Shown here: one piece after another, positions 1-64,000 of the stretch
How positions within the stretch are numbered: the stretch's first letter is position 1
Layout of the letters: each line of letters opens with the position of its first letter
DNA from: Gemmatimonas phototrophica
GTDB taxonomy: Bacteria > Gemmatimonadota > Gemmatimonadetes > Gemmatimonadales > Gemmatimonadaceae
DNA: 64,000 nt
Direction: 5' to 3'
Assembly: GCF_000695095.2 (NCBI RefSeq)
Contig: NZ_CP011454.1
Coordinates: 4,154,001-4,218,000, forward strand
Position numbers and translations under genes: made by a program
The notes under the pieces: model-generated
The model's input: only the letters and a program-made list of their open reading frames with translations
Databases searched by the model: none
Told to the model about the DNA's origin: nothing

Positions 1-113
1 TTGGCCAGTGGGTATACATCCTGCAGCGGGCGCACGTGCAGGCGCTGGTGAAACGCCGCGCGCTGCTGGAGCGCCTTCGTCAAGCGACCAGCATGCAGCG
101 CGCGGCGGCCTAG
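1..113 (+). CDS. C-terminal tail of an unidentified protein (cut by window edge)
   Basis: An open frame enters from the left edge and ends at TAG 111-113. It gives 36 residues rich in Arg, Gln, Ala and Leu (GQWVYILQRAHVQALVKRRA at the start), which look like an amphipathic helix. The start codon lies outside the window, so neither family nor function can be named. It converges on the reductase gene that ends at 135. Sure only that the frame is open and protein-like. Confidence 0.45.
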   Translation, partial: GQWVYILQRAHVQALVKRRALLERLRQATSMQRAAA

Positions 114-134
114 CCGTAGAGACCTCTCGCCGAA

Positions 135-1586
135 TCAGGCCGGACCGAGGTCGGCATCGACCTCGATCTCCACCAGATACTCATCCCCGATGAGATGCGC
201 CTCCACCATGGTGTTGGCCGGCAGGATGTGACCGAAACGCTCGCCATGCGCACGAGCCACCGCCTCCCAGTCGCGGTTGACGTTGCTCACAAAGACACGC
301 GAGCGCACCACATCTTCCAGACGACCGCCGAGCGACTGCAGCGCCCCGGCGATCTTGTCGATGCAGAAGTGGGTCTGCGCGGCCGCGTCGGTGCCGCCAA
401 TGGCGCGGCTGCCGTGGGTGGCCGTGGTACCCGACACATGAATACGCTGCCCCTTCCGCACCGCGCGGCTGTAGCCGGCCATTGGCTCCCACACCGTCCC
501 ACTCAAGGCGAGCGTACGCCCATCGTGTCCCGGGCGGGTGCTGAACGGCGCCGGAAAGCTGGACAGGTGGTGTGACAGATCACCACTGGCTGTGAGATAC
601 GGCGGCGTGCGGTATTCATCGCCACAGTCGCCGGGAATGGGCAGCAGGGCCGCTTGTGCCGCTGCAATGGCGGAACGATCGGCGTCATCCATCGCGAAGG
701 CAAAGATGCGCGCGGTGTCGCCCACATGCTGCGAATGGCTGAGTCGCGCCCCCACAATCACCCCGGCCACGCCAGGTTGGTCGAGCACCCACCGGCTGGC
801 CACGGTCGCAATGGACACCCCATGCTTCTGCGCTACCGCATGCACCACCTGCAGTAGTTGTTGAAAGACCCCCCAGCCGCCGGCGGTCCGGATGAAGCGC
901 CCATATTTCATTTGCGACCAGGTATCGAGCGTCTCCCAATTGGGCTCCGGGGCGCCCAGCCACTTCTCACTCAGGAATCCGCCAAGTACGGTGCCATAAC
1001 ACAGGACACCGACACCGTGCTCGCGCGCATACGGCGCCAGCGTCCTGGTAAAGCGCGTATCCACCAGACTTCCGCTCACCTGATTGCTCACGAGGCGGAT
1101 GCCACTGGCAATGGCCACGCGCAAATGGGCGGTATCGAAGTTGGTAACCCCAATCGCCGTGATCCGCCCGGCATCACGCTCCGCCTCGAGATGCCACAGC
1201 GCGTCCAGCCAGCGCGGATCGGCAAAGGTCCAGGCATGGAACTGCAGCAGATCAATTGTGTCCGTCTGCAGGCGGGAACAGGCGCGCTCCACGGCCGTCC
1301 GGGTATCCTCCGCACTGACCGGCCCGGGCTCAGGCACCCACTTGGTAAGGCACTGCACCGCGGCCGACGAGGCGCGGCGGAATTTCCCGGCGACAAGTTC
1401 GGCCGAGCCGTAGTGATCGGCCATATCGAACGTGGTCAAACCGGCCTCCACGTACGGCGCCATGGCCTGCGCCGCCGCATCGAGATCCAGCACGCGACCA
1501 TCGCGCTCCATATCGGCAATCTGCCAGAGGCCCGTGAGCACACGGGAGATCTCGAGACCAGGCGCCAGGGTAGTCCGCTGCATCAT
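135..1586 (-). CDS. Aldo/keto reductase fused to a Rid (YjgF-like) domain
   Basis: The 483-residue protein has an aldo/keto reductase barrel at about 1-340 and a Rid/YER057c/YjgF-type domain at about 358-483. The NAD(P)H reductase tetrad is readable as Asp54, Tyr59, Lys82 and His117. In the Rid domain the segment equivalent to PARSC, which holds the Arg needed for imine deamination in RidA, reads PANTM, so ordinary RidA activity is doubtful. Start is the first of two adjacent ATG codons, with no strong Shine-Dalgarno. Probably cytoplasmic oxidoreduction of a carbonyl compound; substrate unknown. Repeat copy A lies upstream and separates it from the permease gene. Confidence 0.85.
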   Translation of the reverse strand: MMQRTTLAPGLEISRVLTGLWQIADMERDGRVLDLDAAAQAMAPYVEAGLTTFDMADHYGSAELVAGKFRRASSAAVQCLTKWVPEPGPVSAEDTRTAVERACSRLQTDTIDLLQFHAWTFADPRWLDALWHLEAERDAGRITAIGVTNFDTAHLRVAIASGIRLVSNQVSGSLVDTRFTRTLAPYAREHGVGVLCYGTVLGGFLSEKWLGAPEPNWETLDTWSQMKYGRFIRTAGGWGVFQQLLQVVHAVAQKHGVSIATVASRWVLDQPGVAGVIVGARLSHSQHVGDTARIFAFAMDDADRSAIAAAQAALLPIPGDCGDEYRTPPYLTASGDLSHHLSSFPAPFSTRPGHDGRTLALSGTVWEPMAGYSRAVRKGQRIHVSGTTATHGSRAIGGTDAAAQTHFCIDKIAGALQSLGGRLEDVVRSRVFVSNVNRDWEAVARAHGERFGHILPANTMVEAHLIGDEYLVEIEVDADLGPA

Positions 1587-1635
1587 TGCTGTGTGAAAAG
1601 TGAGAGGGGAGATATGGGAATCAGACGTGCGGGGG

Positions 1636-1873
1636 GCGATGGAAACAGCGTCATGGGTTATGGGTTATCGGGTGACCGAGTAACTGCGGTAAGAACTGGG
1701 ACGACCGCTGTTCCAGCGGTGTCCGTGAGGGGCACGTCCCGTGCGGACGCCAGCACTCGCACCTCGCATCGTCGTGGTTGTCTCGACACTCTCACCCTCG
1801 ATATCCATCGCACCTCGCGACTCGCAACGCTCTCACCTCCACGTCTCACCTCGGCCGTCTCACGTCTGTTGTC
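1636..1873. repeat. Dispersed intergenic repeat, copy A
   Basis: The right inverted end TCGATATCCATCGCA is at 1798-1812. The left end is decayed: only GCGATGGA at 1636-1643 matches. Between them lie the family core, with the CCGCTGTTCCAGCGG hairpin near 1706-1720, and an arm that matches the complement of copy B at about 69 of 72 positions. After the right end, the stretch 1813-1873 resembles the same position in copy C and runs up to the permease stop codon. There is no gene here; short open frames are shadows. Confidence 0.8.
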
Positions 1874-3373
1874 TCATTCCGGGGGCAGGACGCGGGTGAT
1901 GGCCGTGAGATCTCCTCCCCGCCGCGCCAGTGCCCGCGTTTCGCGCCAGTACACGAGTGTGCCCAGTGTCATGACCACCAGCCAGACCAGCGTGGAGTGC
2001 GCATACCATCCCGGTACCGTTGCGGTGAGATCGCGGTAGCACTGCACCACCAGCAACGCCGTCAGTGTGATGAGCGCGAGTACGGCCACCACGATTTGCA
2101 GCGGCCGGGATCGCAACACCTGTACCTCGCGGGCCAACGCCGGGTTGTACGACGGCAATCGCAGCACCGACAACGCCATGATGACGAAGTTGACGAGCAT
2201 GGCTGTCACCAGAATCTCCACGCCGAGAAAAAAGTCGCCGGCAAAGTGTCCGCCAAGAATGCCCAGCGTAGACAGGATGGCTGACGAGAAGAGCGCGACC
2301 CTCGGCGTGCCCGTGGCCGGGTCCACCACCGACATGGCGCGCGGAAATACGCCGTCTTCCGCCCAGGCAAAGCAGAGCCGTGAGACGCCCAGCAGCATCC
2401 CCGGAAGATCCTTGATGAGCGCGAGCGCCGCGCCCGACATCATGAGCACGCCGACGGCCGGTGAGACCAGCGGTGTGAGCAACCCGGGCGCGGTCACGTC
2501 GCCCTGCGCACTCGCCGACGCGATGTACTGCCAGGGGACCGCCCGATACACCGCACCGGTAAAGGCAAAGTAGAACACCCCCACCACGCCAATGGCCAGA
2601 AAGATGGCCATGGGCAGCGTCCGCGACGGATTCCGCGCCTCGCCGCCCGCCTGTGCAATCACGTCAAAGCCAATGAAGCTCGAAAAGAGCACCGCAGCGG
2701 CCGGAGGCACCACGGTCCAGAAAGCGCCGGGCGTGCCCAGCAGCATCGCACCTTCGCCGCGTGCCTCGACCAGCGTGCGGTATTCCTCCGGTCCGTGCGT
2801 AAACCCGGTCACGATCACGAGCCCGCTGCACAGGAACACCAGCACCACGAGGGGCACGAGCGTGCGGGTTACGGCTTTTACCCCCCGCAGATTCACCACG
2901 ACAAAGGTCCAGAGGAACCCCAGCGCGAGAATCAACCTTATGGTGCGCTGCTCCAGCACGACGGCCAGTTCCGTCCATTGCGCGGCCTTGGCGGTGTCCC
3001 GCAGGAACGGCGGGATCACATACGACACCACCCCAATGGCGATGCACAGGCCAAACCACTGCGAGAAGCTGGCCAGAAACCCGGTATACGGGCCAATGGA
3101 GCGACTGGCATAGACGTACGAGCCACCGGCCCTCGGCATCGCGCTCCCCAGCATGGCGTAGCAAAGCGCGGCGAGCACCGCCGGCACCGCCGCCATGAAA
3201 TAGGCAGGCAAGACGTAATCCCCGATCCCCGGCACCGAGCGCTGCAGCGCAAAGGGCACGATGTTGATCCCGGCGCCCACCATGGACCCGATGCCGGCGG
3301 CCGCGAGGCCGACCAGCCCCAGCTCCCGTCGCAACCCGGTGCGGGGGGCGCCGTCTGGCAATGCATCACTCAT
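1874..3373 (-). CDS. APC-superfamily amino acid permease
   Basis: The 499-residue integral membrane protein starts with a short cytoplasmic tail, then GLAAAGIGSMVGAGINIVPF, the glycine-rich first helix typical of amino acid-polyamine-organocation transporters. About twelve to fourteen hydrophobic segments follow. Length fits the family. It should carry amino acids or related amines across the inner membrane by proton or solute coupling; the substrate cannot be told from sequence. It is divergent from the DUF885-like gene with about 117 bp between starts. Its TGA stop sits at the edge of repeat copy A. Confidence 0.9.
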   Translation of the reverse strand: MSDALPDGAPRTGLRRELGLVGLAAAGIGSMVGAGINIVPFALQRSVPGIGDYVLPAYFMAAVPAVLAALCYAMLGSAMPRAGGSYVYASRSIGPYTGFLASFSQWFGLCIAIGVVSYVIPPFLRDTAKAAQWTELAVVLEQRTIRLILALGFLWTFVVVNLRGVKAVTRTLVPLVVLVFLCSGLVIVTGFTHGPEEYRTLVEARGEGAMLLGTPGAFWTVVPPAAAVLFSSFIGFDVIAQAGGEARNPSRTLPMAIFLAIGVVGVFYFAFTGAVYRAVPWQYIASASAQGDVTAPGLLTPLVSPAVGVLMMSGAALALIKDLPGMLLGVSRLCFAWAEDGVFPRAMSVVDPATGTPRVALFSSAILSTLGILGGHFAGDFFLGVEILVTAMLVNFVIMALSVLRLPSYNPALAREVQVLRSRPLQIVVAVLALITLTALLVVQCYRDLTATVPGWYAHSTLVWLVVMTLGTLVYWRETRALARRGGDLTAITRVLPPE

Positions 3374-3490
3374 GAACGTCCGGGTTGAGAGCCTGTCGCA
3401 CTTTCAGGGGATTCTTCCAGTCGGTACGATGCGCTCGCTGCACGGCTCCCGCCACTGGCGGCCTGACGAACCGGTCCACAGCTTCGTGGC

Positions 3491-5221
3491 ATGACTTCTC
3501 TTCGCCTGCAGCTTTTCACACTTGGATTCCTGGCCGCCGCCGCCACGGCCCCCATTGAAGTGATGCCATTGGGCGTCGCACCACTGGGAGCACAGGCGGC
3601 ACGAGGCGCCAGCTACGGCGATCTCAGCGCCCTCTTTACCTCCTGGCGCGCCTTCGAGGAGGCCCCGCGGGTCAATGGCATGCCCGACTACACCCCGGGC
3701 ACCTCCGCCCGCCGGTTGGTCGAACTCCGGGCCCTGCAACAGAAGCTCGCCGCCATCGACACCACCGGCTGGACGGTGTCACAGCAGGTCGACTGGCACA
3801 TCGTGCGCGCCGAAATGAACGGCATGCTGTATCACCTCACGGTGCTGCAGCCGTTCGCCCGCGACCCGGCCTACTATGCGTCGGTGCGTACCGACGAAAG
3901 TGATACGCCAGCGGAAGAGGGACCGACCATTCACGGGGCCGTGCGCCTCTGGCGCTATGGTATCTGGCCGCGCACCGCGCTCGACACCGTACGCAACCTC
4001 ACCGCCGACGAAATCACCAGACTCACCACCGAGCTGCGCTCGGTCCCACCGCTGCTGACGCAGGCGCGCGCCAATCTGGCCGACGCCAACGCGAAGGATT
4101 TGTGGGTGGGTGGTGTCCGCGCGTTTGAAGAGCAGCACGATGCCCTCGGCGTGCTCGCCGATCGCGTGAAGGCGCGGCATCCCAAAGAGGCGGCACTGGC
4201 GCGCACCATCGCCGAGGCGAGGACCGCCACCGAGCAGTTCACCACGTGGCTGCGCGCCGAAGCGCCGCGCCGCACCGGCCCTTCGGGTATTGGCAAGGCA
4301 CAGTACACCTGGTACCTGAAGAACGTGCAGCTCATGCCACTGACGTGGGAAGACGAAGTGGTCATTCTGCGCCGCGAACTGGCGCGGGCGCATACCTCGC
4401 TGCGGTTCGAAGAAGCGCGCAATGCGTCGTTGCCGCCAATGAAAACGGCGGAAAGCCCGGCCGAGTTTGCGGCGCTGCAGGAGAGCATGCTGCCGCGTTA
4501 CCTCGGGTTCTGGCGCGACAAGCAGCTCATGACCATGGAGCCGTGGATGGAGCTGGCGCTGCGCGAGCGCTTTCAAAGCTTCTCGCCGGAACCGACGCGC
4601 AACTTCTTCTCGCAGGCCACGCACCGTGATCCGCGCACGCTGTGGACCCACCTGTTTCATTGGTGGGACAACATGCGTATCAAGGTAGCGCCGCACGCCA
4701 ATCCCATTCGCCGCGAACCGTTGCGCTACAACGTGTGGATGAGCCGCGCCGAAGGGATGGCTACCGTCATGGAAGAGTGGACCATGCACGCCGGGCTGTA
4801 CGACGACAGCCCGCGATCACGCGAGATTGTGTGGGCCATGCTTGCCGCCCGCGCGGCGCGCGGGCTCGGCAATCTGTACGCGCACTCCAACGAACTGGAC
4901 ATGGCCGGTGCCGGCGAACTGCACGTGGGATGGACACCACGTGGCTGGATGCGGCGCGATCCGCTACTGGGCTTTGAGCAGCATCTGTATCTGCGTCAGC
5001 CCGGCTACGGCGCCACTTATGTGAGCGGCGGGCGACTATTGGAAGAAGCCATCGCCGAACGGGGCCGGCAGCTCGGCGCACAGTTCACGATGAAGCGGTT
5101 CTTCGATGAACTGAACGCCGCGGGGATGATTCCCGTGTCGCTCATCTACTGGGAACTCACCGGCGATGATCGCATGATTCGCGAGCTCAAGGACGGTCAG
5201 GGGCCGCTGCCGTTCCGGTAA
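3491..5221 (+). CDS. Secreted DUF885-like protein, zinc motif altered
   Basis: A 576-residue protein with an N-terminal signal-like hydrophobic stretch (about residues 8-35). The helical body resembles DUF885 proteins, putative metallopeptidases. Around residue 420 the sequence RAEGMATVMEEWTMHAG aligns by eye with the usual HEGxA-E segment, but the first zinc-ligand His is replaced by Arg. The later stretch GYGATYVSGGRLLEEA resembles the conserved C-terminal part of the family. It may be a catalytically altered or inactive member. It is followed closely by a hairpin shared with the convergent reductase gene. Family assignment is moderate; activity is unknown. Confidence 0.6.
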   Translation: MTSLRLQLFTLGFLAAAATAPIEVMPLGVAPLGAQAARGASYGDLSALFTSWRAFEEAPRVNGMPDYTPGTSARRLVELRALQQKLAAIDTTGWTVSQQVDWHIVRAEMNGMLYHLTVLQPFARDPAYYASVRTDESDTPAEEGPTIHGAVRLWRYGIWPRTALDTVRNLTADEITRLTTELRSVPPLLTQARANLADANAKDLWVGGVRAFEEQHDALGVLADRVKARHPKEAALARTIAEARTATEQFTTWLRAEAPRRTGPSGIGKAQYTWYLKNVQLMPLTWEDEVVILRRELARAHTSLRFEEARNASLPPMKTAESPAEFAALQESMLPRYLGFWRDKQLMTMEPWMELALRERFQSFSPEPTRNFFSQATHRDPRTLWTHLFHWWDNMRIKVAPHANPIRREPLRYNVWMSRAEGMATVMEEWTMHAGLYDDSPRSREIVWAMLAARAARGLGNLYAHSNELDMAGAGELHVGWTPRGWMRRDPLLGFEQHLYLRQPGYGATYVSGGRLLEEAIAERGRQLGAQFTMKRFFDELNAAGMIPVSLIYWELTGDDRMIRELKDGQGPLPFR

Positions 5222-5234
5222 GTCCGGTCCCCCC

Positions 5235-5268
5235 GCGCTATCAGGTGGCGCGCACCACCTGATAGCGC
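5235..5268. terminator. Perfect 14-bp hairpin between convergent genes
   Basis: GCGCTATCAGGTGG (5235-5248) pairs perfectly with CCACCTGATAGCGC (5255-5268) around a 6-nt loop. It lies 14 bp after the DUF885-like stop and covers the last codons and stop of the minus-strand reductase. Neither side has a T-run, so it may act as a bidirectional transcription end or mRNA 3' stabiliser. Confidence 0.5.
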
Positions 5269-5798
5269 AGCTGGGCAAATCCGCTCCCCATCTGCCGTAC
5301 GTCAGTCAGTGCCAACGGCGGCGTGACAATGCGGCGCGGCAGCAACGGCATGCCGCGCCCCAAGGTGACGGAGGCGAGCGTCACAATGATTTCGTCCAGC
5401 AGGCCGGCGTCGTGGAATTGTCCGGCCAACTCGCCGCCGCCCACAATCCACACGTGCTGATCGCCGGCCGCCGCCTGCATGGCTTCGTACACCGGCCGCA
5501 CGTCGCCACGCACGAAGGTGATGTCGGCCCCGGCAATGTGCGGCAGCGTGCGCGAACTGAACACCCACGTGGGCTGCGTATACGGCCACGCCATGGGCTG
5601 CGGCGCATCAGGGGCGATATGGTGACGCCACAGCCACTCGTACGTATGTGAACCCATGCAGAGCGCACCAACCTGCTTGATGAACTGCAGGTAGTCGGGT
5701 TCGCCTTCCTGCGGAAACTGAAACAACCAGTCGAGCGAATGGTGCTCATCAGCCAGGAAGCCGTCGAGCGATGACGCGGTGTAGTATTGCGTAGCCAT
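5241..5798 (-). CDS. RibD C-terminal / dihydrofolate reductase-like protein
   Basis: A 185-residue protein of the RibD_C/DHFR-like fold: N-terminal YYTASSLDGFLAD, a central FSSRTLP segment, and VWIVGGGELAGQF, the glycine-rich loop that binds NADPH. Such stand-alone proteins are common and mostly of unknown substrate. I chose ATG 5798 because AGAGGA sits about nine bases upstream; an in-frame ATG at 5840 would add 14 non-conserved residues and run into the response regulator gene. Last gene of a minus-strand run with the LytS/LytR pair. Confidence 0.8.
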   Translation of the reverse strand: MATQYYTASSLDGFLADEHHSLDWLFQFPQEGEPDYLQFIKQVGALCMGSHTYEWLWRHHIAPDAPQPMAWPYTQPTWVFSSRTLPHIAGADITFVRGDVRPVYEAMQAAAGDQHVWIVGGGELAGQFHDAGLLDEIIVTLASVTLGRGMPLLPRRIVTPPLALTDVRQMGSGFAQLRYQVVRAT

Positions 5799-5817
5799 CC
5801 GTTGGCATCCTCTGGGT

Positions 5818-6567
5818 TCAGGGAACTGAGGGGTGGTCACGGTCTGGGGAGATCAACGCGTGCCGCAGCGCACTCACGCGATCACGGGCCACCTTGACCC
5901 GTGTGCCAGATCGCAACACCACGGCCGGATCTCCGGCCGCCGGTTGCTCCAGCGTGAGAATGGCCGACTGTCGTACCAACGCCGATCGATGCACGCGGAG
6001 GAACCCGTGCATCCCCAGCCGCTCCTCCAGCTTGTGCATACGCTCCCGCACAATGTACGAGCGCTTCGCCGTGTGCAGCCACGCAGAATAGCCATCGGCC
6101 TGCACCCATTCAATATCCTTTACGGGGACGGTGTGCACACTGCCCCGTTCCACAACGATCAGGCGTTGCTCCGCCGTATCCGACGCTCCAGCCCGCTCCG
6201 CACGTACGCGTCGTACTCGCTCTACCGCTTCGGCCAGACGCGAGCGACGTGCCGGCTTCAATACATAGTCCACCACATCGGCGCCGAACGCCTGCACCGC
6301 AAAGTGCGCATGCGCACTCACAAACACGACGCACAGCTGTGGCGTGTGTGCTCGCAGCGTTCGGGCCACTTCCAGCCCATCGTGTTGCGGCATGGCGATA
6401 TCCGTAAAGCAGGCATCGGCGGCGTAGCGAGCACAGGCGGCAACCGCGTCGTCCCCACGTGCGGTTATGGCCACCACGTCGCACCCCAGTCGCGAGAGAT
6501 CGTCGGCAAGCACGGCGGCAGCCACCGGTTCATCATCCGCCACCACCACACGCAGTGGAACCGTCAC
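5818..6567 (-). CDS. LytTR-family response regulator
   Basis: A 249-residue cytoplasmic regulator. The receiver domain (1-120) has the acidic pair Asp11-Asp12, phospho-acceptor Asp56 and Lys104. A LytTR DNA-binding domain covers about 150-240 (ERGSVHTVPVKDIEWVQADG, FLRVHRSALV). It should be phosphorylated by the adjoining membrane kinase and then bind DNA as a transcription factor. I chose GTG 6567 because it overlaps the kinase stop in a GTGA, implying translational coupling; the ATG at 6609 would lie well inside the kinase gene. Target genes are not visible. Confidence 0.9.
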   Translation of the reverse strand: MTVPLRVVVADDEPVAAAVLADDLSRLGCDVVAITARGDDAVAACARYAADACFTDIAMPQHDGLEVARTLRAHTPQLCVVFVSAHAHFAVQAFGADVVDYVLKPARRSRLAEAVERVRRVRAERAGASDTAEQRLIVVERGSVHTVPVKDIEWVQADGYSAWLHTAKRSYIVRERMHKLEERLGMHGFLRVHRSALVRQSAILTLEQPAAGDPAVVLRSGTRVKVARDRVSALRHALISPDRDHPSVP

Positions 6568-7643
6568 GGAGCCTCCGGTCGTCGCGCCGGAAGTACCAGC
6601 GTGGCGCACATGCCACCGGGGCGCTCGGTGAACGCAAGCGAGGCGGCACCACCGTACAGCAGCGCGAGCCGGCGGCGGGTCGTGGCGACCCCAACTCTCA
6701 GCCCACCAAATGGCGACGGCTCGGCGTCCACTCCGTCCTCCGGCCCGTCGGCATCCACCGTGAGCGTCGCGATGTCGTTCTCACAGTGGGCAGACAGCAC
6801 CACGCGCCCCGGGGTACTCCGGCGCGCAATTCCGTGCCGAATGGCGTTCTCCACCAACGGCTGCCAAACCAGCGCCGGCAGCGCGACGGGTCGAACGCTG
6901 GCGTCAATGTGCCACGTGATGTGAAGCCGATCTCCCAGCCGCGCTTGCTCAATGGCCAGATAGCGCTCCACAATTTCCCGTTCGGCATCGAACGGTACCG
7001 CATCGCTCGATTCGGTCAGGGCAAAGCGCAGCAGATCGCCGAGATCAGCCGCAACCTCACTGGCCCGTTCACCCTCGCCGCGACGGGCCAGCCCGGACAC
7101 GGTATTGAGCGCATTCAACAGGAAATGCGGTTCCAGTCGCGCCCGTAACGCCTCCAGCTCTGCCTGCACCAGTGTGGCCTGCAGGACGGCCTCGCGGTCG
7201 GCCGCTCGTGCTCGTTGGCGCCGTGCGTCGGTCCAACTTCCAACCAGTGAAATGAGCCCGGCCGTGATGGCGTGCGTGGGCAGCCACCCCAGCACCACCA
7301 GTTGCCAACTCGTACTCCACCGGTAGGGCGAGGGGGGTTGGACAATGAGCAAAATGATCGCCGACGCCACGCCGCATATCACCAGCGCCACCGTCGCCAG
7401 CACGGCGAGTGCGCGCCCTTCCGAGTCTACGAGCGACCAGCGGTGAGCGAGCGGTTGCGCAAGCAGCAGCCACAAAACAGCGGTTGCCACCTGTGCCCAG
7501 AGGGCGACCGGCACCATGGACGCCACACGCACATACTCGAGCGCCTGCACCAGGGGCGTAAGTCCCAGCACGGCGCACAGCAGCACCGTGCCCACGAGCC
7601 ACCAACGAGCACGAAAACGAGTCCCGGCAGAGGCGACGGTCAT
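6564..7643 (-). CDS. LytS/YehU-type sensor histidine kinase
   Basis: A 359-residue protein with four predicted membrane segments in residues 14-135, a short linker helix, then a His_kinase (PF06580-type) core. The phosphorylation box LEPHFLLNALN places the phospho-His at 173. The ATPase part has the N-box WQPLVENAIRHGI and a G-rich GGLRVGVATTRRRL stretch. There is no periplasmic sensor domain, so the stimulus is probably sensed within the membrane. It is translationally coupled to the LytTR regulator and starts ten bases after a secreted DUF3108-like gene, all probably in one transcript. Confidence 0.9.
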   Translation of the reverse strand: MTVASAGTRFRARWWLVGTVLLCAVLGLTPLVQALEYVRVASMVPVALWAQVATAVLWLLLAQPLAHRWSLVDSEGRALAVLATVALVICGVASAIILLIVQPPSPYRWSTSWQLVVLGWLPTHAITAGLISLVGSWTDARRQRARAADREAVLQATLVQAELEALRARLEPHFLLNALNTVSGLARRGEGERASEVAADLGDLLRFALTESSDAVPFDAEREIVERYLAIEQARLGDRLHITWHIDASVRPVALPALVWQPLVENAIRHGIARRSTPGRVVLSAHCENDIATLTVDADGPEDGVDAEPSPFGGLRVGVATTRRRLALLYGGAASLAFTERPGGMCATLVLPARRPEAP

Positions 7644-7652
7644 AAGCGAAAG

Positions 7653-8396
7653 CTAGCGCGGCGTGTTCCGCGTGGACACGAGCACGATGTCCAGCGACAT
7701 GCCGCTCTCCTGCATGCGCACCAGTCGGTATGGTGCCGTTCGGGTGACAAAGAGCGTGACCATGCTTCGTTCCGCCTGCTGCTCAATACGCCACACATCG
7801 AAGTGTCCGGCCGGCACGGTCACCGTATCCGCCCGCAGTACCCGCAGGCGATACTCGGCGACCGTCCCCTTGCCACTGGTCAGGACAGGAACGCGAAGGT
7901 CCAACCCTTCGCGCCACCGCACCGCGGCGAGCAGCGGGGTGACGGCATTGTCGTCCACCGTGCCCACGGGCACCACGGTATCGATCGCCAGCACACCCCC
8001 TGCGGAGGTGGGGGTGGCGGACTGCCCGATAATGCGCACCCCATCGGCCGCCGGAACGAAATCCAGTGCAATACGCATGGGGGCGCCGCGCATCACACCG
8101 CTTTGCCGCAACGTGCGCTCCGCCAGCGTGGCCGTGAACGACAGGATGCTTTCCTGATTCACCATGCCCCCGAGGGCAATGGCATCACGCAGCTCCCACC
8201 CCATCGTCTGACTGTCGCGCGTGCGCGCGAGCGTCTGCCATCCCATGGGTGTGCCGCGCATGAGCACGGCAAAGGAGTCTACGCCGACCTTCAGCCGAGC
8301 GGGATCCACCTGCGTGCTCAGGGCGGTGGCTTGTGCGTGCGCGGTGGAACCAAGGCCCGTGGCGAACACCACGGCCCACAACACGGTACGGATCAT
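7653..8396 (-). CDS. Secreted DUF3108-like protein
   Basis: A 247-residue protein with a clear signal peptide (about 1-21, ending AHAQA). The C-terminal half, with VPAGHFDVWRIEQQAE followed by LFVTRTAPYRLVRMQ, resembles DUF3108/LolA-like beta proteins of the periplasm. No catalytic residues are recognised. It lies ten bases upstream of the LytS-like kinase on the same strand. It may be an envelope partner or target of that two-component system, though this is only a positional inference. Confidence 0.6.
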   Translation of the reverse strand: MIRTVLWAVVFATGLGSTAHAQATALSTQVDPARLKVGVDSFAVLMRGTPMGWQTLARTRDSQTMGWELRDAIALGGMVNQESILSFTATLAERTLRQSGVMRGAPMRIALDFVPAADGVRIIGQSATPTSAGGVLAIDTVVPVGTVDDNAVTPLLAAVRWREGLDLRVPVLTSGKGTVAEYRLRVLRADTVTVPAGHFDVWRIEQQAERSMVTLFVTRTAPYRLVRMQESGMSLDIVLVSTRNTPR

Positions 8397-8529
8397 GATC
8401 GGTCTCAGCGTCGGCGGTGAAAAGGGAACAGGCGGTGTACCACCCTGTCCGAAGCTGTACGCGGCAGCGAAGTTTGGGAGTCACCGCTGCAACGAACGGC
8501 CCGCCGCCTGCAACGAATTACCTGCATTC

Positions 8530-9039
8530 ATGCCCCTGCTGCTCGACGATTTCACAGAAGCGTCCGAGGTGATTGCTGCACGCTGGTCGGTGTTCAGCGA
8601 TCGCGTCATGGGCGGTGTCTCAACGGCGAACGCTACGCTGGGATGGGTGGATGGCCAATATGCCTTGCGGCTCACCGGCAATGTCTCCCTGGAGCACAAC
8701 GGGGGATTTGTGCAGGTGGCGCGAGCCCTGAACAACGGGGCGGGGCGACCGTTCGACGCCAGCGGATACGATGGCATTGGTCTGCGCCTCTGGGGCGCGG
8801 GCGGCCCGTACTTTCTGCATCTGCGCACGGAAGACTGCCGCGCCCCGTGGCAGTACTACAGCGCGCCGCTCCCGGTAGATGGGGCCTGGGAAGAACTGGT
8901 CGTCCCGTGGCACGAGTGCGAACCCGTTTCACTGCGCGAACCACTCGATCCGTCCCGACTGATCCGCCTCGGCATTGTCGCGGCGAAGCGGGCCTTCAGC
9001 GCCAACGTGGCTGTGGCGCGCGTGACCTGCATTCCCTGA
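8530..9039 (+). CDS. CIA30 (NDUFAF1-like) family protein
   Basis: A 169-residue protein matching the CIA30 beta-sandwich fold: DDFTEASEVIAARWSVFSD, VMGGVS, then GYDGIGLRLWGAGGPYFLHLR and the YYSAPLPVDGAWEELVVPW segment. Mitochondrial relatives help assemble complex I; bacterial ones are galactose-binding-like proteins of unknown role. I chose ATG 8530 because the homologous region starts directly there; the frame is open further upstream to 8221, but that part overlaps the divergent secreted gene. There is no signal peptide. Confidence 0.8.
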   Translation: MPLLLDDFTEASEVIAARWSVFSDRVMGGVSTANATLGWVDGQYALRLTGNVSLEHNGGFVQVARALNNGAGRPFDASGYDGIGLRLWGAGGPYFLHLRTEDCRAPWQYYSAPLPVDGAWEELVVPWHECEPVSLREPLDPSRLIRLGIVAAKRAFSANVAVARVTCIP

Positions 9040-9042
9040 GGC

Positions 9043-10620
9043 TCAGGTAGGCTCAGTCTGCTCGGGCCAGAGCTCGCCGTACAAGGTGGGGCCGCACGAC
9101 TGGCAGATGGCATGACTGAACGTCGCATCCGAGTGCGTGGAGATATACGACTCCACCGCTTGCCAATACCCCTGGTCGTCACGGACGCGCTTGCAGTTGG
9201 CGCAAATGGGAATAAGGCCGGAGAGCGTCCGCACATCGTTCAAGGCCGTGCGCAGCTGCGTATTGGTCGCCGCGAGCGCTTCTTCGCGGGCCCGTCCCAA
9301 GCGGTTGAAGCGCACGAGTTGATAGACCAGGATCGCCACCAGCACAAACACGGCCAGCCCCAACAGTCCCGTGACCCGTTGCCGCGCGATGATGGCCGCC
9401 TGCGCCTGCTGCGCCTCGCGGAGCCTGGTCGTTTCTTCGCGCTGGCGTTCACGTTCTTCGCGGTCTTCCTCGGCGGTGAGTCGTTCGGCCGTGGACCGAT
9501 CAAAAATGGTGTCGCGCATGGCGGTGGCTGCGCGTAACGCCCGCAGCGAGGCCACGGAATTCCCGGCCCGCTCCTCCACCTGCGACAGCGCCTCGAAGGC
9601 CTGCAACATGAACACCCGCTGCTCCACACTGCGCGACAATTCGAGCGATTCCATCAAGCGCGAACGCGCCACCGGCAGCTCCCCCAATTGGGCGTGCCCC
9701 TCACCCATCAGCAGCAGCGCGCGGGCCCGGCTGCGGATATTGCCGTTCTCCTTGCCCATGGCCGCCAGCGAATCAAGCAGCGGCAAGGCCTCGCGCGCTC
9801 GACCCTGCCGTAGCAGCGCTTCACCGCGCGCCGCCGCGTTCAAGCGCCACCCGCCAAGGGAGTCCACCACGGAGATCTGTGGCGAGCCGCTGGAGTACGC
9901 CGCCAGCGACCGGGCAATGGTCTCATATGCCAGCGCGAACTGCCTGGTATCCACATAGACGAGGGCGAGCGTATTGAGCGCATAGCCGAAAATGGCCTGA
10001 TCGCCGGACGTACCTGCCATGGCCACGGCTTCCTTGAGTCGGGCTTCAGCACGCCCGTATTGGCCCCAATCCTGGTATACTTTGCCAATATTGGTCAGGA
10101 CACGCGCAATGCCTACCGTGTCATGTTGCCGACGACGTCCGTCGAGCGACTGCGAGAAGGCGTACAGCGCTTGTTCGTAGTTGCCAAGCTGGTAGTGCGC
10201 GGAACCGGTGTTATTCCAGGTACGCGATGCCCCCACCGTATCACCCAGCGCCAGACGCATGTTTCGCCCGCGCTGCACGTACCCCAACGCACTTTCGTTT
10301 TGGTTCGCGCGGAGCAGTTGCGATCCCATGGACAGTATGGCGTCGGCCTTGAGCGGGGAATCCGGTAGGCGCTCGGCCAGCGTAATCGCCTGCCGAGCGG
10401 CGACGACCCCCGAATCCACCTTCCCGGCCCGCGAATAGGCATCGGCCAACCCCCGCCAGGCCTCAATCAGCCGTTCCGGTTGGTCCCGGATCGCGGACAG
10501 ACTGTCCACCGTGGCACGCCACTGGTCCACCGTCCGCACAGGAGTCTGCGCAGAGACGGGCGAGGTGATGGCAACGATCAGCGTTCCGAAAACGAGAAGG
10601 AGTTGGCCGGCGCGATTCAT
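9043..10620 (-). CDS. TPR membrane protein with C-terminal CxxC tail
   Basis: A 525-residue protein with a signal peptide ending VSAQ (about 1-24), six or seven tetratricopeptide repeats across about 40-380, a coiled stretch rich in Glu/Arg, one membrane helix (LLGLAVFVLVAILVYQLVRF), a short coil, and the tail ICANCKRVRDDQGYW ... CQSCG. That tail, a probable zinc-binding four-Cys unit, is usually found at the end of sensory output proteins. Here there is no kinase or cyclase domain, so it may bind a partner. The frame is open to 11412, but that extension lies opposite phoD and is not believed; ATG 10620 precedes the signal peptide. Confidence 0.75.
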   Translation of the reverse strand: MNRAGQLLLVFGTLIVAITSPVSAQTPVRTVDQWRATVDSLSAIRDQPERLIEAWRGLADAYSRAGKVDSGVVAARQAITLAERLPDSPLKADAILSMGSQLLRANQNESALGYVQRGRNMRLALGDTVGASRTWNNTGSAHYQLGNYEQALYAFSQSLDGRRRQHDTVGIARVLTNIGKVYQDWGQYGRAEARLKEAVAMAGTSGDQAIFGYALNTLALVYVDTRQFALAYETIARSLAAYSSGSPQISVVDSLGGWRLNAAARGEALLRQGRAREALPLLDSLAAMGKENGNIRSRARALLLMGEGHAQLGELPVARSRLMESLELSRSVEQRVFMLQAFEALSQVEERAGNSVASLRALRAATAMRDTIFDRSTAERLTAEEDREERERQREETTRLREAQQAQAAIIARQRVTGLLGLAVFVLVAILVYQLVRFNRLGRAREEALAATNTQLRTALNDVRTLSGLIPICANCKRVRDDQGYWQAVESYISTHSDATFSHAICQSCGPTLYGELWPEQTEPT

Positions 10621-10699
10621 GGGTGGGGACGTCGGGATCCGGGCAAACGCCGGATAGCTGGTGCGTGGGACTGCAGTTGGAAGCGACACCGGCCGATAT

Positions 10700-10734
10700 T
10701 TGAACAAGTTGGTCCCGTTTCCGACTTTGTTCAA
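10700..10734. promoter_or_regulatory. Inverted repeat between divergent genes, possible operator
   Basis: TTGAACAA (10700-10707) and TTGTTCAA (10727-10734) form a perfect 8-bp inverted repeat with a 19-bp spacer. It lies between the divergent TPR protein and small membrane protein genes. The A/T-rich half-sites stand out in this GC-rich sequence. It could be a dimeric regulator site; the regulator is unknown. Confidence 0.35.
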
Positions 10735-10755
10735 CAACATCCGGGCATCCGATTC

Positions 10756-10956
10756 ATGTTCAACGATCTGTGCGACGATGCGCACGAAGCGCATTCGCTG
10801 AAGGCTATCCACCGCGTCGTGATGGTGATTGGCGTGGTGTTCCTGACGTTTGGTGGTTTTGCCATTAGCACGCGCCTTGGCCAGTCTCAGCCGCCCGCCT
10901 CGGCGGCGTACGGCACCAAGCAGGCGCAGCCCGACGCGGCCGTATTCGGCGACTGA
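10756..10956 (+). CDS. Small single-pass membrane protein
   Basis: A 66-residue frame with one hydrophobic segment (VVMVIGVVFLTFGGFAIST, about residues 21-39), a short His/Asp/Glu-rich N-terminus and a Gln/Ala/Pro tail. No family is recognised. Support for a real gene comes from the strong hairpin 24 bp after its stop and from the possible operator just upstream. Start at ATG 10756 is tentative; the frame is open upstream to 10480. Divergent from the TPR membrane protein. Confidence 0.45.
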   Translation: MFNDLCDDAHEAHSLKAIHRVVMVIGVVFLTFGGFAISTRLGQSQPPASAAYGTKQAQPDAAVFGD

Positions 10957-10980
10957 GGGTCCTGAGGGTTTAAAGCGACG

Positions 10981-11012
10981 ACGGGGCGTGATGCTGAGGC
11001 ATCGCGCCCCGT
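10981..11012 (+). terminator. Stem-loop after the small membrane protein gene
   Basis: ACGGGGCG-T-GATGC pairs with GCATC-G-CGCCCCGT (14 pairs including one G-U) around a 4-nt loop. It sits 24 bp past the stop of the small gene and about 50 bp before phoD. It has no true T-run, though TGCCGTTT follows. Likely a transcription end. Confidence 0.6.
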
Positions 11013-11062
11013 TGCCGTTTGGGCCGCGATCTGTAGGCTTCGGTGACCTCACTTCCCCACGC

Positions 11063-12667
11063 ATGTCTGACCAGCAACTCCCCCGGCGCACGTTCCTCGC
11101 CCGATCCCTGGCCGCTGGCGCAGGGCTGACCCTTGGCCGAGCCGGGCTCTGGCTGCCATCCTCGGGGGCACCGGCCGTGGTGACCAGTGAAAGACGACGC
11201 CCGGTACTCCCCAACGGGGTGCAGAGTGGCGACCCCTGGCCCACCCGCGCCGTGCTCTGGGGGCGCACCGATCGTCCGGCGCAGCTGGAGGTGGAGTGGT
11301 CCACCACGGAAGCCTTCCGCACCGTCCACCGCGTGCGCGGGCCGATCGCCCGGGCGGAAGCCGCCTTTACCACCCATCTCGATCTCACCGGGCTCCCCCC
11401 GGGAGAAACCATCTTTTACCGCGCGCGCTACGAAAGTCTGGAGACGCCCGGGGCGTTCAGCGAACCAGTGACCGGGCAGCTGCGCACCCCTCCTCGCGCG
11501 TCGGCACGCGCCACGAAGCCGGTGCGGGTGGCCTGGTCGGGGGACATGGTGGGTCAGGGTTGGGGCATCGATGCCTCGCGCGGTGGCATTCGCATGTACG
11601 AGGCGCTGCGACGCGCGGAGCCCGATGTGTTTGTGCATTCGGGGGACAACATCTACGCCGACGGTCCACTGCAGACCGAAGTGCCGCTGGATGACGGCAC
11701 GGTGTGGCGCAATCTGGTAACCGACGCCAAGAGCAAGGTGGCGGAAACGCTGGACGAATATCGCGGGGCGTTTGCGTACAACCTGCTCGATGACAACGCG
11801 CGTCGGTTCGGGGCACAGGTGCCCGTGATTGCGCAGTGGGACGACCATGAAGTCGTGAACAACTGGTTTCACGATCTGGTGCTCGAGGACGATCCACGGT
11901 ACACCGAGAAGAACGTGCGGGTGCTCGCGCAGCGGGCGCAGCAGGCGCTGTTCGAGTTTCTCCCCATCCGGCGGAACGCCGCCGAACCCAACCGGATCTA
12001 CCGGTCGTTTTCCATGGGGCCATTGCTGGAAATCTTCGTCGTGGATCTGCGCAGCTATCGCGGCGCCAACTCTCCCAATCGGCAAACCAGCGCGTCACGC
12101 GAGACCGCGATCCTGGGCGACGCGCAGTTGGCGTGGCTGGAACGCGGGCTACGGCAGAGTCGGGCCACCTGGAAGGTAGTTGCCTGCGACATGCCGATTG
12201 GGCTCGTCGTGGAGGACCGCCTGCGCGAGGGGGTGCGCAACTACGAAGCCATTGCCAACGCCGACGCGGGTGTCCCTCTTGGCCGCGAACATGACATCGC
12301 CCGGTTGCTGCGCGCCCTGCAGCAGGCGCAGGTGCGCAACGTGGTGTGGATTACGGCGGATGTGCACTACTGTGCCGCACACCAGTACGCGCCGGAGCGG
12401 GCCGCCTTCACGCAGTTCGATGCCTTCTGGGAATTTGTGGCGGGCCCCATGCATGCCGGCACCTTTGGGCCCAACGCGCTCGACGGGACGTTCGGGCCTG
12501 AGGTGCGCTTCGCCAGCGCGGCGCCGAAACCCAACCGTCCGCCCAGCGACAACCTGCAGTTCTACGGCACGCTCGACATCGACCCACGTACCCGTGCGCT
12601 GACGGCCGGACTATGGGATGTCACGGGCACGCGCTTGTGGAGCGTAGAGCTGCCGCCCGCGAACTGA
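11063..12667 (+). CDS. phoD: PhoD-type alkaline phosphatase, Tat-exported
   Basis: A 534-residue PhoD-family phosphodiesterase/phosphomonoesterase. The N-terminus has a twin-arginine signal (RRTFLARSLAAGAG, residues 8-21). The N-terminal fibronectin-like domain (about 50-150) precedes the metallophosphatase core. Metal-site segments are visible: VAWSGDMVGQGW, HSGDNIYADG, QWDDHEVVNNW and WITADVHYCAAH. It should release phosphate from organic phosphates in the periplasm using Ca2+ and Fe3+ as in other PhoD proteins. ATG 11063 is chosen because the Tat signal follows at once; the open frame upstream to 10850 crosses the hairpin. Confidence 0.9.
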   Translation: MSDQQLPRRTFLARSLAAGAGLTLGRAGLWLPSSGAPAVVTSERRRPVLPNGVQSGDPWPTRAVLWGRTDRPAQLEVEWSTTEAFRTVHRVRGPIARAEAAFTTHLDLTGLPPGETIFYRARYESLETPGAFSEPVTGQLRTPPRASARATKPVRVAWSGDMVGQGWGIDASRGGIRMYEALRRAEPDVFVHSGDNIYADGPLQTEVPLDDGTVWRNLVTDAKSKVAETLDEYRGAFAYNLLDDNARRFGAQVPVIAQWDDHEVVNNWFHDLVLEDDPRYTEKNVRVLAQRAQQALFEFLPIRRNAAEPNRIYRSFSMGPLLEIFVVDLRSYRGANSPNRQTSASRETAILGDAQLAWLERGLRQSRATWKVVACDMPIGLVVEDRLREGVRNYEAIANADAGVPLGREHDIARLLRALQQAQVRNVVWITADVHYCAAHQYAPERAAFTQFDAFWEFVAGPMHAGTFGPNALDGTFGPEVRFASAAPKPNRPPSDNLQFYGTLDIDPRTRALTAGLWDVTGTRLWSVELPPAN

Positions 12668-12693
12668 GCCGCTGGCCCGCACGTTTCGCGCGG

Positions 12694-13020
12694 TTATCCG
12701 CCGGCCATGGCTCCGACAATGAGCAAGGGCTCACGCCCCGTCTGCACCGCCTCCGGCAGCAGGTCATCCGGTGAGGCGAGCGACAGGTCCTGCTCACAGG
12801 CGTAAAAACGCACGAATGCGCGTCGCCTGTGCGTACCATGATCACGAATGGTCCCGCGCAACACGGGATAGGCGGCCTCCAGCGCATCCAGCACGGCGCG
12901 CAGCGACAGTGGCCCTGTCACCGACAGGGCCAGTTCACCGGTGTGCGACAGCAGCGCGCGCAGTGGCGAAGGAAGCACCACGCGCACCACACGCGCGGCC
13001 ACGGTGGCTTGCTGGGTCAC
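12694..13020 (-). CDS. MoaD/ThiS-like sulfur carrier protein
   Basis: A 108-residue ubiquitin-fold protein of the MoaD/ThiS type. The central [21 protein letters not shown] resembles the MoaD helix, and the C-terminus ends in Gly-Gly (IVGAMAGG), as needed for adenylation and thiocarboxylation by an E1-like enzyme. The GTG start overlaps the stop of the BNR-repeat gene (GTGA), so the two are translationally coupled. A MoeZ-type E1/rhodanese at 14264 is the obvious activating enzyme. No other molybdopterin or thiamine gene is nearby, so the acceptor of the sulfur is unknown. No hinge or tag suggests another family. Confidence 0.8.
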
Positions 13021-14132
13021 GGCAGCGTCTGCACTTCCACCGACAACACCGGTGGCAGGTCATGCACAATCGCCTGCCAATGATCACCGCCATCGGGAGA
13101 CACATACACCTGTCCACCGGACGTCCCGAAGTAAATCCCGCAATCGTCCAGCGTGTCCACGGCCATGGCATCACGCAGCACGTTCACGTAGCAGTTGGCC
13201 TCAGGCAACCCGTTCCCCAAGGCCTCCCATTCGTGTCCGCCGGTGCGACTGCGGTAGACACGCAGCTTCCCGTCGGGTGGGAAGTGGTGCGTGTCACTGG
13301 TGATGGGCACCACGTACACCGTATCCGGTTCGTGCGCGTGCACATCAATGGGAAAACCGAAATCCGTGGGCAGATTGCCACTCACCTCATACCAGCTGTC
13401 GCCACCGTTGTCACTGCGCATCACGTCCCAGTGCTTCTGCATGTACAGCCGTTGCGGGTTGGCGCTGTGCATGGCCAGACGATGCACGCAGTGCCCCACC
13501 TCGGCATCGCCGTCGGGAATTTCGCCGGAACGCAGCCCCTTGTTGATAGGCATCCACGTGGCGCCGCCATCGGTGGTACGAAATGCCCCGGCGGCAGAGA
13601 TGGCGATGTACATCCGCTGCGCATCGGTGGGATCCTGCACGATGGTGTGCAGGCACATGCCCCCGGCACCCGGCTGCCATTGCGACCCCGACCCGTGCTC
13701 GCGCAGCCCCGAGAGCTCCTGCCAGCTGGCGCCACCGTCGGTAGACTTGAACAGCGCCGCGTCTTCCACGCCGGCAAACACGGTATCGGCTTCCGTCAAA
13801 GATGGCTCGAAGTGCCAGACCCGTTTGAATTCCCACGGATGCGGCGTGCCGTCATACCACATGTGCGTGCCGGGAATACCATCGTAGGCGAAGCGATTGT
13901 CCATGGCCTGCCAGCTGCGGCCGCCGTCGTCGCTGCGTTGCACCAGCTGGCCAAACCATCCGCTCGACTGTGACGCATAAAGCCGGTCAGGATTGAGTGG
14001 CGATCCCTTGAGATGGTACATCTCCCAGCCAGGAAAATGCGGCCCGTCCACGGTCCACTTCGTGCGCGTCCCATCAGCCGACAGGATGAACGCACCTTTG
14101 CGCGTACCGACCAGCACTCGAACCCGGCTCAT
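13017..14132 (-). CDS. BNR/ASP-box repeat protein coupled to MoaD-like gene
   Basis: A 371-residue cytoplasmic-looking protein (no signal peptide) with five or six sialidase-type ASP boxes such as [36 protein letters not shown] and VSPDGGDHW, so a beta-propeller. It lacks the Arg triad context of true sialidases, so annotation as an exo-sialidase would be misleading. ATG 14132 is chosen because AGGAG stands six bases upstream; GTG 14135 is an alternative. It ends in a GTGA overlap with the MoaD-like gene. The tight coupling suggests a joint function, perhaps a target or scaffold of the sulfur carrier. Confidence 0.75.
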
Positions 14133-14263
14133 CACATGCTCCTGGTCACAGGGAGAATCAAGCGGTTGTAAACATACGTGGAGATTCCAGCGGTCTGCAC
14201 GTACCTTGGACCACAGATCCCACGCAAACTCATCGTGGGACCAACCGCCGCCGCGATGTACCC

Positions 14264-15415
14264 ATGCCCACAGCCACGTCCCAGTCCCTGCCCCCGCTCA
14301 CGGCAGAGGAATCCAACCGCTACCGCCGGCATCTCATCCTCCCGGGCGTGGGACCCGAGGGGCAGGCGCGCCTCAAGGCGTCCCGCGTGCTCATTGTCGG
14401 GGCCGGTGGACTGGGGTCGCCGGTCGCGCTCTATCTGGCTGCCGCCGGCGTGGGGACCATCGGGCTGGTGGACAACGACCGGGTGGACGCCACCAACCTG
14501 CAGCGTCAGTTGCTGCACGGCACCAGCGACGTGGGGCGCAGCAAACTGGAGTCGGCACGCGATCGGCTGCACGACGTCAACCCGCATGTGCATGTGGTGT
14601 TGCACGCCTCGTGGCTCACGTCGTCCAATGCGCTCGACATCATGCGTGGCTACGATGTGGTCGTGGACGGCACCGACAATTTTGCCACCCGCTATCTCGT
14701 GAATGATGCCTGCGTACTGTTGGGAATTCCCAACGTGCACGGGTCGGTCTTTCGCTTTGATGGGCAGGCGTCGGTGTTCGGTCTCCCCGATGGCCCCTGC
14801 TACCGCTGCCTCTATCCCGAGCCGCCGCCGCCGGAGATGGTCCCCAACTGCGCCGAAGGCGGCGTGCTGGGTGTGCTGCCAGGTATGGTCGGCACCATTC
14901 AGGCCACGGAAACCATCAAGCTGCTGCTCGCACTCGGCGACTCACTCTCCGGCCGCCTGCTCATGATCGATGCGCTGAGCATGGCGTTTCGAACCGTCCG
15001 ACTGGCACGTGACCCCGAGTGCCCCGCGTGTGGCACGCGCACCATTACGCAGCTGATTGACTACGACCAGTTCTGCGGCACGCCGGGACTGCATGCCGAC
15101 GCCCACGCCATCGTGGAGGAAGTCACCGCCGCCACGCTGCGCGACTGGCTGGCCAGCGGGACCCCCCTGCAGCTCATTGATGTGCGCGAGCCCAACGAGA
15201 CGGCCACCGGCACGATTGCCGGCGCCCGCTGCATTCCGCTTGGCACCCTGTCCGAGCAGCTGCCAACGCTGGCCACCGACGTCGTCACGGTATTGGTGTG
15301 CAAAAGTGGCGTGCGCAGCGCGCGCGCGGCCCGGCAACTCATCGCCGCCGGCTTCGCGCAGACGCGCTCACTCGCAGGAGGCATGATGCACTGGGACACG
15401 CCTTACCCGCGTTGA
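14264..15415 (+). CDS. moeZ: MoeZ-type E1-like adenylyltransferase with rhodanese domain
   Basis: A 383-residue two-domain enzyme. The ThiF/MoeB domain (about 15-260) has the nucleotide loop VGAGGLGSP, the zinc pairs Cys179/Cys182 and Cys253/Cys256, and Cys196 in [14 protein letters not shown]. The rhodanese domain (about 285-380) has the persulfide loop CKSGVRS with Cys346. Such proteins adenylate the Gly-Gly end of MoaD/ThiS/CysO carriers and load sulfur as thiocarboxylate. It is divergent from the BNR/MoaD-like pair, about 130 bp away, and that carrier is its likely substrate. Start at ATG 14264; no strong ribosome site seen. Confidence 0.9.
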
Positions 15416-15430
15416 GATCTCAGATCTCCC

Positions 15431-15682
15431 TCACTCCGGGAGTACGTCGTCCGGGAGTTCTCTGGGTTCCGCCAGAATCGCCTGGGCCTCGGCCAGTCTC
15501 TTGGCCGGCACCAGGATCGTGACGCCGCGGGACGTAGCCCCCTGAAATCCGGGTCCGAAAATCCCCACGGTATCATTGCCATCACGCTCGGCCGGAATGT
15601 CGTGGGCCTCCAGCAGGGCAATGGTGATATCGGCTTCAAAGCCCGACGCCAACGTTACGAGTGATGTCCAATCAGCGTGCAT
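15431..15682 (-). CDS. DUF2007-like small protein
   Basis: An 83-residue protein fitting DUF2007 (putative signal-transducing, ACT-like fold): VTLASGFEADITIALLEAHDIPAERDG followed by GVTILVPAKRLAEAQAILAE. These proteins are cytoplasmic and of unknown role. ATG 15682 is chosen for the AGGAG upstream and because homologous sequence starts there; the frame is open to 15721. It converges on moeZ with a 15-bp gap that includes the palindrome GAGATCTCAGATCTC. Confidence 0.7.
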   Translation of the reverse strand: MHADWTSLVTLASGFEADITIALLEAHDIPAERDGNDTVGIFGPGFQGATSRGVTILVPAKRLAEAQAILAEPRELPDDVLPE

Positions 15683-15751
15683 ACATCTCCTGCCGGGAGT
15701 CAATGAAGTAGTGATCTTCACACCGGTGTTGCGGCGGGATCGCGAGAAGTG

Positions 15752-17035
15752 CTAGCGCAACGCGGCCCGTAGTTCAGCATACTGCTGCGCGTATTCGCGC
15801 ACCGGGATGCCCTGCGCGATGGCGTCCCACGCCTGGCGCAGACTCGCCGCACCGCCACGTGGGCCCATGGGATGGCCGAAGACCCCTCGCCCCGGCACGA
15901 AGCCGAAGTCCACCGATCCTATGCGGCGGTACACCCCCTCCAGCGTGGCGGCCGAGTCACTGCCTCCCGGCACCGGCAGACTCGGCTTGAGATGTCCCAT
16001 GGGCTCTAGACAGGCCTGCACATTCTCCATCACCTCGTGTTCCGGCGTCATCATGCGATCGCCGAACCCCGGCATGATGATGACATCGGCACCGGCGAGA
16101 CGCTGTAGACGGGTGATCACGCGCGAGTGGACGCCGTGCAGCGGCAGCCGACTGAACGACGCAATGAACGGGAAGTGGGTGACCAGAGGCACGCGAGCGT
16201 GACGACGGAGTGCCCGCACTCCGCTCAGCCCCACCGGCATGGTGTTCACCATGACCATGGTGGCTCCTGCGGCGACGGCCGTGTCGTGGAGCGCGTGCAG
16301 CGCGTCCACTTCGTCCGTGATGTTGGCGAGGTAGCCTTTGGGCACACCAGTGGCAACTTCGGCCCGACGACGTGCATCCCCCAACAACGCGGCCCGTGTC
16401 GCGAGCGGCGAGTAGGGCGCATCCGCCAGCATCTCATCGTCCTTGGCCACATCCAGCCCACCCATCCACCCTTCGAAGCCCAACTGCGCAAACGGCTCGG
16501 GGGGCAGGCCGATGTTGGGCTTGATCACGCCGAAGAAGAGCGGGCGCCCGTAGACCTGCAGCTGGTCACGCACCCCCTGCACGCCAAACTGCGGCCCTTC
16601 GAACGCCGCAAGGTAGGAGGCCGGAAAACGAATGTCTTCCAGTCGGATGAGCGGGATGCCGGGGGCAAAGAACACACCTTCGCCGAGCACTGCGGAAATC
16701 AGATTGGGGAGACGCGGGCCGAAATTGCCGTGCGGGTGCGCAATGACCGCGCGGCAGGCGTGGACGGCGCCCGCTGGCGCGGCTGGCACCGGTACGGAGA
16801 ACCCTGCGGGGCGCGGTGACGACACAAGCGACAGCACCCGGGCGGCAAACTGCGGGCGGAAATCCTCCGCGACCCCGATACGCTGCCATTGTGCCGTGGA
16901 CTGCTCACTGGCCAGATGGGCGGCCGCGGCGCGCGGATCACCGGCGCACTCGAAGGTGAATTCCAGTTCGATGTACTGGTCTGTGATCAGCGCATCGCGG
17001 GACGCAAAGAAGGCGTCGATGTCCTGGGGGGTCAC
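15752..17035 (-). CDS. RuBisCO-like protein (form IV)
   Basis: A 427-residue homolog of the RuBisCO large subunit. The C-terminal barrel keeps [11 protein letters not shown] with Lys172 (Lys175 of RuBisCO) and [10 protein letters not shown] with Lys198, Asp199 and Glu201 (the carbamylation/metal site). However, KPKLG is changed to KPNIG and the loop-6 Lys motif is absent ([10 protein letters not shown]), so it should not fix CO2. Known form IV proteins enolise or isomerise sulfur-containing or sugar phosphates. I chose GTG 17035, four bases after the YjbQ stop; the longer frame to 17143 would overlap YjbQ. The pairing with YjbQ is conserved-looking and may be functional. Confidence 0.88.
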
Positions 17036-17039
17036 TGCT

Positions 17040-17468
17040 TCACTCGGTGCGCAGCAGATGCAGATGCACCTCGCGCGCAGTGCGCGGGCCATCGAGCTCC
17101 ACCAGAAAGAGCGATTGCCATCCGCCCAGCTCAAGCTCGCCATCTGTCACCGGAATGGTTTCGGTGGCGTTGAGAAAGAGCCCGAGCAAATGCGCGTGCG
17201 CATTCAGTCGATCGTCCACCGGTGCCCGGTTATGACCGTAGGCAGCGGTCGCCGGCGCCAGCTGTTCCAGCCAGCGGATCATGTCCTGCTGCAACTCCCC
17301 TTCCCGCTCATTGAGCGTAATGCGTGCCGTGGTATGCGGCGACATCACGGTCAGGAGGCCATGTTGGACGCCACTCTGACGTACCCATTCTCGCACCGAC
17401 TCGGTGATATCGAGCAGGTCAATGGGCCGCGTCGTGGTGAGGGCCAGACGGTGGCGAAGCGGAGGCAT
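17040..17468 (-). CDS. YjbQ/UPF0047 family protein
   Basis: A 142-residue protein of the UPF0047/YjbQ family. [19 protein letters not shown] and the [30 protein letters not shown] core are diagnostic, and the [15 protein letters not shown] ending is typical. Its relatives show weak thiamine-phosphate synthase activity, but their real role is unclear. It is the first gene of a two-gene unit with the RuBisCO-like protein, four bases apart. Divergent from the DUF1569-like gene. Confidence 0.88.
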
Positions 17469-17546
17469 GGGAGACGGGCTCAGTCAGACGGACAGGTCGC
17501 GACGATTGCGGTGAAATATACCGCGGCGTGCCATATACTTGAGACC

Positions 17547-18008
17547 ATGCCTGTCTATCCTAATCTCTTCGAGGCGGCCGAGGTGGATGCCGCCGTGCAA
17601 CGTCTTGCTGCCCTCACCCCCAAAACGGTGCCCGCGTGGGGGAGCATGAGCGTCGCCACCATGCTCGCTCACGTGAACGTCGCCTACGAGATGGTATACG
17701 ACGACAAGCACCCCCGCCCCAATGCGCTCATGCGCTTCGTGCTCAAGCGCATTGTGAAACAGAAAGTGGTGGGTCCGGATCCCTATCCGCACAACACGCC
17801 CACCGCTCCGGTGTTTCGCATCAAGGACACGCGCGATTTTCACACGGAGCGGGAACGTCTGGTGGCCTATCTGCGCCGCGTGCAACACGACGGGCAGCGT
17901 GCCTTTGAAGGCCGGGAGTCACTCTCCTTCGGGCCGCTCACCGCCGCAGAATGGAACGGGCTCTTTTCCAAACACCTTGATCACCATCTGCGGCAGTTTG
18001 GGGTCTAG
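17547..18008 (+). CDS. DUF1569 (DinB-like) protein
   Basis: A 153-residue helical protein. MSVATMLAHVNVAYEMV and FSKHLDHHLRQFGV hold the three histidines expected for the metal site of the DinB/YfiT-like four-helix fold, best matching DUF1569. Possibly a metal-dependent thiol transferase or detoxifying protein; substrate unknown. ATG 17547 is chosen because the homologous sequence starts there; the frame runs open upstream through YjbQ as a shadow. It converges on the NmrA-type gene with a six-base gap. Confidence 0.75.
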   Translation: MPVYPNLFEAAEVDAAVQRLAALTPKTVPAWGSMSVATMLAHVNVAYEMVYDDKHPRPNALMRFVLKRIVKQKVVGPDPYPHNTPTAPVFRIKDTRDFHTERERLVAYLRRVQHDGQRAFEGRESLSFGPLTAAEWNGLFSKHLDHHLRQFGV

Positions 18009-18014
18009 CGCGGC

Positions 18015-18857
18015 TCAGACCGCGGTGAGCGCGTACGCGTCCCGATAGTCGCGCACGTACGCCTCAAACGTGCGCGGCGCCTTGCCGGTGATGTGTGCCA
18101 CCGCATCGGTAATGCGTGCGGCGTATCCCAGCTTGAAGTACTCGAGAATCACGAGCAGGTTTTCGGCGTATGCCGGTGGAAGGCCTGCGGCGAGCAGTCC
18201 GCCGCGCATCGCGTCCGGCGAGATATCCTCGTAACGAATGTCGCGCCCCAACTCACGCGTCAGAAGCGCGGCGACTTCGTCGTGATCGAGCGCTTCACCG
18301 CCGGTCAGATCAAAGGCCTGACCATCAAGGTCTGATCGCTGCAGCAATGAGGCGGCCACGGCCGCGATGTCACGGGCATCAATGAAGCTGCCCTTGGCCG
18401 TACCCGTGGGCAGTTGCACCGCGTTGGCGTGGGCAATGCCCTGCAGCCAGAACGTGTGGAAATTCTGCATGAACCAGTTGGGCCGAATGACGTTCCAGGC
18501 TAGCCCCGACGCCTCCAGATGGAGTTCGGCTTTGCGCAGCGGCGCGCTGGGATCGGCATCGACGCCCATGGCCGTCATGAGCACGATCTTGCGGACACCA
18601 CGCGCCTTGGCTTCTTCAATCACACGGCCCAGCAGCTCATCCTGATTGACGTAGCCTGGCGGTGACAACAGGAACGCCCCATCGGCGCCCGTGAGGGCTT
18701 CGGCCAGCCCATCACCGCTCACCAGATCCACATGGACCTGTCCGGCTCCGGCCGTCCTGCTCGTGGCGCGGCGAACCGTGTGACTGGCCTGCTCCAACAG
18801 GGTGCTCAGGGTGCTTCCAACGTTGCCGTTTGCGGCAAGAACCAGAAATGTCGACAT
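18015..18857 (-). CDS. NmrA-like NAD(P)-binding protein
   Basis: A 280-residue Rossmann-fold protein of the NmrA/atypical SDR type. The nucleotide loop is LAANGNVGSTL, followed by FLLSPPGY and KIVLMTAMGVD, and it lacks the YxxxK pair of classical SDRs. Such proteins are NADPH-binding quinone or redox-sensing reductases. ATG 18857 is chosen with CGAGAG upstream and the Rossmann strand starting at residue 3. It is divergent from an AraC-type regulator 130 bp away, which probably controls it. Confidence 0.85.
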   Translation of the reverse strand: MSTFLVLAANGNVGSTLSTLLEQASHTVRRATSRTAGAGQVHVDLVSGDGLAEALTGADGAFLLSPPGYVNQDELLGRVIEEAKARGVRKIVLMTAMGVDADPSAPLRKAELHLEASGLAWNVIRPNWFMQNFHTFWLQGIAHANAVQLPTGTAKGSFIDARDIAAVAASLLQRSDLDGQAFDLTGGEALDHDEVAALLTRELGRDIRYEDISPDAMRGGLLAAGLPPAYAENLLVILEYFKLGYAARITDAVAHITGKAPRTFEAYVRDYRDAYALTAV

Positions 18858-18986
18858 GGGTATGCTCTCGGGTGTCCGGAATGGAACGACAGGTGACACC
18901 CAGATAATGGGGCCAGAGCTCAGGACGCCAAATGGCAAATCGTCGCATTTATTTGTCTAATCGTCCTGTTATTGGTACGTTTGTGC

Positions 18987-19943
18987 ATGGATTTGCTCAC
19001 CGACTTGTTCAAAGATGCGGGGCTGCGCCGCCGCCTGCTGGATGTGCGGCAGCTCCGTACCGACCGGGCCCTGCGCTTTCCCTGCGACCGCAGCGTGGGT
19101 TTCCACGTGGTGCTCGAAGGCACGGCCTATGTCCATGCGCCGGCGCTCGCCGAGCCGCTGGCCCTGCAGGCCGGGGACATTGCCGTGATGGGACGCGGCT
19201 GTGAGCACATGCTCTCCGCGCAGCCCCAGATACGTGATGTGCCGGTGCAGACCATCGCACTCGCCGCCAACGAAGAGAGCGACGCCCCCGGTGAGGTGTC
19301 CGTGGTGAGCGGCGCCTACCAGCTATGGAACACCCCGGTGCATCCGTTCTTCACGGAGCTGCCCCCCTGGTTTGTGGTGCGTGCCGAACGCACGGCCCGC
19401 CTGGAGCCGCTTGGCCTCACGGTCTCCATGCTGGCCAGCGAGGCCCGCAGCGACGCGCTGGGACGCGAAACGGTGGTGCACGGATTGCTGGACATCCTGT
19501 TCACGTATCTCATGCGGGAGTACGTGGCACGCCGAGGCAACGAGGTTGCCGGGTGGAGTCACGCCGTGCGAGATCCACAGGTCCGTCAGGCAGTTGCCCA
19601 GCTGCACGAAGACTGCGCCCTGCCGTGGACGCTGGATACGCTGGCCCGTGCGGTCGGCTCATCGCGCAGTGTGTTGGCGGAACGGTTTCGCGAGGCCATG
19701 GGCGAAACGCCGCTCGCGTATCTTCGCACGTTGCGACTGCAGCGCGCCATGCGCCTGTTGTCCGAAAGCGATCGCACCTTGGAGCAGGTGGCGCTGGCGG
19801 TGGGGTACCACGACGCGTTCGGGTTTTCGAAAGCGTTCAAGCGCGCGGTTGGCGTGTCGCCCGGCGAGTATCGCAAGCGTGATGCCGCCGAGCGCGATGT
19901 GCCCTGGCGATTCCGCGCCGACGAAGCCGTGGGCGCGGGGTAA
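18987..19943 (+). CDS. AraC-family regulator with cupin sensor domain
   Basis: A 318-residue transcription factor. Residues about 1-175 form a cupin_6-type ligand domain (SVGFHVVLEGTAYVHAP, DIAVMGRGCEHML). The C-terminus carries two helix-turn-helix motifs (TLDTLARAVGSSRSVLAERFREA; TLEQVALAVGYHDAFGFSKAFKRAVGVSPGEYR in two parts). The start ATG 18987 is used; an upstream TTG at 18972 is less likely. It is divergently arranged with the NmrA-like reductase gene, the usual layout for a local regulator of a detoxification enzyme. Ligand unknown. Confidence 0.88.
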   Translation: MDLLTDLFKDAGLRRRLLDVRQLRTDRALRFPCDRSVGFHVVLEGTAYVHAPALAEPLALQAGDIAVMGRGCEHMLSAQPQIRDVPVQTIALAANEESDAPGEVSVVSGAYQLWNTPVHPFFTELPPWFVVRAERTARLEPLGLTVSMLASEARSDALGRETVVHGLLDILFTYLMREYVARRGNEVAGWSHAVRDPQVRQAVAQLHEDCALPWTLDTLARAVGSSRSVLAERFREAMGETPLAYLRTLRLQRAMRLLSESDRTLEQVALAVGYHDAFGFSKAFKRAVGVSPGEYRKRDAAERDVPWRFRADEAVGAG

Positions 19944-19960
19944 GGCGTCCGGTTTCCCGC

Positions 19961-20632
19961 TCAGTCTTTCATGTGAGCGACATACAACGTGTGCCACGGC
20001 CCTGACGTGGCGTGGGCGCGAACGCTGATGGACTGCACCGTGAGCCCAACCCGCTGGAGCGCCCCCACAAAGGCCGGGTCCGCACTCACAGACCAATAGG
20101 CAATCACCCCGCCGGGGCGCAGTGCCGTGATCGTGGCGGCCAAACCCTTCGTGGCGTAGAGCCGCGAGTTCTCCTTCATGATCATGCCGTCGGGACCGTT
20201 GTCCGTATCGAGCATGATGGCGTCAAAGCGCCCCGGATTATCCTTGAGCACCTTCACCACATCCTGATGCACAATGCGCACACGCGGATCGGCCATGGCC
20301 TCCGCCGAAAGCGCATACGCCGGATTGGCGTTCCACTCAATGACCTCTGCCACCAACTCGGCCACCCACACTTCGGCGTCAGCGCCCACATGACGCAACG
20401 CTTCACGCAGGGTAAACCCGAGCCCCAGGCCGCCAATGAGCACGCGCACCTTGGGCTTGGCCGCCAACGGCGCACACGCCACCTCGGCCAGCTTGTCTTC
20501 CGACAGATGGCGACGAGTGGACATCAGCTCCACCCCATCCGCGCGAATGAGGTACGCTCCATCGTGGCGATACAGCTGCAACACCGACCCGTTCGGGGTG
20601 CGGGCCTCGCCCAACTTCTCCAGTGGCTTCAT
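19961..20632 (-). CDS. Spermidine synthase-like methyltransferase-fold protein
   Basis: A 223-residue class I Rossmann protein of the spermidine synthase group: VLIGGLGLGFTLREALR (cofactor loop), VWVAELVAEVIEWN (acidic strand end), VKVLKDNPGRFDAIMLDTDNGP (substrate Asp region). It is shorter than SpeE (about 280) and lacks the N-terminal beta domain, so polyamine transfer is not assured. Cytoplasmic. No polyamine genes are near. Repeat copy B begins just upstream of its start. Confidence 0.75.
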   Translation of the reverse strand: MKPLEKLGEARTPNGSVLQLYRHDGAYLIRADGVELMSTRRHLSEDKLAEVACAPLAAKPKVRVLIGGLGLGFTLREALRHVGADAEVWVAELVAEVIEWNANPAYALSAEAMADPRVRIVHQDVVKVLKDNPGRFDAIMLDTDNGPDGMIMKENSRLYATKGLAATITALRPGGVIAYWSVSADPAFVGALQRVGLTVQSISVRAHATSGPWHTLYVAHMKD

Positions 20633-20677
20633 CGCCAGAAGTTAGTACAGAGAGTTGAGAAAGGGGATCTGAGACGA

Positions 20678-20955
20678 TGCGATGGATATCGAGGGTGAGA
20701 GTGTCGAGACAACCACGACGATGAGAGGCGCGGGTGCTGGCGTCCGCACAGATGTGCCCCACACGGACATTGGGTAACTGCGGGGACGACCGCTGTTCCA
20801 GCGGCGTCCGTGGGGGGCACGGCAGTGCGGACGAAGTGCTCGGACCTCTCAATTCGCTGTCATCGGACGTCCGACATCGATATCCATCGCACTTTGATCA
20901 TCCCAACGCTCGCACCTCTGCATCCCGCCTCGCCCGTCCCAGACGGGCGATCTCA
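20678..20955. repeat. Dispersed intergenic repeat, copy B (complete element plus flank)
   Basis: TGCGATGGATATCGA at 20678-20692 and its exact complement at 20877-20891 bound a 214-bp element. Inside are the ACGACGATG arm, a GTGCCCCAC segment, the CCGCTGTTCCAGCGG hairpin near the middle, and the arm with AAGTGCTCGGACCTCTCA. The outer flank 20892-20955 resembles the flanks of copies A and C and reaches the DUF4159 stop codon. No flanking target duplication was found by eye. No gene is present in 20633-20955. Confidence 0.85.
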
Positions 20956-21717
20956 TTAATGGGTCAGCCCGTAGACCACGTAGTTCGTCGCAAACTTGTA
21001 CGCATCGTTGGAGAGGTTCACGGGGTACCATCCTTCGCCCGACCACTCCATGTAGTCACCAATGTCATTGTTGAAGTTGATCACCACCTGCAGCCGCTTC
21101 GCCGGATCATTGTCTTCGTGAATACCCAGATACACCGCCTTGGCGGCCGGCGTGGCCGGGTGTGTCATGCCATCCAGCGTGCGGATACTGAAGAACGAAT
21201 GGAATACCGGGTGCGACACCTTCAGCGGCTCAATGCGCGCCTCCGGCAACACTTTGCGCATGCCCGCCTCAAACACGGCCCACTGTCGCTCGAAGTAAAA
21301 GTCGTCCACAATGAGAAACCCGCCCTTGAGAATCCAGTTGCGCAGCGCCAGCGCCTCTTCGTCGGTAGGGTACCAGTACCCGGGCTCCGTGAGATACGCC
21401 ACCGGGTAGTGTGCCAGCTGTGGATCATTCAACACGTGCACATTGCTCCCCTTCCGATGCACGCGCATCACCGACAGATCGCCCAGAATGGCCATGAAGT
21501 TGCGCTCCATAGCCGGATAGTCGGCACTCCACGCCATGCGATACCCTTGGGTATAGCGCAGGCGGACGAAGGTAAACCGCCCGTCGTACGGCACGTTGGG
21601 TTCGACAAAAGCTCGACGCTGCGACCAGGCCAATGGGGCCACGCCGAGGACGATCAGGCATCCCAGCAACAACGACCGACGGAGCCTTCGCCGGGCCGGA
21701 CTAGGATTCGTCGTCAT
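20956..21717 (-). CDS. Secreted DUF4159 protein
   Basis: A 253-residue protein with a basic N-terminus and membrane/signal segment (about 14-32, ending AWSQ). It matches DUF4159: FTFVRLRYTQGYRM, YPVAYLTEPGYWYPTDEEALALRNWILKGGFLIVDDF and YKFATNYVVYGLTH. The fold resembles a flavodoxin-like or glutamine-amidotransferase-like domain without known catalysis. DUF4159 proteins often accompany MoxR/von Willebrand gene sets, but none is seen here. Its start overlaps the end of the ATPase gene by 17 bases. It ends next to repeat copy B. Confidence 0.82.
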   Translation of the reverse strand: MTTNPSPARRRLRRSLLLGCLIVLGVAPLAWSQRRAFVEPNVPYDGRFTFVRLRYTQGYRMAWSADYPAMERNFMAILGDLSVMRVHRKGSNVHVLNDPQLAHYPVAYLTEPGYWYPTDEEALALRNWILKGGFLIVDDFYFERQWAVFEAGMRKVLPEARIEPLKVSHPVFHSFFSIRTLDGMTHPATPAAKAVYLGIHEDNDPAKRLQVVINFNNDIGDYMEWSGEGWYPVNLSNDAYKFATNYVVYGLTH

Positions 21718-22447
21718 CGGCGTCCTCCAGCAGATGCCGGTAGTAGCGCTCCGGCGCTTCCAGAAAGGAGCGGGTCAACTGATAGTGTTCGGTTTCCGTA
21801 TACTCCACCTGCCGAAGCGTCCCACCCTCCAGACTGAGGATCGTCGCTCCCGGGAGCGTGAGCAGCATGGGAGAGTGCGTCGCGATAATGAACTGGGCAA
21901 TGCGCGGTGCGGTCAGACTGTGCAGAATGCGGAGAAAGGCGAGCTGGCGCTGCGGCGACAGTGCGGCTTCGGGTTCGTCGAGAATGTAGAGCCCGTCTTC
22001 AAAGCGGTGCTCGAAAAGCGCCAGAAACGCTTCGCCGTGCGAACGGGTATGCAGCGACTGTCCACCGTAGCGTCCAAAGGCCGTGCCCGTGGCTTCCAGT
22101 TCACTGGCGAAGTGATAAAACGTTTCGGCCCGGAGGAAGAATCCGTCGGTTGTGCGCTGTCGCCACCCCAGGGACAGGGCACGCCCCAGGGCATATCCAT
22201 CGGTGTGTTCTTCAAAGTGCTGGTCCCGACTGCCTCCCAACGCTCCGAATCCCACGCTCCACGCCAAGGCTTCCAGCAGCGTGGATTTTCCGGTGCCATT
22301 GTCGCCCACCAGAAACGTGACCGGCGTGGTGAATTCGAGGGAGAACTCACCACGCAGCAGCGGAATGGTAAACGGATAGTCGTCCGTTGCCCGCTCGCGC
22401 CGCAGCGCCACGTGCGTCAGAAAGGGACTGCCGCTCACCCGTGACAT
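21701..22447 (-). CDS. AAA family ATPase (ABC/RecF-like)
   Basis: A 248-residue single-domain ATPase. Walker A is VGDNGTGKST at about 47-56, Walker B is GLYILDEPEAALSPQRQ, and the H-switch is IIATHSPML. This is the stand-alone predicted ATPase type related to the head domain of SMC/RecF and ABC proteins; no coiled coil or nuclease domain is attached. Function unknown. It stands between the Dabb gene (30 bp upstream) and the DUF4159 gene (overlapping), so probably one operon. Confidence 0.82.
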   Translation of the reverse strand: MSRVSGSPFLTHVALRRERATDDYPFTIPLLRGEFSLEFTTPVTFLVGDNGTGKSTLLEALAWSVGFGALGGSRDQHFEEHTDGYALGRALSLGWRQRTTDGFFLRAETFYHFASELEATGTAFGRYGGQSLHTRSHGEAFLALFEHRFEDGLYILDEPEAALSPQRQLAFLRILHSLTAPRIAQFIIATHSPMLLTLPGATILSLEGGTLRQVEYTETEHYQLTRSFLEAPERYYRHLLEDADDDES

Positions 22448-22477
22448 GGTCGTCCTGAAACGAGACGCGCCTGGGAC

Positions 22478-22777
22478 TTAGCCGATGGAGTCAAAAATGC
22501 GCACACTCGCCCAGAGTGGCTTGCACTCCGCCACGAACTGCTGATGCACTGGATCCACCTGATAGGCATCATGCTGCGCTTCGTCGGTAAAGACGAGCAC
22601 GAGCGCGTAGCTGTAGCTGCGCTCAATGACCGGTCGATCCGTCGCGGCGGGCACACCCACATAGCACTGCTCGGCGCTTTTGATGGTCTTGAGACGCTCG
22701 AGACCAGCCACAAACTGCGCCTGCTCGGCGTCGGTCAGGTCGGGGCGCAGCCAGAAATAGACGGCGTGAACGAACAT
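22478..22777 (-). CDS. Dabb (stress-responsive A/B barrel) protein
   Basis: A 99-residue ferredoxin-like dimeric barrel protein: MFVHAVYFWLRPDLTDAEQ at the N-terminus and SYALVLVFTDEAQHDAYQVDP at the centre are characteristic of the Dabb domain. Members are cytoplasmic and of mixed, mostly unknown function. First gene of a minus-strand run with the ATPase and DUF4159 genes. Confidence 0.85.
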   Translation of the reverse strand: MFVHAVYFWLRPDLTDAEQAQFVAGLERLKTIKSAEQCYVGVPAATDRPVIERSYSYALVLVFTDEAQHDAYQVDPVHQQFVAECKPLWASVRIFDSIG

Positions 22778-22942
22778 GGAGAGGGGACGAGGGGAATGGT
22801 GAGCGGCGCCACATGGCGACGCCCTTAATGCTCACCCCTGGGCTACGTACTGGCCAGTGACGGCGCTGCACGGGAACTTCGGCGCCGCGCCGCGGCTACA
22901 CTTGAGTGTATCCGGTTGCCTCTGCCTCCCTTCCCGCCTCCC

Positions 22943-23581
22943 ATGCGTCTGCTCTCTGCCTGTGCCCTGCTCTGTGCCACGTTGGTCGCCCCCGTTGGGC
23001 TGGCCGCGCAGGCCGCCAAATCACCCGCCCCTGCGCTGGAAACCGCCGTGTTCGCCGGTGGCTGCTTCTGGGGCGTCGAAGCCGTGTTTGAGCACCTCAA
23101 GGGCGTGCGCAGCGTAGTCTCGGGGTATACCGGCGGGAACGTGGTGAATCCCGGCTACGACTACGTGAGCAGCGGGCGCACCGGGCATGCCGAGGCCGTT
23201 CGGGTGACCTTCGATCCCAAGGTCGTGAGCTACGAAACACTGCTCACGGTGTTCTTCACGGTGGCGCACGACCCCACGGAGCTCAATCGGCAGGGGCCGG
23301 ACATTGGGACGCAGTACCGCTCGGCCATCTACTTCAGCTCCGCCGACCAGCAGCAGAAGGCGGCGGCGGCCATTGCCCAGCTCAATGCCGCCAAGACCTA
23401 CCGCAAGCCGGTGGTCACACAGGTGGCACCGCTGGAAAAATTCTACGACGCCGAGCGGTACCACCAGAACTACTTGTACTCCCACATGGACCAGCCGTAC
23501 ATCGTGTACAACGATCTTCCCAAGATTGACGCCTTGCGGAAGCGCTTCCCCAGCCTGTGGGAAGACACTTCCGGCAAGTGA
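22943..23581 (+). CDS. msrA: Secreted peptide-methionine (S)-S-oxide reductase, one-Cys type
   Basis: A 212-residue MsrA with a signal peptide (about 1-25, ending LAAQA). Catalytic Cys41 lies in AGGCFWG. The substrate region SGYTGG and YHQNYL near the end are typical. The mature protein has no other cysteine, so recycling must use an external thiol donor. It repairs oxidised methionine in exported proteins. ATG 22943 is chosen because the signal peptide follows; an upstream ATG at 22916 is less likely. Divergent from the Dabb operon. Confidence 0.92.
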   Translation: MRLLSACALLCATLVAPVGLAAQAAKSPAPALETAVFAGGCFWGVEAVFEHLKGVRSVVSGYTGGNVVNPGYDYVSSGRTGHAEAVRVTFDPKVVSYETLLTVFFTVAHDPTELNRQGPDIGTQYRSAIYFSSADQQQKAAAAIAQLNAAKTYRKPVVTQVAPLEKFYDAERYHQNYLYSHMDQPYIVYNDLPKIDALRKRFPSLWEDTSGK

Positions 23582-23609
23582 CGGCGTGAATCGTTGGGGG
23601 ACCGCGCGG

Positions 23610-25007
23610 TCAGAAGAAGAAGAACGAGAACCGGCCGCCGCTGGCGCCGAGGCTGCTGAAGCGCTGGTTCACGATTGTGTTGTAGATCGAACCGAAGGTG
23701 TAGCGGATACCGATGTTGGTCGTGATCCGGAAGCCGGTCTGCAGCGCCTGACGCTGCAGCAGGATCTCCTCTTCGGTGTTACCCTCGCGCGGCAGATAGA
23801 TCTGATCGTTGATGCGCGCGGCCGACCCGCCGATGTTGAGCGAGAAGCCGCGACCGAGGCGCAGGTCGACGTTGCCGCTCAGCGTGAGCGCATGGCGGTT
23901 GAAGTCGTGCAGGTAGTTGAGCCAGTCGAGCGACACGTTGCTGGACCCCCACGACTGCCGCGCCACATATGACGCCGTGGCCTGCTGGCTGAAGCGCGTC
24001 TCGCTGTCCCGGTTGTACACCGTGGTGCGCTGGTAGTCGTAGAAGTTGGGCCCAATGTTATACAGGAAGGTGAGCTGCCGGCGCGTCTGCTCGCTCCAGT
24101 TGAACACGTTGTACTCGATAGCAGGCTGCAGGCGCAGCGCGATATCCTGATTGAGGAAGTCGGAGTAGCCGGCGCCTACTTTCATGCCCGCCGACCAGTG
24201 CGACGACAGCGTGCGCACGATGAGCGAATTGGCGTTGTACGTGCGCTGCTCATTGGTGACCGTGAACGACGGGCGGGTCGCCGTCTCGGGAATTTCGAAG
24301 CGTTGCTCGTTCACGTTGCCGCTAAGCGAGAAGTTCATCTTCCACTTCTCGGTGGCCCGGTTCGCGGATAACGAGAGCGACCCGTTGATGGACTGCTGCT
24401 GGTCCTCGGCGCGAACGAAGGCGTTGAAGTTCGTCGTGTACGTCCAGAGGTTCCACTTGTCCTTCAGGTTGGCCGCCGAGGCCTGCTGCTGCTGCATGCC
24501 GAACGGCGCCATGTAGGCCATCTGCAGACGCGCGGCGATGGGCGACTTGGCCACGTAGCGCGCGAGTCCCAGCTTGAAGGTGCGCGCCAGTTCGCGGCGG
24601 ATGCGGTCGTCGGGGTCATTGGGCAGCGTGTTGAGCACGAGGGTGTCGGCCATCCCCTCGAAGCGGCGACGCCCAATGAAGGTGATGGTGTTCTCGGTGC
24701 CGCCTCCTCCGTTGGTAAGCCCGGAAACGAGGATCTGCACGTCGGCGTCAAACCGGTCGCGCATCCAGTTCACGAAGTTGACATCGGTGACGATGAAATC
24801 CCGGTCGCAGCCGCGCACGCGTCCCTGACAATCGAGAAAGACGCGAATGGCCTGGGACTGCAGGGTGGCCGAGTCGGGCCGGGCCATCATGGGCGGGCCA
24901 CCCGGGCGGCCGGTGGGGGGGCCGGACTGGGCGGCGGAAAGGGCTGGCGCGGTAAGGACCGCGAAAAGGGCACAAGAGAGGCTCAGGCGAGCCAGTCGGA
25001 AAGTCAT
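23610..25007 (-). CDS. Outer-membrane-type protein of unknown function
   Basis: A 465-residue protein with a signal peptide (about 1-28, ending LSAAQ), a Gly/Pro-rich linker, and an N-terminal domain containing CQGRVRGCDRDFIVTDVNF with two cysteines that may form a disulfide. The second half consists of alternating aromatic/polar strands and ends with FSFFFF, a terminal Phe as in outer membrane beta-barrels. I do not recognise a named family. ATG 25007 precedes the signal; the frame is open to 25094. It converges on msrA. Confidence 0.6.
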   Translation of the reverse strand: MTFRLARLSLSCALFAVLTAPALSAAQSGPPTGRPGGPPMMARPDSATLQSQAIRVFLDCQGRVRGCDRDFIVTDVNFVNWMRDRFDADVQILVSGLTNGGGGTENTITFIGRRRFEGMADTLVLNTLPNDPDDRIRRELARTFKLGLARYVAKSPIAARLQMAYMAPFGMQQQQASAANLKDKWNLWTYTTNFNAFVRAEDQQQSINGSLSLSANRATEKWKMNFSLSGNVNEQRFEIPETATRPSFTVTNEQRTYNANSLIVRTLSSHWSAGMKVGAGYSDFLNQDIALRLQPAIEYNVFNWSEQTRRQLTFLYNIGPNFYDYQRTTVYNRDSETRFSQQATASYVARQSWGSSNVSLDWLNYLHDFNRHALTLSGNVDLRLGRGFSLNIGGSAARINDQIYLPREGNTEEEILLQRQALQTGFRITTNIGIRYTFGSIYNTIVNQRFSSLGASGGRFSFFFF

Positions 25008-25151
25008 AACACGGGGCGGGAGTTCGGAGGGCACCAACAACGTCGCCGGAGCCGCTGGGTTAGCGAACGGCGGAGCGGCCCGTTCTGTGCCCACCGGTCC
25101 GGACCGCCCCTCCCAAGCAGAACAACCCTCAACCCGAAACCAGAACCCAGG

Positions 25152-25182
25152 ACCCGGAACTGATCAGTTTCGAGTTCCGGGT
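25152..25182 (-). terminator. Hairpin within a repetitive region after oxyR
   Basis: ACCCGGAACT (25152-25161) pairs perfectly with AGTTCCGGGT (25173-25182) around an 11-nt loop. The surrounding 25125-25205 is built of degenerate AACCC/GGGTT words that can extend the stem imperfectly. It lies 30 bp past the oxyR stop and is likely its transcription end. Confidence 0.5.
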
Positions 25183-25211
25183 TTGCGTTGTGGGTTGTGG
25201 GTCCCCTCCCC

Positions 25212-26099
25212 CTACCAGCCCCGGACGACCTCGCGGACGCAGTCCACGAACGCCCGTGCCGCCGGTGTCTGAATGGCCCCCCGACGCCATACCGCCACGA
25301 TTTCGCGCTGCAGCGTATGCTCGGCGAGCGGCACGTAGGCGGTCTGCGGGGTGTTGTGGCGGGCGGCTGCCATGGCGGGCACAATCGAGATACCGACCTC
25401 CGCCCCCACCAACTCCAGCACGGTGGCCAGCTGCGCACTGCGGCACACAACCGACGGATGCACCTGGCGGCTGGAACAGAACCCTGCCACCTGCTCACCC
25501 AGGCAATGGGCGGGATCGAGTGTGACCGCGGGGGCGTCGCGAAGCTGCGCCAGGGTGATGCGCCCAGCTCGCGCCGCGGGATGCGCCGCGGGCACCGCCA
25601 CGACCAGCGCATCGGAGCCGAGCGGTTCCGCATCCAAATGCTCGAAGGCGTACGGCAGGGCAGCTATTACCACATCAAGAACACCATCAAGCAACTGACG
25701 CGCCAGTACGGCGCTATAATCCTCGCGGAGCTCAACTCGCAACGTGCCGTTGCGAACGCGCAGCCGTCGCAGCGCGGCGGGTAATACGTACGGCGCGACC
25801 GTCGGAATGGCGCCCACACTGAGCGTGGCTGCCTCGTCCTCCCCCTCCCGGCGCACCGCGTGCTCGGTCTCCCGCAGTTCATCCAACAGGCGTAAGGCGC
25901 GGGGGTACAGCGCTTTGCCCGCCTCGGTCATCGTCATCCCGCGACCATGCCGGGTAAAGAGCGCGGCACCGAGATGCCGCTCGAGTCGCTGGATTTGCGC
26001 CGTCAGCGACGGCTGCGACAACCCCAGGAGCCCCGCAGCCCGGCTCAGTGAGCCGGCGTCGGCAGTCTCCACGAACGCCCGCAAAAGTATCCCGTCCAT
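25212..26099 (-). CDS. oxyR: OxyR, LysR-type peroxide-sensing activator
   Basis: A 295-residue LysR-type regulator. The N-terminal winged helix (1-60: GSLSRAAGLLGLSQPSLTAQ) binds DNA and the rest is the sensor domain. PAHCLGEQVAGFCSS holds Cys199 and Cys208, matching the redox pair of E. coli OxyR in both spacing and numbering. Peroxide should join these cysteines and turn on target genes. It is divergent from katG. An OxyR-like site begins six bases upstream of its start codon, so it should repress its own transcription while activating katG. Confidence 0.92.
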   Translation of the reverse strand: MDGILLRAFVETADAGSLSRAAGLLGLSQPSLTAQIQRLERHLGAALFTRHGRGMTMTEAGKALYPRALRLLDELRETEHAVRREGEDEAATLSVGAIPTVAPYVLPAALRRLRVRNGTLRVELREDYSAVLARQLLDGVLDVVIAALPYAFEHLDAEPLGSDALVVAVPAAHPAARAGRITLAQLRDAPAVTLDPAHCLGEQVAGFCSSRQVHPSVVCRSAQLATVLELVGAEVGISIVPAMAAARHNTPQTAYVPLAEHTLQREIVAVWRRGAIQTPAARAFVDCVREVVRGW

Positions 26100-26104
26100 A
26101 AGCT

Positions 26105-28497
<2,393 letters not shown>

Positions 28498-28519
28498 TTG
28501 CCCAGGTGGCGAGTAATGA

Positions 28520-28561
28520 CAAACGGGGGCGCACCGGGAATTTCCGGTACGCCCCCGTTTG
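28520..28561. terminator. Strong bidirectional stem-loop after katG
   Basis: CAAACGGGGGCG (28520-28531) pairs with CGCCCCCGTTTG (28550-28561). After a C-A mismatch the stem continues with ACCGG/CCGGT and an AATT-type loop. It lies 22 bp after the katG stop and before the end of the convergent thioesterase gene, so it can serve both. Confidence 0.8.
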
Positions 28562-28581
28562 CGGTTCCGTGAGCCCAAAGA

Positions 28582-29034
28582 TCAGGGCGCCGCACTCGAG
28601 CCACTCACATCACGCACCTGCCAACCCGCAAGCCGTACCCGGGCAGGCTCATCGAGCGGCATGCCGCGGCGTGTGGCCGTGCTGATGTGCACAATCACCG
28701 TCTCGGCCAACGCCACGCACCGGTCGTCCTGATACACTGCCTGCGTGAGGGTGACGGAGCTGGCGCCGACACGCGCGACGCCGGTGCCAATCGTTACGGT
28801 GCCCGGCCACTGAATTTCACCGCGGAACTCCAGCATGAGGCTGGCGATCACGAACTCGCCATCGGGGTGCGCCAGCGGGGCCTGCGGATCGTAAAGCACC
28901 TCCACCCGGCCCGTCTCCAGAAACGTGCTGAAGGTGGCGTTGTTGACATGTCCCTGACGATCGGTGTCGGCGTACCGGAGCTTATCGGTGGCGTGGCGGG
29001 GAAAGTCCGCGAGGGGACGGATGGGGAGTGGCAT
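28582..29034 (-). CDS. Hotdog-fold acyl-CoA thioesterase (4HBT family)
   Basis: A 150-residue hotdog protein. KLRYADTDRQGHVNNATFSTFLETGR is the signature region (shown here only as family reference): the Asp of the YADTD segment and the HVNNA stretch match 4-hydroxybenzoyl-CoA/YbgC-type thioesterases. It should hydrolyse a small acyl-CoA in the cytoplasm. ATG 29034 is chosen at the family N-terminus; the longer frame to 29523 overlaps the creatininase gene. Same strand as the creatininase pair, 46 bp downstream. Confidence 0.85.
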   Translation of the reverse strand: MPLPIRPLADFPRHATDKLRYADTDRQGHVNNATFSTFLETGRVEVLYDPQAPLAHPDGEFVIASLMLEFRGEIQWPGTVTIGTGVARVGASSVTLTQAVYQDDRCVALAETVIVHISTATRRGMPLDEPARVRLAGWQVRDVSGSSAAP

Positions 29035-29080
29035 GAGTGATTCGTGAATGCGACGGCTGATGGCGTGCCGTGGGGCGAGC

Positions 29081-29926
29081 CTACGGCTTCGCGCCACCGG
29101 ATGACGCGCGAAACTGTGCAAGCGCCGCATTGACTTTGAAGTCGATGGCGATCTTGCCAATCTCCGCGCTCGCCTTGGTGGGATCCCCCTGCACACCGGC
29201 GTCGGGGCTGCCGCCGTTGAGCGCCAGCTTGTCCGTGCGAATGCCCTGAGCGAACACATACAGCAGCTGTGACGTGTCGCTGGTGCCGGCGTGCGACCCA
29301 ACCACCTGCTCGCTCCACCCGTAGGTCTTGTTGAGGTAGTCGCGAATGAGAGTGCGCCCCTGCTCGTAGTAGTCGGTGATGGCGTGCACCCGCACCCCGC
29401 TGCCGCCCCACTCGGTATTGAGCACCTTCGCCACGTTGACCATGCCGCGCTGATTCCCGCCGCTGTCCCCAATGAGAATGATGTCGGTAAAGCCGTGCAC
29501 CTTGAGTGAACGCACCGCGGCATCGAGCACCTGTTCGTAGGCCGGCTGCAGCAGGGAGATCACGCCGGGCTTGTCACCAAAGCCGGGACGCGTGTAGTCG
29601 CCTTCGGGGACATACTGCAGCGTAGGCGCCACCAGGGCGTTGCCCAGGCGGTTGGCCAGTACGCCGGCGGCAAAGGTGACGATGTAGTTGTGCTTGCCCA
29701 TCACCATGTGCGGGCCATTCTGCTCGGTGCCGCCGGTGGGGATGATGGCCACCTTCCGGCCGGCTCCAATGGCATCACGAATCTCCGTCCACGTCATGGC
29801 TTCCATGTACGGCATGGCCAGCGGATCGGGACGGTCCTGGGCGCGCAGCGGCAGCGCCACCGAAGTGGTGGCGAGAGCGACGGCCAGAGCGACCTGCCGG
29901 AGCGGTGCGTTGTGACGTGACAGCAT
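29081..29926 (-). CDS. Secreted creatininase-like protein, paralog 2
   Basis: A 281-residue creatininase-family amidohydrolase fold with a signal peptide (about 1-29, ending LRAQ), unusual because family members are cytoplasmic. The usual metal motifs are changed: EQHGPHLPLGTD-type reads EQNGPHMVMGKHN, NGHGGN-type reads GDSGGNQ, and HAGxxETS-type reads HAGTSDTS. His of GPH is kept. The metal site, if any, must be rearranged. Its ATG overlaps the stop of the upstream paralog (TGATG). Substrate unknown; cell location periplasm or outer surface. Confidence 0.8.
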   Translation of the reverse strand: MLSRHNAPLRQVALAVALATTSVALPLRAQDRPDPLAMPYMEAMTWTEIRDAIGAGRKVAIIPTGGTEQNGPHMVMGKHNYIVTFAAGVLANRLGNALVAPTLQYVPEGDYTRPGFGDKPGVISLLQPAYEQVLDAAVRSLKVHGFTDIILIGDSGGNQRGMVNVAKVLNTEWGGSGVRVHAITDYYEQGRTLIRDYLNKTYGWSEQVVGSHAGTSDTSQLLYVFAQGIRTDKLALNGGSPDAGVQGDPTKASAEIGKIAIDFKVNAALAQFRASSGGAKP

Positions 29927-30756
29927 CAGCGGCTTCCTCCGGCACGCAGGGTTTTGATCTGGTTGAGCGCGTTGTCGATCTTGATCTTGAGCAGCTCGGC
30001 ACCAATCTCGGCAGACGCCTTGGTCGGATCCCCACTGACCCCGCTGTCCCGACCACCACCGTTCGGCGCGAGACGTTCCTTGCGGACCAGCTTGGGATTC
30101 ACGTACAGCAGCTCGGAGGTGTCGAGCATGCCGGCATGGCTGCCAATATCAGCGGGCGTGTACCCCTTGCCCTGCAGATAGGCGCGCATGTCGTCACCCG
30201 CCTTGGTGTAATAGTCTCCAATGAAGAGGGCGCGAGCGCTCCCCTGCCACTCGGTGTTGAGTTGCGTGGCCGCTTTCTGCATCCCAGACTGATTGCCGCC
30301 AGAGTCGCCAATGTAGATGACGGTGGTGAAGCCACCGGCCTTGAGCGACCGACCGGCGTGCAGCAAGAGCTCAACGAAACGCTCCTCGGGGAGCGTGATG
30401 GTGCCCGGCTTCGTCATATGCCCGCGTGGCGGATCCCAGCTGCCCTCGGGCACATACGTGATAATGGGCGCGACCAGCGCATCGCCCAACGTGCGGGCAA
30501 TGCGCGCCGTGGTGTGCTCCAGCACGTAGCGGTGCTCTCCGTCCACCATGTGTGGCCCCTTCTGCTCTTGTCCGGCCGTGCCAATGATGACCGTGCGGGT
30601 CCCCGCCTGCTGTCGATCCCGGATTTCCATCCAGGTGAGCTCGTCGATAAACACCTTTGTACTACCCGGCGGCGAGAACTGCTGTGCCAGCACGGGCGCA
30701 GGGAGACAGGCCAGCAGACTCGCCAGCGCGAATGATGCCGAACGAACAGGGAACAT
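29926..30756 (-). CDS. Secreted creatininase-like protein, paralog 1
   Basis: A 276-residue paralog of the following gene, also with a signal peptide (about 1-23, ending VLAQQ). It shares the rearranged motifs: EQKGPHMVDGEHR, IGDSGGNQ and HAGMLDTSELLYV. Both end with a KASAEIG helix (GDPTKASAEIG). The repeat of the same changes in both copies suggests that they are functional for this subfamily and not decay. ATG 30756 is chosen for the signal peptide; the frame is open to 30837. Translationally coupled to paralog 2. Repeat copy C lies upstream. Confidence 0.8.
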   Translation of the reverse strand: MFPVRSASFALASLLACLPAPVLAQQFSPPGSTKVFIDELTWMEIRDRQQAGTRTVIIGTAGQEQKGPHMVDGEHRYVLEHTTARIARTLGDALVAPIITYVPEGSWDPPRGHMTKPGTITLPEERFVELLLHAGRSLKAGGFTTVIYIGDSGGNQSGMQKAATQLNTEWQGSARALFIGDYYTKAGDDMRAYLQGKGYTPADIGSHAGMLDTSELLYVNPKLVRKERLAPNGGGRDSGVSGDPTKASAEIGAELLKIKIDNALNQIKTLRAGGSR

Positions 30757-30855
30757 GGAGCGCTCAGGAAGGAGGAGCGGACGTGCGCCGTAACTGCGGG
30801 ACCGGGCAAACTTCGCCCACAACCGGGAGAGAGGCAACTGCGACCTCCGGGTTGA

Positions 30856-30966
30856 GAGGTGGGACCTGGAGGTGAGAGCGTTGCGAGTCGAGACACTCGA
30901 TATCCATCACACCGCTCGACTCGCAACGCTCTGACGTCTTGGTCCCGCCTCGGCCGTCTGATTGTC
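30856..30966. repeat. Dispersed intergenic repeat, copy C (partial, strong hairpin)
   Basis: A single family end is present (30897-30911, one mismatch, ATCACA for ATCGCA). It sits in the loop of a perfect 18-bp stem: AGAGCGTTGCGAGTCGAG at 30875-30892 pairs with 30915-30932. An outer stem GAGGTGGGACC (30856-30866) pairs with GGTCCCGCCTC (30941-30951) with one G-U. The flank to 30969, including the TGA of the hydrolase, resembles copy A. Confidence 0.75.
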
Positions 30967-31837
30967 TCAGATACCGCCACGCAGGAAGGCGACTATCTCC
31001 GCGTTCATCTGTGCGTGAAAGGTGCGGCGATCGAAGCCCGGGGGGTCCTGCGAGGGAGGAAAATCCGGACGCGTCATGCTGGGCGGAAATGGTGTTTGAA
31101 ACGCATGATGTCCCGCATCGTCCACCACGATGTGTTTTACCCGTTCGGGGTGCGCGACTCCGCTCAGCACCAGATCGGCGTGAAACAATGGCGTGACATG
31201 ATCCTGTGCGCCGCTGTACATCAGGATGGGGACCTGCACCGGTGCCAGCGCCCCCGGCACCGTGAACCATCCGCAGGCGGGAGCCAGCAGCACCAGCCTG
31301 CTCACGCGCGTGTCTGGGGTGACCAGCACCGGCGTCACCGCATATGACGGCTGGTCGGGTGTCATGGCGTTGGGCACCCCGCCCGCCACGGCCAGTGCCG
31401 TATAGGCGCCAATGGAATGCCCAATCACGCGCACCCTGTGTGCCTTGGACGTGGTCCCGGAACACCGCATCCGCCAGCACCGCATCAATCGTGAGCGAGA
31501 GGTGCCGCGGGCGATGTGCCAGCATCGCCGCGGTGCCTGCCAGCGAGCTGTCGCTCCGACTGTTGCCCAGATGTTCAGGCATGGCCACCACACAGCCCGC
31601 GCGCGCCAGCGCGATGGCCGTATCACGATGCGTAAGCGGTGACCCGTTGTTGCCATGACTGATCACCACCAATGGCATGTCCTGCCCTGCCACTGGGGCA
31701 TCGGTCGCCACCGTCATGGTGTACGGTCCAAAGGACTGGTCCTGCCCGGACGAGACGGTGGGATACAGCACCCACACCGGCAACGTGACACCCTGCACGG
31801 CATCGGGCGCAGCGACACGGCGACAGCCGACTGTCAT
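30967..31837 (-). pseudogene. Alpha/beta hydrolase (dienelactone hydrolase-like), frameshifted
   Basis: Two overlapping frames together make one alpha/beta hydrolase. From ATG 31837 to about 31440, one frame gives the N-terminal part (VWVLYPT, MPLVVISHGNNGSPLTHRD oxyanion region, VVAMPEHLGNSRSD). The next frame then continues to 30967 with the nucleophile elbow RVIGHSIGAYTALA, VPILMYSGAQDHVTP and the catalytic His in DDAGHHAFQ. The join lies near 31430-31450 and needs one base removed (or two added). All catalytic parts are intact, so the break is recent or a sequence error. It is flanked by repeat copies C and D. Confidence 0.75.
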
Positions 31838-31901
31838 TGGTGAGAGTTTTGTGGGGGGGGAGATTGGAGAGTGGAGAGGTCAGCGGTCGGAGTCGAGACA
31901 C

Positions 31902-32187
31902 TGCGATGGATATCGAATGTGAGAGGCCCGATGAAAGCGAGTTGAGAGGTCCGAGTGCTGGCGTCGGCACGAATGTGCCCCACCCGGACGCCGCTGAACA
32001 GCGCCAGTCCCCGCCCTTACCCGGACGCCGCTGGAACAGCGGCGTCCCCGCAGTTCCCCACAGCTCGTGTGGGGCACTGCAGTGCGGACGAAGTGCTCGG
32101 ACCTCTCATCGTCGTGGTTATCTCGACACTCTCACACTCGATATCCATCGCACCTCTGGCATCGCAAACCTCTTAACTCCCCCCGTC
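31902..32187. repeat. Dispersed intergenic repeat, copy D (complete element plus flank)
   Basis: TGCGATGGATATCGA at 31902-31916 and its exact complement at 32138-32152 bound a 251-bp element. Its complement aligns with copy B along the whole length, so it is the same element in the other direction. It holds a partly duplicated core: GGACGCCGCTG occurs twice, once with a full CCGCTGGAACAGCGG hairpin. The outer flank runs to the VOC gene stop at 32188. The bases 31838-31901 hold a G-run and AGTGGAGAGG-like words. No gene is present in 31838-32187. Confidence 0.85.
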
Positions 32188-32595
32188 TCAACTCTCGAGA
32201 TCTGTCATGCCCAGCAGGTCCCAGCGGTTCCCTTCCAGGTCTTCGAAGACCGCCACGGTGCCGTATGCTTCCACCCTGGGCACGCCGTGAAACACCACGC
32301 CGGCGTCGCACAGACGTGCGTACTGCGCCGCGAAATCGTCCACGCGCAAGAAGAATCCCACGCGTCCTGCGGTTTGCTTTCCCACTACCGCTTCCTGTGC
32401 TTCCCCGTCGGCACGGGCCAGCAGCAGTCCAGTCACGGCTCCTCTCGGGCGCACCACCACCCATCGCTTCGCCCGGCCATCATTGGTGAGCGATGCATGA
32501 TCTTCCACCAGATCGAAGTGCAGCACGTCCACAAAAAACCGAATGGCCGCGTCATAGTCGCGAACCACCAATGTCACCAGTTCAAGATGTGGCAT
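32188..32595 (-). CDS. VOC (glyoxalase/bleomycin resistance-like) protein
   Basis: A 135-residue single-chain vicinal oxygen chelate protein: MPHLELVTLVVRDYDAAIRFF at the start, FFLRVDDFAAQYARL in the second beta-alpha unit, and VAVFEDLEGNRWDLL at the end with Glu of the metal site. Substrate unknown. Its ATG overlaps the stop of the DinB gene (TGATG), so the two are co-translated. The stop lies at the edge of repeat copy D. Confidence 0.88.
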   Translation of the reverse strand: MPHLELVTLVVRDYDAAIRFFVDVLHFDLVEDHASLTNDGRAKRWVVVRPRGAVTGLLLARADGEAQEAVVGKQTAGRVGFFLRVDDFAAQYARLCDAGVVFHGVPRVEAYGTVAVFEDLEGNRWDLLGMTDLES

Positions 32596-33131
32596 CAGTT
32601 GGGGAGCTCGGGCAGGTAGAACAACAGGTCCAGCGACGGGGGCGTGATATTCTGCTGCCGCAGTAGCAGGCAGATCTGCGCGGTATGCCGCACCTCATGC
32701 AGCATCACGTGCCAGAGCAACCGCTCGGCGGTGTACTGCTCATTCGGCGCATCATGTACCGTCACCACCCGGGCGAGTTCGTCCGCCGTGGTAGTGGAGA
32801 GATACGCCTGCATACGCGCTTCAACGGCACGCCAATAGTCCAGCAACACGGAGAGTGCGACATGGCCGTACTCGGGGCCACCGGTGGTGGCCGCCAGCAG
32901 CGGCACACTGTCAATGACCGGCGGGACCCGCAGGATATCCTCGTGCAGCCACCCGTCTTCAACGGCTGCCACATGGAACAGCAGATCCTTGATGCAGTGA
33001 AATCGCTCACCGTCCAATTGGGATCGGGAAATCACCTCGTCGGGCACGGCCTCCAGTGCCGCCCAAAGATCACGACGCGCCCGGCCGAGATACTCGTACA
33101 TGCGGGCAGGCGAGAACGGCACCGTGGACAT
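32595..33131 (-). CDS. DinB-family protein
   Basis: A 178-residue four-helix DinB/YfiT-type protein. Metal histidines are likely in CIKDLLFHVAAVEDGWL, and in LLWHVMLHEVRHTAQ near the C-terminus. Such proteins are metal-dependent, often thiol-S-transferases. First gene of a two-gene unit with the VOC protein, a pairing common in detoxification. Starts just downstream of a degraded kinase remnant. Confidence 0.85.
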   Translation of the reverse strand: MSTVPFSPARMYEYLGRARRDLWAALEAVPDEVISRSQLDGERFHCIKDLLFHVAAVEDGWLHEDILRVPPVIDSVPLLAATTGGPEYGHVALSVLLDYWRAVEARMQAYLSTTTADELARVVTVHDAPNEQYTAERLLWHVMLHEVRHTAQICLLLRQQNITPPSLDLLFYLPELPN

Positions 33132-33175
33132 CTCCGCTTACTCCGGCGGAAGGCGTCGGGTATGCATAATGGCGA

Positions 33176-33433
33176 TCAGCACCACACCACCCATCGCAAC
33201 GGCGGAGCAGCCAAATACGGCGCGACAGACTGGCGTGCAACACCACGACCGAACCGCTCCACCGAGAGCTCCTGCGCAAGCTCCGGGGAGAGCACCTTGA
33301 CCACCACCTTGCGGCCATGGGTGTTGTCACGGGCCATGAACACGCGGCGCATCCCTCCCCTTCCCAGCTCACGCCCGGGTTGGAACGTAGTGCCGAGTGC
33401 AAGCCGGAGCGGATCGCGGAAGGAGGCTGTCAT
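33176..33433 (-). pseudogene. Remnant of a Ser/Thr protein kinase N-terminus
   Basis: From ATG 33433 the frame reads LGTTFQPGRELGRGGMRRVF, ARDNTHGRKVVVKVL and SPELAQELSVERF: the glycine loop and ATP-binding Lys of a Hanks-type kinase. After about 50 residues it passes into unrelated sequence and a stop at 33176; HRD, DFG and the rest of the domain are absent from the neighbouring frames. The stretch 33132-33545 otherwise shows no gene. Probably the leftover of a deletion. Confidence 0.7.
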
Positions 33434-33545
33434 GATGGGGATCATAACCGCTGGCGCCGACGGCCGCCGGATCGGCGGAACTCTTTGGCGATCGCCTTCG
33501 TAGGGAACGATGGGAATCCCTGTTGTCCCCTCATCCCGGTTGTCC

Positions 33546-34490
33546 ATGCTGACTGTTGCGCAGGTGCACCGTCGTTTTGCTCGGGTTCACGCCGTCAATA
33601 ACATTTCGTTCCACGTTTCGGCAGGGGAGATCTTCTCGCTCCTTGGGCCCAACGGCGCCGGCAAGTCCACGTTGCTCCGCATGCTGGTGGGCATCACCCG
33701 CCCGGACAGCGGACACATTGCGTGGCAGCTGGACGGCGCCACGCACACGCGGCTGCCGTCGCACGCCATTGGCTATCTCCCCGAAGATCGCGGTCTGTAT
33801 CAGGACCAGCCGCTCATTGCCGTCCTCGAGTATTTCGGCACGTTGCGTGGCCTCACGCCCGCTGAGGCCCGGGCCTCCGCCACGACGTGGCTGGAGCGTC
33901 TGGAGTTGGGCGCACGACTGCGCGACAAGGTGGGTTCGCTCTCCAAGGGGAACCAGCAGAAAGTGCAATTCGCCGCTGCGGTGCTGCACCGCCCGCGCTT
34001 TGTCATTCTCGATGAGCCGTTCAGCGGACTGGACCCGCTCAACCAGGAAGTCTTCCTCGGGTTCGTGCGTGCCTTGCGCGACGACGGTACCACGGTGCTG
34101 TTCAGCGCTCATCAGATGGCGTTGGTGGAACGTCTGGCCGATCGCCTGTTTGTCATGCAGCATGGCCGCGAAGTGCTGCATGGTACTATCCCGACAGTGC
34201 GGGAGCGCTGGGGAAGCGGGCGACGGCTGCTGTTGCAGGTCACGCAAAGCCCCGACGAAGCGCTGACCATCCTGCGTACGCACGCTGCTGCCAGTGACGT
34301 CGAGCGACGGGACGACGGCACCATTGTCATTACGCTCGACGCAGCACACCCGGTGGGGGACCTGCTGGCGCGCTGCGCGCAGCTGCTCAGCATCATCGAC
34401 GTGCGCACCGAACAGCCATCACTCCACGACGTGTACATCAATACCGTCGGTGCCGTAACGGCACCCACCGCCGCATCGGAGGACGCATGA
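33546..34490 (+). CDS. ABC transporter ATP-binding protein (NatA-like)
   Basis: A 314-residue ATPase. Walker A GPNGAGKST is at about 37-45, the signature motif is LSKGNQQKV, and Walker B is FVILDEPFSGLD, followed by the switch His in FSAHQM. The C-terminal 80 residues form the extension usual in NatA/DrrA exporters. It powers the permease encoded next (ATGA overlap). ATG 33546 matches the family start; ATG 33510 would add 12 residues. Probably exports Na+, a drug or a lipid; not determinable. Confidence 0.9.
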   Translation: MLTVAQVHRRFARVHAVNNISFHVSAGEIFSLLGPNGAGKSTLLRMLVGITRPDSGHIAWQLDGATHTRLPSHAIGYLPEDRGLYQDQPLIAVLEYFGTLRGLTPAEARASATTWLERLELGARLRDKVGSLSKGNQQKVQFAAAVLHRPRFVILDEPFSGLDPLNQEVFLGFVRALRDDGTTVLFSAHQMALVERLADRLFVMQHGREVLHGTIPTVRERWGSGRRLLLQVTQSPDEALTILRTHAAASDVERRDDGTIVITLDAAHPVGDLLARCAQLLSIIDVRTEQPSLHDVYINTVGAVTAPTAASEDA

Positions 34491-35686
34491 CGCGTTGGCA
34501 ACAGGTAGGACGCATTGCCCGCTGGGAGTTCAACCGCTTTGTGAAGTGGCGTCAGCAGGCCTACGGCATTCTCATCATGCTGGTCGTGGGTGGCATTTCC
34601 GGTGGCCTTGGGAAAATGGCCAAGGAAGCACGAAGCAAGCCGGCACGCGTCGCCGTCATCGGTAGTGACCGCCTGGGATTTGCCATGCCACCAGTGGATG
34701 GGGTGAGGTGGGTCGTCAATCAGTTCACCACCGAACCGCTGGCGCGGGCGGCCATTTCCGCCGACTCCATTGCGGGGGCGCTGGTGGTCGATGGTCCAGG
34801 CGCGGCGCACCTCGTGTTGCGCAAACGCAGCGCGTGGTCCGCCTCGGTGGCGCGTGCGATGACTGCTGCCCAACAGGCCGCGCTCTACACGGCTCTGCCG
34901 CTCGACGCCGCGCAGCGTACGGCCATGACCACGCCCTTCGCGGTAGAGGTCAGCACCATCACGCTCAAGAACGGAACCTCAGATTCCGCCACGCGCCTGT
35001 TTACCGGCATCATCCTGTTCTTCGGCGTGCTGGTCCTCTTCAACGGGTTTGCTTCGCTGTTCGCCGGGATTACCGGAGAAAAGCAGCAGCGCATCACCGA
35101 GCAGATCATCGCCATGGTGTCGCCGCAAACGTGGATGGACGGCAAGATTCTCGGGCTCGTTGGTGCGGCACTGGTTGGCACGCTGCTGTTTGCCGTGACG
35201 GGCCTCGCAGTCGCGAAAGTGCTGCCGGCCGTGCTTGGCAGTACCCCCTTTGCGATTTCGGCGCCCTCTGATCCGCTCTCCCTCCTCATTGTGCTCCTCG
35301 TGACGGTGCTGGGCGTAGGAATGTGGTTCTCGTTCATGGCCGCCATCGCGGCCACGATCGACGACCCCAATTCGTCTCCGCGCTCTGCCATGCTGCTCAT
35401 TCCCGTGCTCCCCATGGGGCTAGCCTTTACCCTGCTGTCCCGCCCCGACACGTGGCTGGCGCAACTGCTGGCGGTCTTTCCGCTCACTTCCATGGCGGTC
35501 CTGCCGGTGCGGTTGCTCATGACCAGTGTCCCGTGGTGGGAACCGCTACTTGCCGTGCTCCTGCTCGCGACCGCCACGTGGGCGTTCCGCCGTGCCGCCG
35601 GCAAGATCTTCGCCATTGGCATCCTCATGCATGGCAAGGAGCCGTCGCTGCGCGAAACCTGGCGCTGGCTCCGCGAAACGGAGTAG
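34487..35686 (+). CDS. ABC-2 type permease (NatB-like)
   Basis: A 399-residue membrane protein with one N-terminal helix (AYGILIMLVVGGISGG), a large extracytoplasmic domain (about 45-170), then five or six helices (LFTGIILFFGVLVLFNGFA, then LLIVLLVTVLGVGMWFSFMA, and others). That layout matches NatB/ABC-2_3 permeases. Its start overlaps the ATPase stop (ATGA). Together they form a two-component exporter, with the TIGR03790 lipoprotein gene following 22 bp later. Confidence 0.88.
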   Translation: MTRWQQVGRIARWEFNRFVKWRQQAYGILIMLVVGGISGGLGKMAKEARSKPARVAVIGSDRLGFAMPPVDGVRWVVNQFTTEPLARAAISADSIAGALVVDGPGAAHLVLRKRSAWSASVARAMTAAQQAALYTALPLDAAQRTAMTTPFAVEVSTITLKNGTSDSATRLFTGIILFFGVLVLFNGFASLFAGITGEKQQRITEQIIAMVSPQTWMDGKILGLVGAALVGTLLFAVTGLAVAKVLPAVLGSTPFAISAPSDPLSLLIVLLVTVLGVGMWFSFMAAIAATIDDPNSSPRSAMLLIPVLPMGLAFTLLSRPDTWLAQLLAVFPLTSMAVLPVRLLMTSVPWWEPLLAVLLLATATWAFRRAAGKIFAIGILMHGKEPSLRETWRWLRETE

Positions 35687-35708
35687 CGCGCCGTACATTG
35701 GCCAGAGC

Positions 35709-36836
35709 ATGTCGTTCACTTCTCTGGCCTCTCGTGCCGTCGTGTTGCTTGGTGGTGTCCTGATGCTGGGGTGTCAGGCACCACCACGCACCGAAAAACT
35801 CGCCCCGGCTACGGGCGCGCAACGCACCGTCGTTGTGATCAATCGGCGCAGCCCGGCCAGTGATTCGGTGGGGCGGTATTACGCGGCACAGCGCAACCTC
35901 GACTCGTCGCACGTGATCGTTATCGACGTGCCCGTTGAGGACGAGATTGGGGATATTGCCCTGCGCACCGACATCATCGCACCGGTGCGTCACGCTATCG
36001 AGGCGCTTCCGCACCGCATCGATTTCATCGTGCTCACCAAGGGCGTGCCTTTGCGGGTGGCCCGCAAGAACGGCTATAGCGTGGACGCCCTGCTGGCGGG
36101 CATGCACCTCAGCATTCCTCCCATGGTGGGACTCGACACCACCTGGCTGCGACGTTACCGCAATCCGTATTACAACGCGCAGCTGCCATTCAATAGCGAA
36201 CGCTACGGCATGTATCTGGTGACGCGCCTCGACTGTGCGCGCACGCTGGATTGTCTGGCACTGGTAGATCGTGCCACAAACGCGCGGCCGGAGACCGGAC
36301 CGTTCTTTTTCGATGCCATGCCGCTGCGCGAGAGCACCGACGGCTACGCCCTCATGAACCGTCGGCTCTATGCCGGTCACTTTCTGGTGCGGTTGCAGGG
36401 CTACACTGCCCACATCGATTCCAGTGCGGCCTTTGTCGCGACCACCGAGCCGCTCATGGGCTACGTCAGCTGGGGGAGCAATGATGCACGCTTTGACAGC
36501 GTGGCCTACCATGCCCTGCGTTTTCTCCCCGGCGCGCTGGCGGAAACGTTTGTCTCCACCAGTGCCCGGACCTTCGCCCCCGTCACCGGTGGTCAGAGCC
36601 GTATTGCGGATCTCATTGCGCAGGGCGTTACCGGCGTGAAGGGATACGTGAGCGAGCCCTACACGCTCGCCCTGGCGCGCCCGGAGATCCTGTTTGATCG
36701 GTATCTCCGGGGTGCCACCCTGGCCGAGGCGTTCTATGCCGCGTCACCCATGGTCCTGTGGAAGGACGTGGTCATTGGAGACCCACTGTGTGCGCCGTAC
36801 GCGCTGCAACTCACCGGCGGATTGGTGGGACGGTAA
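35709..36836 (+). CDS. TIGR03790-family lipoprotein
   Basis: A 375-residue protein with a lipoprotein signal (LLGGVLMLGCQA, lipid Cys about residue 22). The body matches TIGR03790: VVVINRRSPASDSVGRYYAAQRNLDSSHV split by short gaps, IDFIVLTKGVPLRV, MGYVSWGSND and a GVTGVKGYVSEPY stretch, resembling a caspase-like or peptidase-clan fold of unknown activity. It is anchored in the envelope. It follows the NatAB-like exporter closely and may be co-transcribed. Function unknown. Confidence 0.82.
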   Translation: MSFTSLASRAVVLLGGVLMLGCQAPPRTEKLAPATGAQRTVVVINRRSPASDSVGRYYAAQRNLDSSHVIVIDVPVEDEIGDIALRTDIIAPVRHAIEALPHRIDFIVLTKGVPLRVARKNGYSVDALLAGMHLSIPPMVGLDTTWLRRYRNPYYNAQLPFNSERYGMYLVTRLDCARTLDCLALVDRATNARPETGPFFFDAMPLRESTDGYALMNRRLYAGHFLVRLQGYTAHIDSSAAFVATTEPLMGYVSWGSNDARFDSVAYHALRFLPGALAETFVSTSARTFAPVTGGQSRIADLIAQGVTGVKGYVSEPYTLALARPEILFDRYLRGATLAEAFYAASPMVLWKDVVIGDPLCAPYALQLTGGLVGR

Positions 36837-36841
36837 GCCGC

Positions 36842-38767
36842 TCAGGCAGCGCGCCGCTGGCTCTCACCCCGGTGCAGGTGATTCTTTCGCACCGTAAACG
36901 ATCCCATCAGCACATTCAGGGCGTCGCTCTGACTGCGCAGCTCTTCCGACGTGGCGGCCGTTTCCTCCGCCGTGGCCGCTGATTGCTGCGTAATGACATT
37001 GAGCCCATCGACCGCCTCGGAGATCTGCGACACATGCTGCAGCTGTTGCGCGCAACGGGCGCTCACGGCCGCCATGATCTCCGAGAGCGATGCCACATGT
37101 GTTTCGATACCGGTAATCCCGAGAACGGCGCGATTACCGGCAGACACGCCATCCAGCACGGCCTGCACGTTCTCTTCAATGAGGTGACTGGCCTGCCGAG
37201 CCGATTCGGCGGCGCGGAGGGCCAACGCGCGCACCTCTTCGGCCACCACCGCAAAGCCGCGACCGGCATCGCCGGCGCGCGCCGCTTCCACGGCCGCATT
37301 CAGGGCCAACAGGTTGGTCTGGAAGGCGATCTCGTCGATGGCTTTGACCACGCGCGAGGTGGCATCGGCCCGATCCTTCATGGTGCCGAGCGCCTCGGAA
37401 AGCGCGCGCAGCTCCTTGGTGCCAGTACTGGTCGCAGTGCTCACATCCGCCGTGGAACGACGTCCCCGCTCCGCTTCCTCCGAGATGGTCATGGCATCGG
37501 CCCGCAACTCTGCGGTGCCGGCCGCCACTTCCTCCAAGCCGGCAGCCTGCCGCGACGCGCCGGTCGCCCCGACTTCCGCCGACTGGGCGATTTCGTTGCT
37601 CGCGCTGTTCACTTCCTCGGACGCGGCCTTCACCGCCCCCACGGTGGTTTCCAGGTGTGACACGGCATCAGCGAACGCCTGCACGATTGGCGCATGATGG
37701 CCGGTGCGATCGGCCGATGGGCGGACCGTGAGGTCTCCCTTGGCGAGGCCGCGAATCCCGAGGTGCAATTCACTCATGGCCACCGACATCGGTTTCAGGA
37801 CACCATCAAGCGCCTCATTCACGGCCTGCGCGGCTTCCTCAAAAGCCCCCTCGAACTGGCTGCTGTTGATGCGTGCATCCACCTTGCCTTCAAGAATGGT
37901 CGTTCCCAGCGTTTGCACTTCATCGGCCAGCGTACGGACCTTGCGACGGGTTTCGTTGTACGCATGCATGGCAATATGCATGTTCGCGATCATGGCATTC
38001 ACAGTGACCGCCAACTGCCCCAACTCATCGCGACTGCGCAGGGTGATGGGTTGGGTCACCGGTTCGGCGCGTTGGCTGGCATCGCCCTGCGCCAGCGCCC
38101 GCAGCCCATTGGTCACGGCCTTGATGCAGTGCTCACTCAACGACTCCGCCCGACGTTGTATGCTGGCGAGTCCGCGAATAATGCTTCGCGAGACCCCCAC
38201 GGCAACGCCCATACTGATGAGTGTGGCAGCCAGCAGAATGAGCTGTGCCGCGAGCACCGAACGCTCCGTTTCGTTACCGGCGCTCGTGAGTTCTTCGCGA
38301 GCAACGCGCACCTGCAGCGCCATCAACAGGCGCATGCCATCATCAAGGGCATGGTGCAGCGCCTCGCTGCGGACGGCCGCGGAGGAGTCACCACCGATCG
38401 ACGCCCGCGTAGCTGCCAGCCACTCTTTCATGGGGGTCCGCAAGCCATCCACCAGCTGCGACTCTTCTGCGGTCAGATAGGTGGCGAGGTAAGCAGTCTA
38501 TATGCTGTCCACCTGCTGCACCATGACCGCCGGTGACGTCTTCTCGGTGGAGCCGCCGGACGACGTCAGCCCATCGGTCACCGCATTGACGTTGTGCAGC
38601 ATCAACCCGAGTTGTTCGAGCGGCACCACGCGGTCGGCGAAGACGGTCGCGAATCGCGCCTGGGCACCGCGGGCGGCCTGAATGGGCTGAATGGTGGCAA
38701 CAACGGCCAGCACAATAGCCACGGCAAACGCGGCCAGCAACTTGGTGGAAATGGAGTGCAGTTTCAT
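36842..38767 (-). pseudogene. Methyl-accepting chemotaxis protein with in-frame TAG
   Basis: One continuous frame of 642 codons is interrupted by a single TAG at 38498-38500. Before it are 89 residues with membrane helix 1 (about 10-29) and the start of a four-helix-bundle sensor. After it the same frame resumes [15 protein letters not shown] and goes on through membrane helix 2, two HAMP-like units and the signalling domain with tip [25 protein letters not shown]-to-TAG change would explain it. A GTG at 38452 could restart translation, giving 536 residues lacking helix 1. Family sure; whether functional is open. Confidence 0.85.
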
Positions 38768-38940
38768 AGTCGGTGGCTCGTGTACATGCCTCAGCGCATG
38801 CCTCTAGGCCCCACCGGGCACTCAAGTGGGACCGCTTCCTGCCCAGTGGTGTCGGCTTGGGGACAGCCCAACTTTAGGGTGTATTCCCATACTCGAATGT
38901 TTAACGTTTCCGGAATGAGGATAGACGTACACAGTCGACG

Positions 38941-40161
38941 CTATTCGTAGCGCAGCGCCTGGATGGGATTGAGTGATGCTGCCTTTCGGGCCGGGTAATA
39001 GCCGAAGAACACGCCCACGGCCGCGGAAAACCCGATGGCGATGAACGCGGCGGAGAGTGGGGTGGACGTGGCCCATCCCGTGATCCGACCCACCACTGCC
39101 GCCCCGCCAATTCCCAGCGCCAATCCTCCAAGGCCGCCGAAGATGCTCATGACCACGCTTTCCACCAGAAACTGGGTCAGTACATCGGAGCCACGGGCAC
39201 CTATGGCCATGCGAATGCCGATCTCGCGCGTTCGTTCCGTGACCGACACCAGCATGATGTTCATGATGCCAATGCCACCGACCAGCAAGGAAATGGACGC
39301 AATGGCCGCCAGGAGCCCGGTCATGACGGACGCCGTACTCGTCGCCGCGGCGGCAATGGCCGTCTGATCGCGCACCGTAAAGTCGTCGGGCACATTTCCG
39401 CCGTTGAGTTGATGCACATCGCGCATGAGCTGCGTGACCTCCTCAATGGCCGCCGGCACCGCCGTGGCCGACGTAGCACTCGCCAGAATCTGCGAGACGA
39501 AACTGAAACCACTCAGCCGGTCCTGTGCCGTGGTGTACGGCACCAGCACCACATCATCCTGATCACTGCCGGTCGCCGTTTGCCCCTTGGCGTTCAGCAC
39601 ACCAACCACCACGAACGGTGAACGCCCGAGCTGCACGGTGGCTCCCACGGCATCATCATCGGCAAACAGATTGGCGGCGACGGTCTTCCCCAGTACCACC
39701 ACGCGACGCTTCGCCCGCACATCGTCGTCCGTGAACAGCGCGCCGCTGGCCACGCCCCAGTCACGAATCGTGAGGTAGTCGGTGGAGACCCCATTTACAC
39801 CAGTCCGCCAGTTTCCCGAACCGCCAATGATCTGGGTTCGCGTGACAATGACCGGCGAAATCGCCGAAAGCTGCTCGGCGTTGGCGCGCAGAAAGTCCGC
39901 ATCCTCCACGCGGAGGCGATTGAAGGTGCCCGCGCCCTGACTGGCTCCCCCTTGTGTCGTGGTACCGGCCGTGATGACGATCATGTTGGTACCGAGACTG
40001 CTGATCTGCCGTTCGATCTGCGCCTGTGCGCCGTTGCCGATCGCGACCATGATGATCACGGCGCCCACTCCAATCACGATACCCAGCATGGTGAGGGCGG
40101 TGCGCATCCGGTTCTTGAGGATGCTCTGGGCCGCGACTTTGAACAGAGTGGAGCTCTTCAT
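38941..40161 (-). CDS. MacB-type ABC permease (FtsX domain)
   Basis: A 406-residue protein: N-terminal helix, periplasmic MacB_PCD domain (about 45-250; MLGIVIGVGAVIIMVAIGNG and GTNMIVITAGTTTQGG), and three C-terminal helices of the FtsX type (ISLLVGGIGIMNIMLVSVTERTREIGIRMA region). It works with the ATPase encoded just upstream (ATGA overlap) and a HlyD-type adaptor. The full-length MacB is split here into ATPase and permease genes. Confidence 0.92.
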   Translation of the reverse strand: MKSSTLFKVAAQSILKNRMRTALTMLGIVIGVGAVIIMVAIGNGAQAQIERQISSLGTNMIVITAGTTTQGGASQGAGTFNRLRVEDADFLRANAEQLSAISPVIVTRTQIIGGSGNWRTGVNGVSTDYLTIRDWGVASGALFTDDDVRAKRRVVVLGKTVAANLFADDDAVGATVQLGRSPFVVVGVLNAKGQTATGSDQDDVVLVPYTTAQDRLSGFSFVSQILASATSATAVPAAIEEVTQLMRDVHQLNGGNVPDDFTVRDQTAIAAAATSTASVMTGLLAAIASISLLVGGIGIMNIMLVSVTERTREIGIRMAIGARGSDVLTQFLVESVVMSIFGGLGGLALGIGGAAVVGRITGWATSTPLSAAFIAIGFSAAVGVFFGYYPARKAASLNPIQALRYE

Positions 40162-40928
40162 AACGCCCCCGTGAGCACGACGTCCTGTTGCAGCGCTGCC
40201 AAATCGACGGCGGCGTCACGGCGCCCCACCACCGGATGATCCCGGATAATGCGGCCGTCCCGCATGTCAACGATGCGCTTCGCGTACTGCGCCACCTCCG
40301 TTTCGTGGGTCACAATGAGAATCGTGATCCCCTGTGCGTTCAGCGCCTGGAACAGCGCCATGATCTCGACCGTGGTGTGACTGTCCAGATTGCCGGTGGG
40401 CTCATCGGCCAAAAGGAGTGTCGGTTTCGTGACGAGGGCGCGCGCAATGGCCACCCGCTGCTGCTGTCCCCCCGACAGCTCGCTGGGGTCGTGATCAAGA
40501 CGGTCGCCCAACCCTACGCGGTGCAGTGCGGCGGCCGCCAGTTCGCGCGTGTTCGTCCAGCGCGCGGTACGATCGTACAGGAGTGGTAACTCCACATTGT
40601 CCAGCGCGGACGTGCGCGGCAGCAGGTTGAAGCCCTGAAACACAAACCCCAGTTTCTGGTTTCGCAGATCAGCCAGCGCGTTCCGACTGAGGCCATTCAC
40701 CGCCACACCATCGAGCGCGTAACGCCCGCTGGTCGGGACATCGAGACACCCCAGCATATTCATGAGCGTGGACTTGCCGCTCCCGGAGGCCCCCATAATC
40801 GCGAGCATCTCTCCGGCGTCCACCTGCAGGTCCACACCACGGAGGGCCAGTACCTCGGTGCTCCCCATGAGATAGCGCTTCACCACCTGCTGCAGCGCAA
40901 TGACCGGGGGCCCGTTGGACGACGCCAT
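40158..40928 (-). CDS. MacB-type ABC ATP-binding protein
   Basis: A 256-residue ATPase of the LolD/MacB type. Walker [10 protein letters not shown], signature [14 protein letters not shown], Walker [13 protein letters not shown], switch His in IVTHE. It drives the mechanotransmission-type permease next to it. Its ATG overlaps the stop of the adaptor gene (TGATG) and its own stop overlaps the permease start (ATGA), so the three products are made together. Confidence 0.93.
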
Positions 40929-42193
40929 CAGAAGGCCCCTCGCGGTCGTGGCGCTCCACCACCCTGCTGCGTCGGCTGAAACGGATTGCTGGTGGCGGCT
41001 GTCGCCGCCGCGCCGGACGACGCGGTGGTGATCCCAACAATCACCTGCAGCCCTTCCGTCAGGTTGGGTCCGCGCACCTCGGTGCGTTGACCATCGCTCA
41101 GGCCGGTGCGTACCAGCAGACGGGCAAAGGTGCCGGTGGAATCACGCACCCAGAGCGTACCGGTGGAGTCGCCTCCCGGACGTCGCCGGACCGACGCAGC
41201 GCGGCGTGCAGCGGTATCGCCCATCGTTGTCGGCCGTCGCGACGCCGTGAGCAGAGCGCTGTCCGCACCAAGCATGGCGGCCGTGGGCGTGAATCGCAGG
41301 GCGGCAGTGGACACGGCCAGCACATCCGGCGCGCGCGCGGTAAGAAACTTTACGGTGGCCGTCATGCCGGGGAGCAATTTGCCATCCCCATTCTCCACCC
41401 CAACGACGACGGTGTAGTTCACCACGTTGTCGGTGATGGAAGACAGCAATCGAACCTGCTTCGTGATACCGCTGAATGTCCTCCCGGCGTAGGCCGCCAC
41501 GGTAAAGGTAACCGGCTGCCCCACCGCAATCTTTCCGATGTCGCTTTCATCCACCGACGCCAGGATCTGCATCTCCCGGAGATTCTTGGCAATCCGGAAC
41601 AGCTCGGGCGCAGACAGACTCGCCGCCACTGTTTGTCCGATGTCCACCGTACGGGACACAATGACCCCTTCAATCGGCGCGTAGATGGAGGTGTACGACA
41701 GATTCTGTCGCGCGCGGTCGAGGGCAATCTGCGCCGATCGGACATTGGAGGTGGCCACCGCGTAGGTCGCCTCGATGGCGTTGAACTCGCTGGCGGTAAC
41801 CACCTGGGCCTCAAACAAGGTCCTGGTGCGGTCGTACTCCGCCTTGGCCTGCGTGAGTTGGGCGTTGGCCCGCTCCAGGCTCGCCTGAGACTCGGCCACG
41901 GCCTGTTGCTGCAGAATGGGATCGATGCGAGCGAGCAACTGCCCCTTCTTCACGCGATCGTTGAAGTCCACCAGCAGTTCGCGCACCAGCCCGGACACCT
42001 GCGTGCCAACCTGTACCGTGCGGACGGCGCTAAGCGTACCGGTGGCCGCCACCGTGGCCTCAAGCGTGGTGCGCTCTACCGTGGCGTAACGAAACGTGGG
42101 GGCGTCGCTGGTCTGCGCGCTCCGGTAGTACCAGGTGGCCAACGCGGCCACACTGAGGACGACAATGCCGATGGCGAACGGCCGGCGGTTCAT
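40928..42193 (-). CDS. MacA-like membrane fusion (adaptor) protein
   Basis: A 421-residue HlyD/RND-type adaptor. One N-terminal helix (FAIGIVVLSVAALATWYY), a lipoyl/barrel-sandwich domain (GTQVSGLVRELLVDFNDRVKKGQLLARIDP region), an alpha hairpin with coiled coil (about 105-180), and a beta-barrel domain. The C-terminus is Ala/Thr/Gln-rich and disordered. It links the MacB-like pump to an outer membrane channel, for which no gene lies here. ATG 42193 is chosen with AGAGGT upstream; ATG 42211 is an alternative. Confidence 0.92.
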   Translation of the reverse strand: MNRRPFAIGIVVLSVAALATWYYRSAQTSDAPTFRYATVERTTLEATVAATGTLSAVRTVQVGTQVSGLVRELLVDFNDRVKKGQLLARIDPILQQQAVAESQASLERANAQLTQAKAEYDRTRTLFEAQVVTASEFNAIEATYAVATSNVRSAQIALDRARQNLSYTSIYAPIEGVIVSRTVDIGQTVAASLSAPELFRIAKNLREMQILASVDESDIGKIAVGQPVTFTVAAYAGRTFSGITKQVRLLSSITDNVVNYTVVVGVENGDGKLLPGMTATVKFLTARAPDVLAVSTAALRFTPTAAMLGADSALLTASRRPTTMGDTAARRAASVRRRPGGDSTGTLWVRDSTGTFARLLVRTGLSDGQRTEVRGPNLTEGLQVIVGITTASSGAAATAATSNPFQPTQQGGGAPRPRGAF

Positions 42194-42282
42194 AATTCGA
42201 CCTCTGTTCAATGAGATGCGTACTTCCGGAACACGGGCCCCGTGAATGGATCACACTCACGGGAGCCATGTTCCGCGTGCGG

Positions 42283-43173
42283 CTAGCTTCGTACGTGCTG
42301 CCGGAAAAAGGCGAGCGTACGGTCCCATGCCAGCTTGGCTGCGGCGGCGTCGTAACGTGGTGTGGTGTCGTTGTTGAAGCCGTGCTGGGTACCTGGATAC
42401 AGATGCCGTTCATAGGGCGCCTTGGCCGCCTTGAGCGCTTCTTCAAACGCTGGCCAGCTGGCGTTGATGCGCGCATCGGTTTCGGCCGACTGGATCATGA
42501 GCGGCGCCCGGATCTTGGGCACATCGGCCAGATCGGGAGACGACCCGTAGAATGCGACACCGGCCGACAGCTCGGTGCCGAGTCGCGTGGCGAGGTAGTT
42601 CACCATACCACCACCATAGCAGAAGCCTACTGCACCAATCTTGCCAGTGCACTCGGGACGTGCCTTGAGCCACGCGGCAGCGGCCACGAAGTCTTCACGC
42701 GTTTTCGGCTGCTCGAGCTTGCCAAACTGTTCGCGGGCTTTGTCTTCATCGCCAGGATACCCACCCAATGGAAAGAGGGCATCCGGAGCAAACGCGACAA
42801 ACCCGTCCACCGCCAGTCGCCGAGCGATGTCTTCGATGTGCGGGTTGAGACCGCGATTCTCGTGAATGACCAGAATGCCGGGCGCCCGGCCCGCCGTGGC
42901 GGGCTTGGCCAGGTAGCCCCGCATCGTCCCGTAGCCGTTGGGCGACGCGTATTCGACGTACTGCTGTTGAATGCGGTCGTCCTCGGGCTTGATGACTTGC
43001 GCTTCGAGGAACTTGGGCGTGAGCTGCTCGAGCAGCATGAGCGCCGTGACGCCTCCTACAGCGTATTTGGAGGCCCGGTCCAGAAAGGTCCGGCGATCAA
43101 TACCGCCGTGGACGTAGGCATCGAACAGGATGAGCAGATCCTGATCGAAGTCGTGCGCCGTCTTGCGTTCCAT
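42283..43173 (-). CDS. Dienelactone hydrolase-family protein (YghX-like)
   Basis: A 296-residue alpha/beta hydrolase. The Cys nucleophile lies in GAVGFCYGGGM, the acid probably in SAETDARIN, and the His in PGTQHGF, as in dienelactone hydrolases. The N-terminus (DRRTFLDRASKYAVGG, about residues 26-41) resembles a Tat signal behind a 25-residue lead and is typical of YghX-like proteins, whose export is uncertain. Substrate unknown. It is about 90 bp upstream of the MacAB-like operon on the same strand. Confidence 0.88.
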   Translation of the reverse strand: MERKTAHDFDQDLLILFDAYVHGGIDRRTFLDRASKYAVGGVTALMLLEQLTPKFLEAQVIKPEDDRIQQQYVEYASPNGYGTMRGYLAKPATAGRAPGILVIHENRGLNPHIEDIARRLAVDGFVAFAPDALFPLGGYPGDEDKAREQFGKLEQPKTREDFVAAAAWLKARPECTGKIGAVGFCYGGGMVNYLATRLGTELSAGVAFYGSSPDLADVPKIRAPLMIQSAETDARINASWPAFEEALKAAKAPYERHLYPGTQHGFNNDTTPRYDAAAAKLAWDRTLAFFRQHVRS

Positions 43174-43374
43174 AGTAGGAAGTCCTCGGAGTGGCCAGAA
43201 GGTGACGGCACGACGGTGGCATACCGCGTTCGCGTCTCTTCAAAAAGTACCGTTCAAGGCGTCGCTTCGTTGAACGGGGCGGGCGGACGCCGCGGCGAAG
43301 TTGGACAGCGAGCGGTGCCGGGCGTTGATTGATGGTGCGATGTCTTCGTTTCTCCTCACGCTCTTCCAACACCC

Positions 43375-43896
43375 ATGCGCCGCTCTCCCCTGCGCTCCGC
43401 TCTATTGCTCACGGTGGCATCCGCTTTGTCCGCGGTGCCGTTGCGGGCCCAGACGTACGACACCGTGGCGGTCCGCCGGGCGGTCCTCGCGGTGGTAGAC
43501 TCCGCGCTCGGGTATATCAACACCGGGAACATGACCGGGCTCAGCGATATGATGACGGCCGACGGTCAGGTCTACGCCGCCCGGGAGCGCGTCGGTGTGG
43601 GCGGGGCCTTTACCATGCGCACGGCGGCGGCGCAGCGGGTTACCGCCCAACGCGCACCAATCATTGAGCGGGGCTTCAATCCGACGGTCCACCTTGCCGG
43701 CACCATTGCCTCCGTCTGGCTTCCGTATGACCTGTGGGCGGAAGGGAAGTGGTCGCACTGCGGCATTGATCACTTCACCCTCGTTAAGGTGGAGCGCGCG
43801 TGGCGGATCGTGAATCTCACGTACACCATCGAGCAGCCCCCCTCCTGCCGCATGCATCCGGACGGCGTGCCGCCGGGGCTGAAGCCGCCAGTTTGA
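43375..43896 (+). CDS. Secreted NTF2/SnoaL-like protein
   Basis: A 173-residue protein with a signal peptide (about 1-25, ending PLRAQ). The rest looks like an NTF2-like cone: RAVLAVVDSALGYINTGNMTGLSDMMTADGQVY region, then SVWLPYDLWAEGKWSHCGIDHFTLVKVERAWRIVN, the Trp-rich strand usual for SnoaL_3/DUF4440 proteins. No catalytic residues can be named. Divergent from the YghX-like gene, 200 bp away. Confidence 0.7.
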   Translation: MRRSPLRSALLLTVASALSAVPLRAQTYDTVAVRRAVLAVVDSALGYINTGNMTGLSDMMTADGQVYAARERVGVGGAFTMRTAAAQRVTAQRAPIIERGFNPTVHLAGTIASVWLPYDLWAEGKWSHCGIDHFTLVKVERAWRIVNLTYTIEQPPSCRMHPDGVPPGLKPPV

Positions 43897-44052
43897 AGGC
43901 GACTGCCCGAACACGAGGAACCGTCAGGGCCGGGGGGCTTTGGAGGTATAAAGCGTGCAGGGGTCGTGCCTTATCCTTCCATGCGTACCACGCGTCCGGA
44001 TCCGCGTGCAATGTGTGACTCATCAGTTCGTGTTGCCCTTCATGGTTACTCC

Positions 44053-45537
44053 ATGCCCAAGTGTCTCGTATTGCCGCGACATCATTCTCTTGCCTGCGCG
44101 GCGCTCTTGCTCACGCTGTTCGTCCCGCATGTCGGCGTCTCGTGCGCAACCCAACTCCACGCACAAACGGCCCCGGTTATCGAATCGCTCGTGGCGTTTG
44201 ACGATGCAGGGCGGGTCACCGTTGTCACCCCCACCTTGGCGGCGCGCCTGGGGCTGACGGCGCCCGCGTGGCCGGTCACCACGGGCTTTCGCGAAGCACG
44301 CCTCTACCTCACCGACAGCGGCACGCACGTGCTGTCGGTCCAGCGCATTGATGGCACGTTTGCCCGCTACGCGCTCTCCAACGAGGCCACCACCGCCATC
44401 CGGCGTGCGATCACCGATGGCGTACTGGCCCAGGGTCGTGGCGGTGAACGTTTTGTGGGGACCGGTACCGGCCTTGATGTCTCGCAACCCGCCGGCAATA
44501 CCTTTGTCCGAAACCAGACGGTCCTCGGTCTTATCGCGTACGGGCCAGCCACAGCGGCCCTGCTCAGCAAGACGAATGGCGCCGTTGCGGGTGGCGGGTA
44601 TCTGCTCGCCGCCGGCACCTCGTTCTTTATTGCCGCAAATCTGGGAAAACAGCGGACCATCACCCGTGCCCAGGCGAGTCGTACCGCGCATGGCGGCACA
44701 CGTGGTGCGCTCATGGGTCTTGGACTCGCGGCGATCATCGATACGGATGGGGCCCCGGCACGCGGCGCACTGGTACTCGGGAGTGCCGTTGGCGGCTCCA
44801 TGGCTGGCTTCCAACACGCCCGCGGACTGAGTGATGGCGAAGCCGCCGGCGCCGGTCTCTTTGCCGATCTTGGCGCGGTGGCAACGGGTGGTATTGGTGG
44901 TGCCGCCGGCGCATTCCGTGGACGCACCATCGTGCAGTATCGCGATCCGCTGCGTCCTGAGTTCGGGACCTTTACCCGGACCGACAACACCCTGCGGAAC
45001 GCCGGCAAAGCCACGATCGCGGCGGCCCTTGGTGCCAACATCGTTGGCTATACGTTGGGACCGCGTTACGCCCGACGCGCCGGTTACAACGTGACCGCCG
45101 GCGATGTCACGATGGTATTTACCAGTGCACTCCTTGGCGCCGCCGCCCTTGGTTCACTACCCAGCGAACGCTCCAATTCCCCCGCCGTCTATGGTGCCGC
45201 TACGGTGGGACTGCTGGGTGGTGCCTGGCTGGCCGACCGCGGGTTTGTGCGCAGTGCAGACCGCACCAGCGCCGATGGCACACTGGCCCAACTCGGCGCA
45301 GCCGCCGGTGCCCTGATGGGGGCCGGTGTCGCCACCCTGGGGAGCGCCGATGGACAGGTCACGTTTGGCCTCGCGTCGGCAGGTGGCCTGATCGGACTGC
45401 TTGCCGCCGACCAGATCATCGGGCCAGCCAAGGATGCCGGCCCCCTGCGTGGTGTCATGCAAAGCACGTCGCGCGCCCTCGACGGCCGTCTCACGGTGTC
45501 GCTCGGGCCGCTCACGACCGTGCGGTTCACGTTCTGA
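44053..45537 (+). CDS. Gly/Ala-rich envelope protein of unknown function
   Basis: A 494-residue protein with a probable signal peptide (about 8-38, ending LHAQ). After a mixed alpha/beta region (40-140), the rest is made of many short Gly/Ala-rich stretches (GGTRGALMGLGLAAIID, GLFADLGAVATGGIGGAAGA, LAQLGAAAGALMGAGVATLG), which resemble glycine-zipper membrane segments. It ends TVRFTF, with a terminal Phe. No family recognised. Upstream in-frame starts (43966, 44011) exist; ATG 44053 fits the signal best. Confidence 0.6.
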   Translation: MPKCLVLPRHHSLACAALLLTLFVPHVGVSCATQLHAQTAPVIESLVAFDDAGRVTVVTPTLAARLGLTAPAWPVTTGFREARLYLTDSGTHVLSVQRIDGTFARYALSNEATTAIRRAITDGVLAQGRGGERFVGTGTGLDVSQPAGNTFVRNQTVLGLIAYGPATAALLSKTNGAVAGGGYLLAAGTSFFIAANLGKQRTITRAQASRTAHGGTRGALMGLGLAAIIDTDGAPARGALVLGSAVGGSMAGFQHARGLSDGEAAGAGLFADLGAVATGGIGGAAGAFRGRTIVQYRDPLRPEFGTFTRTDNTLRNAGKATIAAALGANIVGYTLGPRYARRAGYNVTAGDVTMVFTSALLGAAALGSLPSERSNSPAVYGAATVGLLGGAWLADRGFVRSADRTSADGTLAQLGAAAGALMGAGVATLGSADGQVTFGLASAGGLIGLLAADQIIGPAKDAGPLRGVMQSTSRALDGRLTVSLGPLTTVRFTF

Positions 45538-45678
45538 TCTCCAAAGGCTACCAACGGGGCGCATTACCGAATCCCGCCAGTATCGTCTAGTTTCCATACA
45601 CCCTCCCCCACCGCCGGTGACCGCCGCCGAAGCTGGCTCGCCTCACGCGGCCGTGTTTTATCCTCTTGCTCTCGACGC

Positions 45679-47091
45679 ATGTCAACGAGCTTTTTGGCGC
45701 AGGTTGATGCGGCCTTCAACCGTGCCGCCGCCTTTACCAAACACGACCCCACGCTGCTCGAACAGATCCGCGCCTGCAATGCGGTGTACTTCGTCAGCTT
45801 TCCCATTCGCCGTGACAACGGCACCATCGAAGTCATTCAGGCCTGGCGTGCGGAGCACTCGCAGCACAAGTCGCCCACCAAGGGCGGCATTCGCTACGCT
45901 CCCAATGTGAGCGACGATGAGGTGCAGGCACTGGCCGCCCTCATGACGTACAAATGCGCCATCGTGGACGTGCCGTTTGGCGGCGCGAAGGGCGGCGTCA
46001 AGATTGACCGGCGCAAGTATTCCGAAGCGGAATTGGAGCGCATCACGCGCCGCTATACCTTCGAGCTGGTGCGCAAGCGCTTCATCGGCCCCGGCATTGA
46101 CGTTCCCGCACCAGACTACGGCACGTCATCCAAGGAAATGGCGTGGATTGCCGACACTTACGCTTCGCTCGCCAACGGTGAGCTCGACGCGATTGCCTGC
46201 GTCACCGCCAAGCCGCTGGCGCAGGGTGGTATTCGTGGTCGTACGGAAGCGACCGGCCGCGGGGTGTACTACGGGCTGCGCGAAGCGTGCGATGATGCCG
46301 AAGCCATGAAGCGCCTCGGCCTCACGCGTGGCCTCGAAGGCAAGCGCGTCATTGTGCAGGGATTGGGGAACGTGGGCTACTGGGCTGCACGCTTTCTGCA
46401 GGAGGCCGGCGCACTGGTGGTCGCGGTTGCCGAGTACAATGGCGCGGTGGCCAACGACAAAGGCCTCGACATCGTGGCGCTTGATGCCTGGCGCAAAGCC
46501 CATGGCTCGTTGCTCGGCTTCCCCGGCGCCACGGATATTCCCGAAGCGCTGACCGCGCTGGAACTGCCGTGCGACATTCTGGTACCGGCCGCATTGGAGC
46601 ATCAGCTCACGGCAGAAAACGCCCCGCGCATTCAGGCCAAGATCGTGGCCGAAGCAGCCAACGGCCCTACGACGCCGGAAGCCGAAGCGGTCTTTGCACA
46701 GAAAGGCATCCTGGTACTCCCCGACGTGTGGCTCAACGCCGGCGGCGTTATCGTGTCGTACTTCGAGTGGCTCAAGAATCTCTCCCACGTACGCTTTGGC
46801 CGCATGCAGAAGCGGCACGAGGAAGAGACACTGCGCAAGCTGCTGCGCGCCATTGAGGACAAGACCGGTCAGCGCTTTACCGATGCGGAAGCGCTGTCAT
46901 TGACCGAGGGTGCCGACGAAGAAGATCTCGTGGCCTCCGGGCTCGCCGAGTCGATGATTGTGGCCTATCGGCAACTCACCGAGGTGCATCGCCGTATCGA
47001 TGATCCCAAGGTCACGCTGCGCACCGCCGCCATGGTAAGCGCCATCGACAAGGTGGCCCAGTCGTACGTGGACATGGGCATCTTCCCGTAA
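45679..47091 (+). CDS. gdhA: Glutamate dehydrogenase (Glu/Leu/Phe/Val family)
   Basis: A 470-residue amino acid dehydrogenase. The substrate domain has KGGIRYAPNVSDDEVQALAALMTYK and the catalytic Lys in PFGGAKGGVKID. The NAD(P) loop is VQGLGNVGYWAARFL. Sequence and length (usually 415-470) suit glutamate dehydrogenase, reversibly aminating 2-oxoglutarate in the cytoplasm; leucine dehydrogenase would be shorter. A second ATG is not needed; the family N-terminus begins soon after. Followed by a 31-bp perfect inverted repeat. Confidence 0.92.
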   Translation: MSTSFLAQVDAAFNRAAAFTKHDPTLLEQIRACNAVYFVSFPIRRDNGTIEVIQAWRAEHSQHKSPTKGGIRYAPNVSDDEVQALAALMTYKCAIVDVPFGGAKGGVKIDRRKYSEAELERITRRYTFELVRKRFIGPGIDVPAPDYGTSSKEMAWIADTYASLANGELDAIACVTAKPLAQGGIRGRTEATGRGVYYGLREACDDAEAMKRLGLTRGLEGKRVIVQGLGNVGYWAARFLQEAGALVVAVAEYNGAVANDKGLDIVALDAWRKAHGSLLGFPGATDIPEALTALELPCDILVPAALEHQLTAENAPRIQAKIVAEAANGPTTPEAEAVFAQKGILVLPDVWLNAGGVIVSYFEWLKNLSHVRFGRMQKRHEEETLRKLLRAIEDKTGQRFTDAEALSLTEGADEEDLVASGLAESMIVAYRQLTEVHRRIDDPKVTLRTAAMVSAIDKVAQSYVDMGIFP

Positions 47092-47121
47092 GCGACTTGC
47101 TCGGCTGGGTTGAACAGATAG

Positions 47122-47205
47122 CACGAAGGCATCAAAGGCATTCAAGGCATCCAAGGCCACACAGCGTGAGCCTCGGATGCCTTGAATGCCTTTGATGCCT
47201 TCGTG
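47122..47205. repeat. 31-bp perfect inverted repeat built of AAGGCAT words
   Basis: The arms 47122-47152 and 47175-47205 are exact reverse complements. Each arm is itself three near-copies of AAGGCATTC/AAGGCATC. After one mismatch the stem continues by AGGC/GCCT (47154-47157, 47170-47173), leaving a 12-nt loop. An outer TTGAAC/GTTCAA pair lies at 47110 and 47212. It lies 30 bp after gdhA and 38 bp before the end of the convergent gene; likely a bidirectional terminator or mobile hairpin. Confidence 0.75.
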
Positions 47206-47243
47206 TGATCAGTTCAAGGCACTCGCCGATACGCGGGGCCTTG

Positions 47244-50200
47244 CTACATGGTGATCCCCATCCGGTTGAGCTGACGCGCTACGGCATCCAGTGCGGTACG
47301 CAGCTCCGTCGCCAGCTCGGTAGACAAGCCGCGCTGCGGACCCGTTGGCGCCGCATTGATGGCTTCGAGATTGCGAAGCAGGTTCCCCAGGCGGTCGGCA
47401 ATGCGCGGGCCTTCACTCCAGTACGGCGCCGTGGACGGCTTGGCGAGCATATCGAGCAAGTCGTTCACCGCCTTGAGTTCGGCACCGAGCTTCTCGGCGA
47501 CCTGCTTGCCGCCGCCATCGGGAATGGCGTCGGCAGCACGCTTGCGAGCCACCAGCTCGGCCTGACGACCGTCCAGTGCCCGCAGCGTATCGTTGACCAG
47601 TGATTGCAGGTCGCGCAGCTGCATGGCCAGCGTGAACTGCTCCTTGAGCGCCTCGGCCGTCACGGTCACCGTGGGGTCTACGCGCACGGTGAGCGGCTGC
47701 TCTACCTGCTGGTCACCCACAATGAGCCGTACGCGATAGCGTCCGGGGAGCACGCGCGGGCCGCTCAGCGCGCCGAAGAACGCCACCTCGGGATCGTCGG
47801 CGGCCACCGCACGGCGCGCCCGTGGCGCCTCGTAGGCGAGATTCCACGACGTGGTGTTCACCCCGGCTTCTCGCGGAATCGTATTCAGCGCACGCACCAG
47901 CGTACCCGCGGAATCACGGACTTCAATACGCACCGGTGTGGCGGCGTCCGGCTTGGTGGCCAGGTGATAGCGAATGATGGCGCCGTAGGGCGGGTTGGCG
48001 CCGCGGAAGAGCGCATCGCCAAGTGATCCGGTCTTGGTGGTCTTGGTGGCAAAGCGTGTAGCCGTGCGCATGGCGAACAGGTGCATCGGCTTCTGCGGTG
48101 CGGCCGCCAATTCCTGAATGACCGACGCGTCGTCGAGAATCCAGATCCCGCGGGCGTGCGTGCCCACAATGAGGTCGTTTTCGCGGCCATGCACCAGCAC
48201 TTCGTGCACCGGAACCGCCGGCAGGTTCCCACCCAGACGGAACCAGCTGCCGCCACCATTCACCGTGACGTAGAGACCGATCTCGGTGCCAGCGTACAGC
48301 ACCTGCGCGTTCTTCGGGTCTTCACGCAGCACCTGCAGATAGGCCATGGCCGGCAGATTGCCTGCGACACTCGCCCACGTGGCGCCGCAATCGGTGGTGC
48401 GGAAGACATACGGCTTGTAGTCATCCATGAAGTGGCGTTCGAAGGTGGCGTACGCCGTGCACGCCGCGGTCCGCGACGGCTCCACGTGCGACACCACCGC
48501 CTCCGGGCCCACGCCGCGCACATTCATGTCCACCCGCGTCCACGTTTTGCCGTCATCACGGGTCACGTGCAACATCCCGTCATCGGCACCGGCCCAGATC
48601 ACGCCGCGCTGCGCCGGCGATTCGGCAATGCTGTACAGTGTGTTGTAGTACTCGGCCGTGGTGGCCTCCGTGATGACCGGACCACCTGCCGGACCGTGAC
48701 GCGTGGTGTCGTTCTTCGTGAGATCAGGGGAGATGGTTTCCCACGTCGAGCCGAAGTCCTTCGACCGGAAAATGACCTGCGCGCCGAAGTAGAGGATCTT
48801 GCCGTCGTGCGGCGACGCCACGACAGGCGCGTTCCAATTGAAGCGGTACTTGAGCGTATTCACCGGGCCGCCGTCGTTGCGGCGCGGCTGCGGAGAGATG
48901 TCCTGCTGCTCCAGCGTTTTCATGTGCGTACGCCAGATCATGCCACCCTGCGACTCCGAGACGATGAAGTCCGGATCGTCGGGGTGTGAGGTCTGATAGT
49001 AGCCATCGCCGTACGACACCAACCGCCAGTCGTCCACGAGAATGCCCTGCGGTTCACGTGTGCGGCTGGGGCCAAGCCAGTTGCCGTTGTCCTGCAATCC
49101 ACCGCCAAGGAAGTAGAACGGCTCGCGGTTGTCGGCGTGCACCTGATAGAACTGGGCCAACGGAAACTGATTGGGGAAGCGCCAGGTGGCGCCCTGATCG
49201 TTGGAGACGGCAATACCGCCGTCGTTCACCTGCCACAGGCGACGCGGATCGGTGGGATCAATCCAGAGTCCGTGATGATCGCCGTGCACGTTGCCGGAGA
49301 AGCGGACAAAGTTGCGGCCGCCGTCAATGGAGTACGAGAACTGACAGGCAATGGCGTACACGCGATCGTGATTCTGCGGGTCCACGCGCAAGTCGGAGTA
49401 GTAGTAGCCGCGGCACATGGTCGCGGCATCCTGACTGGTGGCGCGCCAGGTGGCGCCGTAGTCGTCGCTGCGCCACACGTAGCCTTCGCGCGATTCGGTG
49501 AGCGCGTACAGTGTGCTGGGGCGCGACGGGGCCACCTTGATGCCCACGCGGCCCAGCAGTTTGGGCAACCCGCCGCCCTGCTTCTTCCAGGTGCGGCCAC
49601 CATCGGCCGACGCGAAGATGCCACCCTCGGTGGAACCACTGGTGAAGGTCCACTGCTTGCGATCGAAGTGCCACATGACCGCGTACACGCGGTTGGGATT
49701 GACCGGGTCGATATCCAGATCAGCACACCCGTGTTTATCGTCGGTAAACAGCGATTTTGTCCATGATTCGCCACCGTCTCGCGTGACAAACACACCGCGT
49801 TCGGCGCTGGGCGCCCCGATGTGCCCCACCGCGCACACAAAGACCGTGCGCACATCACGCGGGTCCACAATCACACGGGCAATGTGGCGCGCATCGCCCA
49901 GGCCAATGAAGCGCCATGACGCACCACCATCGGTGCTCTTGTACATGCCGCGCCCGAACGACACCGAATTGCGCACATTGGCTTCGCCGGTGCCCACATA
50001 GATGACCTCGGGGTTGCCCGGTTCAAGCGCGAGGTCACCAATGGACAGCGTGGGCTGCGCGTCAAAGAGCGCCTTCCACGTGGTCCCTCCGTTGGTGGTC
50101 TTCCATACGCCGCCACTGGCGGTGCCCACGTAAACGATGTTGGGATCACCCGGGACCCCTTCTACATCGGTCGCACGGCCCATCATGTTGGCCGGGCCGA

Positions 50201-50336
50201 TGCTGCGGAAGGTGAGGCGGGAGAGCGCTGAGGTGTCCACGGCGGGGCGCGCCGCAGTGGATGCCGGCTGGGCCGGCAGTGGTACAGTGGCGAGCGCGCC
50301 AACCAGGAGCGCGGCGGCGGAGGAGCGGGTACGCAT
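47244..50336 (-). CDS. Large secreted ASP-box (sortilin-like) beta-propeller protein
   Basis: A 1030-residue exported protein with a signal peptide (about 1-23, ending LPAQ). Many ASP-box/BNR repeats follow ([54 protein letters not shown] and others) over about 35-800, forming two large propellers as in VPS10/sortilin and glycosyl-hydrolase-related proteins. A C-terminal domain (about 830-1030) with GRYRVRLIVGDQQVEQPLTV is Ig-like. Catalytic sialidase residues are not seen. Very common in this type of organism; substrate unknown. ATG 50336 fits the signal; the frame is open to 50549. Confidence 0.85.
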   Translation of the reverse strand: MRTRSSAAALLVGALATVPLPAQPASTAARPAVDTSALSRLTFRSIGPANMMGRATDVEGVPGDPNIVYVGTASGGVWKTTNGGTTWKALFDAQPTLSIGDLALEPGNPEVIYVGTGEANVRNSVSFGRGMYKSTDGGASWRFIGLGDARHIARVIVDPRDVRTVFVCAVGHIGAPSAERGVFVTRDGGESWTKSLFTDDKHGCADLDIDPVNPNRVYAVMWHFDRKQWTFTSGSTEGGIFASADGGRTWKKQGGGLPKLLGRVGIKVAPSRPSTLYALTESREGYVWRSDDYGATWRATSQDAATMCRGYYYSDLRVDPQNHDRVYAIACQFSYSIDGGRNFVRFSGNVHGDHHGLWIDPTDPRRLWQVNDGGIAVSNDQGATWRFPNQFPLAQFYQVHADNREPFYFLGGGLQDNGNWLGPSRTREPQGILVDDWRLVSYGDGYYQTSHPDDPDFIVSESQGGMIWRTHMKTLEQQDISPQPRRNDGGPVNTLKYRFNWNAPVVASPHDGKILYFGAQVIFRSKDFGSTWETISPDLTKNDTTRHGPAGGPVITEATTAEYYNTLYSIAESPAQRGVIWAGADDGMLHVTRDDGKTWTRVDMNVRGVGPEAVVSHVEPSRTAACTAYATFERHFMDDYKPYVFRTTDCGATWASVAGNLPAMAYLQVLREDPKNAQVLYAGTEIGLYVTVNGGGSWFRLGGNLPAVPVHEVLVHGRENDLIVGTHARGIWILDDASVIQELAAAPQKPMHLFAMRTATRFATKTTKTGSLGDALFRGANPPYGAIIRYHLATKPDAATPVRIEVRDSAGTLVRALNTIPREAGVNTTSWNLAYEAPRARRAVAADDPEVAFFGALSGPRVLPGRYRVRLIVGDQQVEQPLTVRVDPTVTVTAEALKEQFTLAMQLRDLQSLVNDTLRALDGRQAELVARKRAADAIPDGGGKQVAEKLGAELKAVNDLLDMLAKPSTAPYWSEGPRIADRLGNLLRNLEAINAAPTGPQRGLSTELATELRTALDAVARQLNRMGITM

Positions 50337-50460
50337 CGGGCGGAGGCGGATGGAGGGGAGACGCAGTATGCCTGATGGCCCGAAATTGCGGGACGAGGTG
50401 TGCTGGCGCCAGCGACGGGCGCGGGAAGACGGGGGGGAGGCGGCGTGGTACGTTTCCGAC

Positions 50461-51804
50461 ATGCAACGGTCCCTTCGATTCTTCGTGCCGCTCGTCGCCT
50501 TCATTGCGCACCCCGTGGAGTCAGCGGCGCAGTCCCGTGCGGCCGACACGCCCGCCCAGGCTGCGGTCTGTCCGGCGTCGGTCGCTGCCGGCAGCCGGTG
50601 TCTCGCCGGGCGCGATAGTGCCGGGGCGTACTACTGGTTTGCGGTGCCGCCCCAGTGGAACGGCACGCTGGTGGTGCATGCCCATGGTGGCCCGGAACTG
50701 GGCAATCCCAAGGCTGACCGGGTGGCCGAAGATCTGACCCGCTGGTCGATCTGGACCCGGGCCGGGTACGCCTACGCCGGCTCCGGTTTCCATCAAGGCG
50801 GCGTGGCCGTACGAAGTGCCGCGGAGGATGTCGAACGCGTGCGCCGGCTGTTTGTGGCGCAGATTGGCGTCCCCACGCGCACGGTGCTGCACGGACAGTC
50901 CTGGGGCGCCAGTGTCGCGGCGCGTGCCGCTGAAGGAACCGCAGGAGCCACGGGGGCCAGGTACCCCTACGACGCCGTATTGCTCACTGCCGGCGTTCTG
51001 GCTGGTGGTTCGCAATCGTACGATGTCCGCTTCGACTTGCGGGTCGTGTATCAGGCTATCTGTGGTAATCACCCGCGCGCTGACGAGCCCTCGTATCCGC
51101 TCTGGCAGGGACTCCCGCTGTCGTCCACACTCACGCGCGCCGAATTGGCCAACCGGGTGGACGAGTGTACCGGCGTCCGCAAGTCGCCCGGCGAGCGCAG
51201 TGCGCAGCAGCAGCGCAATCTGCAAAGCATCCTCGGCGTGATTGCCATTCCCGAGACGGCATTGATTGCCCATCTCAACTGGGGGACCTGGCACTTCCAG
51301 GACATCGTATTCCGGCGGCTCGGCGGCCGCAATCCGTTCGGCAACGCCTCGGTGCGCTATACCGGGTCGCTCGACGACGCCACCCTGAACGCGACGGCCT
51401 TTCGGGCCACCCCCGATCCGGCAGCGTTGGCCGAGTTTGTGAACGACACCGATCCCACCGGCCGCATTCCCGTACCGGTGCTCACGCTGCACGCCATACA
51501 CGACCCCACCGCCTTTGTCGAATTGGAATCGGTGTTCCGCGAAACCATGCAGCGGGGCGGCAGCGGTGATCGGCTGGTGCAACTCTTTACCGACGACCGG
51601 GAGCATAGCTACCTGAGCGACGCGCAGTACGTGGCGGCCATGCGTGCCCTGCTCACCTGGGCAGAACGCGGGGTGAAGCCGACGCCGAAGGAAGTGGCCG
51701 CGCAGTGCCGCACGGTGGACGCGCAGTTTTCACCGGCCACCGGATGCCGGTTCCTCCCCGACTATCAGCCGCGTCCTCTCAGCGCGCGCGTGCCAAAACG
51801 CTAG
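50461..51804 (+). CDS. Secreted alpha/beta hydrolase
   Basis: A 447-residue protein with a signal peptide (about 1-23, ending ESAAQ). The nucleophile elbow is HGQSWGASVAARA, preceded by VVHAHGGPELG (oxyanion region). Later PVLTLHAIHDPTAFVE may hold the Asp and the DREHSYLSD segment the His. Four to six cysteines suggest disulfides. The size and cap insertion recall esterases or peptidases of the tannase/prolyl group, but no exact family is assigned. Divergent from the ASP-box gene and first of a run that leads to the kinase. Confidence 0.75.
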   Translation: MQRSLRFFVPLVAFIAHPVESAAQSRAADTPAQAAVCPASVAAGSRCLAGRDSAGAYYWFAVPPQWNGTLVVHAHGGPELGNPKADRVAEDLTRWSIWTRAGYAYAGSGFHQGGVAVRSAAEDVERVRRLFVAQIGVPTRTVLHGQSWGASVAARAAEGTAGATGARYPYDAVLLTAGVLAGGSQSYDVRFDLRVVYQAICGNHPRADEPSYPLWQGLPLSSTLTRAELANRVDECTGVRKSPGERSAQQQRNLQSILGVIAIPETALIAHLNWGTWHFQDIVFRRLGGRNPFGNASVRYTGSLDDATLNATAFRATPDPAALAEFVNDTDPTGRIPVPVLTLHAIHDPTAFVELESVFRETMQRGGSGDRLVQLFTDDREHSYLSDAQYVAAMRALLTWAERGVKPTPKEVAAQCRTVDAQFSPATGCRFLPDYQPRPLSARVPKR

Positions 51805-51859
51805 ATTGCCGTGGCGCGATGGCGTGCCTCCCTCCGTTCTCTCTCTCCCAGCCTCTCCC

Positions 51860-52318
51860 GTGTCCACCTCACCCGATTCCCGCGTCGTCCTCGATCAGCT
51901 GCTTGCCACCAATGGCCTGACGTCGGAAACCCGGCTCTATCGGGAGGCGCTGTTCAGTGCGCTGCACCCCACAGAGACACCGGGACTGTTCCGCCTGGCG
52001 GCCAACGCCTCACCGGCGGAGTCCGTGATTGACGTGTACGGGGCGGGGCACCTGGTGCAGGCAGAATCCACCGGCGCTGGCCTCGCCTTTGCCGAAAGCG
52101 CACGCCCCAATTGGCAGGAAACCATGGAGCTACGCACGCTGCGCCTCGACACCAGTCACGGCGCGCTTCCCGATCCGCACGTGGAGGTGGAAGTCCAACT
52201 CGGCGATTTGCTCGCGCAGGGCGCTCTGGTTTATCCGGTGGAATCCGTCACGGTGGAAAAGGCCTGGTACTGCACGATGCCCGCCGGCGACGTGCTGGTG
52301 CGCCTCGTCGGCTCGTAA
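51860..52318 (+). CDS. Hypothetical protein coupled to the Ser/Thr kinase gene
   Basis: A 152-residue protein, mixed alpha/beta, without signal peptide or recognised domain. Segments RLAANASPAESVIDVYGAGHLVQ and SVTVEKAWYCTMPAGDVLVRLVG look like beta-strands of a compact domain. Its stop overlaps the kinase start (TAATG), so it is probably translated with the kinase and may be a substrate or regulator. GTG 51860 is chosen tentatively; a TTG at 51806 in the same frame is the alternative. Confidence 0.6.
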   Translation: MSTSPDSRVVLDQLLATNGLTSETRLYREALFSALHPTETPGLFRLAANASPAESVIDVYGAGHLVQAESTGAGLAFAESARPNWQETMELRTLRLDTSHGALPDPHVEVEVQLGDLLAQGALVYPVESVTVEKAWYCTMPAGDVLVRLVGS

Positions 52319-55300
52319 TGTCCGATCCGATCGACGACGTCAACCTCTCTGGGCTGGCCGGCTACGGTATCCCCCGGGACATCGGGCGATACCGCATTGT
52401 CAGTGTGCTCGGCGAAGGCGGCATGGGCACGGTGTTCGAGGCGGAGCAGGATCAGCCGCAGCGCATGGTGGCGTTGAAAGTCATTCGTCCGGATTACGTC
52501 CTTCCCAAACTGATCCTGCGCTTCACGCGCGAGGCTGAAGTCCTGGGGCGGCTGCAGCATCCGGGAATCGCGCAGATCTACGAAGCCGGCACCTTTGCCA
52601 ATCGCGATGGGCAGCGCCCCTTCTTCGCCATGGAGCTGGTGAAGGGCGTATCGCTCACCGAATATGCCCGCGCCAATGAGCTGGATGCGCAAGGTCGCCT
52701 GTCGCTCTTTGCCAAGGTGTGCGACGCCGTGCACTACGCGCACCAGCAGGGGGTCATTCATCGCGATCTCAAGCCGGCCAACATCCTGGTGGACAGTAGC
52801 GGTCAACCCAAGATCCTCGATTTTGGCGTGGCGCTGCTCAGCGAGGGCGGACTGCAGAAGAACCGGCAGACCTCACTGGGTGAAGTGGTGGGCACGTTGC
52901 AGTACATGAGCCCCGAACAGGTCAATGCCGACCAGATGCCGCTCGATTATCGCAGCGATGTCTACTCGCTCGGCGTCATTTTGTACGAACTGCTCTCGGG
53001 TCGGCTGCCCTATGACCTGAGCAGCAAGCTGATTTTCGAAGCGGCACGCGTCATTCTGGTGGACGAGCCGGCGCCCTTGAGCTCCGTCAATCGGCAGCTC
53101 CGCGGTGACGTGGAAGTCATCGTCAGCAAGGCACTCGAGAAGGAACGGCAGCGCCGCTACAGCTCGGCCAATGAACTCGCTAGCGATGTACGTCGGTATC
53201 TGAGCGACGAGCCCATTACGGCGCGCAAAGCCAGTGCCATGTACCAGCTGCGCAAGTTTGCGCGCCGCAACCGTTCGCTCGTGACCGGTCTGTCCATCGC
53301 GGCGGGCGTGCTGGTGGCGGGTACGGTGGTGAGTGTGTGGCAGGCGGTGCGCGCGACCGCGGCCGAGCGGTTGGCCGATGCACGCCGCGAAGAAGCGCTC
53401 GCGTCGCGCGAGTTGGCGGAACAACGGCGCCTGCAGGCCGAGAAGGCACTCTTGGCCGCGGATTCGGCGCGCGCGCAAGCAGACGTGGCGCGCGCCGATG
53501 CCGAGCAGCAACAGGAAATCGCCTCGGCCAGCGCCGTTCGTGCCACCAACGAAGCCGCTCGCGCCAACGCGGTGAATGAGTTCCTGCAGAACATGCTCAA
53601 CTCGTCCGACCCGGCACTCGCCAAGGGGCAGGAGTTGACAGTGCGTTCCGTACTCGATCGGGCCGCCGTTCGCATGGACTCGGGGCAGTTTGCCGGTCAG
53701 CCGGAAACGCGCGCCGGCCTGGAGTCCACGATTGGGCGCACCTACTACGCGCTGGGGCTTTACGACAAAGCGCAGCCGCATCTTGACTCGGCCTACGCCA
53801 TTCGCCTGCGGGTGCTGGGGGCGACCAATACGCAGGTTGCTACCAGTGCCGGCGATCTGGGCGAACTGGCCCGGGCCAACGGTGACTTTCCCACCGCCGA
53901 ACGCCTGCTCAAGCAATCGCTCGCCACCGCGCGCGCCAAGCTGCCGGCCAATGACGATCAGGTCACCGGGACACTGTCGCTGTTGGCCACGGTTACCTAC
54001 TCACTGGGGCGTAATGCTGACGCCGAACGGCTGCACCGCGAGGCACTGGCGCTCAGCAAATCGAAGTATCCTCGCGGCGGGCCCATTGTCGCCGCACGAT
54101 TGTTGTCGCTCGGCACGTTCCTGCTGTTTGCGCAGCAGCCGGAGAAGGCGTTGCCGTACCTCGAGGAGTCACTGACCCTCGGTCGCGCCGCCAACGGCGA
54201 ACTAAGCCCAGCCACGGTGAGTACGCTGATCATGCTGGGCGATACGCGCCGCCAACTGCGACAGTTCGACATCGCCGAACGCACGTATCGCACGGCACTG
54301 CAAAGCGCACGCCCCCTGTTTGGTGCGCAACACCCCACGGTAGCCGACGTCGTCTCGCGCCTGGGCGGTGTGCTGAGCGACCAATCCAAGTTTGCCGAAG
54401 TGGACCCGCTGCTGAAGGAAGCGATTGCCATTCGCATCGCGGTGCTGGGCGAGCAACATCCCGACGTGCAGCTGGGTCGCGTGGAGCGCGGGCGATTCCT
54501 GCAGCAGCTCTCACGGTTCGCGGAAGCGGAAACACTTTTCACTCAGGCCTACGAAGGGCGGCTGGCACGACTGGGGCCCACCAGTCCGGCCGTGGCGTCC
54601 TCTCTGCAGGACCTCGGGTACCTGGCCAAACTCACCGAGAACTGGCCGGTGGTGGAAAAGCGGTACCGCGAGTCGTTGCCCATCTGGCGTGCCGCGAACA
54701 TTGAAGTGGAAGTCCTGCGCTCCGAAGGCGAAGTGGGCTTTGCCCTCGTCAAGCTGAACCGGAATGACGAGGCGTACACTTTGCTGACCAATGTGGTGGC
54801 GCGTCGGAAAGCGATGTTCGGTGACAATCATTGGTTCACCGGAGACGCCCTCGAGAAACTGGCCGGTGTGGAGCTCAACCGCGGTCGGCTGGTCGAGGCG
54901 GAATCGCTGGGCACCATTGGTCTTCGCATTCGCCGCACGGTGTACGGTGACCGCTCCGTTCCTGTGGCGGGACACCTGCAGAACATGGCGGTGTACCGAG
55001 AAATGCAGAACGACACGCTGGGATCCATTGCCCCGTTGCGGGAGTCGTTCCGCACCTTCAGTGCGTTGCGCGCGCCCAATGACCGGAACGTGTTGCTGGC
55101 ACAGCGGTGGTTGGCACATAACCTGTGCGCCACCGGCGCCATCGCCGAGGGCGACTCGCTGCTGCGGGCTGGGGTGGCGTTGAGTCCTCTCGACAGCACT
55201 CAGCCGGTGCCCTACCGCCTGCGGGCCAGCCTGGGGGATTGCCTCGCCCGGCAGCGGAAGTTCGCCGAGGCAGAACCACTGTTGCTGGAAGCGCAGCGGG

Positions 55301-55431
55301 TGCTGAACGGCTTCCCCACGACCTCCACGATCCTCCGTACTGCGCTGGTCGACATGCTGGTGGCGCTCTACCAGGGGTGGGGACGCGCCGCCGACGCGGC
55401 CGCGTGGAGCGCGAGGCGCCCCCCCAAGTAG
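52318..55431 (+). CDS. Membrane Ser/Thr protein kinase with TPR domain
   Basis: A 1037-residue protein. A Hanks-type kinase domain (24-300) has GEGGMG at 32-37, Lys54, HRD with Asp150, DFG at 168-170 and the MSPEQ activation segment. One membrane helix (about 321-343) leads to a coiled coil (345-425) and ten or more tetratricopeptide repeats to the C-terminus, which should be outside the cytoplasm. All catalytic residues are intact. It probably senses an envelope signal. Coupled to a small upstream gene by a TAATG overlap; followed 65 bp later by the sigma/FecR/TonB run. Confidence 0.93.
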   Translation: MSDPIDDVNLSGLAGYGIPRDIGRYRIVSVLGEGGMGTVFEAEQDQPQRMVALKVIRPDYVLPKLILRFTREAEVLGRLQHPGIAQIYEAGTFANRDGQRPFFAMELVKGVSLTEYARANELDAQGRLSLFAKVCDAVHYAHQQGVIHRDLKPANILVDSSGQPKILDFGVALLSEGGLQKNRQTSLGEVVGTLQYMSPEQVNADQMPLDYRSDVYSLGVILYELLSGRLPYDLSSKLIFEAARVILVDEPAPLSSVNRQLRGDVEVIVSKALEKERQRRYSSANELASDVRRYLSDEPITARKASAMYQLRKFARRNRSLVTGLSIAAGVLVAGTVVSVWQAVRATAAERLADARREEALASRELAEQRRLQAEKALLAADSARAQADVARADAEQQQEIASASAVRATNEAARANAVNEFLQNMLNSSDPALAKGQELTVRSVLDRAAVRMDSGQFAGQPETRAGLESTIGRTYYALGLYDKAQPHLDSAYAIRLRVLGATNTQVATSAGDLGELARANGDFPTAERLLKQSLATARAKLPANDDQVTGTLSLLATVTYSLGRNADAERLHREALALSKSKYPRGGPIVAARLLSLGTFLLFAQQPEKALPYLEESLTLGRAANGELSPATVSTLIMLGDTRRQLRQFDIAERTYRTALQSARPLFGAQHPTVADVVSRLGGVLSDQSKFAEVDPLLKEAIAIRIAVLGEQHPDVQLGRVERGRFLQQLSRFAEAETLFTQAYEGRLARLGPTSPAVASSLQDLGYLAKLTENWPVVEKRYRESLPIWRAANIEVEVLRSEGEVGFALVKLNRNDEAYTLLTNVVARRKAMFGDNHWFTGDALEKLAGVELNRGRLVEAESLGTIGLRIRRTVYGDRSVPVAGHLQNMAVYREMQNDTLGSIAPLRESFRTFSALRAPNDRNVLLAQRWLAHNLCATGAIAEGDSLLRAGVALSPLDSTQPVPYRLRASLGDCLARQRKFAEAEPLLLEAQRVLNGFPTTSTILRTALVDMLVALYQGWGRAADAAAWSARRPPK

Positions 55432-55495
55432 GCGTCTGCATGGCCCCGGCCCTGGTGACTGGTCATGCGGGCGTTCTGGGGTGTCTATCGTTGGT

Positions 55496-56119
55496 ATGCC
55501 TCCTCTTCCGCCACCGCTCTCCGTGAGCTCTCTCCCCGATCCCCCGTTGTTCGATCTGGCTGCTGTGCAGGCAGGTGACGAGGGGACCTTTCAGGCGCTG
55601 TTCGACGCGCTTTATGGGCCACTGCTGCGCTACGCGCAGTCGTATCTGGACGAGCCGGCAGCGGCCGAGGATCTGGTGCAGGAGGCCTTTGTGCGGCTGT
55701 GGGACCGCCGGGCAAGCCTTCCGGCCGACGTCACCCTGAGCGCGTACCTGTACAAAACGGTGCGCAATCTGGCGCTGAACGTGCGACGGGATCGGGCCAC
55801 CCGGGAGCGGCTGCTGGAAGATCCCGCCGCGCAGGAGGGAGCGGCCACGCCGGCCGCCGTGCCGCAGCCGGACGCCGAGGTGGAAGGGGAGGATCTGGGC
55901 GGGCGATTGACCGGCTATCTCGCCGATCTTCCACCGCGCCAGCGGGAAGCCATTCAGCTGTCCCGATTTGAAGGGCTGACGCACCACGAGGTCGCCGTCG
56001 CGATGGGTTGCTCACCGCGGACGGTCAACAATCACCTGGTCGCCGCACTGTCTACGTTGCGGCGCCGACTTTCCGAGGCCGGCAGTCTGGTGGCGGCCGT
56101 AGCCTGGTGGCTCACATGA
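55496..56119 (+). CDS. ECF sigma factor (FecI-like)
   Basis: A 207-residue sigma-70 factor of the extracytoplasmic function type. Region 2 (about 25-95) contains YLDEPAAAEDLVQEAFVRLWDRR. Region 4 (about 140-195) has LPPRQREAIQLSRFEGLTHHEVAVAMGCSPRTVNNHL in two helices. Region 3 is lacking as expected. It should be held by the FecR-like protein encoded next (ATGA overlap) and released by signal from the TonB receptor. ATG 55496 is preferred over GTG 55481. Confidence 0.9.
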   Translation: MPPLPPPLSVSSLPDPPLFDLAAVQAGDEGTFQALFDALYGPLLRYAQSYLDEPAAAEDLVQEAFVRLWDRRASLPADVTLSAYLYKTVRNLALNVRRDRATRERLLEDPAAQEGAATPAAVPQPDAEVEGEDLGGRLTGYLADLPPRQREAIQLSRFEGLTHHEVAVAMGCSPRTVNNHLVAALSTLRRRLSEAGSLVAAVAWWLT

Positions 56120-57183
56120 CGCACGACCCAACCCCGACCCGCTCGCGTGATCTGGAGGCGATGCTGGCCGGTCGCGCTGATCGCGACGCGCTGCGGGAGG
56201 TGTGGGAGACACTCCCCCGCGTAGCGCCTTCGTCACTCGACCCCTCACCGGAGGCACGCCGGGTGGCGTGGAACCGGCTCCGGGCCACTCTTGCCGACCC
56301 CTCGCGCACACCGTTCACTGCGGATGCCGCGGCGCCGCTTACGCTGGTGGACGATGACCAGCCGACCGTGGTCCCGGCGCCTGCCGCGACCATCGGTCGC
56401 GCGCGGCGCTGGCTCGTGGCGGCCAGCGCGGCCGGTGTGTTGATCACCGGTGGTGCCGCGCTGCGAGCCGTGCCCACCACGTATGCCGCGCCTGCTACGG
56501 CCGGCGCGGCGCCGGTCGTGGTCGTGCGCCTGGCCGACGGCTCCGACGTGTGGTTGGCGGCAGGGAGCACGCTGTCGGTGCCGCGTGCATTGGGGTGGCC
56601 TGGTGTGCTGCGGGCGTCGTCGCGCGACGTGGTGCTGTCCGGTCGCGGCTTCTTTGCGGTACAGAAGGACGGGCGGCCGTTCGTGGTGCGCACCACCGAT
56701 GCCGCCGTGCGGGTGCTGGGCACGCGCTTCGAGGTGCTCAGCGCCGCCGTGGCAGGGAGCCCCGCTGTTGGGACACAAGTGACGGTGCAGGAAGGGCGGG
56801 TAGCCGTGTCGGCCACGTCGCAGGATGGGGCGCTTGGGGCCGCCGTCGAGCTGGGGGCAGGACAGCGCGCCGCCACCATGGCCGGTCGCGCGCAGCTCCT
56901 CCCTGTGCGGTCGGTGTCGGCCGAACAGGTGGGTGCGTGGCGCACGGGCGGGTTTTCCGCCCTCGATGAATCGCTCGACGCGGTGCTGAGTGAACTGGCG
57001 CGACGGTCGGCGCTGGAGATCACGCACGCACGTGAGGTGGACGGCGCGGTCACCGTCTCCCTGTTCTATCCGGATATGCCGTCGGTGGACACCGTGCTCA
57101 ACGACCTGTGCACGGCGCAGGGGCTGACGCTCACCCGGACCAGCCGCGGCTTTCACATTACGCGGAGTGGCACGCGCCCGTGA
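56116..57183 (+). CDS. FecR-family anti-sigma/sigma-regulator protein
   Basis: A 355-residue protein with a cytoplasmic N-terminus (1-95), one membrane helix (about 97-117), the FecR domain (about 135-235: VVVRLADGSDVWLAAGSTLSVP; FFAVQKDGRPFVVRT; VRVLGTRFEVL) and a C-terminal STN/DUF4974-like domain (SALDESLDAVLSELARRSALEIT; GLTLTRTSRGFHIT). It passes the signal of the outer membrane receptor to the sigma factor. Start overlaps the sigma stop (ATGA), stop overlaps the receptor start (GTGA). Confidence 0.9.
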   Translation: MTHDPTPTRSRDLEAMLAGRADRDALREVWETLPRVAPSSLDPSPEARRVAWNRLRATLADPSRTPFTADAAAPLTLVDDDQPTVVPAPAATIGRARRWLVAASAAGVLITGGAALRAVPTTYAAPATAGAAPVVVVRLADGSDVWLAAGSTLSVPRALGWPGVLRASSRDVVLSGRGFFAVQKDGRPFVVRTTDAAVRVLGTRFEVLSAAVAGSPAVGTQVTVQEGRVAVSATSQDGALGAAVELGAGQRAATMAGRAQLLPVRSVSAEQVGAWRTGGFSALDESLDAVLSELARRSALEITHAREVDGAVTVSLFYPDMPSVDTVLNDLCTAQGLTLTRTSRGFHITRSGTRP

Positions 57184-60017
57184 GCGAGCGACGCTCGCGG
57201 ATGGCGCGGCCCGTTGGCCACGTACCGACTCACGCGCGGGCGTGGCCGCTGGCCATAGGCCTGTGTGCGGCGGTGGCGTGGGCGGCGCCCCGCCCCGTGG
57301 CAGCGCAACAGCAAACGCCGCCGCCTGCGTCGACGGTGGGTCGGCAGGCCGATAGCACACGCGCTCTGACCATGGCGCTCCTCGACGTCACCGTGGTGGA
57401 GGCGCTGGAGCGTCTCTCCGGTGCGGCGCGTATGAGCATTGTGTGGCAGCCGGCGAGTCTTGGGGCACGTGCCTCCACGCGCATCAGCTGCCGGATTGAT
57501 CGCGAGATGCCCGAAGTCCTGTTGCGCTGCATCACGCGCGCGGCCGACCTCGACTACTACCGGCTGTCGTCCGGCACCTACGTGGTGATTGCGGCGGCGG
57601 AAGCGCCGCCGGGGTGGGCCGCACTGGGTGGTTTTGTGGTCGATGCCGCCACCGGCGCCGGGTTACCCTCGGCGCGCGTGCAGTTGGCCGAATTGCCCAA
57701 CGCGGTGTTTGCTGGCGATGACGGCGCCTTTACCATGGCGCGTCTGCGGCCGGGCACGTATGCCGTGACCGTGCGCGCACTGGGGTACCAACCATTGGCC
57801 ACCACCCTGGAGGTCACCCCCAACGCGACACGTCGGGTACGACTGCTGTTGACGCGCCAGGAATTGGCGGCGCGCCCCATCATTGTGAACGGCATTCGTC
57901 CGGGCGACGCCAGCGCCCGACTTGGTGCCGCGACGATAGCCGACAGTGCCACGCGCATGCTGGTGGGGCCGTCGCTCTTTCTGCCGGGCGCCGTGGCCCC
58001 CTTGGGGGTGTCGCGCCGCGACGGTACCGGCGATCTGCATGTGCAGGGTGGGGACATCGGTGAGCATCCGTGGCGACTCGATGGCATCCCGTTGTACGAC
58101 GTCACCACGTTGACGGGGCTGCTTGGCATTGTCTCGCCGCTGGCGGTGGAGCGCGTCACGGTGCATCGCGCCGGCTACGGAGCGTCGGTAGGCAGCTTTA
58201 CGTCGGGGGCGATTGATCTCACGCATAGTCTTGGTGAGCCGCTGTCGCCGTCGGCGCAAACGGCGTCGCGTGGCGTGGCGACGGACATCGCCATTGATCC
58301 GTTGACCGCCACCGCCCGACTCTCAACGCCCGTTGCGGTGGGTAACGCAACCGGACGGGCCATGCTCGCGGCGCGCACCGGGCTGTGGCAGTTCACCGCT
58401 CCGCCGGCCATGGTGCGTGCGGTGCGCCATTGGAGTGCCCCCGACCCGGTGCTGCTGGCCCGCGTGAGTGGATTTGGCGCCGTGCCGGGGATGGAGCAGC
58501 TGGATCGCACCCCATATACAGGGAGCGCGGGCGATCAGGCCGTGTCACTCAACGATGTGCATCTGGCGGTGGCGCTCGATTGGGGGACGGCGCACCAGCT
58601 GTCCGCGTCGGCGTTCACCACCGCGCAGGGCATTGCCCACGACGGTACCGCCAGCGACAGCGGTCGGGCCACCGTGCACAGCGTGGATGAGTACGGATGG
58701 CGCACAGCCGGGGCGCAGCTCACGCATCGGTGGCTGCTGGGCACGCGGGTGCGGCAACGCGTGCAGCTGCGGGCCTCGCGCCACGCACTCGATCACGACG
58801 TGTCCATGGCCATGGCATCGACCCCGCTCGCCATTGCTGGCGGTGAACACAACGCGATCAGCGAAATGTCGTTGGTGGCCGATTGGCGGGTGCAGCTATT
58901 GCCACAGACGACGGCCACGTTTGGCGCCGAGGTGAGTCGGGCGCAGGCGGAGCTGGACATTGCCAATCGCGTGTTGCGTCCGCTGTCGTTCGCCAACACG
59001 GTGTGGCGTGGCACACTCATGGCGGATGTCACCACGCGTGTGGCGGCCACCACGTTTCTCGATGCCGGCGTGCGCGTGTCGCAACTGCAGAGTGGTCGCA
59101 GTTACGCCGAACCTCGACTGGCACTTCGCCGCGAAAGTGCCGCGGCGGGGGTCCCGTGGAGCTGGCGCCTGTCGGCTGGAGGCTACCACCAGTTTGTCAC
59201 GCAGTTCGATGTGGCGAGCACCATGCCGGTGGCGTTTGTGCCCAGCGTGCGCTTCTGGTTGCCAACCGATGGCACCACGCCGGTGGCGCAGGCGTGGCAT
59301 GTGGCCCAGGAAGCGGTCTGGCGGCCGGCGCCCGGGTGGGAAGTGCGCGGGGAAGGGTATGCCAAGTGGATGCCCAGTATCCCGACGTTCGACTATGGCG
59401 TGCTGTACGCCGCCGAAGGCGTTCCCGCATCTCCGTCGCTGGTGCGCGCCGCGCAGTTTGTTCAGCGTGCCAACGGGCGTGCGGTGGGTGGCGGTGTGCG
59501 GGTCATTCGCGACGCGCGGTTGTCGCGTGGACATTGGCGCCATGAACTCGCCTACGACTATGGGTGGGCGGAGCGGGCGTTTCCGTCGCGCTTTGGTGGC
59601 CAGCAACAGCCCCCCTCGTGGCTGGAGCCGCATCGCGTGCTGGCCGTGTCCGAAGTGACGCCGTGGGCGCCGCTCACTGCGGCCATTCGAGCGCGCGGTG
59701 TCATGGGACGGCCGTGGGCGTTGCGTCAGGTGTACTACGATTTGTTTGGCGCCGCGCCTGATCGCTCGGGGTTGCCCATCGATCTCCCCGGACGCATGAC
59801 GCGTCCCGCCATTGTGGACCTCGATATGGGCGCGACCTGGCGGCAACGCGTAGGGACCGCCACGGTGGAGGTGGGCGTGAGCGTGACCAATGTGCTCAAT
59901 CGTGCCAACGTGCTCGACTATGGCTTGCGGCGCCGCGCGGATGGCTCCGGCTACGACATGATTGCCCGCCTGCTGCCCGGGCGTATTCCCGTGGTCACGA
60001 TGCAGCTGCGGCGCTGA
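57180..60017 (+). CDS. TonB-dependent outer membrane receptor with STN domain
   Basis: A 945-residue outer membrane protein. Signal peptide (about 15-42, ending VAAQ), an STN signalling domain (about 60-130: LLDVTVVEALERLSGAARMS; CITRAADLDYYRLSSGTYVVI), a carboxypeptidase-regulatory-like beta domain (about 140-215), a plug (about 235-350: LHVQGGDIGEHPWRLDGIPLYD) and a 22-strand-type barrel to the end. With the FecI- and FecR-like genes it forms a cell-surface signalling unit; the ligand may be a siderophore or polymer. GTG 57180 overlaps the FecR stop; ATG 57273-range alternatives would cut the signal. Confidence 0.88.
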   Translation: MSERRSRMARPVGHVPTHARAWPLAIGLCAAVAWAAPRPVAAQQQTPPPASTVGRQADSTRALTMALLDVTVVEALERLSGAARMSIVWQPASLGARASTRISCRIDREMPEVLLRCITRAADLDYYRLSSGTYVVIAAAEAPPGWAALGGFVVDAATGAGLPSARVQLAELPNAVFAGDDGAFTMARLRPGTYAVTVRALGYQPLATTLEVTPNATRRVRLLLTRQELAARPIIVNGIRPGDASARLGAATIADSATRMLVGPSLFLPGAVAPLGVSRRDGTGDLHVQGGDIGEHPWRLDGIPLYDVTTLTGLLGIVSPLAVERVTVHRAGYGASVGSFTSGAIDLTHSLGEPLSPSAQTASRGVATDIAIDPLTATARLSTPVAVGNATGRAMLAARTGLWQFTAPPAMVRAVRHWSAPDPVLLARVSGFGAVPGMEQLDRTPYTGSAGDQAVSLNDVHLAVALDWGTAHQLSASAFTTAQGIAHDGTASDSGRATVHSVDEYGWRTAGAQLTHRWLLGTRVRQRVQLRASRHALDHDVSMAMASTPLAIAGGEHNAISEMSLVADWRVQLLPQTTATFGAEVSRAQAELDIANRVLRPLSFANTVWRGTLMADVTTRVAATTFLDAGVRVSQLQSGRSYAEPRLALRRESAAAGVPWSWRLSAGGYHQFVTQFDVASTMPVAFVPSVRFWLPTDGTTPVAQAWHVAQEAVWRPAPGWEVRGEGYAKWMPSIPTFDYGVLYAAEGVPASPSLVRAAQFVQRANGRAVGGGVRVIRDARLSRGHWRHELAYDYGWAERAFPSRFGGQQQPPSWLEPHRVLAVSEVTPWAPLTAAIRARGVMGRPWALRQVYYDLFGAAPDRSGLPIDLPGRMTRPAIVDLDMGATWRQRVGTATVEVGVSVTNVLNRANVLDYGLRRRADGSGYDMIARLLPGRIPVVTMQLRR

Positions 60018-60037
60018 GCAGCTCGCGAAGGAAGCGA

Positions 60038-60057
60038 GGTCCGAGTTTTTTCGGACC
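60038..60057 (+). terminator. Short stem-loop after the TonB receptor gene
   Basis: GGTCCGA (60038-60044) pairs with TCGGACC (60051-60057) around the loop GTTTTT, 21 bases after the receptor stop. The T-run lies in the loop and not after the stem, so efficiency is uncertain. Confidence 0.4.
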
Positions 60058-60187
60058 GACTAGTCATACACGAAGTCTTGCGTGTTCTCCCCGTGATCAC
60101 CAACGGCGATGCCGTTGCGATGGCATGACGCGTGTCGCGTTCGTCGCCGTCGATCACTCCGATCACGTCCACACAAGGCTTTCCTCC

Positions 60188-61093
60188 ATGCGTTCCACGC
60201 TGTTCTCGCGCCGCGCGGCGCTCGTGCTTTCCTTCTCGGTTCTGGCCACTGGACTGACGGCCTGCGGTGACGATGATCCGGTCGCGCCGCCTGCTCTGAC
60301 CATCACGGAAACGGCGGCCGGTTCGGCGCAGCTCTCCACGCTGGTATCGGCGCTGACCGCCGCCGGGCTCACGCAGACGCTCAATGGCACCGGCCCGTTC
60401 ACGGTGTTCGCTCCGGTGAACAGCGCGTTCTCGGCGCTTCCGGCTGACGTCGTGCAGCGTCTGCTCGAGACGGGCAACCGTTCCATTCTCACCAAGGTGC
60501 TGACGTTCCATGTGGTGCCGGGGCGCATCACGGCCAGCCAGCTGCAGAACGGACAGACGCTCACGACGGTGGAAGGGACGACGTTGCCGGTGACCGTCGC
60601 GAACGGCGTGGTGACGGTGGGTGGCGCGCGCGTCACGACCCCCGACATCTCGGCGTCGAACGGTGTGGTGCACCTGATTGATGGCGTGTTGCTGGGCAGC
60701 ATGGACATCGTGGACAACGCCATCGTGCGCGGCTTCAGCTCGCTCGTGAGCGCGGTGACCACGGCCGGACTCGGCACGGCGCTGCGCGGTGGCAACCTCA
60801 CGGTATTCGCGCCCACCAATGCCGCCTTTGCCGCCATTCCCGGTGGTGCACCCACGACGGCCGCGGCGCTGACGCCGGTGCTGCAGCTGCACGTGGTTGG
60901 CACGCGTGCCCTGTCGTCGCAGCTCACCAACGGGCAGATCCTGAATACGCTGCTCACGGGCTCCAACCTTACGGTGGGACTCACTAGCGGCGTGCGCGTG
61001 ACTGGCCCCAAGAATTTCGCCACCGTCACGGCGGCCAACATCGTGGCCAAGAACGGTGTCATTCACGTGATTGACACGGTGCTGCTGCCGTAA
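60188..61093 (+). CDS. Fasciclin-domain lipoprotein (two FAS1 domains)
   Basis: A 301-residue lipoprotein: signal with lipobox GLTAC (Cys about residue 26), then an acidic GDDD linker and two FAS1 domains at about 45-170 and 178-300. H1/H2 signatures are visible as FTVFAPVNSAFSALP, HVVPGRI and VVHLIDGVLL in the first, and LTVFAPTNAAFAAIP and GVIHVIDTVLLP in the second. Such proteins mediate adhesion at the cell surface. ATG 60188 is chosen for the signal; a strong terminator follows. Confidence 0.92.
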   Translation: MRSTLFSRRAALVLSFSVLATGLTACGDDDPVAPPALTITETAAGSAQLSTLVSALTAAGLTQTLNGTGPFTVFAPVNSAFSALPADVVQRLLETGNRSILTKVLTFHVVPGRITASQLQNGQTLTTVEGTTLPVTVANGVVTVGGARVTTPDISASNGVVHLIDGVLLGSMDIVDNAIVRGFSSLVSAVTTAGLGTALRGGNLTVFAPTNAAFAAIPGGAPTTAAALTPVLQLHVVGTRALSSQLTNGQILNTLLTGSNLTVGLTSGVRVTGPKNFATVTAANIVAKNGVIHVIDTVLLP

Positions 61094-61117
61094 TCGGCGC
61101 CGCTCCGCTGTGTTCCT

Positions 61118-61157
61118 CGCCCGACGCTGCCTGTTGTCTCTCAGGCGGCGTCGGGCG
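61118..61157 (+). terminator. Strong stem-loop after the fasciclin gene
   Basis: CGCCCGACGC-T-GCCTG pairs with CAGGC-G-GCGTCGGGCG: 15 Watson-Crick pairs and one G-U around an 8-nt loop, 25 bases after the stop. A weak T-run (GTCGTTT) follows. Confidence 0.75.
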
Positions 61158-61259
61158 ATGTCGTTTCCCCGCGCAGGAACCGCGCAGGAACAGTACAGGC
61201 GAAACCGCACGACGAACCGGCACGTTGGGAGAGGGGCGCCGTTCTTCCCTCCCGACCTC

Positions 61260-62123
61260 ATGGACCGCATGCCCGCTCCTGTTGACCTGCGACCCACATG
61301 GTCGCCCTGGCTCGTTCGCCTGGCCGCTGTGTCGGCGGCATTGTGTGCTGTGAGCCTCGGCGGGCTGCTGCTCGATGACCGCGTTATTGGGGGAGCCCCC
61401 GCCTGGCTCAAGCCGGCCAAGTTCGGAGCCTCCGGCGCAATGTTCCTGCTGTCGGTGGCGTGGATGACACACACCCTGCGCCCCACGCGACTGCTTCGTG
61501 TGGCGGAGTCACTGATCGGTGCGATCATTGTGGCGGAAATCGTGATCATCATGGTTCAGGCGGCGCGCGGCCGCCTCAGTCATTTCAATATCGACACACC
61601 GCTGGATGCTGCACTCTTCAGCAGCATGGGCATGGGCATCGCCACGGTGTGGGTGCTGACCATGGTGGTATTGGCCCTGCATCTGCGCACGCCACACGCC
61701 GACCGTGCGCTGGCCGTGGCGTTTCGGGCCGGGCTGCTCTTGCACATTGTCGGCGCCGGGATGGGCTGGATGATGACGCAGCCGCGCCCGCAGCAGGTGG
61801 CGGCGATGCAGCGTGGCGAACGTCCGTTTGTTTCAGGCGCGCACACGATGGGTGGACAGGACGGAGGCCCGGGGCTCCCGGTGACCATGTGGAGTCGCGA
61901 TCATGGCGACTTGCGGGTCCCGCATTTTGTGGGGATGCATGCCCTGCAGCTGTTGCCTTTGCTGTTGCTTGGCGTGCGTGCCGTGCGTGGCCGCCGCAAT
62001 GATGGACTGGAACTGGGGGTACTGGTGGCCTCAGCGGCGGCGGCGTATCTCCTCTTTGCGGGCGCGCTGTGGCAGGCGCTGCACGATCATCCGGTGGTGG
62101 CGTTCCTGGGAGGCAAGACGTGA
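61260..62123 (+). CDS. Polytopic membrane protein of unknown function
   Basis: A 287-residue protein with about seven hydrophobic helices (LVRLAAVSAALCAVSLGGLLL; ASGAMFLLSVAWMTHTL; LIGAIIVAEIVIIMVQAA; GIATVWVLTMVVLALHL; and others). HFVGMHALQLLPLLLLGV near residue 220 has histidines in a helix that could bind a metal or heme. No family is assigned. Its stop overlaps the start of the ABA4-like gene (GTGA), so the two are co-translated. ATG 61260 or 61269 are both possible. Confidence 0.7.
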   Translation: MDRMPAPVDLRPTWSPWLVRLAAVSAALCAVSLGGLLLDDRVIGGAPAWLKPAKFGASGAMFLLSVAWMTHTLRPTRLLRVAESLIGAIIVAEIVIIMVQAARGRLSHFNIDTPLDAALFSSMGMGIATVWVLTMVVLALHLRTPHADRALAVAFRAGLLLHIVGAGMGWMMTQPRPQQVAAMQRGERPFVSGAHTMGGQDGGPGLPVTMWSRDHGDLRVPHFVGMHALQLLPLLLLGVRAVRGRRNDGLELGVLVASAAAAYLLFAGALWQALHDHPVVAFLGGKT

Positions 62124-62551
62124 CCGAAGCGCAGCTGTTCCAATATGCCAACACGACCGCGCTGCTCAGTTGGGTGGTTCTCATTCTGGTGCCGAAGCGC
62201 GCCGCCCCCGTGTTGCGCATCGTGGTGCCCGTGGGCATGGCACTTCTCTATATCTGGGCACTTACAACGGCTCCGGCCAACCCGGATGGCGGGTTCGGAT
62301 CGCTGGCGCAGGTGAAGGCCCTGTTCACCCAGGATCGCGCCGTGTTGGCCGGTTGGGTGCACTATCTGGCCTTCGATCTTTTTGTCGGGTGCTGGATCGT
62401 GCTTGATGCCCCCGAGCATCGACTGCACCACCTGCTGGTGGTGCCCTGCCTCCTGCTGACCTTCATGTTCGGACCAGCGGGACTGCTGCTGTACTATGTG
62501 CTGCGCACCTCCATTCGCCTCCGTCGGGCCGAGCCCGCGGCCACGGGCTGA
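62120..62551 (+). CDS. ABA4-like (DUF4281) membrane protein
   Basis: A 143-residue protein with four helices. VLAGWVHYLAFDLFVGCWIVLD, then VPCLLLTFMFGPAGLLLYYVLR, is the conserved region of the ABA4-like family, whose plant member is needed for neoxanthin synthesis. Bacterial members are of unknown role, possibly linked to carotenoids or membrane lipids. The GTG start has GGAGG nearby and overlaps the upstream membrane gene stop. No carotenoid gene lies in the window. Confidence 0.85.
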   Translation: MTEAQLFQYANTTALLSWVVLILVPKRAAPVLRIVVPVGMALLYIWALTTAPANPDGGFGSLAQVKALFTQDRAVLAGWVHYLAFDLFVGCWIVLDAPEHRLHHLLVVPCLLLTFMFGPAGLLLYYVLRTSIRLRRAEPAATG

Positions 62552-62557
62552 CGGAGG

Positions 62558-62583
62558 GGATTGCCGAGGGGCAACGGCGATCC
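62558..62583 (+). terminator. Stem-loop after the ABA4-like gene
   Basis: GGATTGCCG (62558-62566) pairs with CGGCGATCC (62575-62583) with one G-U, loop of 8. It starts seven bases after the stop. No T-run follows. Confidence 0.4.
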
Positions 62584-62715
62584 GGGGCCGATTCTATTGG
62601 CTGAACGCGAAGGAGGCGCCAGCGGGGTGTAAGGCGCTTCCCGATTTTCGCGAAACGCGAATGTCGTAGTGTTGAAGCACCCTTTAGCGACGCACACCTC
62701 ATGCTGGAGTTCCAC

Positions 62716-63450
62716 ATGAGAAACTCGTGGCGGCTTCTCGCGGTGGCGGTGACCACCGCCTGCAACAGCACCACGCCAACGGCCCCCGTTGGCGACTTCA
62801 CCTTTTCCGTTGGTGACTTCTCGCCCGCTGACGTGCGCCCTGGGGATACGACATCGCTGCCTCTCTTCTCGGCCTTCCGGAATGGCTTTCAATCGCCGGT
62901 TGGGTTTGCCTTTGAAGGCCCCAGCGGCTTTACCACGTGGCTCACCGACTGCCGAACGATTCTCACACCCCAACCGTTCGGGCCTGCCGCTGGCGCGTCG
63001 TGTACGGCCATGATTCGTGTGGACAGCACCGTCACCGCTGGCACGCACAGTCTCGTCTTCACCGCGACGTCGGCGAGCGCGGTTGCCAAACGGATCTCCG
63101 CGCCACTGGCCATTCTGCCGCCCCGTCCGCTGCCGCAAACCTTCTCCGTCACGCCGAGCACGCGGGCCCTCACCATTCGGCGCGGCGATAGCGCCGATGT
63201 GGTTTTTGTGCTGTCAGCGCGACCCGTTGGTGCGGCCCCTGTGACCTTCACCGTGCTCGGGAATTATCTCGGGATTGGATTGCAGTGGCGTCCATCATCC
63301 GTCGTACCCGCAGGCAATGATACCGTCCGCGTGCGTATCACCGTCCGTCAGGACGGTGTCGTTGGCGGGCACTCGTATCTGTTTCAGGCGCAACTTCCCG
63401 GGAAGCCCACCTATTCGATTCCCGTGTCGGTGACTATTCCGGCCGGGTAA
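62716..63450 (+). CDS. Secreted beta-sandwich protein, probable lipoprotein
   Basis: A 244-residue protein with a short hydrophobic signal and a possible lipid Cys (AVTTACNST, about residue 15; the lipobox is imperfect). The rest is Ser/Thr/Val-rich beta sequence in two halves, each like an Ig or BACON-type domain (FSVTPSTRALTIRRGDSADVVFVLS; VRVRITVRQDGVVGGHSYLFQAQ). No enzyme motif. ATG 62716 is chosen with GGAG six bases upstream; ATG 62701 is the alternative. Overlaps the convergent small gene by 17 bases. Confidence 0.65.
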   Translation: MRNSWRLLAVAVTTACNSTTPTAPVGDFTFSVGDFSPADVRPGDTTSLPLFSAFRNGFQSPVGFAFEGPSGFTTWLTDCRTILTPQPFGPAAGASCTAMIRVDSTVTAGTHSLVFTATSASAVAKRISAPLAILPPRPLPQTFSVTPSTRALTIRRGDSADVVFVLSARPVGAAPVTFTVLGNYLGIGLQWRPSSVVPAGNDTVRVRITVRQDGVVGGHSYLFQAQLPGKPTYSIPVSVTIPAG

Positions 63451-63652
63451 TGCGCTGGCCCTTTGTGTATCGCACGCCATCAAGCGTGACCGCCCGCGAC
63501 AACCGGCAGCTTCGCAATCGTCCATCGGGATAGAGTTGGAGCTGCGTGGTGCCGGTGAGCTCCCGCCAGAACCATGCAGCCTGGCAAGGCACTCCGTCGA
63601 TCACCGCCACTTCGGAGAAATAGCAGGCCGACATGCGCACGAGGTCGACCAT
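63434..63652 (-). CDS. Small hypothetical protein
   Basis: A 72-residue protein with GAGAG before its ATG. The C-terminal half, LYPDGRLRSCRLSRAVTLDG followed by VRYTKGQRITR, resembles the short beta-hairpin repeats of MORN/YwqK-like proteins. Two cysteines at about 10 and 23. No function can be given. It lies between two plus-strand genes, which lowers certainty that it is real. Confidence 0.5.
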   Translation of the reverse strand: MVDLVRMSACYFSEVAVIDGVPCQAAWFWRELTGTTQLQLYPDGRLRSCRLSRAVTLDGVRYTKGQRITRPE

Positions 63653-63737
63653 CTCTCAAAGTTATGATGCCCCGGGCTCGGCGGAAGACGGCGGGAGAGC
63701 GTTGCGCCGCCGCCAACAGGCGTGCTAGTTCACAGGT

Positions 63738-64000
63738 ATGACTTCTGCTCGCGTTGCCGCGCTCCCGTTTCAGGTGAGCGGCGAAAATCAGGTCATTGCC
63801 AAAGGCACCGTGACCACCACCGAAGAGCGCCGCCATGGCGTGCTGCGCCTGGAGGGCGCCACGCTCACAGTGCAGTGGCGGGTGGAACGGGAAATTCAGC
63901 GCGTCGGCGTTGAGATCCGCACCGACACGGAGCGCGATGGCATGCGATCCATCCCGGTGCGCGTCGATCAGCTGGGCGATGCACGGGTCCGGACCCGCGG
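63738..64000 (+). CDS. N-terminal part of a protein cut by window edge
   Basis: From ATG 63738 the frame is open to the right edge, giving 87 residues: an alternating polar/hydrophobic, beta-rich sequence (LPFQVSGENQVIAKG, GATLTVQWRVEREIQRVGVE) without signal peptide. No family recognised. CAGG precedes the start at a short distance. Function unknown. Confidence 0.55.
   Translation, partial: MTSARVAALPFQVSGENQVIAKGTVTTTEERRHGVLRLEGATLTVQWRVEREIQRVGVEIRTDTERDGMRSIPVRVDQLGDARVRTR

What the first reader, a model, noticed from the sequence alone, without database searches (positions are those of the whole stretch)
15752..17468. RuBisCO-like protein in a two-gene unit with YjbQ
A form IV protein that keeps the KDDE metal segment but has KPNIG in place of KPKLG and no loop-6 Lys is four bases downstream of a YjbQ gene. 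YjbQ has no settled function. The link suggests a shared small-molecule pathway, perhaps phosphosugar or thiamine-related salvage.
Basis: partly seen in the sequence, partly recalled or inferred. Interest (0 to 1): 0.6.

Follow-up and report, generated by a model that had tools for sequence, protein, structure and literature searches.

The report
Photo-type RuBisCO-like protein with dedicated YjbQ
A RuBisCO relative of unknown function, found mostly in photosynthetic bacteria, is inherited together with its own version of another mystery protein, YjbQ, so solving one should help solve the other.

Summary
A 427-aa RuBisCO-like protein (RLP; GTG start, 15752-17035, minus) follows a 142-aa YjbQ (17040-17468, minus) after 4 bases. 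The RLP belongs to the form IV-Photo clade (705 bits to R. palustris RLP2, 595 to the C. tepidum RLP, next RLP 179). The G. phototrophica RLP was already placed in that clade in print (PMC7844134). The clade has no settled function.

The link with YjbQ is real and specific. yjbQ lies directly upstream of the RLP in 70 of 80 named loci. 78 adjacent loci fall into about 30 gene contexts. The partner is a separate YjbQ clade. In 249 Gemmatimonadota it occurs in exactly the 12 genomes that carry the RLP. In 397 genomes of the R. palustris order, 6 of 6 copies adjoin the RLP. Chlorobiaceae split the pair but 8 of 9 keep both genes.

Best reading: a dedicated two-enzyme module acting on one phosphorylated small molecule. 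Phototrophy is correlated but not required. Methionine salvage is ruled out by published R. palustris work (PMC5893883). The substrate is unknown; thiamine is not supported. I found no paper reporting the pair, but key reviews are not held.

The parts
15752..17035 (-). Form IV-Photo RuBisCO-like protein, 427 aa, GTG start
   Evidence: 705 bits to 2qyg and 595 bits to 1tel; groups with all other IV-Photo rows (96/98*)
17036..17039 (-). 4-base spacer between the yjbQ stop and the RLP start
   Evidence: median spacing 4 nt over 81 loci with yjbQ on the same strand within 2.5 kb
17040..17468 (-). YjbQ/UPF0047 protein, 142 aa, of the RLP-specific YjbQ clade (invariant D85, R87)
   Evidence: clade; residues

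Best explanation
The two genes are one dedicated metabolic module. SHOWN: the IV-Photo RLP and a separate clade of YjbQ are co-inherited, usually with stop and start codons a few bases apart or overlapping, in many unrelated gene contexts, with no third gene regularly shared between lineages. INFERRED: the RLP uses its kept Mg-binding Lys-Asp-Glu site and kept base (K172) to enolise or isomerise a phosphorylated ketose or diketone; it has lost the residues that in RuBisCO hold the far phosphate and CO2. INFERRED: YjbQ acts on the same phosphorylated compound: it makes the RLP substrate, removes its product, or clears its by-product. Its family-wide histidines are complemented by clade-specific Asp85 and Arg87 just before the conserved NAHxHL motif. 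INFERRED: the product matters most in phototrophs but is not part of light capture itself.
For: yjbQ directly upstream, same strand, in 70 of 80 named loci; the 11 other survey loci all have it on the same strand, 10 adjacent and one (G128) 1.7 kb upstream. Spacing median 4 nt over 81 loci, 14 of 81 with a 4-base overlap. 78 adjacent loci in 30-32 contexts; in ORF clustering only RLP, YjbQ, their shadow ORFs and one sporadic family (10 loci, scattered positions and strands) reach 4 or more taxon groups. RLP-type YjbQ (54% identity or more) in 12 of 12 RLP+ and 0 of 237 RLP- Gemmatimonadota (Fisher 1e-20, ignoring kinship). In genus g1 any YjbQ occurs in the 3 RLP+ genomes and none of the 7 RLP- ones. 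6 of 6 RLP-type copies among 397 genomes of the R. palustris order adjoin the RLP. Chlorobiaceae, where the genes are apart, keep the RLP-type copy in 8 of 9 genomes, and it falls in the same clade. Control: 18 other RuBisCO-family loci of the phylum have no YjbQ in the flank searched, at most about 1.5 kb. Active-site residues. R. palustris RLP2 has a trace 5-methylthioribulose-1-P isomerase activity in vitro (PMC5893883 passages).
Against: No substrate is known for either protein. Deleting R. palustris rlp2 gave no sulfur or MTA phenotype. In Chlorobiaceae the two genes are apart, so a shared operon is not required. One of the 80 named genomes (G255, a 2.2-Mb MAG) has no YjbQ found. YjbQ has no structural relative of known function. 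Arg87 and Asp85 were not mapped on a structure with a ligand.
Confidence: 0.72

Rival explanations
1. The pair is an accessory of the photosynthetic apparatus (stress protection or pigment supply), not a separate small-molecule route.
For: In nine Chromatiaceae-type genomes (G293, G295, G296, G297, G299, G300, G301, G303, G306) the yjbQ match lies 1.5-2.8 kb from a pufM match on the same contig, downstream of pufL and pufC in L088. 9 of 12 RLP+ Gemmatimonadota have Photo_RC against 16 of 237 others; G122 has bchL as well. 43 of 50 named genomes tested have Photo_RC.
Against: G056 (100% complete) and G072 (96%) carry the pair but have neither Photo_RC nor bchL over cut-off; the same holds for G260, G275, G286, G289. 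16 of 25 Photo_RC-positive Gemmatimonadota lack it. No PpsR-type motif enrichment upstream: 4 of 81 loci against about 3 expected.
Confidence: 0.2
2. YjbQ is a repair enzyme that clears a dead-end sugar phosphate made by the RLP, or a physical partner that activates it, as helper proteins do for RuBisCO (analogy recalled).
For: Tight gene coupling (median 4 nt) and a YjbQ clade tied to this RLP. E. coli yjbQ overexpression rescues a pdxB mutant, so the family may act on phosphorylated sugars or acids (PMC7954711 passage).
Against: No direct evidence for either; split genes in Chlorobiaceae speak mildly against an obligate complex.
Confidence: 0.25
3. Neutral hitch-hiking: the genes moved together by horizontal transfer without a shared function.
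For: Horizontal transfer is visible: G150 RLP is sister to Ectothiorhodospira (99/94*), and its YjbQ lies with theirs outside the other 56 RLP-type rows (99/96*).
Against: About 30 contexts keep the pair, and both genes are kept even where they are separated.
Confidence: 0.04
4. A methionine-salvage enzyme (MtnW enolase or R. rubrum-type MTRu-1-P isomerase).
For: MtnA is present in 46 of 46 RLP+ genomes tested (but also in 4 of 4 RLP- ones); a trace isomerase activity is reported.
Against: MtnW models far below cut-off: 135.5 of 513.6 and 167.6 of 409 bits. R. [quoted passage not shown]
Confidence: 0.04

Closest known systems
Form IV-Photo RLP: R. palustris RLP2 (PDB 2qyg) and C. tepidum RLP (1tel, 1ykw)
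   Same: 72% and 59% identical, full length, same motif residues in the alignment
   Different: Different phylum; Chlorobiaceae relatives have yjbQ elsewhere in the genome
YjbQ/UPF0047 (Pfam PF01894, TIGR00149; PDB 1vph, 2p6h)
   Same: Fold (Z 18.0-21.8 to nine solved YjbQ entries), family-wide His45, His79, His93
   Different: Own clade; Asp85 and Arg87 in all 56 distinct RLP-type rows and in none of 52 generic rows
R. rubrum / R. palustris RLP1 5-methylthioribulose-1-P isomerase
   Same: RuBisCO superfamily; R. palustris RLP2 shows a trace of this reaction
   Different: RLP2 does not serve MTA metabolism in vivo
MtnW enolase; OiaX 3-oxo-isoapionate-4-P decarboxylase
   Same: RuBisCO-like family with a detectable match
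   Different: NCBIfam scores far below cut-off

Membership tests
Form IV-Photo RLP | Groups with C. tepidum RLP and R. palustris RLP2 to the exclusion of other forms | tested here: met
   705 and 595 bits against 179 for the next solved RLP; 60 IV-Photo rows split from 10 other RuBisCO-family rows (96/98*). The tree held R. palustris JSC-3b and Chlorobiaceae relatives, not 2qyg/1tel themselves, and no named YkrW/DeepYkr references
Form IV-Photo RLP | Metal-site Lys, Asp, Glu kept; some substrate residues replaced | tested here: met
   K198, D200, E201, K172, N111, H287 kept; N174, F288, I291, I320, R327, G357, S359, R383 at RuBisCO K177, R295, H298, H327, K334, S379, G381, G403 (alignment; RuBisCO numbering recalled; placement near loop 6 and I320 is gap-dependent)
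Form IV-Photo RLP | No RuBP carboxylation | not testable with these tools
   needs an assay
YjbQ/UPF0047 | Pfam and NCBIfam models over cut-off | tested here: met
   126.7 (27) and 108.9 (67.75) bits
YjbQ/UPF0047 | YjbQ fold | tested here: met
   model pLDDT 95.4; Z 18.0-21.8 to nine YjbQ entries
YjbQ/UPF0047 | Secondary thiamine-phosphate synthase activity | not testable with these tools
   needs an assay
MtnW (DK-MTP-1-P enolase) | NCBIfam equivalog cut-off | tested here: not met
   TIGR03332 135.5 of 513.6; NF007095 167.6 of 409
OiaX | NCBIfam equivalog cut-off | tested here: not met
   NF042437 200.2 of 700
RuBisCO (carboxylating) | Loop-6 Lys and both motif Lys kept | tested here: not met
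   KPNIG and R327; TIGR03326 201.7 of 497.45

The most novel reading that the evidence does not exclude
The module turns 5-deoxyribulose-1-phosphate, from 5'-deoxyadenosine shed by radical-SAM enzymes (for example in bacteriochlorophyll and cofactor synthesis), straight into 1-deoxyxylulose-5-phosphate (DXP), the entry to isoprenoids, thiamine and vitamin B6. The RLP would do the same 1,3-isomerisation that RLP1 does on the methylthio analogue, and YjbQ would correct the C3 epimer or clear the side product. Hints only: trace isomerase activity of RLP2, MtnA in all RLP+ genomes tested, and RLP-type yjbQ directly upstream of dxs in 8 of 8 Chlorobiaceae loci.
Probability: 0.12. Interest if true: 0.85.

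Novelty: new variant of a known kind. Interest (0 to 1): 0.6.

Why it matters
The Photo RLP has been known since 2001 and I found no assigned reaction for it in the papers read; YjbQ is a widespread protein with no settled role. A one-to-one, lineage-crossing partnership narrows both problems to one: a small protein and an RLP that can be expressed together, deleted together and assayed together. The presence of the pair in near-complete genomes without reaction-centre or bchL genes also means that the job is not photosynthesis itself, although the clade bears that name.

Tried and rejected
LsrF-like/aldolase route: in Chlorobiaceae the RLP follows a class II aldolase-SDR fusion (8 of 9 loci) and an LsrF-like gene (9 of 9, one of them cut by the contig end; LsrF-like 510 bits against cut-off 297). 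Strong LsrF-like hits in 50 genomes are confined to Chlorobiota (10 of 50), with two weak 30% hits in alphaproteobacteria, so it is not part of the general system.

MtnA as a discriminating test: present in 50 of 50, RLP+ and RLP- alike, so it excludes nothing.

dxs near the pair in Rhodomicrobium (L052): it sits behind a histone-deacetylase-like ORF and a 97-aa ORF, which I recall as the usual alphaproteobacterial dxs neighbourhood, with a SOUL gene on the other strand between dxs and yjbQ; treated as chance.

PpsR motif (TGT-N12-ACA, recalled) upstream of yjbQ: 4 of 81 loci against about 3 expected; not in the window.

A first attempt to count contexts by single linkage of any shared flanking ORF gave 7 components, one of 69 loci, because common paralogues joined unrelated loci. 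It was replaced by a same-side, same-strand rule within 1.5 or 3 kb, giving 32 and 30 contexts. Survey and named sets overlap: several genomes occur in both (for example L040/L049, L038/L069, L042/L077, L043/L086), so 89 loci are fewer than 89 genomes.

Thiamine: no thiamine gene was recognised next to the pair among the neighbours that I annotated; only a selection was annotated.

Fold search with the YjbQ model: no characterised relative above the background.

Not searched: 18 of the 80 named genomes for YjbQ genome-wide (searches cover 62 of 80) and 30 of 80 for Photo_RC (one search covers 50 of 80). The genome-contig scan kept only the 80 best of 248 confirmed stretches, which favours sequences near the query and under-represents Chlorobiaceae. 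The YjbQ and RLP trees used chosen subsets of the loci (113 and 70 rows).

Full report
What is there. On the minus strand the window carries a 142-aa YjbQ gene (17040-17468) and, 4 bases on, a 427-aa RuBisCO-like gene (17035-15752) that starts at GTG. Both families are clear: RuBisCO_large 167.7 bits, UPF0047 126.7 bits, TIGR00149 108.9 bits, all above the curated cut-offs. The genome is a single 4.72-Mb contig, 99.96% complete, with only this RuBisCO-family match and with two Photo_RC genes more than 2 Mb away and bchL over cut-off, so it is a phototrophic Gemmatimonadota. It is most likely Gemmatimonas phototrophica or a close relative (inference from size, kin and the published RLP).

Which RLP. 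The closest solved proteins are R. palustris RLP2 (2qyg, 705 bits) and the C. tepidum RLP (1tel/1ykw, 595 and 593 bits); the next RLP scores 179. Sixty such sequences form one side of a tree against ten other RuBisCO-family proteins of the phylum (96/98*). So it is form IV-Photo. This placement is in print for G. phototrophica, and G. groenlandica is reported to lack a homologue (PMC7844134, passages); that paper does not contain the word YjbQ (0 occurrences). Type IV genes in phototrophic Gemmatimonadota MAGs are also reported (PMC8547001, passages). The function is open: R. [quoted passage not shown] tepidum pleiotropy, with further experiments called for (PMC5893883, passages). The A. vinosum role is called unclear (PMC11267869, passages).

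Active site. By alignment to RuBisCO 6hun (RuBisCO numbers recalled), Lys175, Lys201, Asp203, Glu204, Asn123 and His294 are kept (K172, K198, D200, E201, N111, H287). Lys177 is Asn174, Arg295 is Phe288, His298 is Ile291, His327 is Ile320, the loop-6 Lys aligns with Arg327, and Gly403 with Arg383. R327 and R383 are invariant in ten IV-Photo rows. The chemistry of enolising a metal-bound ketose is therefore intact on paper, while the grip on the far phosphate and CO2 is not. This is inference from sequence.

The pair across genomes. In a survey of 249 Gemmatimonadota, 12 carry an IV-Photo RLP (65-100% identity). All 12 have yjbQ upstream on the same strand; 11 of 12 are adjacent, and in G128 it is 1.7 kb away. 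In a named collection the best 80 of 248 confirmed stretches were kept; yjbQ is directly upstream in 70 of 80. The ten misses are nine Chlorobiaceae and one Thiorhodovibrio MAG. Over 81 loci the median spacing is 4 nt and 14 overlap by 4 nt. Clustering all ORFs of 89 loci shows RLP, YjbQ and their shadow ORFs reaching four or more taxon groups, plus one sporadic family (10 loci at scattered positions and strands) that was not identified. The 78 adjacent loci fall into 30-32 flanking contexts. As a control, 18 other RuBisCO-family loci of the phylum have no YjbQ in the flank searched, at most about 1.5 kb.

A dedicated YjbQ. YjbQ as a family is common (143 of 249 genomes), but the copies near this one are not. 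The 12 RLP genomes hold copies of 54% identity or more (156 bits or more); the best of all others is 48% over 124 residues (103 bits, G096), then 86 bits. In the genus of the window any YjbQ occurs in the 3 RLP+ genomes and none of the 7 RLP- genomes. In 397 genomes of the R. palustris order only 6 have such a copy at E 1e-30, and all 6 adjoin an IV-Photo RLP. Chlorobiaceae have the genes apart, yet 8 of 9 genomes keep an RLP-type copy (about 50%) and Thiorhodovibrio one of 54%. In a YjbQ tree of 113 chosen rows the generic rows split from the RLP-type rows with 97/94*; G096 attaches next to the RLP-type side by a long branch. RLP-type rows share Asp85 and Arg87 in a short insert before the NAHxHL motif (56 of 56 distinct rows, 0 of 52 generic). 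Of 80 named genomes, 79 thus hold both genes; G255 does not as far as searched.

Phototrophy. In the survey, 9 of 12 RLP+ genomes have Photo_RC against 16 of 237 others. G122 has bchL and is a phototroph with a gap (inference); G056 and G072 have neither marker over cut-off. Of 50 named genomes tested 43 have Photo_RC; of the 7 others 3 have bchL over cut-off and 4 do not. In nine Chromatiaceae-type genomes the yjbQ match lies 1.5-2.8 kb from a pufM match on the same contig, with pufL and pufC upstream on the same strand in L088; in L103 a Nudix and a lipoyl-synthase-like gene follow. The tie to phototrophy is strong but not strict in either direction.

Co-transfer. G150, of another family of the class, has an RLP sister to Ectothiorhodospira (99/94*) and a YjbQ that also sits with Ectothiorhodospira outside the rest. 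Chlorobiaceae and Chloroherpetonaceae RLPs lie inside a clade otherwise of purple gammaproteobacteria (100/98*). The Chloroherpetonaceae MAG still has the genes adjacent, so Chlorobiaceae probably lost the linkage (inference).

How it may work. The surest statement is that one function needs both proteins. From family chemistry the RLP enolises or isomerises a phosphorylated ketose or diketone, and YjbQ acts on the same compound. Thin hints at the substrate: RLP2 slowly turns a little 5-methylthioribulose-1-P into 1-methylthioxylulose-5-P; RLP-type yjbQ precedes dxs in 8 of 8 Chlorobiaceae loci, which are close kin and so few independent events; E. coli yjbQ in excess rescues a pdxB mutant by an unknown route (PMC7954711, passages). 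Together they allow a route from 5'-deoxyadenosine to DXP, which I give as the bold reading, not as the finding.

Is it new? No held paper contains both YjbQ and RubisCO-like; searches for YjbQ/UPF0047 and for the gene numbers RPA0261-0263 and CT1772 found no report of the pair in what was listed.

Noticed in passing
window 12694-15415: A 108-aa protein ending in Gly-Gly (no Pfam match; looks like a MoaD/ThiS-type carrier by eye) overlaps a BNR-repeat gene, next to a ThiF-rhodanese protein nearest to MoeZ/MoeB models.
   Followed up: no
L097 1712-7863, L107 6814-9867: Chlorobiaceae RLP lies in a run with a class II aldolase-SDR fusion, an LsrF-like protein and an SDR; in L097 a bchF gene lies further upstream.
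   Followed up: partly
L118 / G306:C61: A MAG titled Candidatus Thiosymbion has pufL/M on the same contig as the RLP-YjbQ pair; a chemosynthetic symbiont would not be expected to be phototrophic, so mis-binning is possible.
   Followed up: no
L054 / G260: A MAG titled Gammaproteobacteria carries a Gemmatimonadaceae-like pair (YjbQ 72.5%, RLP 75%) and no Photo_RC or bchL over cut-off; mislabelled or transferred.
   Followed up: no
L039 (G128): The only Gemmatimonadota survey locus with a gap of about 1.7 kb between yjbQ and the RLP.
   Followed up: no
L210 (G096:C26): A Gemmatimonadota YjbQ of 48% identity, no IV-Photo RLP found in its genome, attaches next to the RLP-type clade by a long branch; its place is unsure.
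   Followed up: no

Follow-up and report, generated by a model that had tools for sequence, protein, structure and literature searches.

The closest described counterparts of the gene analysed here are Tar/Tsr-like transmembrane methyl-accepting chemotaxis proteins (MCPs) with a 4HB_MCP sensor, with which it shares two membrane helices, a probable four-helix-bundle periplasmic sensor, a HAMP domain and an MCP signalling domain. Its best sequence matches in the PDB were entries for MCP I (Tsr) (6s1k, 8c5v, 3zx6 and 1qu7), and the best fold matches of the modelled sensor were the ligand-binding domains of Tar and Tsr, none of them significant (E>0.05). The gene belongs to Gemmatimonas phototrophica, a freshwater photosynthetic bacterium, whose photosynthetic reaction-centre genes (puf) are present in the genome. 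Pseudogenes usually make up 1-5% of the genes of free-living prokaryotes (PMC10580986), and the locus described below is a probable member of this class.

In the 64,000-nt stretch of DNA under analysis (the window; genome positions 4154001-4218000), the minus strand contains an MCP frame that extends from an ATG at 38767 to a TGA at 36842 and has a single internal stop (Table 1). A reading made from the sequence alone had described a 642-codon chemoreceptor frame with one TAG inside the sensor bundle; the stop was read directly, the coding sequence on both sides of it was intact and in the same frame, and the gene contained neither a second stop nor a frameshift. The full-length ortholog from the relative G013 aligned across the stop without a frame break, and the gene is thus more than a frame left open by chance in GC-rich sequence. 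Pfam searches of the part 3' of the stop identified the MCP signalling domain (PF00015, 110.4 bits versus a cut-off of 34.6) and HAMP (PF00672, 35.5 bits versus 25), with HAMP_2 (PF18947) falling just under its cut-off; this second HAMP-like segment (37676-37858, minus strand), which can be aligned with the orthologs, separates HAMP from the signalling domain. The first 89 codons matched 4HB_MCP_1 (PF12729) at 23.5 bits (E=4.5e-05), slightly short of the curated cut-off of 27, and the hydropathy profile contained the two membrane helices of the encoded receptor. The location claimed for the stop also held: a single-sequence structure model of the first 200 residues, built with tryptophan in place of the stop, comprised helices at 4-68, 79-96, 100-124, 135-161 and 166-190 and, at only moderate confidence (mean pLDDT 74), assigned residue 90 to the second of the helices forming the periplasmic bundle. 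A sigma-70 promoter scan of the region, a method uninformative for this phylum, found no promoter.

Table 1. Features of the interrupted chemoreceptor gene (window coordinates)
Feature	Position	Strand	Content and basis
Whole chemoreceptor gene	36842..38767	-	640 sense codons, one internal TAG and terminal TGA; frame, Pfam, ortholog alignment
In-frame TAG, codon 90	38498..38500	-	TGG (tryptophan) in three intact orthologs; genome positions 4192498-4192500
5' part, 89 codons	38501..38767	-	Transmembrane helix 1 (~residues 5-31) and first part of sensor bundle; 4HB_MCP_1 match, hydropathy, model
3' part, 551 codons	36842..38497	-	Remainder of sensor, transmembrane helix 2 (~residues 169-193), HAMP, HAMP_2, MCP signalling domain; Pfam, hydropathy, PDB sequence matches
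536-aa ORF from GTG 38452	36842..38452	-	Putative product of a restart, without membrane helix 1; no distinctive ribosome-binding site

Three intact full-length orthologs were found within the same family, one with 58% identity over 634 residues (G013) and two with ~42% identity (G093 and G127). At the site of the stop, all three have the Trp codon TGG, within a motif D-S-[IV]-W-x-A-Y-L that reads D-S-I-stop-T-A-Y-L in the window gene, and more distant MCPs have residues other than Trp there. The ancestral codon 90 was therefore most likely TGG, converted by a G to A change on the coding strand, as judged from these alignments; the earlier proposal of a CAG to TAG change stands as to a single transition and fails as to the CAG origin. 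No ortholog was detected in G021 and G083, other closed genomes of the genus, where the best matches were more distant MCPs. A contig search for close relatives returned only distant MCPs (26-43% identity), with no second assembly of the species among the matches.

These data make it probable that an accessory chemoreceptor gene of G. phototrophica lost its function recently through a nonsense point mutation, and recent gene loss is the best supported of the readings first put forward, with sense-codon orthologs in three relatives, intact coding on both sides and no suppression machinery detected. In the proposed sequence of events, one transition would have turned the Trp codon in helix 2 of the periplasmic bundle into TAG; translation would end at codon 90, leaving an 89-residue product that contains a single membrane helix and a portion of the sensor, and the signalling-competent receptor would not be made. 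Such a loss would be tolerable, since 13 further MCP genes remain: the genome encodes 13 other MCP signalling domains, each within an open frame of 451-768 codons, giving 14 receptor genes in total.

The surroundings of the gene were compared across the relatives tested. The downstream neighbour (35526-36836, plus strand) had no Pfam match and a single ortholog among 30 relatives, in G002 at 61% identity, and the upstream neighbour, an ABC permease gene, was patchy in its distribution; together these mark the locus as accessory. A short ORF further along (33176-33547, minus strand) contains a glycine-loop-like stretch (GRELGRGGMRRVFMARD) and on visual inspection resembles a remnant of a protein kinase N terminus; a Pfam search of this ORF gave no match. 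At ~5 kb from the MCP gene, a frameshift near 31436 divides an alpha/beta-hydrolase gene (30967-31837, minus strand) in two; the two frames matched by the proteins of four relatives meet at this point. Either this hydrolase gene is broken as well, or the sequence has an erroneous indel. Counted with the chemoreceptor, the hydrolase gives 2 broken genes of roughly 46 in the window, which is inside the usual range for free-living prokaryotes (PMC10580986).

To estimate how long the gene could have been evolving without function, we compared the sequence after the stop with that of its relatives. In the alignment from HAMP to the signalling region, with column conservation computed over 49 relatives, the window protein deviated at none of the 52 columns that were at least 95% conserved and at 4 of the 72 that were at least 90% conserved, the latter against 7, 8 and 8 deviations in the intact orthologs. 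Relative-rate tests of the window gene versus G013, with G093 or G127 as outgroup, gave 60 versus 38 private amino-acid changes after the stop (two-sided P=0.03), and 58 versus 39 with the other outgroup (P=0.07); the corresponding counts were 125 versus 81 at first and second codon positions (P=0.003) and 117 versus 101 at third positions (P=0.31). Private changes before the stop were equal or nearly so, and the difference between the parts before and after it was not significant (Fisher P=0.17). Measured against G013, dN was 0.58 before the stop and 0.35 after it, with dS of ~1.1 and 1.3, respectively; synonymous sites are thus near saturation and the dN/dS values reflect the older, functional history of the gene. 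Furthermore, 2.2% of point mutations in this gene would create a stop, and by simple arithmetic the absence of any further stop sets only a loose upper limit on neutral drift, ~7% divergence (95% level). Together, the conserved columns and the relative-rate counts allow some relaxed constraint but argue against long decay. The good preservation of the 3' sequence implies that the mutation is young, that the downstream part is still made or that the base is wrong, and the intact invariant sites would equally fit a gene still in use or a base error.

Among the alternatives to a recent nonsense mutation, a sequencing or assembly error at the TAG in a gene that is otherwise intact is unlikely, though the most probable of them. 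A single substitution would suffice, the remainder of the gene keeps its frame and shows no decay, and the frameshift in the nearby hydrolase, absent from relatives, is possibly an error too; this last, however, is an indel, an error type other than substitution. The genome is moreover closed, in a single contig with 99.96% completeness, and long-read sequencing has confirmed the published genome structure (PMC11237797), a confirmation at the level of structure that says nothing of single bases.

Quite unlikely, in turn, is a restart of translation after the TAG that yields a truncated receptor of up to 536 aa lacking membrane helix 1, the signalling module of which would no longer sense via the bundle. 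The sequence-only reading had placed such a restart at GTG 38452; the in-frame ORF it predicted is present and keeps complete HAMP and signalling domains with the invariant signalling residues, and three in-frame start codons (GTG 38452, TTG 38443 and ATG 38431) occur within 70 bases of the stop. A supporting ribosome-binding signal, however, was not found: the predicted anti-Shine-Dalgarno energies of these starts (-2.4, -6.7 and -5.5, respectively) are not distinctive against the background within the gene (median -3.05, lower tenth -7.2). ATG 38767, the conserved start, is itself at -2.2, as weak as GTG 38452, which indicates that the measure separates starts poorly in this genome and that the weak GTG score is no proof against restart. 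The product would nevertheless be missing the N-terminal anchor in the membrane and roughly half the sensor, and the three orthologs are all full length. In a more elaborate form, the first 89 residues would make a membrane-anchored sensor fragment and a signalling part with its own start (at most 536 residues) would remain under selection, giving a two-piece or sensor-less chemoreceptor; this is in our view very improbable.

Equally hard to credit is leaky readthrough, in which a near-cognate tRNA would read the TAG often enough to give some full-length receptor. Bacterial pseudogenes reportedly give low-level protein output (Feng et al. 2022, as cited in PMC11078800), which would favour this possibility. 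The translation apparatus and the context of the stop argue against it, since none of the 47 predicted tRNAs of the genome, all of whose anticodons were read, has a CUA anticodon, release factor RF1 is present (466.6 bits versus a cut-off of 423) and no structured element or stem-loop follows the stop (RNA from the TAG to 38420 versus shuffled sequences, z=0.26). TAG is also a normal terminator nearby, ending 11 of the 45 likely genes in the window (picked by length and codon-position GC), among them the upstream neighbour (38941-40161). In an endosymbiont study, few pseudogenes reportedly had detectable protein (PMC13345370). Dedicated suppression of the TAG, one of the options originally raised for the stop, is contradicted by the same tRNA complement, RF1 and routine TAG termination; recoding through pyrrolysine likewise finds no support, as a search for pyrrolysyl-tRNA synthetase gave no match over the cut-off (best 22.2 bits versus 178).

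Annotators should either flag this gene as a probable strain pseudogene or check the base before including it among functional receptors, and the Trp found in all three orthologs provides a clear reference for any sister strain; beyond correct annotation the significance of the case is small. Set against known systems, the locus resembles recoded or suppressed UAG codons (pyrrolysine, amber suppressor) in having an in-frame UAG flanked by coding sequence, and is unlike them in that its genome has no CUA tRNA and no PylS over the cut-off, contains RF1 and uses UAG as a terminator. It differs from Tar/Tsr-like MCPs in its second HAMP-like (HAMP_2) segment and in the stop at residue 90. With the nonsense pseudogenes of free-living bacteria, from which we found no distinguishing feature, it shares a single point mutation, an otherwise intact frame, accessory status and several paralogs.
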